Part shown: piece by piece, positions 1-64,000 of the stretch
How the letters are laid out: every line of letters starts with the position of its first letter
How positions within the stretch are numbered: position 1 is the first letter of the stretch
Source: Diadema setosum
Taxonomy: Eukaryota; Echinodermata; Echinoidea; Diadematoida; Diadematidae
Direction of reading: 5' to 3'
Length of the DNA stretch: 64,000 nt
NCBI RefSeq assembly: GCF_964275005.1
Contig: NC_092695.1
Coordinates: 15,880,111 to 15,944,110, forward strand
Notes under the pieces: model-generated
What the model saw: only the letters and a program-made list of their open reading frames with translations
The model's database searches: none
What the model was told of the DNA's origin: nothing
Program-made: the position numbers and the translations under genes

Positions 1-177
1 ACAAATGATGCACAGGATTATTTCGTGGCGTTAGTGGAGATGCAGCTCACTCTCGGGTACAGTATTTACGATGTAGTGCAACATGCACTCGGCTTCGCCT
101 CGTGCATGTTTCACAATTGTAAATACCCTCGAGTGCGCTACATCTCCACTAACGCACTGTATCCTGTGCATCATTTG

Positions 178-178
<1 letters not shown>
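1..178. repeat. Hairpin MITE-like palindrome
   Basis: Nearly the whole segment is one imperfect palindrome. ACAAATGATGCACAGGAT at the left edge is mirrored by the reverse complement ending at ~178, with its centre in GGCTTCGCC (~93-101). The left end may extend beyond the window. It is followed directly by a (TA)n(CA)n microsatellite. Confidence 0.8.
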
Positions 179-179
<1 letters not shown>

Positions 180-242
<63 letters not shown>

Positions 243-243
243 T
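180..243. repeat. (TA)n(CA)n microsatellite
   Basis: Alternating TA runs to about 218 and then CA to 242. A duplicated AACAAAACAAGGTTAT motif follows at 270-305. Confidence 0.95.
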
Positions 244-305
244 ATTATTGTACAGTGCATGTCCGTCATAACAAAACAAGGTTATAACAAAACAAGGTTA
301 TAACA

Positions 306-1622
306 AAAATCTCGTTTCAACAAAGAAAAAATTCAGGGCCCAAAATTTATCATCTACTTTTGTATTGCTGGAAACTGGCAGTCTTGAGGACTTAATACTG
401 GGAGTTGCCTGTATATGAAACATTTCCATTACATGTATCACTGAAACATGAGATTTATTTGCTTCTACAGTACTCAACTTTTGTCATAACTTAAGCTGTG
501 ATTGTATGAATAATCTTGTATGATGAAATCATTCAAATCCTTTGCAATGAGGGCCAACTCTATTGCAAACTTGACCTGAGGATAAGTACGGAAGGTAATC
601 AACTATCCACAGTACCCACTGGTTCCATGCAGCGTGACTGTAGTGAACCTGTAGCAAAAAAGTGTGGAATGGGAATGCAAAACACAAATAACTTGTTCAT
701 CACTGTGATATCTTTTATTGACAATTACAACCAAGATGTACAATCACAGGCTGTATATTACAACACTATTTTCACTTTAAAAAGTGATCCTTCAGTGGAT
801 GCCATTACACAGGGAATGCAAACTGCTATGAGAACAGACCTATGTGTAACATGAAGCCCTTATCTTACCCTTTCTTTTCATCTTGATACACGGATATCAC
901 ATTAAAAAAAAGAAGATATTTAGACAACTTCACAGTCAGTGGCCTTGTTGGACAAGAAGATGCTCTCTATGCCTCTGCAAAGTCTAAAGTCAGACAAAAG
1001 CTGTTTAGCTAAGAGGACCATCAATTTGTGTCAGAATTTTTTTTTGGACATGTTTTGGGCATTGAGCACAGCATTGCAAATCTTTCATTTGCCTCATGAA
1101 AATTACCAAGTATATGTTCATGTCTGTGCTTTTTTTTAATTACATAAAGAGTGCATATACTTTACAACTGATGTATGGAGGAGTGGATGAGACACCCACC
1201 CCAAAGTAGATCTTGAGGTCATCAGGAATTCCTGTCAGAGCAATTCTAACATGAGCTTTGTTGCATCACACAGTAGAACACTCTGGCTAAAATCAAGTTG
1301 GTTTAATGGAAATCAGAATGTATGACATCCAAAACAAACCTGTCTGGTTACCCAGGGGTGTAAACACAGGACAGCACAGCAAAGTTTAATCCTCATAAGT
1401 AACCACAAGAGTTACTGAATTCCTTGAACCCTATAAATATCCTATCAAAGTGAAGGATATCTCATATCCGCTACACAAAGCCATCCATGTCATCCATCCT
1501 TACTCATACAAGTGCTTGTAAATGCATAATGCATTACACAATCTATAACATGGTGCTAATTTGATCCAGTGATTCACAACCATTGATACAGGGAGCACCA
1601 CATGGCACAACACAAGGAATCT
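306..1622. other. Non-coding stretch downstream of TTC29, no gene seen
   Basis: AT-rich sequence. A 112-codon plus-strand open frame at 516-854 has no recognisable domain and no splice context, so it is not called. Confidence 0.5.
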
Positions 1623-1623
1623 A

Positions 1624-2008
1624 GGCTGCGTTAGAGCACTCAAAAGCGAACCCAACCAAACCATACCGTATCATACCATACCATGCCTGACTGGGAGCGT
1701 TCAAGTGCTCTGTGGAGATAGCATGATACCTCATGAGTTATTTTAGACTCAAATCAGAGGGTTCACACATTTTGAAGCAACCAACTCGTTCACCTCGCCT
1801 ACCTACACTACATACAGGTGTCCCTAACAAAGAGAATCAACTTCTCATGCCAACTTCTGGTGCGGTACGGTACGCTTTTGGAGTATATTAGCAAGTGGTC
1901 TATTTTTCGGCTCAGTGATGTACGGTACACTTTGGGAGCATTTGAGTGCTCCCCTGGCTCAGGTATGGCATGGTATGGAACATTTTGGGATATCGCTGGA
2001 ACGCACCC
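1624..2008. repeat. Short inverted-repeat element (MITE-like)
   Basis: The ends GGCTGCGTTAGAGC and (inverted) GGGTGCGTTCCAGC are similar, and the inside carries mirrored GAGCACTCAAA / TTTGAGTGCTC and many CATACCRTACC / GGTACGGTAC palindromic bits. No clear target duplication. The family is unknown. Confidence 0.55.
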
Positions 2009-2399
2009 ATTGAGACAAAAATACCTGACAGTTGAAGTAAATACCTGGTTAATCTATTCTGTTGCAGGTTTTCAACTTTAGTCCACTAAGATGACTGTGG
2101 CAACAACTGTGGCACTACTTTATATGTAAGGCTGTCCTCAGTCGCATACATTCATACATAAAAATGAACTGTAAATGCCTGTTTCTTATGAACAAATTTT
2201 CTTTGATGACACTTTGGTACGGTATACTATTACCTTGGTCACCAAGGATTTGCATAGCTGACAGAATGTAAATACCTGTAAAAGAACATGGATTGTTCTT
2301 GCTTTGGTATGGACCCGAACCCTTATAGATGAAAAAAAAAAAAAATAATCATAACAATGATAATAAGGTCTGATCACTTTGATATCGATAGATTCCATC

Positions 2400-2420
2400 A
2401 AAAAAAAAAAAAAAAAAAAA
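2400..2420 (+). repeat. Poly(A) tract
   Basis: About 20 consecutive A. It may mark an old retroposed 3' end, but no coding or SINE body is recognisable upstream. Confidence 0.8.
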
Positions 2421-2638
2421 TACTGATATTTACAGTCTGTACATTTTTCTAACTATACACGTTGTAAATAGTCCTATGTACATCTATCCAATAGAGACTT
2501 ATACAAGCTGGACGGCAATACATTATACGTTGTGCTCCTCCTCCAGGGGGTCCACTTGGTAGAACAGTGTACCGGTAGTTCCCTGACAGTGGATCCATTT
2601 GGTTTGATGGTGAAATGGTGAATGCTTCCAGAGACACA

Positions 2639-2652
2639 TCAGTGTTTGCCAT
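2639..2652 (-). CDS. TTC29: Probable TTC29 terminal exon (stop)
   Basis: The last base of exon 8 plus this acceptor (TTTTCAACAG) reads Asp-Gly-Lys-His-stop, giving 466 residues. The vertebrate tail is about 40 residues longer and poorly conserved, so homology cannot confirm it. The 67-codon open frame that starts at the ATG formed by this junction (2652-2449) would need a phase-0 upstream exon, which exon 8 is not. I see no clear AATAAA downstream on this strand. Confidence 0.4.
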
Positions 2653-5600
2653 CTGTTGAAAATATGACCATATGGGGACTTTTATTATGGAGCAGTCCTA
2701 CATGAGGAACAGGTTGCAGTTTCTGTCTAAGAGAGCCCGCATCTCCATTTATACATTATTTGGGTTGTGTCAGCAAATTACCTAAATTTCCTTGTCACAG
2801 TTGTAAAATCAGCATTATTGACACAGTTCCTTGTCATTCCAGTTGGCCCATGTCCAAGGTGTTCAATTTGTTATTAACTAATGCTGGCGTTAGTTCCTCG
2901 TCATACCTGCTGCCTGTAATATGTTTGAGGAATTAAATTTGCTATTTACTGACACTGGCTGTAATCTTCATAATAATCTTTATTGACTCATTTGACAATA
3001 CGAAATGTGAGAACCTTTGATCTACATGACATAAAGTTGGCAGCAGAATTATTCAACCCCCTTGCATTATGGACACTATGGCAAATTAAATAACATTACA
3101 ATTACTAAATCATATACAAGTGGTGAACAGATAGTTTATTACAAATGATTACCTGATCAATAGTCTTTGATTTGCATGTAGTTAGAAACTTTGATAATTC
3201 ATGCATGAAGAGATACGGTCCAGTGAGCACATTATGGTCATTTCAGATCTTTCTGTGATCACTGAAACATGACGTGTTATGGTCTGATGATCACGATTAA
3301 TTTCTTTTGTTTTTATGGAATTTTAAATAATACCTTGCCATTCTATACACAACTCTTAGCATTTCAATGGGTTATATTCATTTTGACATGACTTAAACTT
3401 TGACTTACTAATATCATGGCTATAAACCTCTGTACAAACTCTATGGTGGCAACTTTCACTAGAAATTAGTTCATTCAAATATTTTTGTACAATGAAAAAT
3501 ACCAATTGAAATATTAAGAATTCTACATCATATTCAGTCATATTATGTCACCTATCAAAACATTGAGTGAACAAACCTTGTTCAACGAAGCATTTCACGT
3601 TACGCTTCAGTGATTACCGAAAGGACTGAAAATGACCATAAAAGTGCTCACTGGACCATATCTCTTTATACATGAATGATCGAAGTTTGTAACTATATGC
3701 AAATCAAAGGCTACTGATCTGTTATTTACTTGTAACAAACTATCTGATCACTACTTGTACGATTTAGTAATAATCTGCAGTTATAATGTAATTAAAGTAA
3801 AGCAAATACAGCTCTCTAAAACAATATATCACATCATTACTACCCACAGGGCATTTTTTTTACACCTGCCCAAATACAGTATATATGAAAGTCATATTCA
3901 CACATTATCATGGAAGTCTTGTGCCACAGCACTGTACACAAGTCGCTTGTGTCTGATGTGATTGCCATATAAATCTCAATATGTTTCTGAATACAGCAGA
4001 ATAATGTTGGTGTATTTGCTCCAAGGCACTGACATGGTTCTTATTTAAAGGAAATCGAAACCCAACGAGAAATGGGGATTGAGTGAAAGCAGCAACATTA
4101 GTAGAACACATCATTGAAAGTTTGAGGAAAATCGGACAATCCATGCAAAAGTTATGAATTTTTAAAGTTTTGGTGTTGGAACCGCTGGATGAGGAGACTA
4201 CTAGAGGTTATGACTTCATGTGTGGACAACAATATAAAGAAAATATAAAGGGAATTCCACAAAAATTCACTTTTCTAGCATAATGAAAGAGCACTTGACT
4301 AACTGCTTTCAGAAAGCAGGGGGAATAATTGCTACCCTTAGCATATGTCAGTATCAAGTTGATGGAATGTGTAATTTTCATGATTTCGATTGTCCGATTT
4401 TCCTCAAACTTTCACTGATGTGTTCTACTAATGTTGCTGCTTTCACTCAATCCACATTTCTCCATGGGTTTTGGTTTCCTTTAATACACCTTAGGCAACT
4501 GCTTTCCTTACCTTCTGATTCTGTGACGACAAAAGCATCATTCCTGACATCTTTCCAGTTCATGAGGTGTGACATGACTCTCCGTGAAGGGTTCTCAACA
4601 AGGGAGACAAATGCTGTTAATGCTTTGTGCGCAGCAGCAATACCAAACTGTGTTCTTGATTCCTCGATGATCTCAGCATCTCCCATGGTGCGGGCAATTG
4701 TGTAGGCCTTGCCAAAGAAGTGTGAAGCCTTTTCGTATTCACCCTGAGAGGGAGTAGAACATAAATAACTAGAAATGTCGCTACAGCGACTGGTTATACC
4801 CCCGCCAAACAACATTTCATAAGCTTTGGTCAAAACAACATTTGATAAGCTTTGGTCAAAAAACTGAGGAAGTAGTTAAATCCGCAAGATCTTTCCTTGA
4901 TCTTCTGCCATTGATATGCCGTTACCATGGCAACATACTTTCGGGTACTGTCGAAAAATGCGTCTTGCACATCTACAACCAAAGGCACACATCTGTACCA
5001 AGTTTCATGGAAATTGGGCAAAAACTGAGGAAGTAGTTTGCAACACAAAATTTTCCATCATTTTGGCTCATAATATGTGAGCTGTTACCATGGCAACATA
5101 CTTTTTGTCACTGTCAAGAAATGTGTCATGCTGACCTATATCCTAAGACAAACATTCAATATGAATTCCATGAGAATTGGAAGAACACTGATGAAGCAGT
5201 TTTGCCATGAAGCATTTTGCCCTATATTTTACCAATAACATGCCGTTACCATGGCAACGCACTTTTTGCCACTGCGGAAATATGTGTCTTGCACATTAAC
5301 ATATTCAGATGAACATCTGTACCTAATTTCATAAAAATTGATCAAAAACTGTGGGAGGAGTTCGCGACGCAAGATTTGTACCCATTTTTGCCCATAATAT
5401 GCCGTTACCATGGCAACGTACTTTTGGGTACTGTCAAAAAATACGTCTTGCACATCTACAACCCAAGGCACACATCTGTGCCAAGTTTTATGGGAATCGG
5501 TTGAAAACTGAGGAAGTAGTTCGCGACGCAAGATTTGTACCCATTTTTGCCCATAATATGCCGTTACCATGGCAACGTACTTTTGGGTACTGTCAAAAAA

Positions 5601-8279
5601 TACGTCTTGCACATCTACAACCCAAGGCACACATCTGTGCCAAGTTTTATGGGAATCGGTTGAAAACTGAGGAAGTAGTTCGCGACGCAAGATTTGTACC
5701 CATTTTTGTCCATAATATGCCGTTACCATGGCAACGTACTTTTGGGTACTGTCAAAAAATACGCTTGCACATCTACAACCCAAGGCACACATCTGTGCCA
5801 AGTTTTATGGGAATCGGTTGAAAACTGAGGAAGTAGTTCGCGACGCAAGATTTGCAACGGACCGACCGCCCGACCGCCCGACCGACCGCCCGACCGACTG
5901 TCCGCTGATTCCTATATACCCACTTCAAACTTCGTTTGGCGGGGGTATAATGATGATGCCCTGAGGAGTTTGAGATGACTGGCAGGCAAACTGATTGTAC
6001 ATGACCATGCAACTTTATCACCATAAGGGTCACTTTCTCTTGCGTCTACATAGAGATCCCATGTACGACCATCACAAATCTTGAACCTAGCACAATGCTT
6101 CATTTCTTCAGTATTTCAAGGTAATTCAAATATTTATACAGTTATTATAGACACCGATCATGTGGTAAATGCAAGATAAGGAAAAGAAGAACAAAAAGGC
6201 GGGGAGACAGACAAATGGAGAACAGCTAAACTGTAGGTCTGATACACATAAAAGAATACCTGAGGGAGACAGAAAATAGAAAGGGAGGAGATGAAGTAGG
6301 ATGAAACAAAAAGGTACATGACATAGAATTATATAACACAAAAAAAAAATGACCAGCTTATGAAAGACAAAGGAAAAGAAAAGAACAAATGCAAAAGAAC
6401 AAAAATAGTTCGAGAATCTGAATGGAAAGAGGTGGACACAGGAGAAATGAGAGAGAAGGAAAGAAAATGGAGGAGAAAGGTGCAAAATACAGAGGAAGAG
6501 GAGAAAAGGAGTAGGGGGAAAGGTGTTTCTAAATAGACAGTTAGCAGGTGAAAAGTACGTTCCTCATGAGAAAAAAAGATATTGCCACATTTATCTTATC
6601 AAGATCTTTTTATTTTTCTCTTTCTCCTGATTCCCCAGATGATTTTTGTTAGAAGTCCACTGACCAAACCATAAACCTCACACTATATCCTAATGCCCTA
6701 TCCTGGGATCAACCCTGAACTTCAAGGTCAACCCAGACCTAATGTAGCGTCAACCAATACCCTTATCCAAATCCCTGAATTCTGGTTGTGTCATTACTGA
6801 CAGATCAAACAGCAATTGGACATTAACTTGCCAACAAGAAGAGTTTACGAGCAAAAGAAAGGCGAAGATGAGGCACAGACAAGAATGGCGACTCACCAAA
6901 GAGTTGTAGATGGCACCCAGACAACGACATGCTTGACTCATTGATTTCTCTTCTCCACTGTTCTCAGCAATCTCCACAAACATCTCTAGATATGTAACAG
7001 CTTCATCCCGCTTGCCTTGCCTGTGATGGATAATACATTAAAAACAAAGGAAATAGATAACTCTTCACTTGATTTACAGATAATGTCAATGTACGGATTA
7101 TAAGTGCTTAATCACCAGAAATTCACTCCTTCAACAGATTTTCTCTTGCCCTATATAAACAGGACCTAGGGTGCATGAACTGTACTGAATATTTGTGAAG
7201 ATTAGGCTGCAGCCATATACATTTGTAGTACTTGCATACTTTCAGTGGACAACATTGTATTTGTATAAACATTGCTACAAATACTTCTTAACAAGTGCAA
7301 GGTAGCAAACTATCTTCCATTGAGAATTCCTACTAGAATGATACATGTTTTATCTACAATTTACCACCTTTACTACAGTGCTCAAACATGATCTTTGTAA
7401 AATGCTTGAAATGATGAATATCATACAGATATTGCCTTTGGTGTGAGGTGTGATTTAATATTCGAAATCCCTGCAAGAGTTATATTTTCCCTAAGTGCGC
7501 ATCGCTGAGGGAAAAAAATTGTCCTGAGGGGAAATCAAAACTCCCAAGGGACTGTCATAAGTTGACTTAACCCTAACTAGGCCGGGGGGGGGGGCCTCTG
7601 AGGCCCCCCCCCTTGACGTTCCGCGCGATGTATCGCTCACGCGAAAAGCTCTCGCCGCGACGTTTCAAGACTTTTTTCTGTTGAGTCTCCCGCATCTTTT
7701 GACACCAAATTTGCGATGCCCAGGCGCGCGGTTCCGAAGTTTCGCATAAATATGTACGTGCATGTCAGACCAAAAATTGCTCAAAAACGTGAATTCGTGT
7801 ACAATTTCAATGGAAACTGTGCTTACAGTCAAATTTCATAAAAGCATGATTATTTTGGGGTTTTATTGATTAAAATCAATTAATAACATATTTTCTTGTT
7901 CGGAACAATGTCGCGGACAAGTTTTGTCGAAAAAACAATGAAAAACATAAAGTCGAAAAAACAAAGAAATACATAAGAAATTCAAAAAACAATGAAATAC
8001 TTAAGAAAATTTTTCGGATGGCTCAATTTTTTTCTCTTATATTTGCTTAGCACACTTAAAAGAATATTTACACAAAAAAATGTGCCCATTTTGAGCTTTA
8101 TTTAGTGATTTATACCAAATTGTCTGAGTTCATGCATCATTATGCATAAATTAGCATAAATGATAATTTTTTTGAAATCTAACTTCGTAGTACTTTAGAT
8201 TACATCATAGGCAATGTGTGTGCCAATTTTTGTCGCGATCGCGCGGTCGACGGCCGAGATCTGGAGGGGGGGCCTGGGA

Positions 8280-8312
<33 letters not shown>

Positions 8313-11300
8313 CTCTATGATCTACCTAAATAGCCCGGCCTAGTTAGGGTTAAAATGATAGACAGGGCAATATTTCTTACCACATCATTTTAATCTAGCC
8401 AGGCTGGCATTGAGTCAAATTCTGAAATTATATTACCTGACATAGCATCACTGCTCGCAATATAACAATTCTGATTCTCACTGCATTAGTCATGTGATTG
8501 CATTATGATCAATCACTTACCAGTATTTATGTAAATCATTTAACATGAGGCGCGGTCAGATTGGCAAAAGATCGAGAACTTTAAGATCGCAATCTTTAAG
8601 ATCTCTAAGTTTTGCCAGTGTGACCACAAACTTCCCACGAAACTTCCCACATCAACCAGGGATTTTTCCCCCACCCCCTTCCAAACTTCTCAATCTTTTG
8701 CCAGTGTGACCGCGAAAAACTGAAACTTCGTGATCTTTGTCACATGACCAGTCCACCACATGCTTGCGGACAGTGTCTCCGAAGCGTGAGGCCATTGTCA
8801 TGTACAGGCGTGGATTGTTACGTCACAATCACTAGCCATCAGAAGGCGCGCTCTTTCTTTTTTCTTGCGTGCGTGCACCGATGATCCAAACTTCTCGATC
8901 CAAAAATCGAGAAGTTTGACTGCCAGTGTGACCACACGACAAAAGATCGCGAAGACTTCGCGATCTTAAACTTCTCGATATTTTGCCAGTCTGACCATGC
9001 CTATGATGTAATTTTAATATAACAGGACATTGTGATTTAGCACCTGCCGAAAGCAGCAGCATGATCCCTCATAATAGTGCATAATGCCAACAGAGAGTAA
9101 CATATGAGGCTCACATTACTTCCAAAGCAAAGGCCTTCCCCTGCAACAGAGGTAAAAAACGACAAGATGCTTAACCCTAACTTACCTGGACTATTTAGCA
9201 AGCTTGAATTCCTGGGGGGGCCATTATGGCGCCCCCTTCAGATCTCGGCCAATGATCGCGCGATCGCCGCAAAATTTTGCATGAACATAAAGCCGGATGT
9301 AATCTACAATACTGTTTAGTTAAATTTCAAAAAATTTGCATTTTCTATTTTAAATTAATTAATTATGCAAATATATGCAAAAAACCTCATTTTCGTCTGT
9401 AATTGGCTTATAAAAGCTTATGGAATGCTGATTTTTGGTGTAAATATTCCTAGTGACATTCCGAACATTTGCGCGTAAAAAAATTCAGTATAGAAATTAT
9501 TTTCTTATGTTTTTTATTGTTTTATCATTTTTTCATGTATTTCTGTTTTTTCGAATTTTTGTTTTTGTTGTTTTTTTCAGCAGAATTTGTCATACACATC
9601 TTTAGAAGCATAATCATACTAAAATAAATCTATTTCAGCCATTAAAATTAAAAATATGAATCTTTATATGAATTAATTGAAAAAACACAATTTGTATTGA
9701 CTTTGTACAAAAAATCATGTTTTTGAGCAATTTTGGGGTTGACGAAAATTTTTTGAAGGGGCATGGCTTCGGAACGGTATGCCCGGGAGTGACAAATTTG
9801 GTCTCAAAAGTTGCGCGAGATTTGAAATTAAAAAGTCAGCGAGCGGCGCAGTCAAAAAGTTTTGCGCGGCGGAATGGTCGTGGAATTCGTCGAGGGGGGG
9901 CCATTATGGCCCCCCCAGGTAAGTTAGGGTTAATAATCATGATGCCCTGTGTGTAAAGATCATACATATTAAAGACAAAAGTGTGGGTTTACTTACTTTT
10001 CATACGATTTTGCAATTGCTTCACAGGCCTGTCCAATGCCTGGTTGGTCTTTGTACCTTTTGCAGATATCGAGGTAGCCTTGAAGATACTGGAAATAAAG
10101 CATTAGAGATACTATGAGTCACAGCATACTTTTGCATGGTGTGTAATAATTCACTTTCACTTCAGTCTACATCACATCTCAGACATGCTATAAAATGTTT
10201 CTCATATATCCACACAAAGCTCAAAGGTAACAAGGCTTATTGCTTAATCGCAGTAATACAAGTCCCAGCAGGACAGCAACTCTTGTAAGTCTCCATCCAG
10301 ATGATTCCAGAATGGAGCACCAAGGACAGAATATGACCCCTTCAGTTTGTGAGCATTCTGATAGAAAGTGTGCATTTCATTTCTTATGAAATGAATCTTA
10401 CACCTGCTGCTATGACATTCAGTCACCCACAATGAAATGCTTCTGATCCATCAAACTTTTTAAAATGCTTTACTGCTGCTGGAGTCCAATGCATGAGCAA
10501 AGTTAAGTGATGGCAATAGTTGTGCACTAAGATTATGATCAACTATCTATCATACACATCAGATTGTTGATTATTTGGAGGTTGCCTGTATCTCCACTGA
10601 AAGCAAACAAACAAACAAACAAACAAACAATGTATTTCTGGCATCAATTACAGAGCATGGTTCAGTGACTGAGCGACCAATTTTTTGAAGCCACACAGAC
10701 AATGTACTTACCATCAGGGCAGTGTCGCAGTCACCACTCTGTTCATATGCCAGTCCAAGACGGTAGCTAGCCTCCCCCTCTTTGCGACCATCTTGGCCTG
10801 CACATCAAGGACCAAGGAAGACCAAAAATGGTGGAGAACAGTTAAACAATACATTAAAAATTCTTGCCATTAACTACTTCTTCTTCTTTTTACAAACGGG
10901 TGTTGCCAACTGTAAAAATCTATATAGAATCTTTATTTGTGGTATAATACGAAGCATTGTTATGGTATGATAAATGGTAACGTTAACTGCTTGTAAATCT
11001 GTTTACTCACTCTCTTTGGCCATCTCAAATGCTTTGAGCAAGAAGTTGATGGCTTCCTGGAAGTCTGTGTCTGTTCCTCTGTGGAATGTCTCCGCCATGG
11101 CAGTGTACAGGCGTCGCAGGTGCTCGCATGCAACTGAGTGCAGAGAAGTATTATCTGATGTCATCCACTCCTTGGCATCAGTCAGTGTGTAGAATGCTTC
11201 AAAGTGGTTGGCTGCTGCAGTTAATTCTCCTAGAGGATAAAATGTACACAGAGAATTCCTCCTTATAGCTTGTTTGATTTAAATTCTAACACATATAGTA

Positions 11301-14258
11301 GTCATAAGACTTTTTTTTTTTTTTAAAGAGAAAGTTTGACAAGTTGTTGCACGTACTAGAAATTGTTTCATGCATCAGTAGTACCAGATTTGGTTTGACT
11401 GATTTTACTGTATGTGCAATCATTGGAGCCCTCCAACTATTGTGAACTTACACACTGACAAATTGTCGCTAGACTTGATGTTTTGTCATGATCTCTCCCA
11501 TCACTGTGGTCTTACACAAACTTTCTCCAAGGATAGGACCCATCTTGTGCACCTAGATTAATTTACCTCAATATTACAGCTCTACATGACAATGTTACAA
11601 ATGCAAAACCTCACAATGTACAATGGACTTACTTCTCCTCTCATAGCCAAGACCAATATAGCAGTGAGCTTCAGCCTCCTTCCGATCCCCACCATCTGCA
11701 ATCTTTGTAGCCGTTTCAAGGCAGGACTGGAAGAAGTGGTCAGCCAGCCAAAGGTCATTCCAGTCCAAGAAGTACTTGGCAAGTTTTTCCCTCTCTTCAT
11801 ACACTTTGGCCATATCGTCTGTGAGGTAGACATGCATGAAGTCTTCATTGCATAGATACATACCACTACCAAGCAAATACATTATACAAAATGTACATGT
11901 GGAATACTCATTCCATTGTTCACAACTTCACACACTCAATTTTCTGTGAAATGTTGACTCTTATAAGTGAGAATACAAAGAGGGTAGAGTAGACATATCT
12001 TTAGTTTTATCTTCTTTTCCAATATACATCACCAAACGGTCTATCACAAAGTAGAATACACAACTACAAAAACAGTGGCATTACTTAGGTTTTCATATAC
12101 ACAGATTGTAAGCAATAGCATGTGGTTTATATTGCAGGTTCTCCCTCTTTTGTTCATCTTGAATTATTTTGCAAGGGGCAAACTACATAATGACAGCACT
12201 GTTTCTTTGTCATAACTGAGAACTATGCATCTGTGTAAAGTGTACAGTGTATGTTCATATAACTATGATAACACACAACCACAATGTAAGTGAAAGTATT
12301 TTGTTTTTTTTTACGTTCAGCAGACTATACATAAATATATGGACATACAATAAAAGCACAAACCAAGCTATTTCAGGGTGAGTGCATTTTAATGCTTTTC
12401 AACACTGGGTACTATACATAGGCTATAGGGACATGAGTAGTCAACACACCTTGCCTGAGGGCAAGCTCTGCAGCAGTGAGGTGTGTCTTCATCTGCCTGA
12501 GCTTCTCGTGCTGGTCTGCCAGCAGGGTCCTGTCCTGGAGCAAGGAGTCCGCCCCAGCATCCTCCACAATCTTCTGCTGGTGCTTCACCAGGGCAAAGAT
12601 CTCGGAGAAGGAGCGATGGCAACCCCCCTGCAGAACCTCCAGGCACAGATTGTGGAAGAAGGTGTTGCGGTACCTGGGAATGTGTGAAGGGATATACATT
12701 GTAATGTTGGCCTTCAGAAACAAATACCTACCAGTGGTCCTTTGAATACTTTTCATTATATGATAAGTATTCATGCATCATTATATTTTCAGGATGAACT
12801 ATACAAGATTAGTCCAGTACAGATGGCTGGTAGTTAAATTTTTTTTTAATGTTTACAACACATATCAATTGTTAGCATCAACAATACACTACATTTCGTG
12901 TAGCTACTCTTCTTTAGTAATTGATGTTACATATTTTGCTGTGTTTCTAGTATTGTGGGCCAACTGATATTTGCAAAATTAACAGCTCACAAAAACATTG
13001 CCCCCATAACACAAATACACTGTACAAAATGTATTGTTTCCAAGGTGGGAAATAACAGACTATTCTCCTGAAGATGGATAATACCAATTCAAGAAACATC
13101 ATACTCACAAAATCTTGCGTGTACAGTATGCCTAATACAATGGGACCTGAACATGGCATAAAAAATGTGGCGAAGTATCTTGCCACCTTGAAACATTCTT
13201 CATCTCAGAATACACATATACTCATAACTGAAGGGAGCATGTAATGAAATCATGAAAGAAATTCCATTTGTTTAAAGAGGCTTCTAAATAGTGTGAAACA
13301 TTTAAAGGAGACCGGATAATTTTCAGATTGTTACATTCAAACAACTATAAATTAGTTATACTGAGGACAGAGTTTCAGGATATATGATAATTGGGATGAA
13401 GAGGAAGAATATTTTCAAAATTTAGAACAAATTGGAATGAACAAGGATGATGACATGGCAGAGTCACCGTAAGAATGCACGAGTTGGGGCTCAAGGAAGC
13501 AGAACAAAAGAAGAAGGCATGCACAGATTATACACTGGTGAACTCGCAAGCAAGCGATATTGTAATGGAATTACACTGCTACATTTCTGAAATATGTGAA
13601 CCTCCTATGGCATCATCCTTGTTCAGTGTAGTTTGTTTAAGGTTTTTCAAAGTCTTGTTTCTCTGCTCAAGAACCACAATAAATTCCACAAATCAATACA
13701 TGGAGCTGTCGATTTATGTACTACATGATGTGATATTATGAAAATCATCTGGAATGCCCCTTTACTTTCTACAGGCTCTCCTTCAAGGCAATAGGAATAT
13801 CTACACTGATAAAAGATGCCTTTTCAGTGATTTCCAGACACTGATTTCAAGTAATTTAAGTTTATATTGCATCAGTGACTAACAATTAAAAGCTGAAGAG
13901 GGATGGCAAACTACTGGTACTCAAAGTGAGATTAAATTGTTTTAAATATAGTGCTTTTGGTGCCATTATTTGACTTGGTGTTACCCAGGTAATAGTTCTA
14001 AGGCATGGCAAAAACTTCCCATGCATTGAATTACTTTTGTGCTTCTTGTTTGCTCAGTTGTGGACTCTTGTTCTTTGCAGACCCATGCTTGAGTGAAAGG
14101 TCCCGGTCTCTTCTGCCCGGCAACCTATATTTTTGCTTAGCGTGGAGTTCTGCTGGTCTCACTTTGTTGGGTGGACTGGGTATTCGGTGCTGAATAACTG
14201 GGTCAAGGATCGGTGAGTGGCCCCTCGTGTTGTGAATGGCTGGCAATGGAGCAGCCAT
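2639..14258 (-). CDS. TTC29: TTC29, tetratricopeptide repeat protein 29 (whole gene, 9 coding exons)
   Basis: The exons on the minus strand are 14258-14035, 12673-12450, 11818-11633, 11229-11011, 10797-10712, 10088-9997, 7020-6897, 4743-4512 and probably 2652-2639. They join in phase to about 466 residues; human TTC29 is about 475. The product aligns, from memory of the human protein, along most of its length: LSKQEAQKYRNTFFHNLC matches LSKEEVAAYRNSYKKNIC, DRKEAEAH matches KKEAEAH, EGEASYRLGLAYE matches EGEASYYLGLAH, and YEKASHFFGKAY matches YNKASECFQQAF. TTC29 is an axonemal/intraflagellar-transport-associated TPR protein needed for sperm flagella in mammals. Residues ~160-430 form the TPR helical-hairpin array. 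The start ATG has a strong context (A at -3, G at +4). Repeats fill introns 6 and 7. The C-terminal exon is the weak part of the model. Confidence 0.9.
3081..3805. repeat. Inverted-repeat element with ~190-bp arms
   Basis: The left arm (3081-~3290) and right arm (~3575-3805) are reverse complements with scattered differences; for example GGTCCAGTGAGCAC on the left is mirrored by GTGCTCACTGGACC on the right. The loop is about 285 bases. It lies in the last TTC29 intron. It is non-coding and resembles a fold-back MITE. Confidence 0.8.
4044..4484. repeat. Fold-back MITE (AAAGGAAA... family)
   Basis: Arms 4044-~4147 and ~4385-4484 are about 90% complementary; AGTTTGAGGAAAATCGGACA is mirrored as TGTCCGATTTTCCTCAAACT. 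The centre contains GTGTTGGAACCGCTGGATG. I remember this family as very abundant in sea-urchin DNA, which supports the host call. The open frames across it are shadows. Confidence 0.8.
4512..4743 (-). CDS. TTC29: TTC29 coding exon 8
   Basis: The acceptor is CTCTCAG and the donor is GTAAGG. It encodes GEYEKASHFFGKAYTIART, then RTQFGIAAAHKAL, HLMNWKDVRNDAFV and VTESE. It matches human YYNKASECFQQAF, VHYGIAKAHQMM and LLSWKESR. The exon is 232 bases and leaves in phase 1. The open frame runs on past the donor into intron sequence. Confidence 0.92.
4795..5949. mobile_element. TIR-bounded element with internal ~160-bp tandem array
   Basis: The ends are exact inverted copies of TTATACCCCCGCCAAAC (4794-4810 and 5934-5950), most simply read as a TA target duplication. 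Inside are about six to seven tandem units with period 163, 161, 159, 159 and 159 bases. A (CCGA/CCGCC)n stretch lies at 5859-5901. There is no transposase, so it is non-autonomous. It lies in TTC29 intron 7. The repetitive protein-like frames through it are the tandem unit read in translation. Confidence 0.85.
4836..5858 (+). repeat. ~160-bp tandem repeat, each unit with an RFX-type X-box
   Basis: GTTACCATGGCAAC recurs exactly at 4921, 5084, 5245, 5404, 5563 and 5722. It fits the RFX consensus GTNRCC-N2-RGYAAC. The last three units are almost identical and the first three more diverged, which suggests expansion toward the right end. Confidence 0.9.
6170..6525 (+). repeat. Purine-rich tract
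   Basis: About 350 bases are strongly A/G-biased on the plus strand, so the TTC29 pre-mRNA is pyrimidine-rich here. The minus-strand 119-codon frame of Phe/Leu/Ser over it is a composition artefact. Confidence 0.7.
6897..7020 (-). CDS. TTC29: TTC29 coding exon 7
   Basis: The acceptor is CCATCACAG and the donor is GTGAGT. It encodes QGKRDEAVTYLEMFVEIAEN, then SMSQACRCLGAIYNSL. It matches the TPR EAIKYLKKFVKIA...LGDIYNEKG of vertebrates. The upstream intron (7021-9996) holds three inverted-repeat elements. Confidence 0.93.
7567..8353 (+). mobile_element. piggyBac-like MITE, copy 1
   Basis: TTAA target sites flank terminal inverted repeats CCCTAACTAGGCCGGG / CCCGGCCTAGTTAGGG. Oligo-G/oligo-C palindromes sit just inside both ends (GGGCCTCTGAGGCCC and GGGCCTGGGAGGCCC), with a C30 run at 8281-8310. 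There is no coding capacity. TTAA duplication with CCC...GGG ends is the piggyBac signature. The interior matches copy 2 in reverse orientation. Confidence 0.8.
8548..9002. repeat. MITE with mirrored GATCGCGAAG arms
   Basis: The left end AGGCGCGGTCAGATTGGC is mirrored by GCCAGTCTGACCATGCCT at the right. Both arms carry AAGATCG...CTTCTCGAT-type palindromes and the internal phrase GCCAGTGTGACC. About 455 bases. The flanks end and begin with ATG, possibly a 3-bp duplication. It lies between the two piggyBac-like copies. Confidence 0.75.
9171..9933 (-). mobile_element. piggyBac-like MITE, copy 2 (opposite orientation)
   Basis: TTAA flanks CCCTAACTTACCTGG at the left and CCAGGTAAGTTAGGG at the right. 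Subterminal palindromes read GGGGGCCATTATGGCGCCCCC and GGGGGCCATTATGGCCCCCC. The reverse complement aligns with copy 1 through conserved blocks such as CCAAATTTG, AAAATTGCTCAAAAACRTGA and GGCCGAGATCTG. The two copies are clearly diverged, so this is not a recent event. Confidence 0.8.
9997..10088 (-). CDS. TTC29: TTC29 coding exon 6
   Basis: The acceptor is TATTTCCAG and the donor is GTAAGT. It encodes YLQGYLDICKRYKD, then QPGIGQACEAIAKSYEK. It corresponds to the human LDTYCKISTDL...GRGYEAIAKVL helix pair. The exon is 92 bases and leaves in phase 2, so the Lys codon is completed by the next exon. Confidence 0.92.
10712..10797 (-). CDS. TTC29: TTC29 coding exon 5
   Basis: The acceptor is GATGTGCAG and the donor is GTAAGT. 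It encodes SQDGRKEGEASYRLGLAYE followed by SGDCDTALM. EGEASYRLGLAYE is the best conserved TPR segment of the protein. The exon is 86 bases and ends on a codon boundary. Confidence 0.93.
11011..11229 (-). CDS. TTC29: TTC29 coding exon 4
   Basis: The acceptor is CCTCTAG and the donor is GTGAGT. It encodes ELTAAANHFEAFYTLTD, then SLHSVACEHLRRLY and QEAINFLLKAFEMAKE. These are TPR helices that correspond to LEAAEHYEAFHQLT and YKQAIKILIKASEIAKE in human. It enters with two bases completing an Arg codon and leaves in phase 1. Confidence 0.93.
11633..11818 (-). CDS. TTC29: TTC29 coding exon 3
   Basis: It runs from an acceptor CCTCACAG to a GTAAGT donor. It encodes DDMAKVYEEREKLAKYF, then WNDLWLADHFFQSCLETA and KEAEAHCYIGLGYERR. 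The chosen acceptor at 11819-11820 makes the segment from LTAAELALRQ to LAKYF exactly as long as the human one (27 residues). The open frame continues upstream of the acceptor but does not align. Confidence 0.92.
12450..12673 (-). CDS. TTC29: TTC29 coding exon 2
   Basis: The acceptor is TTCCCAG and the donor is GTGTGT. The exon encodes YRNTFFHNLCLEVLQGG, CHRSFSEIFALVKHQQ and HLTAAELALRQ. The GCHRSFSEIFAL block corresponds to GYHKSFTELFAL in the human protein. It enters in phase 2 and leaves in phase 1. Other open frames through this GC-richer exon are shadows. Confidence 0.93.
13302..13764. repeat. MITE-like element in TTC29 intron 1
   Basis: The left end TTAAAGGAGACCGGATAATTTTCA resembles the inverted right end TAAAGGGGCATTCCAGATGATTTTCA. 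It is about 460 bases and non-coding; the frame at 13475-13741 lies inside it. Confidence 0.55.
14035..14258 (-). CDS. TTC29: TTC29 coding exon 1
   Basis: The exon opens with ATG at 14258-14256 (MAAPLPAIHN...) and ends ...LSKQEAQ plus AA, followed by a GTAATT donor (phase 2). The residues are basic and proline-rich with no TPR, like the vertebrate N-terminus. The final LSKQEAQK|YRNT junction matches the known family sequence, which fixes both the donor and the next acceptor. Confidence 0.85.
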
Positions 14259-17200
14259 CTTGACGAAGACTGCTTGTCAAATATCTCCACCTACGTAGAC
14301 GTCACAGCTGTTGTTGAGTGATATTCAATTACACATATGCCTTCCGTATGCTCAACAAGGTACACTGTACAGTTAAAAAAAAAAAGGAAAATGTGAAATT
14401 CACAAACTTGTAATTGTTGGTTTCTGTTTTGTTTTTAAATGATCAATGTTGTCAACAGAGCTCACATAAAGTGTGTCATATTCACGCGTATGCTTGCATG
14501 CCAAATACATTCTGACAACTTTTATCAGCTTCAAAAATTTCACAAAGTTCATGATAACACCCATGTACACAGGGCACATTGTTAGTATAACCAAATGACA
14601 CATTGTGATAATATTTTTACTTGTAGAATGCATGCCAAACAATATACATAATACACAACATGAAACTTTTGTCAAGTTTCACACGGAGCAAAGATTTGCA
14701 AAAGTATCTGTGCACATCAAAGGTTTTGTCTGGCGTGGACGTGTCTCACTCGAACCCTCTCGCTAGCCACTCACGCGCAGCGAAAGGGCCTTGTTCAAAG
14801 GCTACAATCATCACGACTTTCACGCGTATTCATATTGCCAATGCACAAAGTGCCATGCAAAGGTTGCATCGAAAGCCAAAGAATGAACGGGAGGTATGGA
14901 GATGAACTCGTAGAAAAACATCTTTTCAAGACCACATGGGATCAGTGTGGAAATGAACAAGGAACATATCGAATTAGATGCTCAATTAGGTAAGAAACGT
15001 ATAGTAGATATCTATATTATAAAAGTAAGCCTTTTGCTGGTAAAAATACAAAACTAATCGCTTAAGCGCGAAAAATTTGTGTTTCTTTTTCAATGTACAG
15101 AGATAGCACTTTTTTGACTCAGTGTCTCAGGGTGCTCCTACATTAACTGTGCACAAGGAGCGCCCCGGCACCGGCCGGGGTTAGGTCAGAACTATCTAAC
15201 AGTTAGAATTAGACACATGGTATACGCAGAATATTTCGCGAGTCTGTGCTATTCGCGAAATTAAAGACATGCAAAAATATTGACTCTCATCCCGATGTGA
15301 ATGTTACGTACGCATGTACATTTCTTCGTTCAGTACATTAACTACAGGACTCCACGATCGCGAATTTAACCACTCGCAAAATTGTCGGGAATTCCTGATT
15401 CGGGAGAATTTAGACTAGCAAAATACATGTATATGGCGTATACAGTACATAAACATAGGTTCTACTTTTAAAGAATACAATTTTTGCATGGTTGGACCTA
15501 CTACTTATCGACCGCCTAATGTTTATTTGCTTGATAAGAATATTTAACACTGAAATTCACATAAAAATCTTGACCTACGTGATTGAGAAAATCCAGCACT
15601 ATCAAATGCCGTTGTTCCCTTTTTGATTCGAAGTTGCAGTGCAAAAATATCACCGTCGAACTTGCGTTGCCTCGTTTCAGCTCCCCGCGGAAAAGCTCCT
15701 TATTGAGATCGACCGCTGTTTTTGCATTGACAATGCACGCAAACCGAGTTGTATTGAACACCGTGTTGTACGAAGCTTTTTAGAAACTTCCATAGACATT
15801 ACATTACAATTCGGTGAAAACATTCATTTGAAATTTTGTCCTTTGCGGATCTTGATTAAAACCATTATTTAAATGAACAGTGAATTTTCGCGTTTTCCCA
15901 CACCATCCTCATCAACGGTCAAAGCCAATCCATTTTTATGTGCTCTGTGCGCAGTGAAGTGCGTACTAAGCGCTCTGTGCGCCAATGTATACGCGGTCGG
16001 TTTCAAGAAGGGTGGTCGATATGTAGTAGGGCTACCATACCTAGATTACGTATGATAGAGTGAAACATTTTGACACAAAGATACAAATAAAAGATTCCAC
16101 AGCTGTTGGGAGGTGTTAGCTCTAACCGACTGTTTTTTAGGTTCAATCTAACATTGTTAGTATAACCTGTTAACTAATGTTAGTGTAAACATTGCCATTG
16201 GTCATTAATCATGACTAACGTTAGACCTTTCTATGACGTAGTATGACTATGAGTAAAAGGATATCTGCAAAATTGCAAAAGTGTAAAGTAGGTCCTACTG
16301 TAGCTCTCGGCATCCGCGGCGCACTGTGTGCAACTGTGGCAAGGCGATGATCGAGCTGCAGCAACTGCTGAGCTGAGTGATTCACAGCCCTGTCGCTGTG
16401 CTAGCGCACGGCGTCTGGTCGGGCTAAGTGCAGCAATAGTGAGTGAGGCACTCATAATCACTGGATATAACATACACAAAATGTTACTTACCTTACGTTC
16501 CCTTATAAAATTTTAAGCTACATGTTGGCTCAAATGTACATTCTGGCTTTTGGCGTACTCATATGTTCTGTATTATTGTCACAAATCTATAAAAGAGTAT
16601 AAAATTGGTAGTCTTGTCACAGATTCCCACGACGGACAGGCTGACAGGCGTTGCTGTTGTTATGGGAACTTTGAGGCACTCTCAGCTAAAGTCATATTAG
16701 TACGTTAAAATATATATTTAAGAAATATAAAAGACCTCCAAAAATTGTTAAAATAATATGAATATGTTGTATAATATTATTATTGATGCACAAATCTATT
16801 ATTTATATTTTTTGAATTGTTACAAGAACAAGCCACGAACAGGCACGCTGGTACACATGCACTGTGTTATGCGTACGGTATGCACCTGCACCGACAGTCG
16901 TTGTCGTTAGCGCTGGAGGTCAGGTGGACAGTGGTCGATGCGCAACGTAAAAGAGGACATCATTGTGATCATGTGCGGCTCTGGATATCCCTACCTTTTT
17001 CCCTGGGCTTTGAGGGGGAAATGAAAGGGGGAAAAAAAAGTCGAATTAGACGAGTTTTTTGTTTTGTTTCTGTTCTGTTTGGGCTTTTTTTTTTTAAAAA
17101 TCCCGATAGAGATATTAGAATTAGAATTAAATTTAATCTACTGTATTCGTTTCATTTCCATTTTACATTGCATTGTTGTTTACATATTGACACATAATAT

Positions 17201-18960
17201 TACAGTAATATATCGGTATAAACTGACAGAATACAGGGTACTTATACAAACGAAAATGGGGTGACCCAACTAAAAGCATAGCTTGTAAAATTTGTTGGTC
17301 ACCATGACGAGTAATATTCATAATTATGTACAGAGTAATTGAGAATATAACATGTATACAGACTCCTGAAACATATTTACATAACTTGTACATATTTATA
17401 TCTTAAAGGTAGTAAACATGAATGAGAAAGAGAGGGAGAGAAGGAGAGAACGAGAGAAATAGAGGAAATAAAGTGAGAACCGAAGGGGGAGAGAGGGGGA
17501 AGAAAAAGAAAGAAAGAAAGAAAGAGAAAAATAAACAGTGGAATTAAAATGAATAGGAATTCTACATGAATAATATACCATGTAAAAGTTGATATAAAAT
17601 TACCTTATAGGGTAAAAGTGTCCAGATGTCTGTTATAGAATTATGAAGGCTAGTTACATCGTAACATATTTACTCAGAAGACTTAGTTTTAATTTGTATT
17701 TGAATGTTCGGAGGCTTGCGGTTTGTTGAAGTGTGGTAGTATATGTTTATCGACTAGCACTAGATGGAATCGTTTTGGAATCAATTTTTGTGGCACTTGA
17801 ACATTAAAACGATGTTTCAGGGTTCAAAGCTGAAATACAAAAGTAGGTCTACAGATACCATGTTCATGTATCGAGAACAAAACCATGCTGAGCATTGTGT
17901 GGATCAAAAATGATTACATATCGTCTGTTTTATGAAATACGCAGGTAGGCCTAAATTACACGGATATGATTTCCTAAACTTCCGTAGGGTCTAGATCTGT
18001 TTATCGTAGCCTTATAAACTGGCTTTTGTTCGCTTTTCAGTTTTCTATTCGCACTCAACAAAACAACAATTTGAACACCGGAATTATAACAATACATATT
18101 AAAGTTTTATAAACATATCCAGTGGTGTGTGATGCTTTAATAAACGAAAATGTTTTATCTAATCTCTCATATCAAAATATGCATGAAATTTAATGGCCCC
18201 TAGCGTTCAAAATGACATTGACATACGACAACATCAATAGGTTCTACTGTATATGAAATAAACAGACGATCGAAATTTCATTGAAATTGGAATAAAGATA
18301 GTAAAATGAGAGCATTTCAATGTTGTAGGCCTACATGTATCTTATAGATACTGAGTATACTTGAGTATATTAATAGTTACAATCACTTACAAAGAAAAGT
18401 TAGCTAGGCCCTAATGTTGATATAAACCCATAGCTGCTCCATAAACTGGCCAGCAAAAATGTGAAGATTATTTTTTAGCGACTGCATTAAACCATCCCCC
18501 TTAAAGTTATCATTATAGGATTATTTCAGCATAATTATAAATCTAATATTATTTTGTGGTTGCTATAGTTCCCCTGTCCCTGTTTCTTGATATCGCGGTG
18601 AACCTAAAACCTACACAATCTTCTTAATTTATGTCAGAGTGTGATGAAACTTTGGCGATTCTTTTTCATCTATTTGTCTCATGGTACGAGATTCCACTTC
18701 AAGTTAAACGATTTAAATTGCATAAAATGTCACTCATAGAGAGAATTCAAATACTTAATTACATTTCAGTAAGTTGTAAGTCTTGACGCGAGGTGGCACA
18801 CAAATCATGACCGATTCAATTTAGTGAGAAGCTTAGAATTTTCCCCTGAAGAAAAAAAAATGTAAGTAAATTCATTTCAAGTTATTTGTTTATGAAATGA
18901 GAATTCCCCATTGCCAGTTTGGAAGTGATGATAGAAGATGATAATTCAAAAAAGGTGTTC
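14259..18960. other. Upstream flank of TTC29, no gene recognised
   Basis: The presumed TTC29 promoter/5' UTR lies at the left edge, with GACGTCA (a CRE half-site-like motif) near 14297. The rest is AT-rich with no frame showing a known domain. A purine tract (17410-17530, GAAAG-rich) and T/A runs are present. 15850-16060 and 16300-16440 are slightly GC-richer but non-coding as far as I can see. Confidence 0.5.
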
Positions 18961-21900
18961 TTGAAAGCAACGGCGTAAATCCGTACTGAGGAGTGGAGGG
19001 GGGGGGGGGGAGAAGCTTGGTGCCCCCCCCCCCCCACACACACGCACACAAACTTTACAGGGATCGAATGTCCCACTCTTTTGCATGAAATATAAAGTGG
19101 GAGGAACGTGGCTGCAAAAATGTGAAGATTTTTTTTTTTTTTTTTTGTTGCTTTTTTTTTTGCTTGTAAGATGACTTTCGGCGGAAAATCAGACCTTAAA
19201 AGTATGAATGCCCTTTTTTGTTTTTGAAACATCTGTGCGAGGGAGCGGAGCGACCGAGCGGGGAGAGGGTGTGGGAGTGGGGGGGGGGGGGTATCCCCCC
19301 TCCCACACGAGGAAGATTTTACATTTTGCAGACCTGAAATTCAGGGGGGGGGGGAGGGTGTGTCCCCCCTTCCACGGTGAGAACTTTTTGCATTTTGATG
19401 TTGTAAATGGTGCAGTTTTATGCATATTTGAGTGTTTTAGCGACTTGAAAGAGTCCCACTTGTTTAAGGTAGCAGAATATTTTGATGTAGATTACAAGGA
19501 ACAATTTGCCTATAAAATGGTATTATTCAAATAAACTCATTGTATTGATTTTTATGATGAATAATTATCATGAACGCTCCGCAATTCAAACAGAAAAGGC
19601 AAGCACAAAAGGGTGTAGATAAGGGGCATTTCTCCTCCCACACGAAGGTGATTTTGCATTTTCAGTTGTTTTCAGACCTGAAATTCAGCGATTTGGTGCA
19701 AACTTTTGGTGCAATACCCCCCCCCCCCCAAAAAAAAAAAAAAATTGAAGAAATAAATAGGGCTTTTTCAGGGAAGTGTTAAAATCATGGAATTTAGCTC
19801 TTATTCCGAGTGGGCATCATCTGTGTGTATGTATAAAGTCTAGTGAGGTAGAGCTTAGGGGGAGGGTGTGGGAGGTCGATTTCCCTCCCACTCGACGGAG
19901 CTTTTGCGTTATTAGAATTGAAATAAAGCGATCTAAAGCACACTTTTTGTGGAAAATTCGGAAATTATAATTCCCCAAAGTGTACTAAGTCTATAGAGGG
20001 GACCAAGCAATGGGAGGGTGGCAAGATACGTCTCCCATATTCGAGGGAACTTTTTTTTTCTGTTTTAGAACTGAAATTCAACAATCTGGTGCACAATTTT
20101 GTTGGAATATCTGGAAATTTGTCAGTCAGAGAAGGTGGGAGGGAATAAGCCCTATTCCCTCTTCCTATACACGAGGGAGATTCTGTACTTTCTGATTGCA
20201 TTTAAACGTTTTGGTGCACACATTTTGTGGCATAGTATCTGGAAAACTGTCTATAGAAGTTCAAAGTGTAGCCACAGTCTACTTGTATGCATGGGGGCGG
20301 GGGGGGGGGGGGACAGGCGAGCAGGGAGAAGGCGTGGGCGAGTGCTATCACCACCCTTTCCGTACGAGGGAGCTTTTGCCTTTTTAAAGTTGAAATTGAG
20401 ATATCTCGTATACGCATATTTGATGGAATATTTGGGAAATTAAAAAAAAAACTGATCTGTGATGGGGAAGTGAGCGAGGAAAGGATTGATTAAGATGGGA
20501 TATTCCCTTGTACATGAAGGAACTTTCGAGTTTTCGGAATAAAATAATTTGTGCACTCAAAATTATTCAGAATGTTTTGTAAATCTGAAAAGTGTACGAA
20601 GGTTTGGGAAATGGGCACAGAGGGGAGGATGAGGGAGAGGGTATCCCCCTCCCAAGCACGAGAGATTTTGCATTTCTTTAGATTGAAATTCAGCAATCTA
20701 GTAAACACTTTGGATAAGATATTTAGACAAAACGCAAGAAAATTTTCCTAATTTCTGAAATTATTGGGGGACAAAATGACATGTTTGCCCCCCCCCCCTC
20801 CCCGTCCTCCAGGATCGACGTCCCTGCATACGAATGGGCTTTTGCATTCTTAGAGTACAGATACAAATGAAAGTTTGATGGAAAATTCGGAAAGTTGTCA
20901 ATCCCCAGGGTGTACTAAAGTTTTTAATGGGAAACAAAACGGGGAAAGGGTTGATTGAAAGAAGATATCCCCTCCCACCCGCGGTGGATTTTTTTGTGTT
21001 TGTAACTGAAGTGAGAGACCTGGTGCACACTTTACATAAGATAAAACATTTGGGAATCTGTCAATCTAAAAAGAAAAAAGGAAAAGGACCGAAAGGGGAG
21101 GGGGTATCCCTCTCCCACGCGAGGTTTTTTTTTTCGCATTTTCAGAATTGCAATTCTGCAATGTGGTGCACACTTTGGATAAGATATTTGGACAGTTTTC
21201 TATTAAAAAACAAACGCAAGAAAATTTTCGTCATTTCGGGAATCATTGGAGATCAAAATGATATGTTTGCCCCTCCCCCTCCCCGTCTGCGCCTCCACGC
21301 CCCTGCACAGAGGGTGCCTTTGCATTTTTAGAATTCAGATGAAAATATCTCGTAAACACATTTATGAGTTAATCTGGGAAAATTTCAATCCCAGAAGTGT
21401 ATACTGTTTTTTTTTTTTTTTTTTTTTTTTTGGGGGGGGGGACCCTCCGTTAATTGAAAGTATCTAGATATCTCCTCCCACCCAAGGAACTTGTGCATTT
21501 TTTAAACTGAAGTAACAGACCTGGTGCACACTTTAGATGAAACATTTTAAAATCTGGCAATCTAAAGTGTATTAAGTAGAAAGGACTGAAAGGGGAGGGT
21601 ATGGGAGGGAGTAGTCCTATCCCCCTCTTACGCGAGGGAGATTATGTATTTTCAGAATTGAAATTCAGCCATCTTTGGGTGAAATATTTAGACAGTTTTC
21701 TATCAAAAAAGTAAGAACATTTCCACATCTCGGGAGTTACGAGGAGGAGCAAAATGATATGTTTGTCCCCAATACATTTATGGGGGAATCACCCCCCCCC
21801 CCCATCGACGCCTCTGCATATGAGGGAGCTTTTGTAAGTGAAAGATCTGCTGCACACTCTTTGATCAATTATTAGGAAATATACGTCAATCTCAAAAGTG

Positions 21901-22680
21901 TACAAAGTCTATCGAAATTGATCCAGTATAGCGAAGCTTTTGCATGTTTATGATTGCAATTCAACGATCTGGTGCATTATAGTTCTGGCAGTATTTGGAC
22001 AATTTTCCATAAAGAAAGTTCGAGATTTGTCCTCATCTCGGGGATTGCTTGGGGGACAAATGATTTGTCTACCCCAACACTTCCGTAGGGGCGGGGCAAA
22101 TGCCCCTTTGCCCCCCCCCCCCCCCAGATAGATTCGACGCCCCTGATCATCCCTGGGTATGCCCATAGATGTATCCTGACTGAGTCATCACAGTCATCAT
22201 CGTTTCTCAGGAATGATTCAGGAAATGGAGGGGGGTTCAATTTATGCCAGTGTAGTTTTTGTTATCGTTTGTTTGTTTGTTTTCGTACATATTTTGCAGA
22301 TGGTCCCGATTTGCTCGCGTCATAGCATGTTTACATGCAGGCCTATACTATTTGACGTTGCCAACGTCTTGACCATACCTTACAGTGTATGTTGATATTA
22401 CTTTTACTTATTACGAGCGAGCGCTTGAGAAAATTATGTATACATTACCCTACAAGATAGAATACTGTTCAGCTATGCCACCTGTCTGAAGGCGGGCGTA
22501 CGAACGTCATGCAATATGCCAAAATTGATACAATCACATTTCTGCTTCCTCCATTTTCTCCCTCAAATTTCAGGGGGGGGGGATGATTGTACAGGCCATC
22601 CTCCCTCCTCCATTTCGGGGGGGGGGGGGGGGAATCATCCCCATCCCCCCCCCCCCGGGATTTACGCCTATGCTTGAAAG
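18960..22680. mobile_element. G/C-tract tandem array bounded by inverted GGCGTAAATCC
   Basis: The outer motifs GGCGTAAATCC (18971-18981) and its inverse GGATTTACGCC (~22659-22670) bracket 3.7 kb. Inside, a degenerate ~300-bp unit recurs about ten times: GGGGAGGG...CCCCTCCCAC, ACGAGGGA, TTTTGCATTTT, TGAAATTCA, GCAATCTGGTGCACACTTT, AATTTGGGAAA and AAGTGTACTAAG. There are long G8-G14 and C8-C14 runs throughout. The many glycine/proline-rich open frames here are the repeat read in translation. The family is unknown to me. Confidence 0.65.
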
Positions 22681-23039
22681 TCTTGAAGAAAAATAAATGA
22701 TAATATAGTAAGCTGCACCGTGTGCATGAGATTCACATTTAATAGCGCCCTCTAAAGACAGATTTTCAGTCTGCAGAAGAGGCAAAAAGAGTAAGAGCAT
22801 CACAACAAACTGCATCAATCACTGAGCCAAGGTCAGAAATGCATGTTAGCAGATTACTAACAATAATCACGATTATATTAGGTGCCCTATGTGATTGTTA
22901 GCAAGCTGTTTTAGGGTAGAGACAAAGGACAGTTGTATACATAATCAATACGTTAAAACAGTCATTGCTTGCCGCCGCCGCCGTCGCCGCACCCCTCCCA
23001 CATTTCTATTAGAGTGATATTCTTCTCACATAGCAGGTA

Positions 23040-23725
23040 CACGTTATTCCAACGTTTGAAATGGATGTTTGGGTTGGCTTTTGGTTACCGTTGATCTCAC
23101 AACGTTGCGAAACTAACGTATGATTATTAGTCGAAGGGTTAAAGGTTGCAGTAACGTATACTAATCTTAGGTTAATTTTGGTGCTTTAAAAAACGAGTAA
23201 AGGAGGAGCGTTAAAATCTGGGTAGCGCTGGAACTGTCTGGTTAAAAGACCAACATTGTAGAAACGTTATATTTTGGTTAACTTTAAAGCTTCAGGTAAA
23301 AATCAAAACACCAAAGTTATAGTAACATAATATTATTATGATGGTAAGCTTGGAATTGGTGCTTGCGAATGATGCAGTCAAAATGTGCTGTTGCAGTAAC
23401 CTATACATTTAGGTTAACTTGGACACTTTAATGAACAGTTGAAACACCAATGTCGTAGTATGGTACAGTTTGGTTGGCGTTGCAGCAACATTACAGTTTG
23501 GTAAGCTCTGCACTACGTATTGTTTACAAAACTAACGTTGTATATACGGTATATATATTGATGAACTTCGAAAATTGGTTTAATAGTTTTAAAGCACCAA
23601 CGCTATATATAGTCAAGCAGTAGGCTATATTGGTTAGCTTTTGTTCTCGGGTTATAGTTAAAAGGCAAACATTGCAGTAACGCATCACATTTAGGTTAAC
23701 TTTGGTCCTGAAATAAACGGGTAAA
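23040..23725. repeat. Degenerate ~65-bp minisatellite, left part
   Basis: Recurring phrases ACACCAACGTTGTAG, GTAACGTTA, and TTAGGTTAACTTTGG are spaced about 60-80 bases apart (for example near 23250, 23310, 23450, 23530, 23596 and 23664). The same unit resumes at 33230. Confidence 0.75.
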
Positions 23726-24039
23726 CAGTCAGTCCGCAGCACCCGATAATTTGCTCGTACTAGTATTTATTCAACTCGTATGCAAGCCCGCTCGAGGCTT
23801 GCATACGTAATGAGCTGCGGAAGGGGATTTTGTCCTTGGGCTTTCGGCAACAAAAATACATCTTGTATTCACAAATTTGGTATCAAATTCAAGGAAAATA
23901 TGTAAGTTATCGTCACATGTTACTCAAGTTATTGTAAATGAAAAATATCATAGCGTAATTTGAGCTTGAAAAATGATGAAAAAAGTAATTCGTGTATGGA
24001 GTATAGTACACGTTCAAGACGTCTAAAGAATACCAAATT

Positions 24040-24803
24040 TTCAGTTCAGTTCAGTTCAGTTCGTTTATTCATTTCTACGATAAAAACAAACAAACATGCA
24101 ATGCATACATACATATTAAAATACAAAACATACAATAATTGATTAGAATGTTAATATAACATAATAGATATAACAAATTAACAAAACAACGCACTCAGTT
24201 ATTTAACTGAGGAATACAGCTTAACTTAAATGTGAAATGAAAAAAGAGAACTTGGAGTAAAGCTTCAGAAGCCTTGTGAGGATGTAAGTTCTCCTAAACC
24301 TTCTAATGAGGTATTTTACCGGCATATGTTACAAGTCAGATTAATGAGAAAACACATAAAACACACACACGCGCACACACACAAAATACAAAGATAGATA
24401 CAAAATAAGAGAGATCAACTTTTCATAAATGATTCACTAATTTGAGGGACTTTTTAAACAATCTTAATGTTTGACATGACTTGATGTTATTTTGTAATGA
24501 GTTCCAGATGACAGGAAAGCTAAATCTAACAGATCTTTGAATAAAAGTGGAGTTAACTTTAAACAAATGAAAATCATGACTTTTGCGGGTCTCATAATGA
24601 CAAGAATCCAGCTTCCATTGGCTGTTGCTATGGGAAGTTGCCATTGCAGCAAGAGTTGCTATCATATCAACTTTTATGAAATGGGGCCCTTGCGTCTTCA
24701 CCTTGCGTCTCAATGAGAATACATTATCTGGTAGTCCATCTCTTAATCTTTGTATCCATGTAAATACCTTGACAATTTGTTGCTTAATCCGGTCAGGAAC
24801 CAG
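24040..24803 (-). mobile_element. LINE 3' fragment (reverse-transcriptase C-terminus)
   Basis: On the minus strand the peptide SHDFHLFKVN, FIQRSVRFSFPVIWNSLQNN and LRLFKKSLKL is the usual end of a non-LTR reverse-transcriptase ORF (RSxRFSxPxxWNSL). The 3' end is a (GAACT)n tail at 24040-24062, preceded by AATAAA. It is 5'-truncated. It is interrupted by a GGGCCC-ended MITE piece at ~24588-24690. Confidence 0.8.
24588..24690. repeat. GGGCCCCATTT... MITE piece inside the LINE
   Basis: It reads GGGCCCCATTTCATAAAAG, GATATGATAGCAACTCTTGC and CCATAGCAACAGCCAATGG on the minus strand. A second copy of the first 45 bases lies in inverted orientation at 24829-24873. It splits the LINE coding sequence between KVKTQG and HYETRK. 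Confidence 0.7.
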
Positions 24804-24828
24804 TAAAATATACATCGATGTCAGTGCT

Positions 24829-24873
24829 GGGCCCCATTTAATAAAAGTTGATATGATAGCAACTCTTGCTGCA
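24829..24873 (+). repeat. Second arm of the GGGCCCCATTT element (truncated)
   Basis: GGGCCCCATTTAATAAAAG followed by TTGATATGATAGCAACTCTTGCTGC is the same end as at 24690 and inverted to it. It stops abruptly where the AACCTCGAGG terminus begins. Confidence 0.7.
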
Positions 24874-24874
24874 A

Positions 24875-24912
24875 AACCTCGAGGTTAAGGGCTCCCGTCT
24901 GAACGTAACTAT
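24875..24912. repeat. Solo terminus of the AACCTCGAGG / GTAACTAT family
   Basis: It reads AACCTCGAGGTTA...CCGTCTGAACGTAACTAT and is the mirror image of the left end of the element at 25012-25814. Only this end is present; the rest of the copy seems lost. Confidence 0.7.
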
Positions 24913-25011
24913 AGAGTCTGGGGAAGATCAGCCTGTCATAGAGACTGGGGAAGATCTCCCAGAAATCCCACCAGTTCCAGCAGCCCGCAAAAAGCGTAAG
25001 AATAAGCCATA

Positions 25012-25814
25012 ATAGTTACGTTCAGACGGGATCCCTTAACTTCGAGGTTAGAGCTTGTAGTTAGGGACCGTGAAGACGCACTCGTAGTTAGCATACCTCG
25101 AGGTTTGCTCGATGTTTCGAGCCACGAGAAATCTTATGGTCAGCGCTCTAACCACGAGTCGCGGGGGGGGGGGGGGGTCCCACTCGTAGTTAAGCACCGT
25201 GTGGACACAAAGAACAACGAACTCGAAGTTAAGAGTGACCTCGCCGTGAACTCCAGCCCCCACAATTTCCCTCTGCTTCCGGGTCAACCTCCCAAACGTA
25301 CACCACAAATACACTACACGTGCGCCCGAGGTGAAAAACCTATGACGCACATCACAACAGCATCATCTTTTCTTCCCATGCGCTTGATCTCTGAAACTGA
25401 ACACGTCGAACTCGCTACTGTATTCTATATTCTTCTCCGACGCTAAAACATTGTTTTCGACGAATATCTTCATAAAGCATAAAGTCATCAGTGCAGTGCT
25501 ATCTCTGCATACCATGACAGAGGAAGCTGGTGCCGCCGGTGGGAAAAAAGAGTACCGGTAAGCGAGTCCGACAGGGTTGGACTAAAGAAGAAATAGACGC
25601 CTTGTTAGCAGTGTGGGCTGAAACTTCCGGTTTTGTGGGTTTAACATCGAGTGGGACCCACTCGTAGTTACGGGGGGCAGAAGCTTAACCTCGAGGTTTC
25701 GTAACCTCGAGGTTAAGATTCGTCGTGTGGACACACGTCGTAGTTAGGGGGCAAGAGCTAAACCTCGAGGTTTCCTAACCTCGAGGTTAGGGCCTGCCGT
25801 CTGAACGTAACTAT
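25012..25814. mobile_element. Myb/SANT-bearing deletion derivative inserted in the MADF ORF
   Basis: The inverted ends ATAGTTACGTTCAGACGG are exact over 18 bases and flanked by TA (25010-25011, 25815-25816). Removing the insert and one TA restores the host frame as ...KNKP|YYAQLTEAQ. Inside, near 25514-25640, MTEEAGAAGGKK and (next frame) RQGWTKEEIDALLAVWAE form a Myb/SANT-like domain start, shifted by one base at an A6 run. The remainder is non-coding with repeated AACCTCGAGGTT palindromes, notably at 25685-25790. Confidence 0.75.
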
Positions 25815-26619
25815 TATTATGCCCAGCTGACAGAGGCTCAGAAGGAAGAGTTGATTGATTGGTTAAAACAGAACCCGTGCATCTACTCCAAGAGGCTGAC
25901 TGAGTACAAAGACACACCAAAAAAAGAGAAGCTATGGAAAGACAAAGCCAAAGCGATGGGTTTGGAGGTGGCAGCCCTGCAAACCTTCTACAAATCAAAC
26001 AGAACCCAACTGAGCCGCCTGAAGAAGAGTGTTGGGAAGTCTGGTGATGGTACAGATGTTCTAGAGGACCTGTCTGCTACTGATCGATGGATCTGGGAAA
26101 ACTTCTCCTTTCTGAAGGATCACATCGAGACAGTTGAGCGCAGAAACGTCAGCATCCATGACAGAACTGGGAGGGTAGCAGGCGGGACAGCACCAACATC
26201 CACAGCTACTGGGTCAGCAGCAGCAGTACCACCTACAGCAGCCTCAAAAATCCAGTCAGACTCTGGGTCAGAGTCACAGTCTACAGACCCCTCCTCTCGA
26301 TGACACTCCACAGAGAGTGTTGACCTCAAACAAACTCTGATGGAGTACATTTCTGGTTCCAAGAAAGTGGGTCCCTCCCCCTTTGCCAGACATATAGACG
26401 AGGGACTCGCTGAGCTTCCCAGCGACATCAGACGCACAACACAGCTGAAGTTGATGGCCGTTCTCTACGAGGGGCAGAAACAGGCTGAAGAGCGCCAGGA
26501 GATGCAGCAGCAGGTGCCTAGTACACTGCAGCCTACCTTCCCACAGCAGCAGCAATAGGTCGCCCCCTTCTAGCCACACCCTCAGTCGTACATGGCAAGC
26601 CGTTTGTGTAAAAAGTCGA

Positions 26620-27215
26620 TAAACTCTGTTTATCAGTGAAAAACAGTGTTTATCAACTGATAAACACAGTTTTTCTTTGATAAACTGAGTTTATCAACTG
26701 ACAAACACAGTTTTTCTGATAAACTGTGTTTATCAGCGATAAACTCTGTTTATCAATTGATAAACACAGTTTATCAATTTGATAAACTGAGTTTATCACT
26801 TGATAAATTGAGTTTATCAGAAAAATAGTGTTTATCAGTTGATAAACACAGTTTATCAAAGAAAAACTGTGGTTATTAGTTGATAAACACTGTTTATCAG
26901 TGAAAAACAGTGTTTATCAACTAATAAACACAGTTTTTCTGACAAACTGTGTTTATCAGCGATAAACTCTGTTTATCAATTGATAAACAGAGTTTATCAA
27001 TCTGATAAACTGAGTTTATCAGAAAAACAGTGTTTATCAGTTGATAAACACAGTTTATCAAAGAAAAACTCTGTTTGAAAAACTGTTGATAAACACTGTT
27101 TTTCACTGATAAACACAGTTTTTCTCTGATAAACTGTGTTTATCAACTGATAAACACTGTTTTTCTGATAAACTCAGTTTATCAGTTGATAAACAGAGTT
27201 TATCACTTTTGATAA
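26620..27215. repeat. GATAAAC palindrome array, left arm
   Basis: About 30 units of TGATAAAC...GTTTATCA, some with one half changed to GAAAAAC, alternate with 1-3-base spacers. Open frames of the type NxVYQxIN/DKLCLS are artefacts of the repeat. Confidence 0.95.
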
Positions 27216-27536
27216 GCAGAGTTATTTATATCTCCACAAGAGAGGGCGTTTTCACTGTTTGATATGTTCTGCTCGTTGATAATAATCGCAGCGCTAGAGC
27301 TTGCAATGTATCGCTGTGCTAGTTAGCTAGCTATTCACAAACTGGGCCGGGCGCGCGCGGCTGCGGGCGCGCGTTGTGTCTGTAATTCTGGCAACGTTTT
27401 CGGTAATCGGTATCTGGTGTATAGCACCTCATCGGAGGGGGCAGGAAACACAAGAGCAAGAACATACATGTGCGATAAGTTGGCCTGCGATATAAGGCCA
27501 TCACTCGTCACACTCGCGTCATATACCTGTCCACTT

Positions 27537-28200
27537 TTTTTTTTTTTTTTTTTTTTTAATTCAAGTTCCATATTCCACATTCCATATTCAGGTTTCATAT
27601 TCCATTTGATTTCGGAGTAAAATATGTATAACACAACATTCAATTTTAGACATAATTTCACAAATGTACAAGGACAGTAATATAATGATGTGTAAATATG
27701 AGGAACCTACTAAAAAGCAATGCTTGTAGGGTGTAGGTTCCAAAGAAATAATATAAGTGTTTAGTACAACTGTTACATGCTAATTACGAAAAATGACGAA
27801 ACACAAGCGAAAATCGGTATGTCGAGATTATAATAAACTCTACACGGAATGTACAAAATAGTTTATGATGTTCAAGGTAAAACTCAGGGATTCAATGCTC
27901 CATAAGATTGCGCTATTGGTCAAAGAAATGTGGTCAAATGAAGTCACCCGAGCGAGGCATCATTGCGAATAAGAACAGATATATCAAATGGTCACGGCAA
28001 GTAAAGGATTTTAAAAAATTGGCTTTTAGATTTTGCTTATTTAAAAGGAACTTAGAGAACTTGATTGCAGCCGAACAGAATCTAACTCATTCCAGAAAGA
28101 AGGACCGGTAGAAGTAATTGTCTTAAGGGCTAAAACTGTACGAACGGGGGAAAAGTGATATGATCCACTGTGTCTTGTAGGGTAATTATGAATTTCACTG
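27537..28200 (-). mobile_element. LINE 3' fragment with poly(A), inside the fold-back element
   Basis: On the minus strand HNYPTRHSGSYHFSPVRT, then TSTGPSFWNELDSVRL and SSSLSSF are a degraded reverse-transcriptase C-terminus. It ends with ~23 A (27537-27559 on the plus strand as T). It is 5'-truncated and broken by stops, and belongs to a different family from the copy at 24040. Confidence 0.7.
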
Positions 28201-28359
28201 TTTTTACTTCCCGGCAGCTGCTCTCTTCCCGGCTGGCCCCGCGTACATGTACAGTGCCGTATATAATCACTAGCTGTAGATCTACGTACATGTACGTATT
28301 AACAGAGCAGACGGCTCTGCGTATTAAATGCTGCTAGCGCCCACTACCGAGAAGGTTTG

Positions 28360-28885
28360 AATAACTCTGCTTTTCTCTGATAAACTGAGTTTATCAAGCG
28401 ATAAACTGAGTTTATCAAGCGATAAACAGAGTTTATCAGAAAAACTGTGTTTATCAGTTGATAAACTCAGTTTATCAAGTGATAAACAGAGTTTATCAGA
28501 AAAACTGTGTTTATCAGTTGATAAACAGAGTTTTTCTGATAAACTCTGTTTTTCTCTGATAAACATAGTTTTTCTTGAAAAACAATGTTTATCAGTTGAT
28601 AAACACAGTTTTTCTGATAAACTGTGTTCATCACTTGATAAACAGTGTTTATCAACTGATAAACACAGTTTTTCTGATAAACTCTGTTTATCACTTGATA
28701 AACTGAGTTTATCAACTGATAAGCTCAGTTTTTCGTGTTTATCACTTGATAAACTCAGTTTTTCTTGAAAAACAATGTTTATCAGTTGATAAACACAGTT
28801 TTTCTGATAAACTGTGTTTATCAGTTGATAAACTCAGTTTATCAAGTGATAAACAGAGTTTATCAGTGAAAAACAGAGTTTATCG
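28360..28885. repeat. GATAAAC palindrome array, right arm
   Basis: About 28 units of the same 17-base near-palindrome, in inverted arrangement relative to the left arm. The inner boundary AATAACTCTGCTT is mirrored at the inner edge of the left arm. Confidence 0.95.
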
Positions 28886-29375
28886 ACTTTTTACACAAAC
28901 GGCTTGCCATAGCCGTACCTTCCCAGCTCCACCAGCAGGCATGACGTCACAGAATCACCAATGGCATCCTCCACCATCCCAGTGGCCAACCCAGATGACA
29001 GGACAACAGACCAGTCTCTGGCGCTCCCAGGACCCTCAGTTCATGAGTTCACAGTTCCCTGCCATGTACTCACAACCATCATTGAGATCCTCCGTCCTCA
29101 TGGACCTGGACACGGGAACAACACGTCCCGTCTCACCCATACCAAGATCATCTACTCCCTTCACCGCTACCAGCTCCTAAGGGTATGCTGCTGCTGCTAC
29201 TGCCGCTGCTGACAAGACCACTGACTCCCTGAATCTGACTGACATGGTCAACAGAGCCATTACCGCTGCAGGTATCTCCACCAGGCCACCATCTCCTGTG
29301 ACTCCTCTGGGAACTCCTCCAGGACCGGAAGATGACACCACCAAGAAGTGAATTCAGTGACTTTTTTTTTTTTTT

Positions 29376-29642
29376 TGTTGACACGGGAGACTTTAAAATT
29401 TTTTATGCTACATGTGCTATTGATATTTTGATGTTATAATATTTGTCTGTACATTGTATTATGTATGATAAGACAAAGAAGGATTTTTATTTGTTACAAT
29501 GATTTGGAAACAGTGATTATAATGTCAACTTTTTTAAATTGACACGGGAGACTTTTGAATTTTTTATGTTACATGTACTATTGATATTTTGATGTTAGAA
29601 TATTTGTCTGTACATTGTATTATGTATGATAAGACAAAGAAA
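29376..29642 (+). repeat. Tandem duplication, ~105-bp unit
   Basis: 29376-29480 and 29538-29642 are nearly identical, from TTGACACGGGAGACTTT to ATGATAAGACAAAGAA, offset 162 bases. They lie in AT-rich sequence after the MADF ORF. Confidence 0.85.
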
Positions 29643-30030
29643 GAAACATTAACAATAATGTTTGCTTTGAAAGTTGTATATGGGTTATATCAAGTTGGAT
29701 ATATTATCATAATGATTTGGAAACAGTGATTATAATGTTTGCTTTGAAAAGTTTAAATGTATCATATTAAAGTTGGATTCATTACTTTGAAAAAAATTTT
29801 AAAAACTGATAAATATTTTGTTTTGTTAAGTTTGATGCTTTGTGTACATAGTGATAACATGTTCCATTTAATAGTAAAAGAGAATATGTTAAATTAAAAA
29901 AATGCATTTTATTATAAAATGTAAAAAAAAAATAGAAGATATTAAACTAAAATCATGTGAACAATACAAAATACACACAAATCCCCAAACCAAAAAAATA
30001 AAAATAAAAATAAAACAAAAGAAATAGAAA

Positions 30031-30440
30031 TACAGAGTGTCCCATAAAAAAACGCCTGTCACACTTCCGGTCCGAAATGGGCAACAATTTTGATATCATT
30101 GGAAAGAGCAACATTTTATCAGTAACTGACCAAAACATCACGAAATATAATTTGGTAGTTTATATTTTATTACACTTTTTGCAAAGGGATGCAAGCAGTA
30201 AAATCATGTACTTTTGATAATTTGCCCATAGGTCCTTCAGTTAAGGATTCGTTCAGCCTGATTTTTACCGCTTACAGACCTTTGCAAGAAGTATTATAAC
30301 ACACAAACTAATGAATGTGATTTTGGGATTTTTGGATCAGTTACTAAATGAAGAGTTGGTCTCTTCAATGGTACAAAAAAATACTGCCCATAAACAACCG
30401 GAAGTGTACCGGGCGTTTTTTTTTCATGGGACACCCTGTA
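30031..30440. mobile_element. Tc1/mariner-type MITE
   Basis: TA plus CAGAGTGTCCCATAAAAAAA at the left and the inverse CAGGGTGTCCCATGAAAAAA at the right, followed by ACGCC and CACTTCCGG on both sides. TA flanks both ends. About 410 bases, no transposase. The CAGGGTGTCCCA end is typical of mariner-like elements. Confidence 0.8.
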
Positions 30441-30950
30441 TAAAACATAATGAAATAGAAAAGGTAATAGAATAAAATATAGATAGAAAAACTCTGTGGA
30501 AAACTTAGTATTCTGAGTTTTTCACAAAGTTTTTTCTATTTATTTTTTAATAGTATTTCATTTTTTAATTTTATGTTTTATATTTTATTTTTTTGTTACA
30601 ATAAGGGTTATTTGTCTCACATATAAACTTGATTTTCTAACTAATCTTTTTTTGATTAGTAAGAAAATCAATTTGTAATGATAATTTGTAATAATCAATT
30701 TAACAAAAAATTGCGTATTTTAAAGATTTTTTTTATCGCACATATCTAAATTTCAAATTCTACAACTTGATTTCTTTAAATTTTCACTCCTGATTTACAA
30801 TAGTAGTATTATCTGATTTTCATGGGGAAAAATCAATAAAGCCTGTATTTATATTATTTACAAGCAGATGAAATACATAACAACAATAACATCAATAATA
30901 ATAACATCTTCACAAGTACACATAATACAACAATTATTTCAAACTTATAT
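30441..30950. other. AT-rich filler of the Harbinger element
   Basis: No gene is seen. Small hairpins are present, e.g. AAAAACTCTGTGGAAAAC mirrored at 30511-30530 and GATTTTCTAACTAATC near 30632. Confidence 0.5.
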
Positions 30951-30999
30951 TAACAATAAACAAAGTGTGCATATGGGAGAATGTTCTTATTTCCAGACA

Positions 31000-32468
31000 C
31001 ACAAGTCTTTATGTTCATCATCTGCTTCTGACGATATCTGAGCCACTCCTTTCTTAACTCAATCAGGAAGTACCACCCCAGCCATTCTTTGTTGCCAGTC
31101 AACAGCACCCTTTGGAGAGACGAAGTATTCTCTGAGATGATCTCTCTGATGTCTAGCATCCACAGTGGCGAGGTTCCCCCTTGCAGGTGGTTGCGGAACA
31201 TCTTCCTAGTGAGGTCCATCTCTCCAGGCCCCTGGTACGAAGTTGTGCTCTTCATCTTCGTGGTCCACCTCATTGGCTGCCAGCGCCACCCTCTTCCTCA
31301 GCAGGTTGTGGAGCACCACAGCAGTCTCCACCAAAATCTCTGACGTTATCTACCTTCTGTTTCAGTGTTCCCAACAGGCATCGGAACCTGTTGGTCAAAA
31401 TGCCAAAGGCATTCTCCACCACTCTTCTCCCCCTTGAGATCATGTAGTTGCAGATCCTCTGTTCATCTGTCATCCCTCTTCTACTGCATGGCTTCATCGT
31501 GTAGCTCTTCAGAGCAAAAGCATCGTTACCCAGGATGAAGTAGGGAATATCAGGCTGATTTTCTCCAGGGAGAGGGCAAGGTGGGGCAGCCCTATGGACC
31601 CATCTGCTAGGCATTCGAAGAGCTCAGAGTCTGTGAATATCTGGGAGTCAGACATGTGTCCTTTACCTCCCAGCTCAATCCAAATGAACTTGTACTCTGC
31701 ATCTACCAATGCCAGCAGTGGTATGGAGAACCCCTTGTAGTTGTGGTAGAGACTGCCTGTGTTTGCTGGCTTCTTAATGGCTATGTGCTTTCAATCCAAG
31801 GCACCAATTGCATGATGGAGGACATTCAATCTCTGTTCAAACTGCTGGGCAAGGGTGCTCCATGCTTCAGGGGCGGTAGGTATGTTGAAGACCTCATCTT
31901 TATACGCCTCTACAATGGCCCTGCACACTTCTGGAATCATCTCTGATATGGTTGAGATACCACATCTGAAACCATATGTCAGTGATCTGTAGTTGTCCCC
32001 AGTGGCCAGATGTCTCAAGGTGATTGCCAGTTTGAGGTCAGCTAACAAAGGGTGCCTGTAGTTAGTCTCTTGCTTCTGGATGACTGGTGCCACTCTCTCC
32101 AGGATCTCATCGAACACCTCAGGGATCACTCTGGTGAAGTTTCTGAAGGCAACAGGGTCCTCTAATCTCAGTTGTGTGTCCAGGAGCCTAGTGTACTGGC
32201 CGTGCTGCTGTCTTCTTTCTTCAGTGAGCCATGGCCTGGTCCAGCAGCTCCTGATGAATGGTCTTCTCCCTCCTGCTGGTAGTTCAACCTCCTCTTGTCT
32301 TTGCTGTTCTTCCTCTCTCTCCTCCGCCTCGAGGGCTAGGATGTAGTTATAGAGCAGGGAGACAAAAGTCATGTGTACTTCATAAGATGGTTCATACTCT
32401 GGTACATCTTGAACTTCCATATCTTGTTCTTCTGCCAAAGATGCAATGATTTCGTGTATCTGCTGCAT
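31000..32468 (-). pseudogene. PIF/Harbinger transposase (HARBI1-like DDE nuclease), decayed
   Basis: It starts at ATG 32468. The N-terminal half has a helix-turn-helix region, PLLADLKLAITLRHLATGD, YRSLTYGFRCGISTISEMI. The nuclease core shows the first Asp in AIGALD (~31791), the second in [12 protein letters not shown] (~31530) and the Glu in [11 protein letters not shown] (~31410). [20 protein letters not shown] and VVLHNLLRK are also typical. Breaks: TGA directly after GALD, a frame shift between GSIGLP and PCPLPGENQ, another near VDNVRDF, and a stop after AWRDGPH. It converges with the MADF ORF. Not functional. Confidence 0.88.
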
Positions 32469-32499
32469 CTTTGTATATGCTCTGGATCAGAGGCGGGAT

Positions 32500-32800
32500 G
32501 CAATCGGGATCTCGAAATTTCCCATTGCGTAACAGAGCTTAACAGAGCCTATCAATGCACAAGAGAGCTTGATAATCGTATCAGAGCGTTATTTAAAGCG
32601 TGATAAGCGCATCAAAGCTTATCAAAGAGTATTAAAGCATATCAAAGCGTGATTTAAAGCGAAACAAATCCTGATCAATTGGCATCAAAGCGTGAGAAGC
32701 CGTAGCGATTCGGGAAATAATTTGTCGCCCAAAGCGGGAACGAACTTCGTATCAGAGCGTATCAGAGCTTATCAGAGCATAACATATCTGAGGAGATCGT
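32500..32800. repeat. Subterminal short repeats of the Harbinger element
   Basis: At least fifteen copies of a ~10-base motif resembling ATCARAGCGT / ATCAGAGCTT are packed in 300 bases. Subterminal arrays like this commonly bind the element's own DNA-binding proteins. The element end appears to be GCCCTGTTCACAACGACGCC (minus strand, up to 32885) followed by TTA. Confidence 0.65.
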
Positions 32801-33229
32801 GAGATTTTTTGAAAAGTAAACAAAAATGACGCCGAATTGATCGCCGATTTAAAGCGCGACATTCGGCGTCGTTGTGAACAGGGCTTTAATCCGGTCAGGA
32901 ACCAAAAACGAACTTTAGACGACAAAATCTTCCGTGAAAAGCAGGTAAAATTTACGCAAATTCAACTGATTATATCGTCATGATAAGAACCGATATTATA
33001 CGCAAATTTGATATCAAAATAAAGATCAAAGTCTCGAAAACAACTTACCGTGACTTGTAGCCATGATGAATGTATGTACAAGTCGCTACACTGTGAAAAC
33101 CATAGCCCTGTCAAACTCTCGCAAAATCTCGCACGTACGAGATACCTTTCGAACGCAAAGATCGTCAAAGAGATTGCTGAATAAATCTTGCCGGATCGGC
33201 TCATTAGCATACGTGCTGCGGTCTGACTG

Positions 33230-33660
33230 TAAAACACCAACGTCGTATCAAAGTTAGAGTATGCATAGCTCTGACGCTGTCTGGTGCGTAAGTTAATGAC
33301 TGAAAGACCAATTCACATTAGTAACGTTATATTTCAGACAACTTTGGAACTCAGTTAATAGCTAAAAGACCAATGTTGTAGTTACGCTACATTAGCTCTG
33401 ATGCTTAATGTACGATTAAAGACAAACGTATATAGGCTATAATAACGTCACATTTTTGTTTGCTTTGATGCCTAAGCTAACACTTAAAGATAAACGTAGT
33501 AACGATAAATTACATTGATTAGTTCATTGCTTATAAAGATATGAAAACAAACATTGCAGAGTAATGTTAGATTTAGGTTAACTTTTGTGGATGAAAATGG
33601 TTAAAACCAACCTTGTAGTAACGTCACAGTTTGATTTGCTCTGTCACTGTCTATACTCAT
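33230..33660. repeat. Degenerate ~65-bp minisatellite, right part
   Basis: It continues the unit seen at 23040-23725: ACACCAACGTCGTATC (33235), GACCAATGTTGTAGTTACG (33370), AACCAACCTTGTAGTAACG (33604) and TTAGGTTAACTTTTG (33572). Confidence 0.75.
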
Positions 33661-34376
33661 TGTGAATATTCATTACCTAGAATTTATTGTTCGAGAAGTA
33701 GAAGAAATAGACAAAAACAAAATAAATTTTGAATATTCATGCAAGGATTGAACTTTTGAACTGTATTAAAATGTTACCTATAGTTTTGTGTCATGTTGTA
33801 AGCAATTTCAACTTCAGGTTATGAAGATGTGTTTTCATATTTTGATAATGAAATGTATATCTGAGTAGTAACCAGGTTTTAAGGCACTATAAACTGGGTG
33901 TGATATCATAAATCAAATTATGCATTTGATGTTATCATATCAATCTCAGAATGAACCGGTTAAGAGTAAAACACAAAACCGAACACACAGCATAGAGTGT
34001 CCAGGTGAGATAATGTAACGTGTCACATTCACCTTGATGAACTGTCACCAGGAACTGCTTTCATTATTCTTATACACTCTCTCTTATTTTATCTGTCGCA
34101 GTACTGTCGTCTTAAGCGTTTACTGTACTTTATATTTGATTAACATATCTTACTACTTTCTATCTTAAATCAGATGTAGATTGATTTGTGAAAATAGGGA
34201 GTTCAGTGTATTTACAAGAGTGGGGCCTAAGTGTATTTTATCTAACTATAGGCGCTTGACGCAGCGGTCTGTGCAGCGCCAGTCATACATAATCTTGCAT
34301 TGATAAAGACACCACTGAAAAGTTTGTACAAGCATTTGTGTGTGTGTGTGTTATATTAATTATTGTAATTATCTCT
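33661..34376. other. Intergenic AT-rich stretch, nothing recognised
   Basis: No open frame with a known domain and no clear inverted repeat. Confidence 0.5.
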
Positions 34377-34379
34377 TAA

Positions 34380-34760
34380 TGTCTTACCAGCTATCCAACT
34401 CCAGAAAACTCAGGCTATTCAAAACTCAGTTTCAAGGCTTGTGGCAATGACTAAAAACATAAATGAATATCACCCGTTTTAACAGCCTTGCGGTGGTTTG
34501 ATCACCTGATTTTATCCTTGGGAAATACAAGCCAATAAGAAAATTAAGATCATCACACAGATGGACTTGTATGTAGTACCTTAAATTTCTGATAAATTTT
34601 GTGGTAAACGCAGCTTCGGGCATGCTGCCCCTGGATTATGGAATAGCTTCCAAAATATATCATTACACATGAATACACGATTAAAAAGAAAAAAAAATTA
34701 AGAGATCCCCGAAAACTGAACTTTTTCAAAACTGTAATTCAGTACACGTGCATGTGTACT
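34380..34760 (+). mobile_element. Degraded LINE reverse-transcriptase remnant
   Basis: AIQLQKTQAIQNSVSRLVAMT followed by KNINEYHP is the conserved C-terminal RT motif LQxxQNxxxRLV. After breaks comes GHAAPGLWNSFQN and LRDPRKLNFFKT, the usual end of such ORFs. Several stops and shifts. It is old. Confidence 0.7.
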
Positions 34761-34957
34761 ATGCATCATTTTTGGCTGTATTGATTTTCTCATTGTCTTT
34801 AAAGTAGAATTCTTCTCAAAGGTATTACGCAATACGATAACTTTTTACATTGATTGATTGATAATTTACACCTCTGTTCAGATAGCTTTATCATGCTGCT
34901 TTAACGCTGATTATTTGTATGTTCGGTTATTTGAGACAGGCATGATGTATAGTCGGT

Positions 34958-34960
<3 letters not shown>

Positions 34961-35001
<41 letters not shown>
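34961..35001. repeat. (GT)n microsatellite
   Basis: About 20 GT repeats. Related tracts: (CA)n at 35356-35382 and (GAT)n(GT)n at 36279-36334. Confidence 0.95.
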
Positions 35002-35005
<4 letters not shown>

Positions 35006-35455
35006 GTTTTTTTGTTTGTACAGTTTGCGAACGGTTCTGAGATCAACTTGTGCCAGGCCACGAAGAACCTGTCCTCATCAGCGCAGCTTACAACATTTCT
35101 TCTTCTTCTTCCTCCTAGATAAAACCAAAAAAAAAAAAAAAAAATCAAAAATCAATTTGTAACATATCGAATCCAGAGTCCGACCTTTGCTTGAAGTAAT
35201 CATGGCATGCATGGAAAATAAACCGGTTGAACGAAGGTCGGCACGACCATTATGCACTCATACCAATTTATTGCAGGATTTAGTCCGTCCAGTGCCTGTA
35301 ATGCTAAAATGCACTTCGCTTTATGAACTTACCAACATACATACCAACACACGTGCGCACACACACACACACACACACACACAGACAGTACACACAAGAC
35401 TGAATTTACCCATCCCTATGCCACTCAAAATACACAAAATGTTCATTTAATCTGC

Positions 35456-36039
35456 AGGCTGATGAGGAGAAGCGAGCCCGTTTTTCAAAGGGTAGGAATG
35501 TATTACATGAAATGAAACGCGTTCATTGTCTGCTAAGGAACGAAAGAAATCATAGCAGGCCCTACTATCATTAATAAAGAAAAAAAAATCAATAATGCTA
35601 CATTTTGCCATTCACATCACCGAACTTTTGTTTTAAGTATTTCGTATAGCAAACAATTCAAATGGCATATGGAAAGAATCCATCACAATGGTTTGTGCAA
35701 ATCCCAATCAACAATTTATGTAGTACAGTAGTAATCACTTCTGCGGGTTGATAAATATTACAAGGCTGATGAGGAGAAGCGAGCCCGTTTTTCAAAGGGT
35801 AGGAATGTATTACATAAAATGAAACGCGTTCATTATCTGCTAAGGAACGAAAGAAATCATAGTAGGCCCTACTAAGACGAAAAAAAAATCAGTAATGCTA
35901 CATTTTGCCATTCACATCACCGAACTTTTGTTTGAAGTATATCGTATAGCAAACAATTCAAATAGCATATGGAAAGAGTCCATCACAATGGTTTGTGCAA
36001 ATCCCAATCAACAATTATGTACTACAGTAGTAATCACTT
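35456..36039 (+). repeat. Tandem duplication, ~280-bp unit, period 307
   Basis: 35456-35740 and 35763-36039 are about 95% identical, from AGGCTGATGAGGAGAAGCG to AGTAGTAATCACTT. Only small indels separate them (AACAATTTATG/AACAATTATG), so the duplication is fairly recent. No coding content. Confidence 0.9.
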
Positions 36040-36279
36040 ACATCCACAGTGTCATGACATGCAGTTTTTTTTCTTCTTTTTTTTTTTACAACAGCATTTC
36101 TAAAGTGGAGTTGATTACTACTGTAAAGTGTTTTAAAAACGTTCGCTTGTACATGTTGTAATAAACTATCAACGTGGTAAACATTGTTTATTCACAATGT
36201 AACATTCTTACAGAGGTGATGAGATATTGATATTGTATCATTGACCACTGTGTATTATCGTCACTTTCCCAGTTTCGTG

Positions 36280-36311
<32 letters not shown>

Positions 36312-37528
36312 TGTGTGTGTGTGTGTGTGTGTGCGTGTCTAAGCATAGGCTGAATTATGCAAGCGAGTACTTCTTTTCTGTTTTTTGGTACAATATTTTG
36401 TTGTTTGTAATGCGATGTTTAATTGTATACTTTTGTGATAATGAAGAATGGAATAAACACGATATTTTCCCCATTTCAGTGTGTTAAAAAAAGGAAGTGA
36501 TTTAATTCCATTCGAGAAACACTCCATTTTGTGTAATGTCAAATGTGGACAATTGTAGAGTTAAGTACAAGTCTGTGCAATGTTACGTGTTTCAGGTGTT
36601 TGTTCGTGTTTTTTTTTTCCATTCATGCAATACTATGTTAGTGCCTTTTGTTCTTTTTGAGGGGAAATATTGTCTCCATGTTGTGACAGGACCCTGAGAA
36701 ATCATGAGTAATTCTTTTGTCGGCCTTGGTTTTGTTTTTGTTTACTCCAGTGGCGCGTTTCCTACTCGACCGTCTATGGGTCGGGCTCTCAAAAGGTACC
36801 GTTATGGTGTTTAATTGGCGGCAAACCTCTCATACATCGGCTATCTGGAGACACACAATTACTGTTCGTTGACTTTGATCGCATCTCCGCCTATTTTAAG
36901 GAACGGGACAGCACTCCGACGTTCAAGTTGAAAGTGTCATAGGTCACCCCGGGCACGTTTGATGTGGCAACGCCACCAGGGGACTCAATTGGATTTTGGT
37001 TTGGTTGAAGTACCGGTCTATGCCATCAATCCAAACAGAGGGGTGAATACCGGGCGCTCATTAAGTCCAATGAATTTTACGACTCTTCCTAAACAATTTG
37101 CAGCAACGGTGCATTGTTTGCGTTGTTAGCGGCATCGCGTCACTTTATTGGCGTGTACGTGCAAGCTGTGTGTAATGATACCTTCTTCATCTGTTAACGG
37201 TGGAAGTATTTCCGCTTTCTTGTGTGCTTCGATATTAGAATTGTAATGTAATTTCTGTGAAGCCTTTAGTTTTCAAGTAATGAGGTACATTTTGTGTAAA
37301 CCACACCCATTTATGGCAAAGAAAATGTCAAGTATAGGACCATGTAAAACACCTGTTTGCCCGGTCGTTATGCTAAATAATGACTGTAATCTGGATTCCA
37401 TCTGATCTTTTAATTCTGTATAGTAGTTGCCTTATGTCTAAGATATATACATACATATATATATAGACTGCGAGAAGGGGTCTCGACCATTTGCAGTACC
37501 AGTGTAGTTCCTTCATTATTTACATTCA
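36040..37528. other. Intergenic; unusually complex, GC-balanced segment at ~36740-37200
   Basis: No gene is found. 36740-37200 is less AT-rich and less repetitive than its surroundings, with CpG-containing phrases (TTTAATTGGCGG, TTTATTGGCG, CGACGTTCAAG). It could be regulatory, but nothing in the sequence proves it. Confidence 0.4.
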
Positions 37529-37864
37529 GTGTGAAAAGAAGAGCAAGGTGGACGTAGCTAGGGTCAACGTGCCTGTTTATTGCCGCCGAGCTTTCGGCAA
37601 TATGCAATTGATAATGTATATTATTATTGGAATATGTTATATACAGCTGTAATTACGGATTGATTGATTACACAGTCATTATAGACTCACGCCAGTTAGA
37701 TTTATATTAGTATATATATATGAATATATATTTATTAGTGTAGCCATACGAGTGAGTCATTTTTGTAACGTTACAGCCCTGATGAAGGTCCGTTTGGGAC
37801 CGAAAGCTCGGCGGCAATAAACAGGCACGTTGACCCTAGCTACGTCCACCTTGCTCTTCTTTCA

Positions 37865-37867
<3 letters not shown>
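37529..37867. repeat. Inverted repeat with hammerhead-ribozyme-like core
   Basis: The arms 37529-37597 and 37800-37867 are complementary over ~68 bases with one indel (GTGTGAAAAGAAGAGC / GCTCTTCTTTCACAC). Just before the right arm: CTGATGA (37779), a 5-bp stem GGTCC-GTTTG-GGACC (37787-37801), GAAA (37802-37805), then GCTC and GGC able to pair with GCC before CTGATGA. This is the order of the hammerhead core as found in Penelope-like retroelements. A (TA)n tract follows at 37868-37910. Confidence 0.65.
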
Positions 37868-37920
<53 letters not shown>

Positions 37921-40900
37921 TATATCGGTTATAGGACTGTAGTTCATTTGATAATTAATATTCGGTCTACAAGTCTTTTACCAAAAGATCGAAATGAATA
38001 AAATGCTCGCTGACAAGGTATGATGTGTTTATAATGCAACTTGAATAACTTGATCATAGAGTGGACTGATTTTGTACGTATATTAATGTGTTGTTTTCTT
38101 GTGGAAATGGCTGTAGCTAGTAAAACAAGAGAATTAATGTTACAAAGCAATTACTGAAGTAACCACTGGAAAGTTCGCCATATACAAGAAGTAGCGTTCG
38201 TGGTATAAATTAAAATTTCACCTCTACGCAACGAGATCACCTCAAGTTTACATCTTTCACACCAACGGCATACCATTTATTTGCCCTGTAGTATATTACA
38301 GTATTTTTCGAGGCTAAAAGGTACTTTTTCCAAATCATCAAGAAAAGTGACTAGCGACTTGAAAAATGTTGTCACCTTCACAAGAGGTTATTCATTATCA
38401 TCTGAAGGTTTGTTCAAACATTTGGACTAAGGCATGTCTAAAGGTATATGAAAATGCGGAACTCTTCAATAGCTGCTGGTTTGTTCAATTATTTCAGAGT
38501 CTTTAAACAAACTGTACGACATTAATGTGGCAAATCGTATTCTATGCTTTGTTCCGTGCGTTATTGCATTGTTTATATAGTGTGTAAATTGAGAGCTAGT
38601 AAACCCTAAAAGATAATGCCAATTAGATGAACTGTCTCTACATCCATACGTGGAACAGTGAGAAGTGACTGTAATGCTACTACAGTACGTGAGTGTTCAT
38701 TGAGCCTCTTGTGATAATGGGTATATGGGCGTCTGAATGACTTTACAACCCTTATTTATGGCCGCCATCTTTGTGCAGACTTGCCACCTTTCAAGGAATT
38801 TGCTACAGTTTCGCCCACCTTTAGGGTGTTTAGGACACGGGGGGGGGGGGGGGGGGGAGGGGCTGACCATATCATGTTCACTTCATTGGTCATCTAACAA
38901 ATTTTCGAGCTTGCAATAGTATCCTCGGGTAAAGTCGGCAGCATCGTAGTTATGGTGACATTGTTGAAACAATAACAAATCATGAAACAGTGTGCTAGAA
39001 TGATTGTGACCTATCATGTTGCAGCATCCATGGACTTCAGTAACTATACTGTTGATTAAAATAGTCAGAACATTTGTATATACATGTATGTATGTTTATG
39101 TATAGTGTACAAAAACATAAGATTACAATGTTTGTGTCTGATTCTTTATTTTTTTAAAAATGATATTTGCAGGTTTGCTTGGTTTAATCATAGTATGTTT
39201 ATATTTAAGTTTCTAATCGTCTGGTGTCTATTTCACAAGCTGAGCTTCCAAGTAGACCTTTCCGCTTTGTATCATTGTTACACATTACAATTTGTTTATA
39301 TTTTGTATTTTTTCTTTTTCCCAAATGGAATTTTATATAATATAATATAGTATGACATTTACTCTAATGATTTGTGTATTATGAATATAAATAATCTATC
39401 AAAAAAAAAAAAAAAAAAAAACCACAGCTACAGTGTTTATTAAGTGAAACGCGTGATAATGAACACTAATGATTCAAATACAGGTTTTGCGAGCACACGT
39501 TCCTTTTCTGAAATGCACTTCTGTTTTTCGTCTTGTAAGGTAACTTTTTGTCGCATTTTATCTTTGGTAGCTAATATCTTAAACTGTATATTATTTGTCC
39601 CAAAAGAAGGCATATACACTAAAATGGGGGGGGGGGGGAGGGAGGGCAATTTTCGGAAGATGTACATGTTTACTTGTGGAATAAAATATTTAGGTCCGAC
39701 AGTCATTATCTACTGTGCCATATCGAGTGAGACCTAATTCGTTTGCATTGGTTTTTGCTGTTGTTGTTTTTTTTACAGTTTGAATGAGCTTTTAATGCCA
39801 TGGACAAAATACGCCTGGTTGATATCACGTATATTTAGCCGGAAAGAATCAACATTTATGTCCTCAATGGTTATGCGTAATAAAGCTGGATAGATGGGAC
39901 ACACCGGTATCGGGGGAGGGGGCATTTCACCAAGTTCATCAAGCGTCTTGTCAGATTTTTTCCCCCTACAAATTTGCTCTCAGCCAGTCAGATGCAAGGA
40001 TTTCAGTAGCTTAAAGCAGTTTGTCAGACAAAATATCTGACAATATGCGTGAGGAGATGCCTCCAAGAACAAAATATGTGCTCCTGAGAAAATTATTGTT
40101 AGTGAAAATTAAAGCTTATCAATGCTGCTTTTCCTCTTGCCATGGGGAAAAAAAAAGTCGCTTTCGCTGGATTTTGTCGAAACAACATCTTGTCGAATAA
40201 AACTATTGACAATATTGAAACGATTGAGTTGCATCACATTCAATAATCCAGTGTTATTGATGAAAGAAAAACTATATCAAGCATTACAGCTCTCATGGGA
40301 GCTCTATGCATTAACCAAATGTACAAATGATCATCGGGTGTCGGGCCATTATGCGACGAGGCTTTAGTTCCGTTTCGTCATCACGGTTTTCTACGAGTAT
40401 GCAAATTAGCGCGCAAGCCACACGCCCATTAAAAATCTCATTAGCGCCTTTCTACATGTTATGCCGTCACCACATCTTTGTCCGATGGATATGTATCGGC
40501 GCTTTTGATGTTTCCAAATGAAGTACCTTTGATAGCTGCTCAACGTGGACAAATTAAGCAAAGGAACAAAGTGAGTCTCTGTGAAGATATAAGGGACAGT
40601 ATCCTCATGGTATTTTCATCATTTGAACTTAGACGCCCAGCAGCAAAGGGTCTGTTTTGAACTTCTGTTTGCTAAAAACTTGAACAGGTAATAACCGCGG
40701 ACTCGACACACCTGAGCCAATCGACACCTGTGCTTGAGAAACTGTCATAAAAGCTATGGGCTACCATTTCTCGAGTCGTGCTCTCCAAGACACTAATTTC
40801 CTCGAAGATTTCGCTGTGTAAGTTTGCCATCATAAATTGAGACGGATCTGTATCCTCCACTGAAGCTCAACTCGCTGTACAAGGACTTGCCGTTTGAGCT

Positions 40901-41396
40901 GCTCCCAGTTGTGTGACTTGACAAGCTCCACGGAAGCATATGACGTTTATTGTAATCCTTTCAAAAGCTGAGCCAGTTAGACCTGGCCTAGACGTCACAT
41001 GATCGAAAGATATCTCTTTAGCAGAGCATTCGTTTTAGTCGGCGTTGCAAGCGATATGAGAGTTGCATATTGGATGGAAAAGTTTGACAAAGGTAAACAC
41101 GTCATCGAATATTTCACTCGTCGTTTGCGGTAATCGCAGCATTGGACAAGTTATAGTCACCTTTCTTTCAACGATTTCAAATTCCCGGGCTAGTTCATCA
41201 TAGACATTATATAAAAAATCAGTCGTGCATGAACTTTCGAGTACGAAGTTTACGAAAAGGGCGGGTTTTGTTTTCATAGTAGTTTGGGCATAAAATCTGT
41301 AATCGTTGGTAGAACTCTGCCGGTATCAACACGCCTATTGGTTGAGGGGTCATATAATATCGGTTGCCTCGTTGCAGAACTATAAAACCATATTTT
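37868..41396. promoter_or_regulatory. Upstream region of Cdx (promoter not resolved)
   Basis: No gene is recognised. A G18 run lies at ~38840, a G10 run at ~39628 and an A20 run at 39402-39421. 40300-41390 is freer of repeats and more GC-balanced than the DNA around it, with CCAAT (40716) and Cdx/Hox-like ATAAA motifs; it is the likeliest place for the promoter and 5' UTR. No TATA box can be assigned with confidence. Confidence 0.4.
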
Positions 41397-41901
41397 ATGA
41401 TGACGCTCGAGTATCTGCACCCGCAGCAGGCGGAGAGTATGTACCTCCACCCAACCGCCCCGGGAACCTTCCCGCAGCAGGGCCATCATCCCGCTCCGCA
41501 TCATCAATTTTCCTCGGCCGAGTACTGGCAGCCCCTGCCTTTCCATGGGGTGACTGGAGGGGAGAGCGGCCAGGCGGCGACCGCCTCGTCTCAACTCCAG
41601 CACAATTCGGGAACGGGCTGGAGCACTAGTCTGCCCGGGGCAATCTCGGCAACCTCAGTCGGCACGACGACGTCTGGAGATTGGCCGTACTTCCATCATC
41701 CGTCAACGAACTCGACAAGCGTATCGGGAGGACCAACTTCTGTATATTCCGGAAATGTAGATGATTTCTCGAACGGGTCCGGTCAATCACAAACATATAC
41801 CAGTTCAGGCGGCATCCAGTCTGTTGCCCAAGCTCTTCATCGGCCTTTGAGAACGTATGACTGGATGAAAAGTTCGACATATCGCTTCAATCCACAAACA
41901 G
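41397..41901 (+). CDS. Cdx: Cdx exon 1 (N-terminal activation region, YDWMK)
   Basis: Two ATGs in a row (41397 and 41400); the second has the better context (A at -3). The exon ends ...YRFNPQT plus G, then a GTAATT donor (phase 1). It is GC-richer than its surroundings. The open frame also runs upstream of the ATG, but without a start codon that fits the family. Confidence 0.95.
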
Positions 41902-44690
41902 GTAATTCTGTTTATTCTTGATGCAGACTCACGAACATCTTACAAAATAGATCACGGTTCACATGCAGTTCTTACACAAAAGGTCATCCACTTAGGCGTT
42001 CTTGATTTCAATCGACTCTAAAAAAAGATTGTTTTTACGCTACTGGAATAAAACATAAAATATCACGGAAAAGATGTTCACACAAAGCTAGCTACTTCTA
42101 AATTTCTACGAGATAAATGAGGTAATCATAACGTTCCCATTTCTTGTCCACATTGCAAGGTTAGTAAGAGATGTTCTCAAGATGTATGAACACTATTGAG
42201 GATAACAAATTTATATCACATGTGATATCTATGCATGATTATGTACAATTTTGCTAAACGAACGAAAGACTAGGTAATATCAAGAAAATTTCCGACTTGA
42301 ATTCTGAGTGCACTTTTTTTCGGAGATATTTATATCTCGTCTCAAAAAAAAATAGTTTTTTTTTTGTGTGTGGAAAGTTTACATAATACGGGGAGAGATA
42401 ATCATAGTTACAATGTATTGTACCTTCTTGAGAACAAACGCAATTTAAAAACAAACAAACAACTTTCTGAGTAAGTTCTTCCTTTGTTTTAATTTACTTT
42501 AAATGACTTGATGGGGAACAAATATTAATGGATTTTTTTCACATTTTCGTGATTTCATTTTCTTTATCGACATATATAGATACCAAAGCTATTATTTCTA
42601 CAAGCAGAGATTATTGGCCTACATATAAATCTAAGGCAAACGAATATGATTGTGAGCAGACTGGGAAAGGTTCGAGTGACGCATGGCAGTGACAACGACA
42701 AACGCACCAGTTGAGGAATTAACATGAAAAACAAAATTAGTATTATTATTATTTTGCAAAAGTGTACACAAAATTCACCAGAACAAATGTAGCATATCAT
42801 GCTGATTTTTTTTTAAAGAGAAATCCACTTTTGAAAAGAAACTCTTATATTAAAGGACAAAAATACTTAGGGTGCATTGCATTCAAATTCTAGATAGATT
42901 GATATGTATTCTTACATAATATACACCGAGCACGTAAATACAAATATATAGGCCTGGAATCAACACGAAACGATCACCCAAGCAAGAAATCTAACACTCT
43001 AGAGATGACTTTTTAAAGTTTTCCTCAAGATTTTCTATTTAAGTGTGCAGATGAAACCTGCAAGTATGATTAAATATTATTTTCCAAAAAGTCAATTTCT
43101 CATTTCATAAAATGTTTTTCCAAAGATACAAATTAATTGGACTGAAAATTAAATTGATTCTCAGGTCATTAACATCGACGATGAACACATAATATGGGGA
43201 AAGAATAATAACTACGGTAACTTAATCTTATAAACAAAACAAACAAGCAATGCAGAAGAGTTAGTTACAATTACACAAAAAATTACATTTAGCTGTCATG
43301 GCAAAAGAAATAACTGCACTCGAAAAGATTGCCTTACCTTTTATGGTAAATGTAAGGTGAATAAATCCCATTGTCATTTTCATCTTGCTATCAAATGATT
43401 TCATCCGGGTCCGGCGTGACGTAGCGTAACACGTTACTCATTTTGAGGCACAGCAATCATTTTCTTCCTTCCAGTTGATAGTCCACATGTGAAATTCAAT
43501 TTTTGCTTATTTGATGAGTTAAATACACTAACGAAGAATCAAAACATTGAAATGAATTGGATGCGATGCCCATTTTGATCGCCGTTCTATAAACTGAGAA
43601 GATGAGAGCGGTTGATACCAGTTTTGTTGACGGGGTTCGCGCCGCTGGCATCTCTGTGTCACACACACACACACTCGCCATTCTTGGCGCTCCCATAAAA
43701 GCAACGGATATATGGCTGCCAATAACAGTTTTATAATCCATACTGTGCGCTGAAAGGCTCTTTTATTGTACAATTTCCACTAGGTATTTTGACTAATACA
43801 CGTTTTATTACTTCAGAGCTACTTTACATTCAGTCTCAATTATTCTACGTGATGGTCTTTACGTGCTGAAGAAAGCTATTACTTATACTTCTTCACCTTT
43901 TAAAATGTCTTTTCTTGGAGTTAGCATTTACAGCCGAATTCTATCGAACGCTTAGCAAACATTCAAGTGAAGATCTAAAATCCCATTTATAATAACATAA
44001 AGCTATCATGCCAGCCACCCAACTCGATCAAAGGTGATAGCTTACAACGATGAAAAGGAACAAACCTTCAAACTACGTTTTCTGTATCCTAAATGCACAA
44101 GAAATAGAGGCAAGATATCTTCCACGTTTTTCGAGGTCAGTTAAAAAAAGACAAATGTAAATATAATCACAGTGTGTTGATATAGGAGTAAATACATATG
44201 CATTAATACTTTTTGATGAAGGAGAAAACAAAGAAAACTTTCTTTTCGTCAGAGAATGACGCGCATAACTGTATTCACATAGATTATGCGATGACTGCGC
44301 TATTGTACATTCGCTTCAAAGAAGATATCGATATACCATCGATAAATTTCGTCACTTGATACTTTGGAAGAAGAGACAAGACGTTTCTCGATGTCGAATA
44401 TCATTAACAAGATATGATGAATAAGCTCTCACCACATTTGTATTCGATACTTTTGATACTGACATTTTTTAACGCTTTTGCCAAACATCCATCATCAGTG
44501 AATGAAATAGATAATTGCAATAAAATATGAACGATTGGTTTTATTCCGAAACCATGTTCCAAGACTTTCCTGTGTCACTTACGCAAGTGCTTTACAGATT
44601 GCAGTATATAGTTACAGTGGATCACATTACAGAGAAATAACTCAATCAATGTAGTTGTAGATTACTTTATATAGAGACCACAACATTTTG

Positions 44691-44727
<37 letters not shown>

Positions 44728-47700
44728 TAATAATAATAATAATAATAATATATCAATTTATAAAGCGCAAAACCTATAGACATATATTTTTCTGCGCTGC
44801 AAAAGCTTCTGATGTGCTTGATGATAATGAACAATATTTTGATCTCACGATCTGATACTCTTTTACTTCTCCTTCCGCCTCTAGCCTTTGTTCTTTCAAC
44901 ATAATTCTTTCTTTGTCATCATTCACTTACTAGAAAACATTCGTGGATTGTTCCTTTTCTTCTTTATTTTTTGACTAATCGTCAGTGCCATATTGTAGTT
45001 TAATTTCTTTGAGAGACTTAATAAACACTACTGCTGCTTAGAGTATTATTCCTTTTTTGAAGTTAAGGAACTGCATATCAAAGTTGTAGGGAGAAGTAAA
45101 TGCGCAACGTGAATCATCTTCGAACATTTACTATTGCAAAAGCAACTCTATAGGACGTTATCGTGAGATGATAATACTATATCCAAAGTAAACATTCAAG
45201 AAGGGAATAAAACAGGGAGGAAAAACCAAAAGGAATTAAGGACATTTGAAAAAACAAAACAAAATGAAAGCTGCTTCCACTTTACAGCTTTGTGAACAAA
45301 GCTTGAGCAAACTGATAGCACTGTATTAAATAGTTCAACTTTTCTTCCGTAGTAGTCCCACATGATCAAAAGAGTGAGTTTTAATGGTATTTAGGATGCA
45401 TATTTAAAGGGGGAAGGCAGATATAAGTGTATTAAACCATAACCGGCGAAAAATATTCAAAATAAAAGAGACGATCGACAGACTGACTAAGAGTGCGCAG
45501 ATAACGCGATTAACAGGAGTTGGTTCAACGTTAGAAATCGATAAGAGACAGCGGCTGTTTTCGATAAAATTCTAACCTTTTTACAATGGATACCTTTTAC
45601 TTTCGTTGATTTTGTTAATTTCGTCTTTTACAGTGTTTTATGAGAAAAGCGATCAATCTATGTTTCAGGTGATAAGACGGAGCGTGGTTTCACATAAATA
45701 TTTACACAGGTGTCATATTTTTTGTGTTTTTGCCCCTCCACCCTCTCCCCCCCCCCCCCCCCCCGCAACTACAGAGCAAAATGTTCCATGGTTAATCAAA
45801 GTGATTGTGAAAGCCGTTTACACTGAAAACAGTATTCTTCTTTCCGTGCTCCCCTTTACTCCGCAGCAATCATCACTGATCTTAAGATATCTTTTTCGCA
45901 AACTTTTACCGAGACACTGAAAGGGGGGGGGGGGGGGGGGAGGAGGGGAGAGAAACTGATCTCTATTCTTTCTTTCTTTTTTTTAAGTCACAATATTCAG
46001 AAAGGAAAAGAGCAAAATTAACCACGATGTTAGAAGGATCGAGCTTTTTTATCCTTTTTTTTGCCCTATAGTATATGTTACAAAAAGTACAACGATTATA
46101 TTATCTTGGTGGAGGGCACCGCAAACTAACTATAGCTTAACTTCCTTCATTATGGAATACTGCCACACTTATATGGTGTGCACAAACTGATGAAACCAAA
46201 AGTAATTGCGTAGTTTGTATATTTATACATTGAAGATTGACTTTATTCGATATGATTTCTTAAAAAAAAATGTGCATCAGCACTTGACATACAACCATAT
46301 ATCTTGTGCGTATTGAGGCAGGTTTTTTTTTTTTTTCTTGTGGTTGTACACTTTATGAGACGTCATGGCGAGAACTCTCAGAACGCTATTTAGACATTAT
46401 AAATCCACAGGAGAGCGGTTGTAAAGCAATTTCCATGTAAGCTCGCTAATAGTCAGTATGTACGAGACCCTTCAACGTAACTACACCTGAAAAGAGTTTT
46501 ATGATATAACAATTGGCAATTCGACCTATTTGCTGTAATTCCCAATTGCTACTATATGATGTTACAATGGGACTTGAGATTACAAGTATCGTTTAATTTG
46601 TTTTGTGTCAGCATCCTTCGATTGACTGAAGACAATTTCAAAGAATAATGTTTGGGAGTCAATGACTATAACTGTGCTTTATTACACCTCAGTGTCATGT
46701 GTGTATTTATTTTCACATTTGTTAACCTCCGGGCTTGCAATATACGTCGAATCTTAAAGGGAAGTATAGTTTTGGTTGAGACCTAACTTCATGTGTGTAA
46801 CATTAAAAAAAAAAATGAAATATGAAAGAGTAAGTGATTCCAAGAGGGATTAAAAGTTCATTTGATGAAAATTGATTTTGAAATGGCTGAGATGATATCC
46901 AAAACAGAGCAATCCTAATAAAAGGTGGAACCCACCTTTTATCCGGATCGCTTTGTTCTACTTTGTTTTTGGATGTTCCAAAACCGATTTGAATCTAATA
47001 AACTTTGAATTCCTCTTAGAATGGTATGTTCTGTATTATTTCATAAGTGGTTTATTGGTATCTCGCAAAAAGTTAAAAGCCCAATCTTCATCTCTCCACC
47101 AATACTATACCATCCCTTTAATTACTAATAGTCTTGTCAAAACAGCCAACGAGGGGAAATGGATAATGATATTAATGTCTGATGGCAAACTTATATTAAT
47201 TTAAAATTACATATTGAAAAATGGATAGCATCCTGTATAATCTAAAATTAACGTCTCAATATATCAAGCATCATAATAGTCCATGGAAGCTTATAACAAT
47301 ATTATCATTCCATTGAAGTTTGGCCTTGTAAATGCATTCTTGTTCAAGTTTCAGTTCTTGATATCTGATTCTGCTTCTGCAGATGCTGATGCATGATTTC
47401 GTCCTGTTTGTCAACTATACGTTCCTATCAAGTAGTCCTATTGTTCCTTCTGAATACTAGTAATACAACGGTATGACTAACTACTTAATAGGCTTATATA
47501 AGATTATAGGGTACAAAAAATGTATTATATCTATATGGTGAGGTAAACCTTATCTGCAAGGAAAGAGGACATATTTCAAGAGTCAGAGACAGTGAAAATA
47601 ATTTTGGTTCAAATCCCATCGAAATTGAAGCTAATGCTGCTGAGTCGTGAAAATTTGAATGCCAGGTTAATCAGCTAACGTCATCCCTGAAATTACCCTT

Positions 47701-50700
47701 TGGGTCAATCAAGCATCATGGTGTACACAGATTGTTAAACCAGTTAAACGTTTCATAGCGTTTTAACGCAGAGCAATTTCAAGTAAGATATTCATTAGAT
47801 TGTGTAGCTTGGAAACATAAATTTTTATGTTGTAAATGAAAAATAATAAATAAATAGAGAAATAGAGAAATAAGAAATAAAGGTAAATAAAGGTAAAGGT
47901 AGTGTCAAGTGCTGTTAAAGTTGGGAACATAGCTACACCAAACCCTGTTGCCGGCAAATTTGTTTAAGTACATTCCAAAACTTGCCCTAGACAACTGTTG
48001 TAGCAGATAAGAATTAAAGTAAACTTATTTGTGACAAACTGAAAATAAAAGTGGTAAAGGTCTCGTCAAGCATGACAAAATGTAACATATCTCTGACGTG
48101 GAATTTCAAATTGTTCACAGAAGAGTGATATTAGCCGGGTTCACACGTACATCAATTAGCGGGATACAAATCTCGAGATTTGCATCGCGATCGTCATCCC
48201 GCTAATTTGTACGTGTGAACCCGGCTATTGTGTCGAAATCACTCGTGCGCGCTAAAGGGATGATGACTCAAATTACAACTGTACCACTTATACGCAAAAC
48301 GGTAGAAAAAAAAAAAACCCTGCTTTTGCTATGTATTTCATTATCAACTACCACGCCCTCCCCGCCTGACAGTCGTGTTTGCTGTACATAATAGAAGAGA
48401 TACAAGGCAAGAATACGTTTAAGCGACGTATACAAGCTTTTTTTTTTTTTTTTTTTTAAATACAATTTCATTTTCAGGAAAGAAACTCGTAATGGAATGT
48501 GTATAGGCAGGTCAGTGTTGAGACCAGTGTTGAGGTCAGACTTGTGAGACGACGACATTATATTTCACATGCAGCAGCTATACCAATATTACTGTTTTCT
48601 GAGCTTTCAAACCCTAAAGCTTATTTTACATCCGATTTCAATGACAACCCTACCATCAGTGATTATTCCCTTAGATTTTACTATATAGCCAAAATGAAAA
48701 TGAACTTTATAATCATAATGATTTTCTGTCATTTAAAGTCATCGCGAATTCTTAACGAAATCTCTTTGGTCAACTTGCATTCATTTGTGGTCTAAGTTCT
48801 CTGTCTGAAATTAGCCCTTTCTTTGAGAGAAAAAAAAAATAGAAAAGAATAAAGTAAAGGGTTCCCGTATTTAGGATAAGTCGCCCAAAATGTTTAATGC
48901 TAAAAAAGTAATTCAATAAAATGAAAGAAAATGAGAAAGTAGAGAAAGATGAGATACTGACATGAGAGAAACAAGAAGACATATAGATGTATAAATGTGT
49001 CATTATATCTTTAAATTTCAAAGTTTGGTGGCCCGAAAAAAAACGAAAAAAAAAAACCAAACATAATTACTTATCATCCCGATATTATGGGAAAGAATTA
49101 AACAAGACATGTTGAATCGTAGTAACCCTATCCGGCCACCAAAAGATAACCTTTTTGGAAATTCAGTGGCCCGACATTTTTAGTGGCCCCGGGCCACCTA
49201 GCCGCCGCTAATGTCGAGCCCTTCATAATATCACCATTGCGCGGTGGACAAGAAAAATGCGCCGACTGATTTCTTTTACTTATCGCCGCAAAAAACAGTT
49301 AGATTGTCAGCGGTGTCGATGAAAATCCTCGTGCAAACAAGAAGTAACATGAAAATCTCGTTAGCGTGGTTAACGGTCAAATCATTAAACATGTCTGTTT
49401 GAGGACGCCAAATAATTGGCATTCTCTTCGCCTTTCTGTTATCTGTTCCTATCTGTTTGTCGGTCCCCGTCTTTACCACCCCAGGACTTCGTGGACTCAA
49501 GTTTGACCATGACTGTAAGTTGTCCAATCTCATCCCTAGAAGGATTCGATAACTTTGATAGACTGATATAGAGTTTTCTTGTTTTAAAGAATGCACTTTT
49601 GGATTGCGAACTTCAAAAATTGGTGTAACAGCTTAGCGACTGAAATTAAACATAAAAGAATGAATGTGATGTCAGCTGCCTTTATTCGGTAATAACATGT
49701 TATCTTACCTTCATTTAGATAAAATTTTAGCAAATATGACAAACAGGTGTAAAAAACAGTGTGAAATACTCATGCAGGAATTAGCACCTGGATAGAGGTA
49801 TTTGATGATTTTTAATGTTTCGTTTACTGCATTTATTTTCATTAATATTATTGATACTGACAACAATGTGAGTTTGCATGAGCTTCTATGGGGTTAATAA
49901 AAGATGTTGCGAATTTCGATGCCTTTGAATTTTGAAGCAGAGGAAATCGAAACTGTAATGAGAGTAAGATGTAAAGAAACGAATTTGCAATTCTTAGTGA
50001 TATCATTTATGGAAAATTAGAATATAGACAAAGCTCTTTCACTTATGTTAGAACAGGAAAATACGCACTTTTACGAGGAAAATTTCTGGTTGTGATTTAA
50101 AAGGGTGGATTAAAAGCATTTATTTTCTTCTTGGTGATCCTAACCGTTGCTCCTGTCTCTCCTCCTTATTGTTCGTAGCAGTTGTTGTGGTAGAGCAAAA
50201 TAAATGACACTCAATATTTTATATGTACTCTCGGCTAAAGTCTCGAGTAAAATGATAAGTTTGTAGCATTCCCCTGGAAAACGTTGAGACAATTTTGCAC
50301 AGAGCAAAACAATGGTGATGTCGTTTTAGTGTATAAGGATGAATTAAATATAATCAGCCATTAGTACCTTCAAAATGAATGATACGAAATGTTCATATGG
50401 CCCTCTTTGTGCACAAATCATGGATAATGGCATAAGCTCAGTCGACGTCTGCCAACAAAAGTCTCCTGCAGAAATGCCCGTGCTTGGGACTAACAAATAT
50501 GATTTCTGGTTAATCAGCGTGACTGCAACACGTCTTCATGTAACTATAGGCCCTCTTCTTTCGCTGACACAGGCATGAACTTCGATGATTTATAATCCCC
50601 AACTTGGTTAAACATTAAGCCAGTATTGACGAGAGGCCAATAAATCTTGGCCCTTCTTTGCCCGATACGCAAGAGCGGGGTGCCATAAAACTAAACCATT

Positions 50701-53700
50701 GAAAGGGGGCAAGGCGTAAGACCATGAATTAACTTCTTGTTGAGCACCTTGGAACAAAAATTACAGTTTTCATTTTCAGCATCACTCGTCCACTCCCAAT
50801 TCAAATCAAGCCAGTCGCTTATGCTCAACAAGGAAGTCTGCTAAACTGTGCAAAGAACTGGGCCTACCAGGATGTTTCTTCTTCTTCTGTTTTTTTTTTC
50901 TCGCCCGCATACGTACCCGTATGTTCATACAATCCACGCGACTTATCACCCAATCAACGATTTTTTTTTTCTCTCTATCCATTTCCCTTGATTTCCCTTT
51001 TTTTTGCTAGTACACTATCTAAATATCGTTGTGGCGTTTTTTTTTTCTTCTAAATTATAAAGCCACGTAGCATTTCACGTCTCGGATAACTAGCGTAACT
51101 TCTGTTTTGCGAGAAAAGTCGCCCCTAGACGTCGCAAAGAACATTTACCATGCACCTTTGAAGATTAATCATTAATCCACGTTGTCATGTGACAAGCATG
51201 TGGTAGTGCTTTAAAGCTGAATTAACCCTCACGGATTTTTTTTTTCTTTTTCAAAATATGATTAATGCAATAAGTCAGTTTATATCTTGGCAAATATAGA
51301 GGTTTGATTGAATCAGTTCTTTATTCAAGAAAATGCTTATACATAACCAGGTCAATTATCCCTTTAGATAATTGCAGGTATACATCGAAAATTACAAATC
51401 ACAATTTTAAGAACATACAATACAAATAACATCCGTGAGATTAATGCGCCAATATTAACAATATGATATACTTATGATCGTCAAACTGCCAGTTATGCAC
51501 TAAGGTGTCCTTTTGGTATACGTACGGCATAGCCATCTTTCATTAAGGAACGTGATGCATTTCAGGTAGAAATTTGAGGTTCTTAACCCCTTTTATTTCT
51601 TTAAATTCCATGCGAGATTCTGGAAAGCATTGATATACATCAAGTGCAATCATTACTGCACTGCTTCTCTCAGAAAACCCAAGAAGACAGCATTTCGCAA
51701 GAGGGAGAAATACAAACACCTAAGATGATGTATACATTGAATACGTAATATTTGTATATTACGAATCTTCGGTCAACATCTTTTTGCGTGCAGTGATTCG
51801 CCGGCGTTGTTCTCAACGGGGTCATCCCACGAGCGGCCTATGAGCTCGACATCAACTAAATCAGGCCCACGAGCTAGAAATTGAAAAAGGGTCCATCAAT
51901 CATGCATCCACGAGTCATACAGCCCATAAGCTCGACACCAACAAGTTAAACAGGCCCAGCATCTAAAAACTATGTAGAACTAGGTAAACAGGGCCTCTGA
52001 GCTCGACACTACTCCAGTATGGCCCACGAATTCGACAGCAAGAAAAAAAATCCACGAGCTCGACACTACGTACATTAAGCCCCGCGATGTACTGTGGAGC
52101 TCATGGGCCTTGTTTGTCTTTCGTCGAGCTTGTGGGTCTTGATAGCCTGTATAGTGTCGATCTCACGGGCCTCATTGGCCTAGTGTCTAGCTAGTGGGCC
52201 TTGTTCGCTTAGTGTCAAGCTCGTGAGCTGTATAAATCTTCGGTTATATGACTCGCGGGTGTCGAGCTCGTGACGCGCACCCGTTCTCAGCACTTGGCAT
52301 TTTTTTTTCTTTGTTTGCACATCTACAGTAGAGCCTACTGGCCAGGAAAATTCATATCCATATATTTTTTTTTTCTGGGATATCCAACACCTTTTTTTCT
52401 TTAAAACAGTATATCCTGTTTTCTGACAGAGAATGACAAAATCGGGACAAAATTAATTTATGTGACATGTTGATAATATTTTAGAAAAAAAAAAAAGATC
52501 ATAAGTTGCGCGAGTTACAGTATCACATTAACCATGCCCCCAAATATGTGACAGTTCATAATGGATGTTTCAGGCGCAGCCCCCATTGAATGTTCTGCCA
52601 CCATTTCGGGTGACGCTTCGAAAGGTACCCTGTACCAATTCCCATATCGACCAAGCGTTATCCCAACGAATATGTCCTAAGAACAACTGTCTAATGAGCT
52701 ACTTTCAGATAATTCGGTGACATATCATTTCCTCTTTCTCGTTCGTTGAAGAACTGTACTTCTGCAATGAAATTGATTTTACCATATCTACATGAGCCAC
52801 TGTGTGATTTGATATATTTTCAATGGTACATGTATTGACTAGTTTGTTTTAAGCGTTTTAATAAAGCTGACGAAGAATTCCTTACCCTAAAATGTACGAG
52901 CATATTATAGTTATGAATAGCTTACGAGAAGTCCGATTCGTTTAGATAATGATGTTGCTGTCGCGTGGGTGTTTTGGAAAGTGTCAAGAAAATAATAAAT
53001 TAGTTATTCGATTGTCTAGAAGGAACATAAATTTCTCTGAGCTCATTTTGACTGAAACATTAATCGCATTATATCCTGACTTTAAAGTCGTCACTCATAA
53101 TAGGGAATGATGTATGTCTAACATGATTTCGTACAAACAGATATCTATACCTTATTCATGCTATTGGTGGCGATGTATAAATTCAGGTTGCTATTGTGTG
53201 AAAAAGAAATGATGAGGGAAGAATTTCATTATGATATCTAAACACGAATATAGCGATTAAATTGTAAAATATCTCATATACTGTAAAGATCTTCAAATGA
53301 CTTAATGAAAGATCCGTGTGTAACAGATAATGGTATTATTACGATATTGTGCAAATTATAAACCATTTATTTTTGTGATAAGAATATATGATCTAGTCTA
53401 TAGTCCCAGTACAATTCTAAAATAATTTTTACAATTGATTAATCGTAAAATGAATGCATTGCATATCGTTATTACAGAATGCCCTCGGAGGAAATGTGTT
53501 AATTTGTAAAATATTCCAATTTCTTAAGCCATTGAAGAAGACACATTTTTTTTTTAACGTGTTGACCCCATGATAGACGTCTGTCTATTGTTGTGTCAAA
53601 AAAGAAATTTCACCAATTCTTTTTTTTTTAATTTTTAATTTAAATTTCTAAGAGTAGTTTGGAGATTCATAACTTAATTGAAGGTAATCATAAAATTCGT

Positions 53701-56700
53701 TCTCTTCTGGTTCTTTTCTTATGTTGCTATCTCACTGTGCTTCGGACAAAATAGGCAAGAAGTTGTTTTTTTTTTCGGAAATTATTACACCATCCGTTGT
53801 GTGTAAATCAGCAAAATATTCAATTCTAAACTTAATCAGCTTTCATTGAACTGATATTCGTCAGCATTTATTTTGTTGACCATCCGTTGCTGTCGTCGTT
53901 TCAATAATAAATTCCTCTCCATTGTACCTTTTCCTTTCAAAATGGAAATCAAGTTTTTATGAAACATTGAAGCCGCTGTTGTCTAGCTTGCATTTACAAA
54001 ATAATTACATGTATTACGATGGCCGGTCTGCAATCGACGCATTGTTGCTAGCTTAAGTCTCTATTTGACATGAAGTAACGTGACATAACACTGGAGTCCA
54101 CTATCATATAAGCAAGACGTCTCGATTATTGAAATCATAATAGTTATGAGTTCATAGTCAGCAAGAGACAGAAATTATCGATAATGTCGTAAATGCGTTG
54201 TAAACTAGATTTATGATAAAGATATGCTCGACATTTTGTTTGTCATTGGAGGTTCTGTTAATTTTCACTGTTCCTCGGTCAAAGTAAAGATGCCTTACGA
54301 TTTTTAAAATCTTGTTCTTAATGTAAACGTCAAAAATTCACTTACTTCACTATTTCAAAAATATTTACCAAATAAATTGGAGATGATTTAATGCTGAGAA
54401 TAGTTGGTTTCATAATCAGAGAGTAAAAACTTTTTGTAAGCACCGTAAACGGGAAGCATTCTCAAACATTAACTTGAATTCAGCGAATGCAAAAAGATTA
54501 ATGAAATAAATCTTTGAAACTTTGGGAAACACTCAACAGTTATATATAGTCATACTATAATTTGACAAAGTTTCAAAGTTAAAGTACAGCAGCCGAGCAC
54601 TTGACGTATAGCTCCTTCTGACGGCATGGAAAATATTAGTCTTATCGTATTTCAGTTTGTGTTTTCAAAAAAACTAAATGGAACTCTTTTAGAGTCTTTG
54701 TATATTTTCTGGATATCGTTACACTATTGTGACAAAACATTTTGTATTTTTCAAAATCTCATATTGAGAGGTCGGAAAATGGACTTATAATCATAACTTT
54801 GATGATCAATTCTATTTCATTAGTTGTCCGATTTTCCTCAGTCATTCACTGATAAAATTTGGTAATCTTTTTGCTTTCAATAAAGACCACATCACATACG
54901 GTTTGGGACAACTCCTCTTATAATGTCAAATTTAAACATCGATATTGTGGGGAATTTCATGTGACATTGAACACTTCCTCGAGTTTCCAAGCCGTCCCTA
55001 GCTCTCCCACATACTTACTCACATACGAAGGCGTTTAACAAGCTGTTAGAAATGGAAGTATTTCAGGTATAAGTCACTGTAGCATTTCTGGGATGGAACA
55101 ATGGAGACATCAAATAAAGATGTAATCGAAACTGTCCGATCATCTGTAAATCATTTCACAAGAAGTCCATCCTGCTGGCGTGCTACCAACCATTCAAGAA
55201 AGAATCTTCATCGGCATAGTTAAGGCCTATCATGGATGTCACGTTTTCTGTTCAACAAATTCATATTCAATTTGTGTGTGCGTGCAGTAGCTGTGTGTGT
55301 GATTTGGCTATTTCATGATGACGTCTTTTGAACTTCTCCAGTAATAATATATCATCAGAGACATTAACTGCACATTGCCCTGTCGGCGTTATTGTTATAC
55401 AAAATTGGCTTGATATTCAAATGGTGTGAATATTACCAAAACACACACACTTGACACACAAACCTGCAAAATCTTACCAATTAAAACAAAAAACAAACTC
55501 CCAACTATCTACTCGCATTTACACTCTCTTGCTCAAAGAAAAAGTTTCCATCTAAATTTTGCTTTCATTAGAAGAAGATGATATAGCCACTATACATGTA
55601 ATGGTTTACTTTAACATGTCAGAGTTAAAATTGGCAGAGGGCACTTAAGAAAACAAATGCAATTTTGTTAAATTACAGAGGTAAAATACAAAGGACTATA
55701 ATAAACTAAGTATGACATTATTTAGAACATGACTTCTTACCTCTGATATTTCTTTATAATTCTTTATATCTTTGACACCTTCACCTCTGTCATTTTAACG
55801 TGGATTCCCCCTATAAAAATTACAAAATATGAAAGGTAGTTTCTGCGATTTATCAAAAGGCAACCACAATGACCAGAAGAGTCTAGTCAACGGCCTTTAT
55901 GCTCATGACACTTCGCGTCGGCAAGCAAACCTCCTAGTGAACGCTCGCTGACACGCGCATGCAAAAGGAACGCCCTATTGCTAATACTTAAACTAAAGCG
56001 TAAACCGTGGTATTTTTGTCAACTACTTTTATGAACTCGTGCCGACATGTCTGGAGCATACAACCAAAAAAAAAAAAATGACTGAAATCGGATGAAAAAT
56101 AAGGAAGTTATGACATTTTGAAGTTTTGCTAATTTCTGCAAAACAGTTCTTGTACAGTGGATATGAATATGGAAATGAGTGAGCTAACCATGTCATAACC
56201 TTACAATTTTCCATTAATCGTGTACAAAAAATGACAAAAATTCAATGTTTCTGTCATTTAAGTCTGAAGGATGATGTTATTCCTGGTTGAATAGTTGCAG
56301 AATAGTGATCAGTTAGATATACCAGGATTTGAGTCTCGGGCATAATTGCGTTTGAATGAAAAACTAGAAATTTCACAATTTTATGTATAAAATATATGGC
56401 AAGTGAGGGGATAATATGCTCACATTGCCATTTGCATATTCATGACTGACCGTTCAAGAACTGTTTCCTGAAAAAATAGCAAAATTCAAAATGTCATAAT
56501 TTCCTTATTTTTCACCCGATTTCGATCACAATTTTACCGTTGAACTCGTGATATTTTACTCTTTATTATCAGATTTATCTATATTTGGAATGGATTTCCC
56601 CTTTCACGTGTTTAAGACCAGACAATGTTCCAGATTTGCTAGTTTTTGTTTTCTTAAAATTCAAACAAAGAGGTGACATTTCGGCATTTTCTGACCATGT

Positions 56701-58664
56701 TTCCAAGCAGGCAAAACTCGGACCAAGGATAAGTACCGGGTCGTGTACACTGACCACCAGCGATTGGAGTTGGAGAAGGAGTTCCATTACAGCCGCTATA
56801 TCACGATCAGACGAAAGAGTGAACTTGCCTTGGCATTGGGCCTCTCTGAACGACAGGTGAGAACTTAATATTTATGTGGATACTTTGACAGAACTAATGA
56901 CAAGAACTTGACGGACAATATTTAAACATTAAGATGGGAAAATCATCTGCAGTAGGCATATAGCTTGACTTAAAAAAATCGTTCAAACAAAGACTACCTG
57001 CGCGAAGAGGGCTTTAAAAAGGGGAAAAAGCGAACCCCAACAAACGGAAGCCAATGTTATTATGAAGATGTACTGTTGTTTTAAACGTGATTTGCACCAT
57101 TAGTGTTTGTATAAAAATTCATGAGTACTCGTTCCAAGTTAATGAGTGATGGATTTTTTTTTATATTTCTCTTTTGATATCGTTATCCCTTAATGTGCAA
57201 TGAATAGCTTACTTACGAGAAAGAAATCAAGATGTCGCTATCAAATCCGATAGGTCGTAAAAAACCCCAAGAAAATGGCAATACATAATGATGCATGCAC
57301 ACTATCCTTTTCTTGTAATCAAGTTGCAAATACGATTTCAAGATATAACTTCACCTTCAATTATTCTTCATTAATCTTCACTGAGGTTATACACAAACAA
57401 CACCACAGTCTTAAAAAAAACCATGATGAAGTTATGAGAGTATCAACAAATATAATAGTTATGATCTTTCTAAGTGCAGCAGTTGCAATCATAATATTTT
57501 CATGTCAAATGTAATATGTAATTAGACCGGGGGCCCAGAGCATTTATTCAGCTGAAAAGGGTCACACTTTTTGATGGTCTCATCATGTAAGGATGTGGCC
57601 AAGGGTCAATAAAATGAATTGCTGGCAAGTCACATCCTGTACCGTAAGCCTAGGGACCACAAAAAGGGACCCCGAAAAATGGATTTATTCAGCCGAAGGG
57701 GGTCACGGACAAAAGTTGGTGGATATTGTTCCTTTGGGTGTACTTATCATGAAAACAGCAATGCCAGCTATTTTATCCTGTACGGGGCCCCAGACAGTAG
57801 CCCCAAAGGGCCCCGGAAATATGGTGTTATTCAGCTGAAAAGGGTCACGGCTAATTTCTTTTGCAATGGAAGTAGTTCCCATCAGAGATATCCAAAACAC
57901 CAATGCCAGCTATTTTATCCTGTACGGGGCCCTAGACAGTAGCCCCAAAGGGCCCCACCCCCCATAGGCCTACGTATAAACACACACAAACATTGATTTT
58001 ATTCAATTAAAAAGAGTCAGGGCTAATTTCTTTTGCAATGGAAGGAATACCAATCAGAGATATCCAAAACACCAAAGCCAGCTATTTTATCCTGCACGGG
58101 GCCCCAGACAGTTGCCCCAAAGTGCCCCACCCCCTATAAGCCCTACGTACAAACACACACACACATTGACTTTATTCAGCTGATAAGAGTAACGGCTAAT
58201 ATCATTTGCAATGGAAGTAGTACCCATCAGAGACATACAAAACACCAAAGCCAGTTATTTTGTCCTGTACGGGGCCCTAGACAGTAGCCCCAAAGTGCCC
58301 CCCCCCCCCAACACACATACTCACACAATAGTTTCATTCACCTGAAAAAGGGTCACGGCTAATTTCTTTTGCAATGGAATTAGTACCCATCAGAGAAATC
58401 CAAAATACCAAAGCCAGTTATTTTATCCTGCATGGGGCCCCAGACAGTAGCCCCAGATAGTAGCCCCAAATTGCCCCCTTACCCCCTCCCCCTCCCCTCC
58501 CCCCCCCTCCCACACACACACACATTGATTTTATTCAGCTGAAAAGGGTCACGGCTACTTTCTTTGCAATCGGAAGTAGTACTCATCAGAGAATAATATC
58601 CAAAGCACTAAAGCCAGTTATTTCATCCTGTACGGGGCCCCAGACAGTAGCCCCAAAGTGCCCC

Positions 58665-58724
<60 letters not shown>

Positions 58725-61553
58725 TGGTTTCATTCAGCCGAAAAGGGTCACGGCTAATTTCTTTTGCAATGGAAGTAGTATCCATCGGATATCAAAATAC
58801 CAAAGTCAGATATCTTATCCTGCACGGGGTCCCGTACAGTAGCTCCAAAGTGTTTTGCTTTATTCTCTTTGTTGTGTGCATCTCTTCTTCTTAGATATGC
58901 GCTCCTTCGTCTTCATTTTCGCGACAACGACAACGCGTCCTCCTCGTCATCATCAGTTTTGCTGTTCTGGCAAACATTTTCCAGCGTATCGGCCATACGT
59001 TCGATTTTAGAGCGGCGAGAGCGGAAGACGTGCATAATTGAGTCCGGGAAAGCGTAGGAACAGCGAAGCTAAAGCGGCCAACAGCGTTATCGAAGCAGGA
59101 ATGAAGCGTCGTAGGAACAGGCCTTGATTTTATACGAGAGTAGAGAACTATGAGAGCGTCGTTAAAGCGGGAAGGTCGTGCTTTGATCAAGAAAGCGGCG
59201 TAGCAGCGGGACCATGTCGTCGGTGTCTAGTTTAGACTATATTTCCCGTTCTTGTGCCGCTGTTACTACGGTCAGAAAAACCTGGAATTGTTACGCCCAT
59301 CCCGCGGTATTTACACTGTCACTGCTCTCTCCCCGTTTGAGCTACGATTCAAAATAGGTCAATCTTGATGGGGAGATGAGGAAGAAATTTTGAACCAGTT
59401 CAAAATTTCTTCCCGATCTGTAAAATTGCCAGATCCAACCCCATCACCCAAACGCTGCTGCTACGATGCTCCCGGTCCCCGTACACTTTTGCCGCTCTCT
59501 CCCGATCTGACAGATTGAATAGATCGGGATGCAGATCTTGATAGTGGAATTACATGTGGGGACACTTTAGGAACACTCCGTGGGGCCCCGTACAGCTATA
59601 TAACTGGTTTCGGTGTTTTTGATACCTCCTTGAGTACTACTTCCATTGCAAAAGAAATTATAGCAATGATTCTTTTCACTTAGGACAAAATAATACGGGA
59701 GCACTTTCCAGCTACTGGCTTGGGGCCCCTTAACTGGATGGGTTTGTGTTTTACGTATCTCAGCTGTTAATTCCACTGCAAAGGAAAATAGGCACACATG
59801 ACTGTTTTCACCTAAAAACAATTAATTCATATGGGGTGGGAATACCTTGGGGCTATACCTGTCAAGGGCCCTGTATCCGGGCCAATATCGCACCTCTTTT
59901 AATCGAATTCTTTAATGTTGAATTAAATTTAGCAAAAATTTCGCCTAGATGACATGGTAGTTCAATGTCATATTAATCTCTTCGTTCAAATTTATTTTGA
60001 AACATTCACATTACCTCTAACCTTATTCTAAATAACACTTTTTCAACTAAAATCCATACATAAGACAAGTACCATTCCACTATCCGTTCATTCATAAATT
60101 CATAATGATATAGTCACGTGATTACATGCTGCGCTCGTTCATTCAAATTGATTTCTGGCCATCTAATTTAACATGTTCTGCAGTCAATTAAACAGATATG
60201 TTCATGCTTGGCCTCTTTCCTTATTTTCTTTCGTCGTAGTTATTGTTTTGTAAGCATCATAGCATTTCATGTTTTCGTATTCGTTTAAGAGACTTTGACA
60301 CCATTTTTTAACGTGCTTTTTGAATCCAAAGAAGTAAGAAGCCACAAATTATCTGGCCGTTACGAGCGCTTTATTACGAGCGGTCGGCCAGTAACAAGAA
60401 GTCATGGTTATGATCCTCAAATGTTTGTTGTTTGTTTTTTTTTTTATAATTCTTTCTATGTCTTCTAGAGATATACGTCTGTATATATTGTGCTGTCATG
60501 ACTATAAAAAATGAAGTTAAGCTGCATTACTGGTACACGTATAGGCCTATAATGACATGTATATGAAAGAGAAGGAGCGTTACCAGTCTGGTTACAGAAC
60601 AACCAAATCCAGTTATACTAGATAAGAAATATGACACTTTTACTGCTTTATAACAGTAATTTATAGATGAAACGAAAACACACATAGAAAGACATGTTAA
60701 AAAGATCTGAAACAAAGAAATAGCATGATTTGAATTTGAATGAACACGTTTGGAATTTGACTGTCTTTCGCGAAATTTAATGACTGAAATACACTTTTCG
60801 GCAAGTCAAGGCGAATTTGAATGAACGTAGGGTACCAGCCAATTTGAATACCCATTTTACGAATTCGAACCTTCTATCAAAATTAATGAACCAACAAAAG
60901 TGCGAAATTGGCTGGGAAAACCTAACTGGCTTTGATGTTTTGGGTATCTATGATGTAAACTAAGGCCTACTTCGATTGTAAAAGAAAAACAACTATGACT
61001 CTTTTCAGCTAAGGAATGATGTCATAATAATTATGTGGGGGAGGGGCACTTTATAGCTACTGTAACCTGGGCCCAGTACAAGATGAAATGACTGGTTTTC
61101 GTAATATGGTCATCTTGGTTGTGCACTATACAGAAGTATGCTTCCTTTGCAAATTTCTTGAGTGTTTTGCTACTGTAACCTATGGGACCCCGTATTCAGG
61201 ATAAGATGACTTGCTTTAGTGTTTGTGATATCTCTGTTCAGTAGGCCCTGATATTAACGTTACAAAAGAATTTGTAAGACCATTTTCAGCTGATTCACAG
61301 TACATGTATAATGGATGGGACACTGTGGAGCTACTGTCTAGGGCTCTGTGCAGGATGAAATAACTAGCCTTGGTGTGTTGAATATCTCTGATAGGTACTT
61401 CTTCCAGTGCAAAAGAAATTACCCGTGTTTGGGGCTATACTGTGCGGGGCCCCATACAGGATAAAATAACTGGCTTTGGTATTTTGGATATCTCTGATGG
61501 GTACCACTTCCATTGCAAAAGAAATTAGCCGTGACCCTTTTCAGCTGAATGAA

Positions 61554-61603
<50 letters not shown>

Positions 61604-61755
61604 AGAGAGGGGGGCACTTTGGGGCTACTGTCTGGGGCCCCGTTCAGGATAAAATAACTGGCTTTGGTGCTTTGGATATCTCTGATGGGTATACTTCCAT
61701 TGCAAAAGAAATTAGCCTTGACCCATTTTGGCTGAATGAAACTAATGTGTGTGTG

Positions 61756-61809
<54 letters not shown>

Positions 61810-61951
61810 GGGGGTGCACTTTGGGGCTACTGTCTGGGACCCCGTACAGGATAAAATAACTGGCTTTAGTGTTTTGGATATCTCTGATGAGTATGCCTAC
61901 TACCAATTGCAAAAGAAAGTAGCCATGACCCTTTCAGCTGAACAAAATCAA

Positions 61952-61982
<31 letters not shown>

Positions 61983-63967
61983 GGGAGCAATTTGGGGCTA
62001 CTGACTGGGGCCCCGTGCAGGATAAAATAGGTGGCTTTGGTATTTTGGATATCTCTGATGGGTACTACTTCCATTGCAAAAGAAATTAGCCGTGACTCTT
62101 TTCAGCTGAATGAAACTAGTGTGGGTGTGTGTGTCGGGGGGGGGGGGGGAGCTCCTTTGGGGCTACTGTCCGGGGCCCCGTACTGGATAACATAGCTGAC
62201 TTTGGTGTTTTTGATATCTCTGATGGGTACTCCTTCCATTGCAAATGAAATTAGCCGTGACTCTTCTCAGCTGCACGAATGAAATCAGTGTTTGTGTGTG
62301 TTTGTACGTATGGCCTATGGGGGTGGGGCACTTTGGGGCTACTGTCTGGGGCCCCGTACAGGATAAAATAGCTGGTATTGGTGTTTTGAATATCTCTGAT
62401 GGGAACTACTTCAATTGCAAAAGAAATTAGCCGTGACTCTTTTCAACTGAATAAAATCAATGTTTGTGTGTGTTTGTACGTAGGCCTATGGGGGGTGGGG
62501 CACTTTGGGGCTACTGTCTGGGGCCCCGTACAGGATAAAATAGCTGGTATTGGTGTTTTGAATATCTCTGATGGGAACTACTTCAATTGCAAAAGAAATT
62601 AGCCGTGACTCTTTTCAACTGAATAAAATCAATGTTTGTGTGTGTTTGTACGTAGGCCTATGGGGGGTGGAGCCCTTTGGGGCTACTGTCTAGGGCCCCG
62701 TACAGGATAAAATAGCTGGCATTGGTGTTTTGGATATCTCTGATGGGAACTACTATCATTGCAAAAGAAATTAGCCGTGACCCTTTTCAGCTGAATAACA
62801 CCATATTTCTGGGGCCCTTTGGGGCTACTGTCTGGGGCCCCGTACAGGATAAAATAGCTGGCATTGCTGTTTTCATGATAAGTACACCCAAAGGAACAAC
62901 ATCCACCAACTTTTGTCCGTGACCCCCTTCGGCTGAATAAATCCACTTTTCGGGGTCCCTTTTTGTGGTCCCTAGGCTTACGGTACAGGATGTGACTTGC
63001 CAGCAATGCATTTTATTGACCCTTGGACACATCCCTATATGATGAGACTATTAAAAAGTGTGACCCTTTTCAGCTGAATAAATCTTCTGGGCCCCCGGTC
63101 TAAATCAGCATATGGATTTATAAATTGTCCATATCTAGATAAAGCTTTTTTCTTTATTCTCATGGAATGGAGAGAAAACCAAGCATTTTTTCTTGAATAA
63201 GAGTATATTTAGTATCTGCATAGGTAATAGTCTCTCATAAAGTTCATTTATTAACTGTTTTGTCAGAATTTCATGTCTATCATTCCTCTGGAAAAACATT
63301 TTGATCATCTTAAAGTATATAATGATTAATGGAATAGAAATGGAAAAGTGTATGTTCCTCATTTCTTGTGTAAACAGTACAAGTTATATTCATTTCAAAT
63401 TGGATATATATTTTTTCTTATGCTCCCATTGCACCAGTGCAATGCAAACACAATGACGATTTCACTGTTACTTCCCTATCTCAGGTGAAAATCTGGTTTC
63501 AAAATCGTCGCGCCAAAGAAAGAAAGATGACAAAGAAAATGAAACTACAAGATAGCCAGTCGCAGCCACAGCAGCAACAAACACAACAGCATCGGCAACA
63601 ATCGGAGGAGAGAACCTCCCAGCAGCAGAAGGATTACAACCACAACCATCAACAACAACAACACACCCACAACCAGCATCACCACATTCATAGCATTTCG
63701 CACTCCGGCAACTCTCAAGCTCTCACCGACACCAAACCCAAGCTGCCTATCACGTCATTACCAACCCCCATCAGCAAAACCGCCACCCTGTCACCCATCG
63801 CGTCAACTCCGCATACCGACATTGTTGAAGCTGCCGTGTGCGGAACGCTAACTGCAGGTGACGCCGTCAGCTCGGGCCCGATAGGGCAGAGCTCGCTTCA
63901 CATTCCAATCACGGACTCTGACGTTGTGAACATGCTGAACGTTAAAACGCCTTCTCTGCAGGCATAA
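41397..63967 (+). CDS. Cdx: Cdx / caudal ParaHox homeobox gene (3 coding exons)
   Basis: Exons 41397-41901, 56711-56856 and 63485-63967 join in phase to 377 residues. Residues 1-168 are a Gly/Ser/Thr/Gln-rich activation region starting [11 protein letters not shown], with the Cdx hexapeptide-like YDWMK at 154-158. The homeodomain is at ~174-233: [39 protein letters not shown], ending [14 protein letters not shown]. Trp221 and Asn224 are homeodomain 48 and 51. The tail is Gln/His-rich. The intron between homeodomain residues 44 and 45 is the classic caudal position. Cdx is a nuclear transcription factor of posterior and hindgut patterning. TTC29 lies 27 kb upstream in the opposite direction; Gsx and Xlox are absent here. 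Confidence 0.97.
41902..48131. other. Cdx intron 1, first part
   Basis: AT-rich with no gene. It holds an (AAT)n microsatellite at 44690-44750, a C19 run at ~45748, a G18 run at ~45924, and a small palindrome ACCCACCTTTTATCC / AAAAGGTGG near 46921. Confidence 0.6.
44690..44750. repeat. (AAT)n microsatellite
   Basis: About 20 AAT repeats with one GAT interruption. Confidence 0.95.
48132..48227. repeat. Tiny (96-bp) hairpin MITE
   Basis: TAGCCGGGTTCACACGTAC and ATTAGCGGGAT at the left are mirrored by ATCCCGCTAATT and GTACGTGTGAACCCGGCTA at the right, around a short centre with AAATCTCGAGATTT. The ends TAG...CTA suggest a TA target. It is one of the smallest complete palindromic elements here. 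Confidence 0.8.
48228..51805. other. Cdx intron 1, middle part
   Basis: No gene seen; T/A runs (48439-48459, 48830s, 49038-49058) and AT-rich unique sequence. Confidence 0.5.
51808..52290. repeat. Fold-back array of GAGCTCGACAC units
   Basis: Five units of the form CACGAGCTCGACAC...GGCCCA lie in the left half (51843, 51931, 51998, 52028, 52058). Five inverted units (GTGTCGAGCTCGTG...GGGCC) lie in the right half (52115, 52156, 52181, 52212, 52258). The ends CTCAACGGGG and CGTTCTCAG are weakly inverted. Spacing is 35-70 bases. No coding. Confidence 0.75.
52291..56075. other. Cdx intron 1, last part
   Basis: No gene. AT-rich. A faint relic of the MITE family of 4044-4484 is visible near 54825-54850 (TTGTCCGATTTTCCTCA, TTCACTGAT). 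Confidence 0.5.
56079..56531. repeat. Inverted-repeat MITE in Cdx intron 1
   Basis: GAAATCGGATGAAAAATAAGG and GTTATGACATTTTGAA at the left are mirrored by TTCAAAATGTCATAATTTCC and TTATTTTTCACCCGATTTC at the right. Arms ~105 bases, total ~450. It sits only ~180 bases before the homeodomain exon. Confidence 0.8.
56711..56856 (+). CDS. Cdx: Cdx exon 2 (homeodomain residues 1-44)
   Basis: The acceptor is TTTCCAAGCAG and the donor GTGAGA. It encodes [17 protein letters not shown] through LGLSERQ. It enters completing a Gly codon and ends on a codon boundary. Confidence 0.97.
58668..58718. repeat. (CA)n inside a fold-back unit
   Basis: About 24 CA repeats. Equivalent (TG)n tracts occupy the same place in right-arm units at 61557-61602 and 61746-61808. 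Confidence 0.95.
58870..59560. other. Centre of the fold-back element, with AAAGCG-type short repeats
   Basis: It differs from the tandem unit. 58960-59210 carries about a dozen AGAGCG/AAAGCGG/CAGCG motifs, similar in style to Harbinger subterminal repeats. 59390-59420 is a hairpin (GAAGAAATTTTGAAC / GTTCAAAATTTCTTC). No protein domain is recognised in the 99-codon minus frame. Confidence 0.5.
63103..63484. other. End of Cdx intron 2
   Basis: Unique AT-rich sequence between the fold-back element and the exon 3 acceptor, with a weak polypyrimidine tract before CTATCTCAG. Confidence 0.6.
63485..63967 (+). CDS. Cdx: Cdx exon 3 (homeodomain helix 3 and C-terminal tail)
   Basis: The acceptor is CTATCTCAG. 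It encodes [18 protein letters not shown], a Gln-rich run (~239-275) and a His-rich run ([11 protein letters not shown]), ending ...VKTPSLQA and TAA at 63965-63967. The window stops 33 bases later, so the 3' UTR is not seen. Confidence 0.96.
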   Translation: MKIWFQNRRAKERKMTKKMKLQDSQSQPQQQQTQQHRQQSEERTSQQQKDYNHNHQQQQHTHNQHHHIHSISHSGNSQALTDTKPKLPITSLPTPISKTATLSPIASTPHTDIVEAAVCGTLTAGDAVSSGPIGQSSLHIPITDSDVVNMLNVKTPSLQA

Positions 63968-64000
63968 TTCCTGCGTATATGATGCATGCTTACACAACTT

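Follow-up and report, generated by a model that had tools for sequence, protein, structure and literature searches.

Fold-back transposons whose long arms are internally repetitive have already been described, the best documented being Galileo and Tetris (PMC3688188, PMC4079207), and fold-back elements in general are known from several organisms, among them a sea urchin (PMC4079207). According to excerpts of the Galileo literature, binding tests located THAP-domain binding sites in the arm repeats, about 40 bp of the tip are conserved between families while the arms are family-specific, and the function of long repetitive fold-back arms in general is described as uncertain (PMC3688188). The element analyzed here resembles Galileo, which belongs to the P superfamily of Drosophila, in its long internally repetitive arms and in a tip that is conserved while the arms are family-specific; unlike Galileo, for which the transposase is known, it has a 6-bp target duplication, a TA..TA tip and palindromic units, and the copies examined yielded no transposase. 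Like Tetris of Drosophila virilis it is a non-autonomous fold-back element with tandem repeats in long arms, but its units are palindromes of 17-21 bp and its duplication 6 bp, in place of the TIR-220 repeats and 8-10-bp duplications given in the Tetris excerpts (PMC4079207). TA..TA termini and 6-bp duplications are shared with the IS3EU and GingerRoot groups, from which it differs in that no integrase-type transposase was found here and in its fold-back arms, a feature that the excerpted account of those groups does not mention (PMC10045372). In the open-licence literature, which was the scope of our search (Repbase and most subscription papers lie outside it), we found no description of this element, its tip, its palindromic units or sister families that share the tip, and the element's sequence strings returned nothing about transposons by title among the matches listed. 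An earlier note on this DNA had known no described family like it; this stands for the element within that literature, and falls for the fold-back kind, which is known. Sea urchin TU elements, said to have been reported in 1983, are reportedly fold-back elements with arms of 15-bp tandem repeats and 8-bp duplications; compared by this description only, the present element is alike in its fold-back form and short-repeat arms and unlike in repeat and duplication length.

The window, by which we mean the whole stretch of 64,000 nucleotides that was analyzed (contig C11:15880111-15944110 of genome G000), was compared with the genome of 912,680,840 bases in 102 contigs. Contig C102 of this genome (15,708 bp) carries COX1, whose frame stays open under the echinoderm mitochondrial code, with AAA at positions where a conserved asparagine is expected (as in RMNNMSFW), AGA/AGG for serine and TGA for tryptophan; this makes an echinoderm the most likely host, and we guess at a sea urchin from the size of the genome and a homeodomain exon in the window. 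The element occupies positions 26591-28911 of the window and consists of two arms enclosing a middle. It is preceded by the left target duplication GTCGTA (26585..26590) and opens with the left tip (26591..26631, plus strand), whose first base, T in most copies, is C in this one. The left arm (26618..27205), a chain of 17-bp palindromic units that we call arm type 1, is followed by the left part of the element's own middle (27206..27534), by a dispersed repeat, about 670 bp long and bearing a poly-T/poly-A end (27535..28206, minus strand), and by the right part of the middle (28207..28366), which has 29 matches genome-wide. The palindromic units of the right arm (28367..28884) form arm type 2, and the right tip (28871..28911, minus strand) ends in GGCTTGCCATA, directly before the right target duplication GCCGTA (28912..28917). 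Elsewhere in the window, several blocks of 140-200-bp tandem repeats lie at 57827-62962, and the stretches 41358-41921 and 63374-63967 look like exons of a homeobox gene, which we take to be of the Cdx type, with the end of the homeodomain in the second.

The fold-back element recognized in the earlier note is borne out by inverted arms of internal repeats and by many copies with the same tip in the genome, with two corrections of size: the perfect outer inverted repeat (26592-26631 against 28871-28910) measures 40 bases instead of 39, and the array of near-palindromes holds 54 units instead of about 60. The latter count refers to GATAAAC-NNN-GTTTATC with up to two mismatches per half, a loose rule that finds 54 units within 26592-28910 and 14 in the remaining 61.7 kb of the window; under the strict rule there are 45 units in the element and none in the rest. 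Dyads, counted when at least 7 of 8 pairs match, number 38 in the left arm (shuffle mean 1.7, largest 4) and 33 in the right arm (mean 1.1, largest 4), compared to 4 in the middle (mean 1.4, largest 5). Higher-order repeats of 223 bp and 60 bp overlie the units within the arms.

A search of the assembly with the inverted repeat, which the earlier note had proposed, revealed that the element has many relatives. With up to three mismatches a 33-base tip gave 25 forward and 24 reverse matches, 49 in all, and the reversed control gave none; the possibility that no second copy exists, on which the earlier note would have given up its reading, therefore fails. A 20-base tip at the same tolerance gave 77+78 matches against 38+40 in the reversed control, so these weaker matches are partly due to chance; viral contigs contained no exact match to it. 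Our sample of the window's family, family A, comprises 32 loci including the window, that is, 30 fetched tip places and L052, which was added through an exact match to the 20-base tip. The 18 copies in which tip pairs were found at once span 0.37 to 4.1 kb, and the longest copy (G000 C16:11387713-11398344) reaches 10.6 kb; by eye, the middle of the latter holds mariner-like and LINE-like fragments, and its flanking 6-bp duplication is AACGTA, separated from the left tip by 2 extra bases. Arm runs range from roughly 160 to 870 bp between copies, and arm length and middle are both variable, a feature of the fold-back class. Two loci that had been admitted by tip similarity, L053 and L054, were dropped, since they encode proteins that look by eye like those of DIRS-type retroelements; near the start of these retroelements lie TATGGCANGCC words that resemble the transposon tip (L054 300-400, where they are 41 bp apart, and L053 on the minus strand), a likeness probably due to chance. 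The tip is also present at L059 and L060 (500 bases read) and L062 (300 bases read) with no such arrays, and at L061 together with a few words like those of family B described below.

The element starts with TATGGCAAGCC and has TA..TA ends, the termini of IS3EU and GingerRoot. There are 39 exact ends starting with TATGGCAAGCC, and the left end of the window copy has CA instead; with few exceptions, T precedes ATGG and A follows CCAT. When these T/A bases are assigned to the element, 21 of the 29 tip pairings tabulated (16 of family A and 5 of family B) are flanked by a 6-bp duplication, exact in 19 and with one mismatch in 2; six fetched loci, L051, L053, L054, L056, L057 and L058, lie outside this table. 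The pooled target consensus of both strands is T-R-C-G-Y-A, with a central CG in 13/21. Among the 8 pairings without an in-register 6-bp duplication, L014 and L016 do contain the duplicated bases, but 1 or 3 extra bases precede the left tip; the extra 1-3 bases in these two copies and in the C16 copy possibly reflect imprecise joining. L021, a family A pair in TACG-rich surroundings, and L047, a pair of family C, have no matching duplication in register, while in L033, L036 and two pairings of L043 a tip and an unrelated match were probably brought together by chance.

The window copy, with GTCGTA on the left and GCCGTA on the right, has a corresponding empty site: an element-free paralogous target on contig C1 reads GCCGTA and is 89% identical over the joined 320 bases. 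What the element splits is a MADF-domain gene with its downstream part (25791..29180, plus strand, MADF E 1.9e-7), and the frame of this target has stops outside the element too. We take this gene to be probably part of a Harbinger-type transposon.

The history of the family can be followed through the repeat in the middle. Of 40 scored places in the genome, 33 match window 27535-28206 by that stretch alone, and the version without the repeat is seen in L009, L012, L016 and L036, where TACCTGTCCAC is joined directly to TTCCCGGCAG with at most one base changed. Seven copies carry the repeat at the same place (the window copy, L010, L011, L019, L026, L028 and L029), so the element was still moving once the repeat was inside it. 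The middles of these carriers differ by 1.7-5.2%, with a mean of 3.3% over 21 comparisons. Family, tips, 6-bp duplication, empty site and spread after the repeat insertion show that the element is real and mobile.

No transposase gene was found in L019, L016, L026, the C16 copy or families B and D, and the autonomous partner that the earlier note had proposed to look for did not appear in the long copies, in families B and D or in integrase profile searches. Most hits of the profile searches were long frames that we took, by length, to be Ty3/gypsy; one of them was inspected. A hit to rve_3 at 5 kb from a family B tip was set aside as a Ty3/gypsy-like fragment, showing by eye an HHCC-like motif and RNase H. 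In the excerpts available, IS3EU is characterized by TA..TA termini and usually 6-bp duplications, and GingerRoot mostly likewise (PMC10045372); judged from its ends, the element would be mobilized by an enzyme of this type. MuDR and its kin are listed there with target duplications of 4-10 bp (PMC10045372, PMC3706591), a range that includes the 6 bp found here, which is below the 8-10 bp of Tetris, and a Mutator-like enzyme would be compatible with this length. Dada is described in the excerpted text as having no terminal inverted repeats and inserting into small RNA genes (PMC3706591). This does not fit a 40-bp inverted tip and a MADF gene as the window's target. Membership of the P superfamily is likewise not supported, as Galileo and other elements of that superfamily have 7-8-bp duplications and the one here is 6 bp.

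The two arms of a copy are different arrays. In none of 13 two-armed copies was a copy's own right arm the best match of its left arm by shared 18-mers: the overlap is 0.04-0.24 between own arms and 0.29-0.74 with the best arm of another copy. By eye, the first 150 bases show that most copies have one arm of each of two types. Three copies of family B behave in the same way, with 12-mer overlaps of 0.13-0.23 between the left arm and its own right arm and of 0.72-0.91 between left arms of different copies. Because own arms are less alike than arms of other copies, pairing between the arms is not homogenizing them, and we reject homogenization through pairing for these 13 copies and the three B copies. 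The arms of L074, a family D copy, resemble each other more closely (0.52), which speaks against raising the left-right difference to a general rule. The earlier note's remark that the two arms can pair therefore applies to the 40-bp tip and unit by unit, and not to the arms as whole arrays.

Within the arms, the half-sites follow a grammar. They mostly alternate in direction, and a 3-base centre was found in 850 strict cases at 31 loci. Neighbouring units are mostly separated by 4 bases when both adjoining half-sites are GATAAAC (391 cases), 1 or 3 when one of them is GAAAAAC (180 and 137 cases) and 2 when both are (30 cases), which agrees with the earlier note's impression that the GAAAAAC variant is patterned. 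Centres of the form W-S-W occur in 998/1077 loosely defined units of the 32 A loci and in 58/60 strict units of two D copies. Units with both halves changed to GAAAAAC account for 2/850 strict cases at the 31 loci and for 23/1077 loose ones, one of them in the window copy. Since the family A copies descend from one master, the honest sample consists of the strict units of the window copy (0/45), L074 (0/47) and L075 (0/13), in which about 4 doubly changed units would be expected by our own arithmetic if the halves were independent. As units of one array are non-independent and the events few, avoidance of doubly changed units is suggestive, not strong; a pooled permutation (23 seen, least 47 in 10,000 shuffles) is not relied on, because it treats copies of one master as independent. 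Five arms showed no consistent arm-wide helical phasing of half-sites: the peak period was 9.8-10.2, the strength at 10.5 bp was 0.10-0.21, and gap-order shuffles reached the observed strength in 144, 25, 387, 37 and 1 of 500 cases.

Counting the element's own family, this most likely echinoderm genome, probably that of a sea urchin, contains at least four related families. Family B, with exact 6-bp duplications at L039, L040, L041, L044 and L055, has an exact 17-base tip with 6+9 matches genome-wide (control 0) and left and right tips that have only TATGGCAAGCC in common. Its arms are GATATC-centred palindromes with a period of about 22, giving 17 and 11 dyads against shuffle means of 1.9 and 0.9 (largest 4 and 3). 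The inner part of B (L039 774-3848) has a second pair of inverted arms with 36/73-bp repeats; the middle that they enclose matches 40 scored places, many of them not near a B tip, and this part may therefore be a separate fold-back element captured by B. Family C (L045-L050 and L063) has the tip TATGGCAAGCCGTTCGGGTC and ACGT-rich dyads, which exceed the shuffles only weakly (6 and 5 dyads, shuffle means 1.0 and 1.2, maxima 4 and 5); the pattern TATGGCAAGCCGTTV gave 12+7 genome matches (control 0), and L047 is the one C pair examined for a duplication. The word GATAAAC is nearly absent from B and C loci, at 0-2 per 6.3 kb. Family D (L074 and L075) combines GATAAAC units as in family A with the tip TATGGCGCGCCGTTTCACC. 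It was reached through a double-unit pattern with 176+176 genome matches (control 0), since among 100 matches listed some lie away from A copies. Its duplications, CACGTG and CGCGTC, are exact in 2/2 copies, and one D arm shares 0.04-0.06 of its 18-mers with A arms.

We propose, at about even confidence, a non-autonomous fold-back DNA transposon that carries in its arms arrays of dyad sites, to which a transposase or a partner protein binds. The transposase, provided in trans, would cut at the TATGGC[AA/GC]GCC tips and insert the element into mostly CG-centred sites, copying 6 bp, and the GATAAAC-WSW-GTTTATC dyads would load many transposase copies, or a recruited protein, beside each tip. That a transposase from elsewhere moves the element follows from its tips, its duplication and the empty site; the putative binding-site role of the arms is suggested by the dyads, which recur in sister families, and by the precedent of Galileo. 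Against one arm-binding transposase shared by all families is the fact that B and C would need the same unit, yet differ. Unrelated units beside nearly the same tip would require different reading proteins, and we tentatively consider, as a rather unlikely extension, a modular group in which a fixed tip of 11-14 bp and the 6-bp rule are kept and the arms are swapped, each array being read by its own partner.

The most serious alternative is that the arms are passive, a palindromic subterminal word having been amplified by replication slippage and unequal exchange with no role in transposition. Such a process would suit arm runs that vary several-fold in length among copies, the 223-bp and 60-bp repeats in the window's arms and the unrelated units of B and C; nevertheless, the dyad design recurs in B and weakly in C, and D again has W-S-W centres and no strict unit with both halves changed. 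We therefore regard passive arms as a possibility of some weight, though short of probable. An action of the arms by folding, with cruciforms or hairpin RNA driving excision, replication or silencing, appears improbable to us. A 397-nt piece of the left arm does fold far better than 100 shuffles (z -27), but one GAAAAAC is enough to leave a unit with almost no fold (-0.6 kcal/mol) and 19/45 strict window units are of this kind, and the 0/13 copies in which the own second arm is the best match indicate that arm pairing is not homogenizing.

Could the arms instead be a mobile enhancer, bound by GATA-type and forkhead-type host factors at TGATAA and ATAAACA? The earlier note had put such strings at over a hundred per copy, and we counted 112 in both arms (73 TGATAA/TTATCA and 39 ATAAACA/TGTTTAT), and the element lies about 12 kb ahead of a possible exon of a Cdx-like gene; as candidate GATA or forkhead sites, however, the strings are a resemblance only. 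B and C keep the overall design with hardly any GATAAAC, and the window copy sits inside what is probably the gene of another transposon, which makes this explanation very improbable. We give least credence of all to the hAT-type MITE with an 8-bp duplication hinted at in the earlier note, for although 7/8 flanking bases agree in the window copy (AGTCGTAC/AGCCGTAC, one mismatch), the 8 bp are exact in just 1/18 paired copies and the 6 bp in 19/29 pairings, and the pooled flanks, with TA..TA ends, do not support it. Some hAT lineages have shorter target duplications.

The past mobility of the element is directly shown by the seven carriers of the inserted repeat and by the empty site, and its arm arrays have been inherited as two distinct types. 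As the families combine nearly the same tip with different arms, the function of the arms, their turnover and their supposed pairing can be tested separately. Returning to dyads as loading sites, if the modular reading of the group were true, the cutting end would stay the same while each arm and its reader evolve together as lock and key do, and within one array the pattern GATAAAC-WSW-GTTTATC, in which changes to both halves at once are very rare, would record the footprint of that reader.
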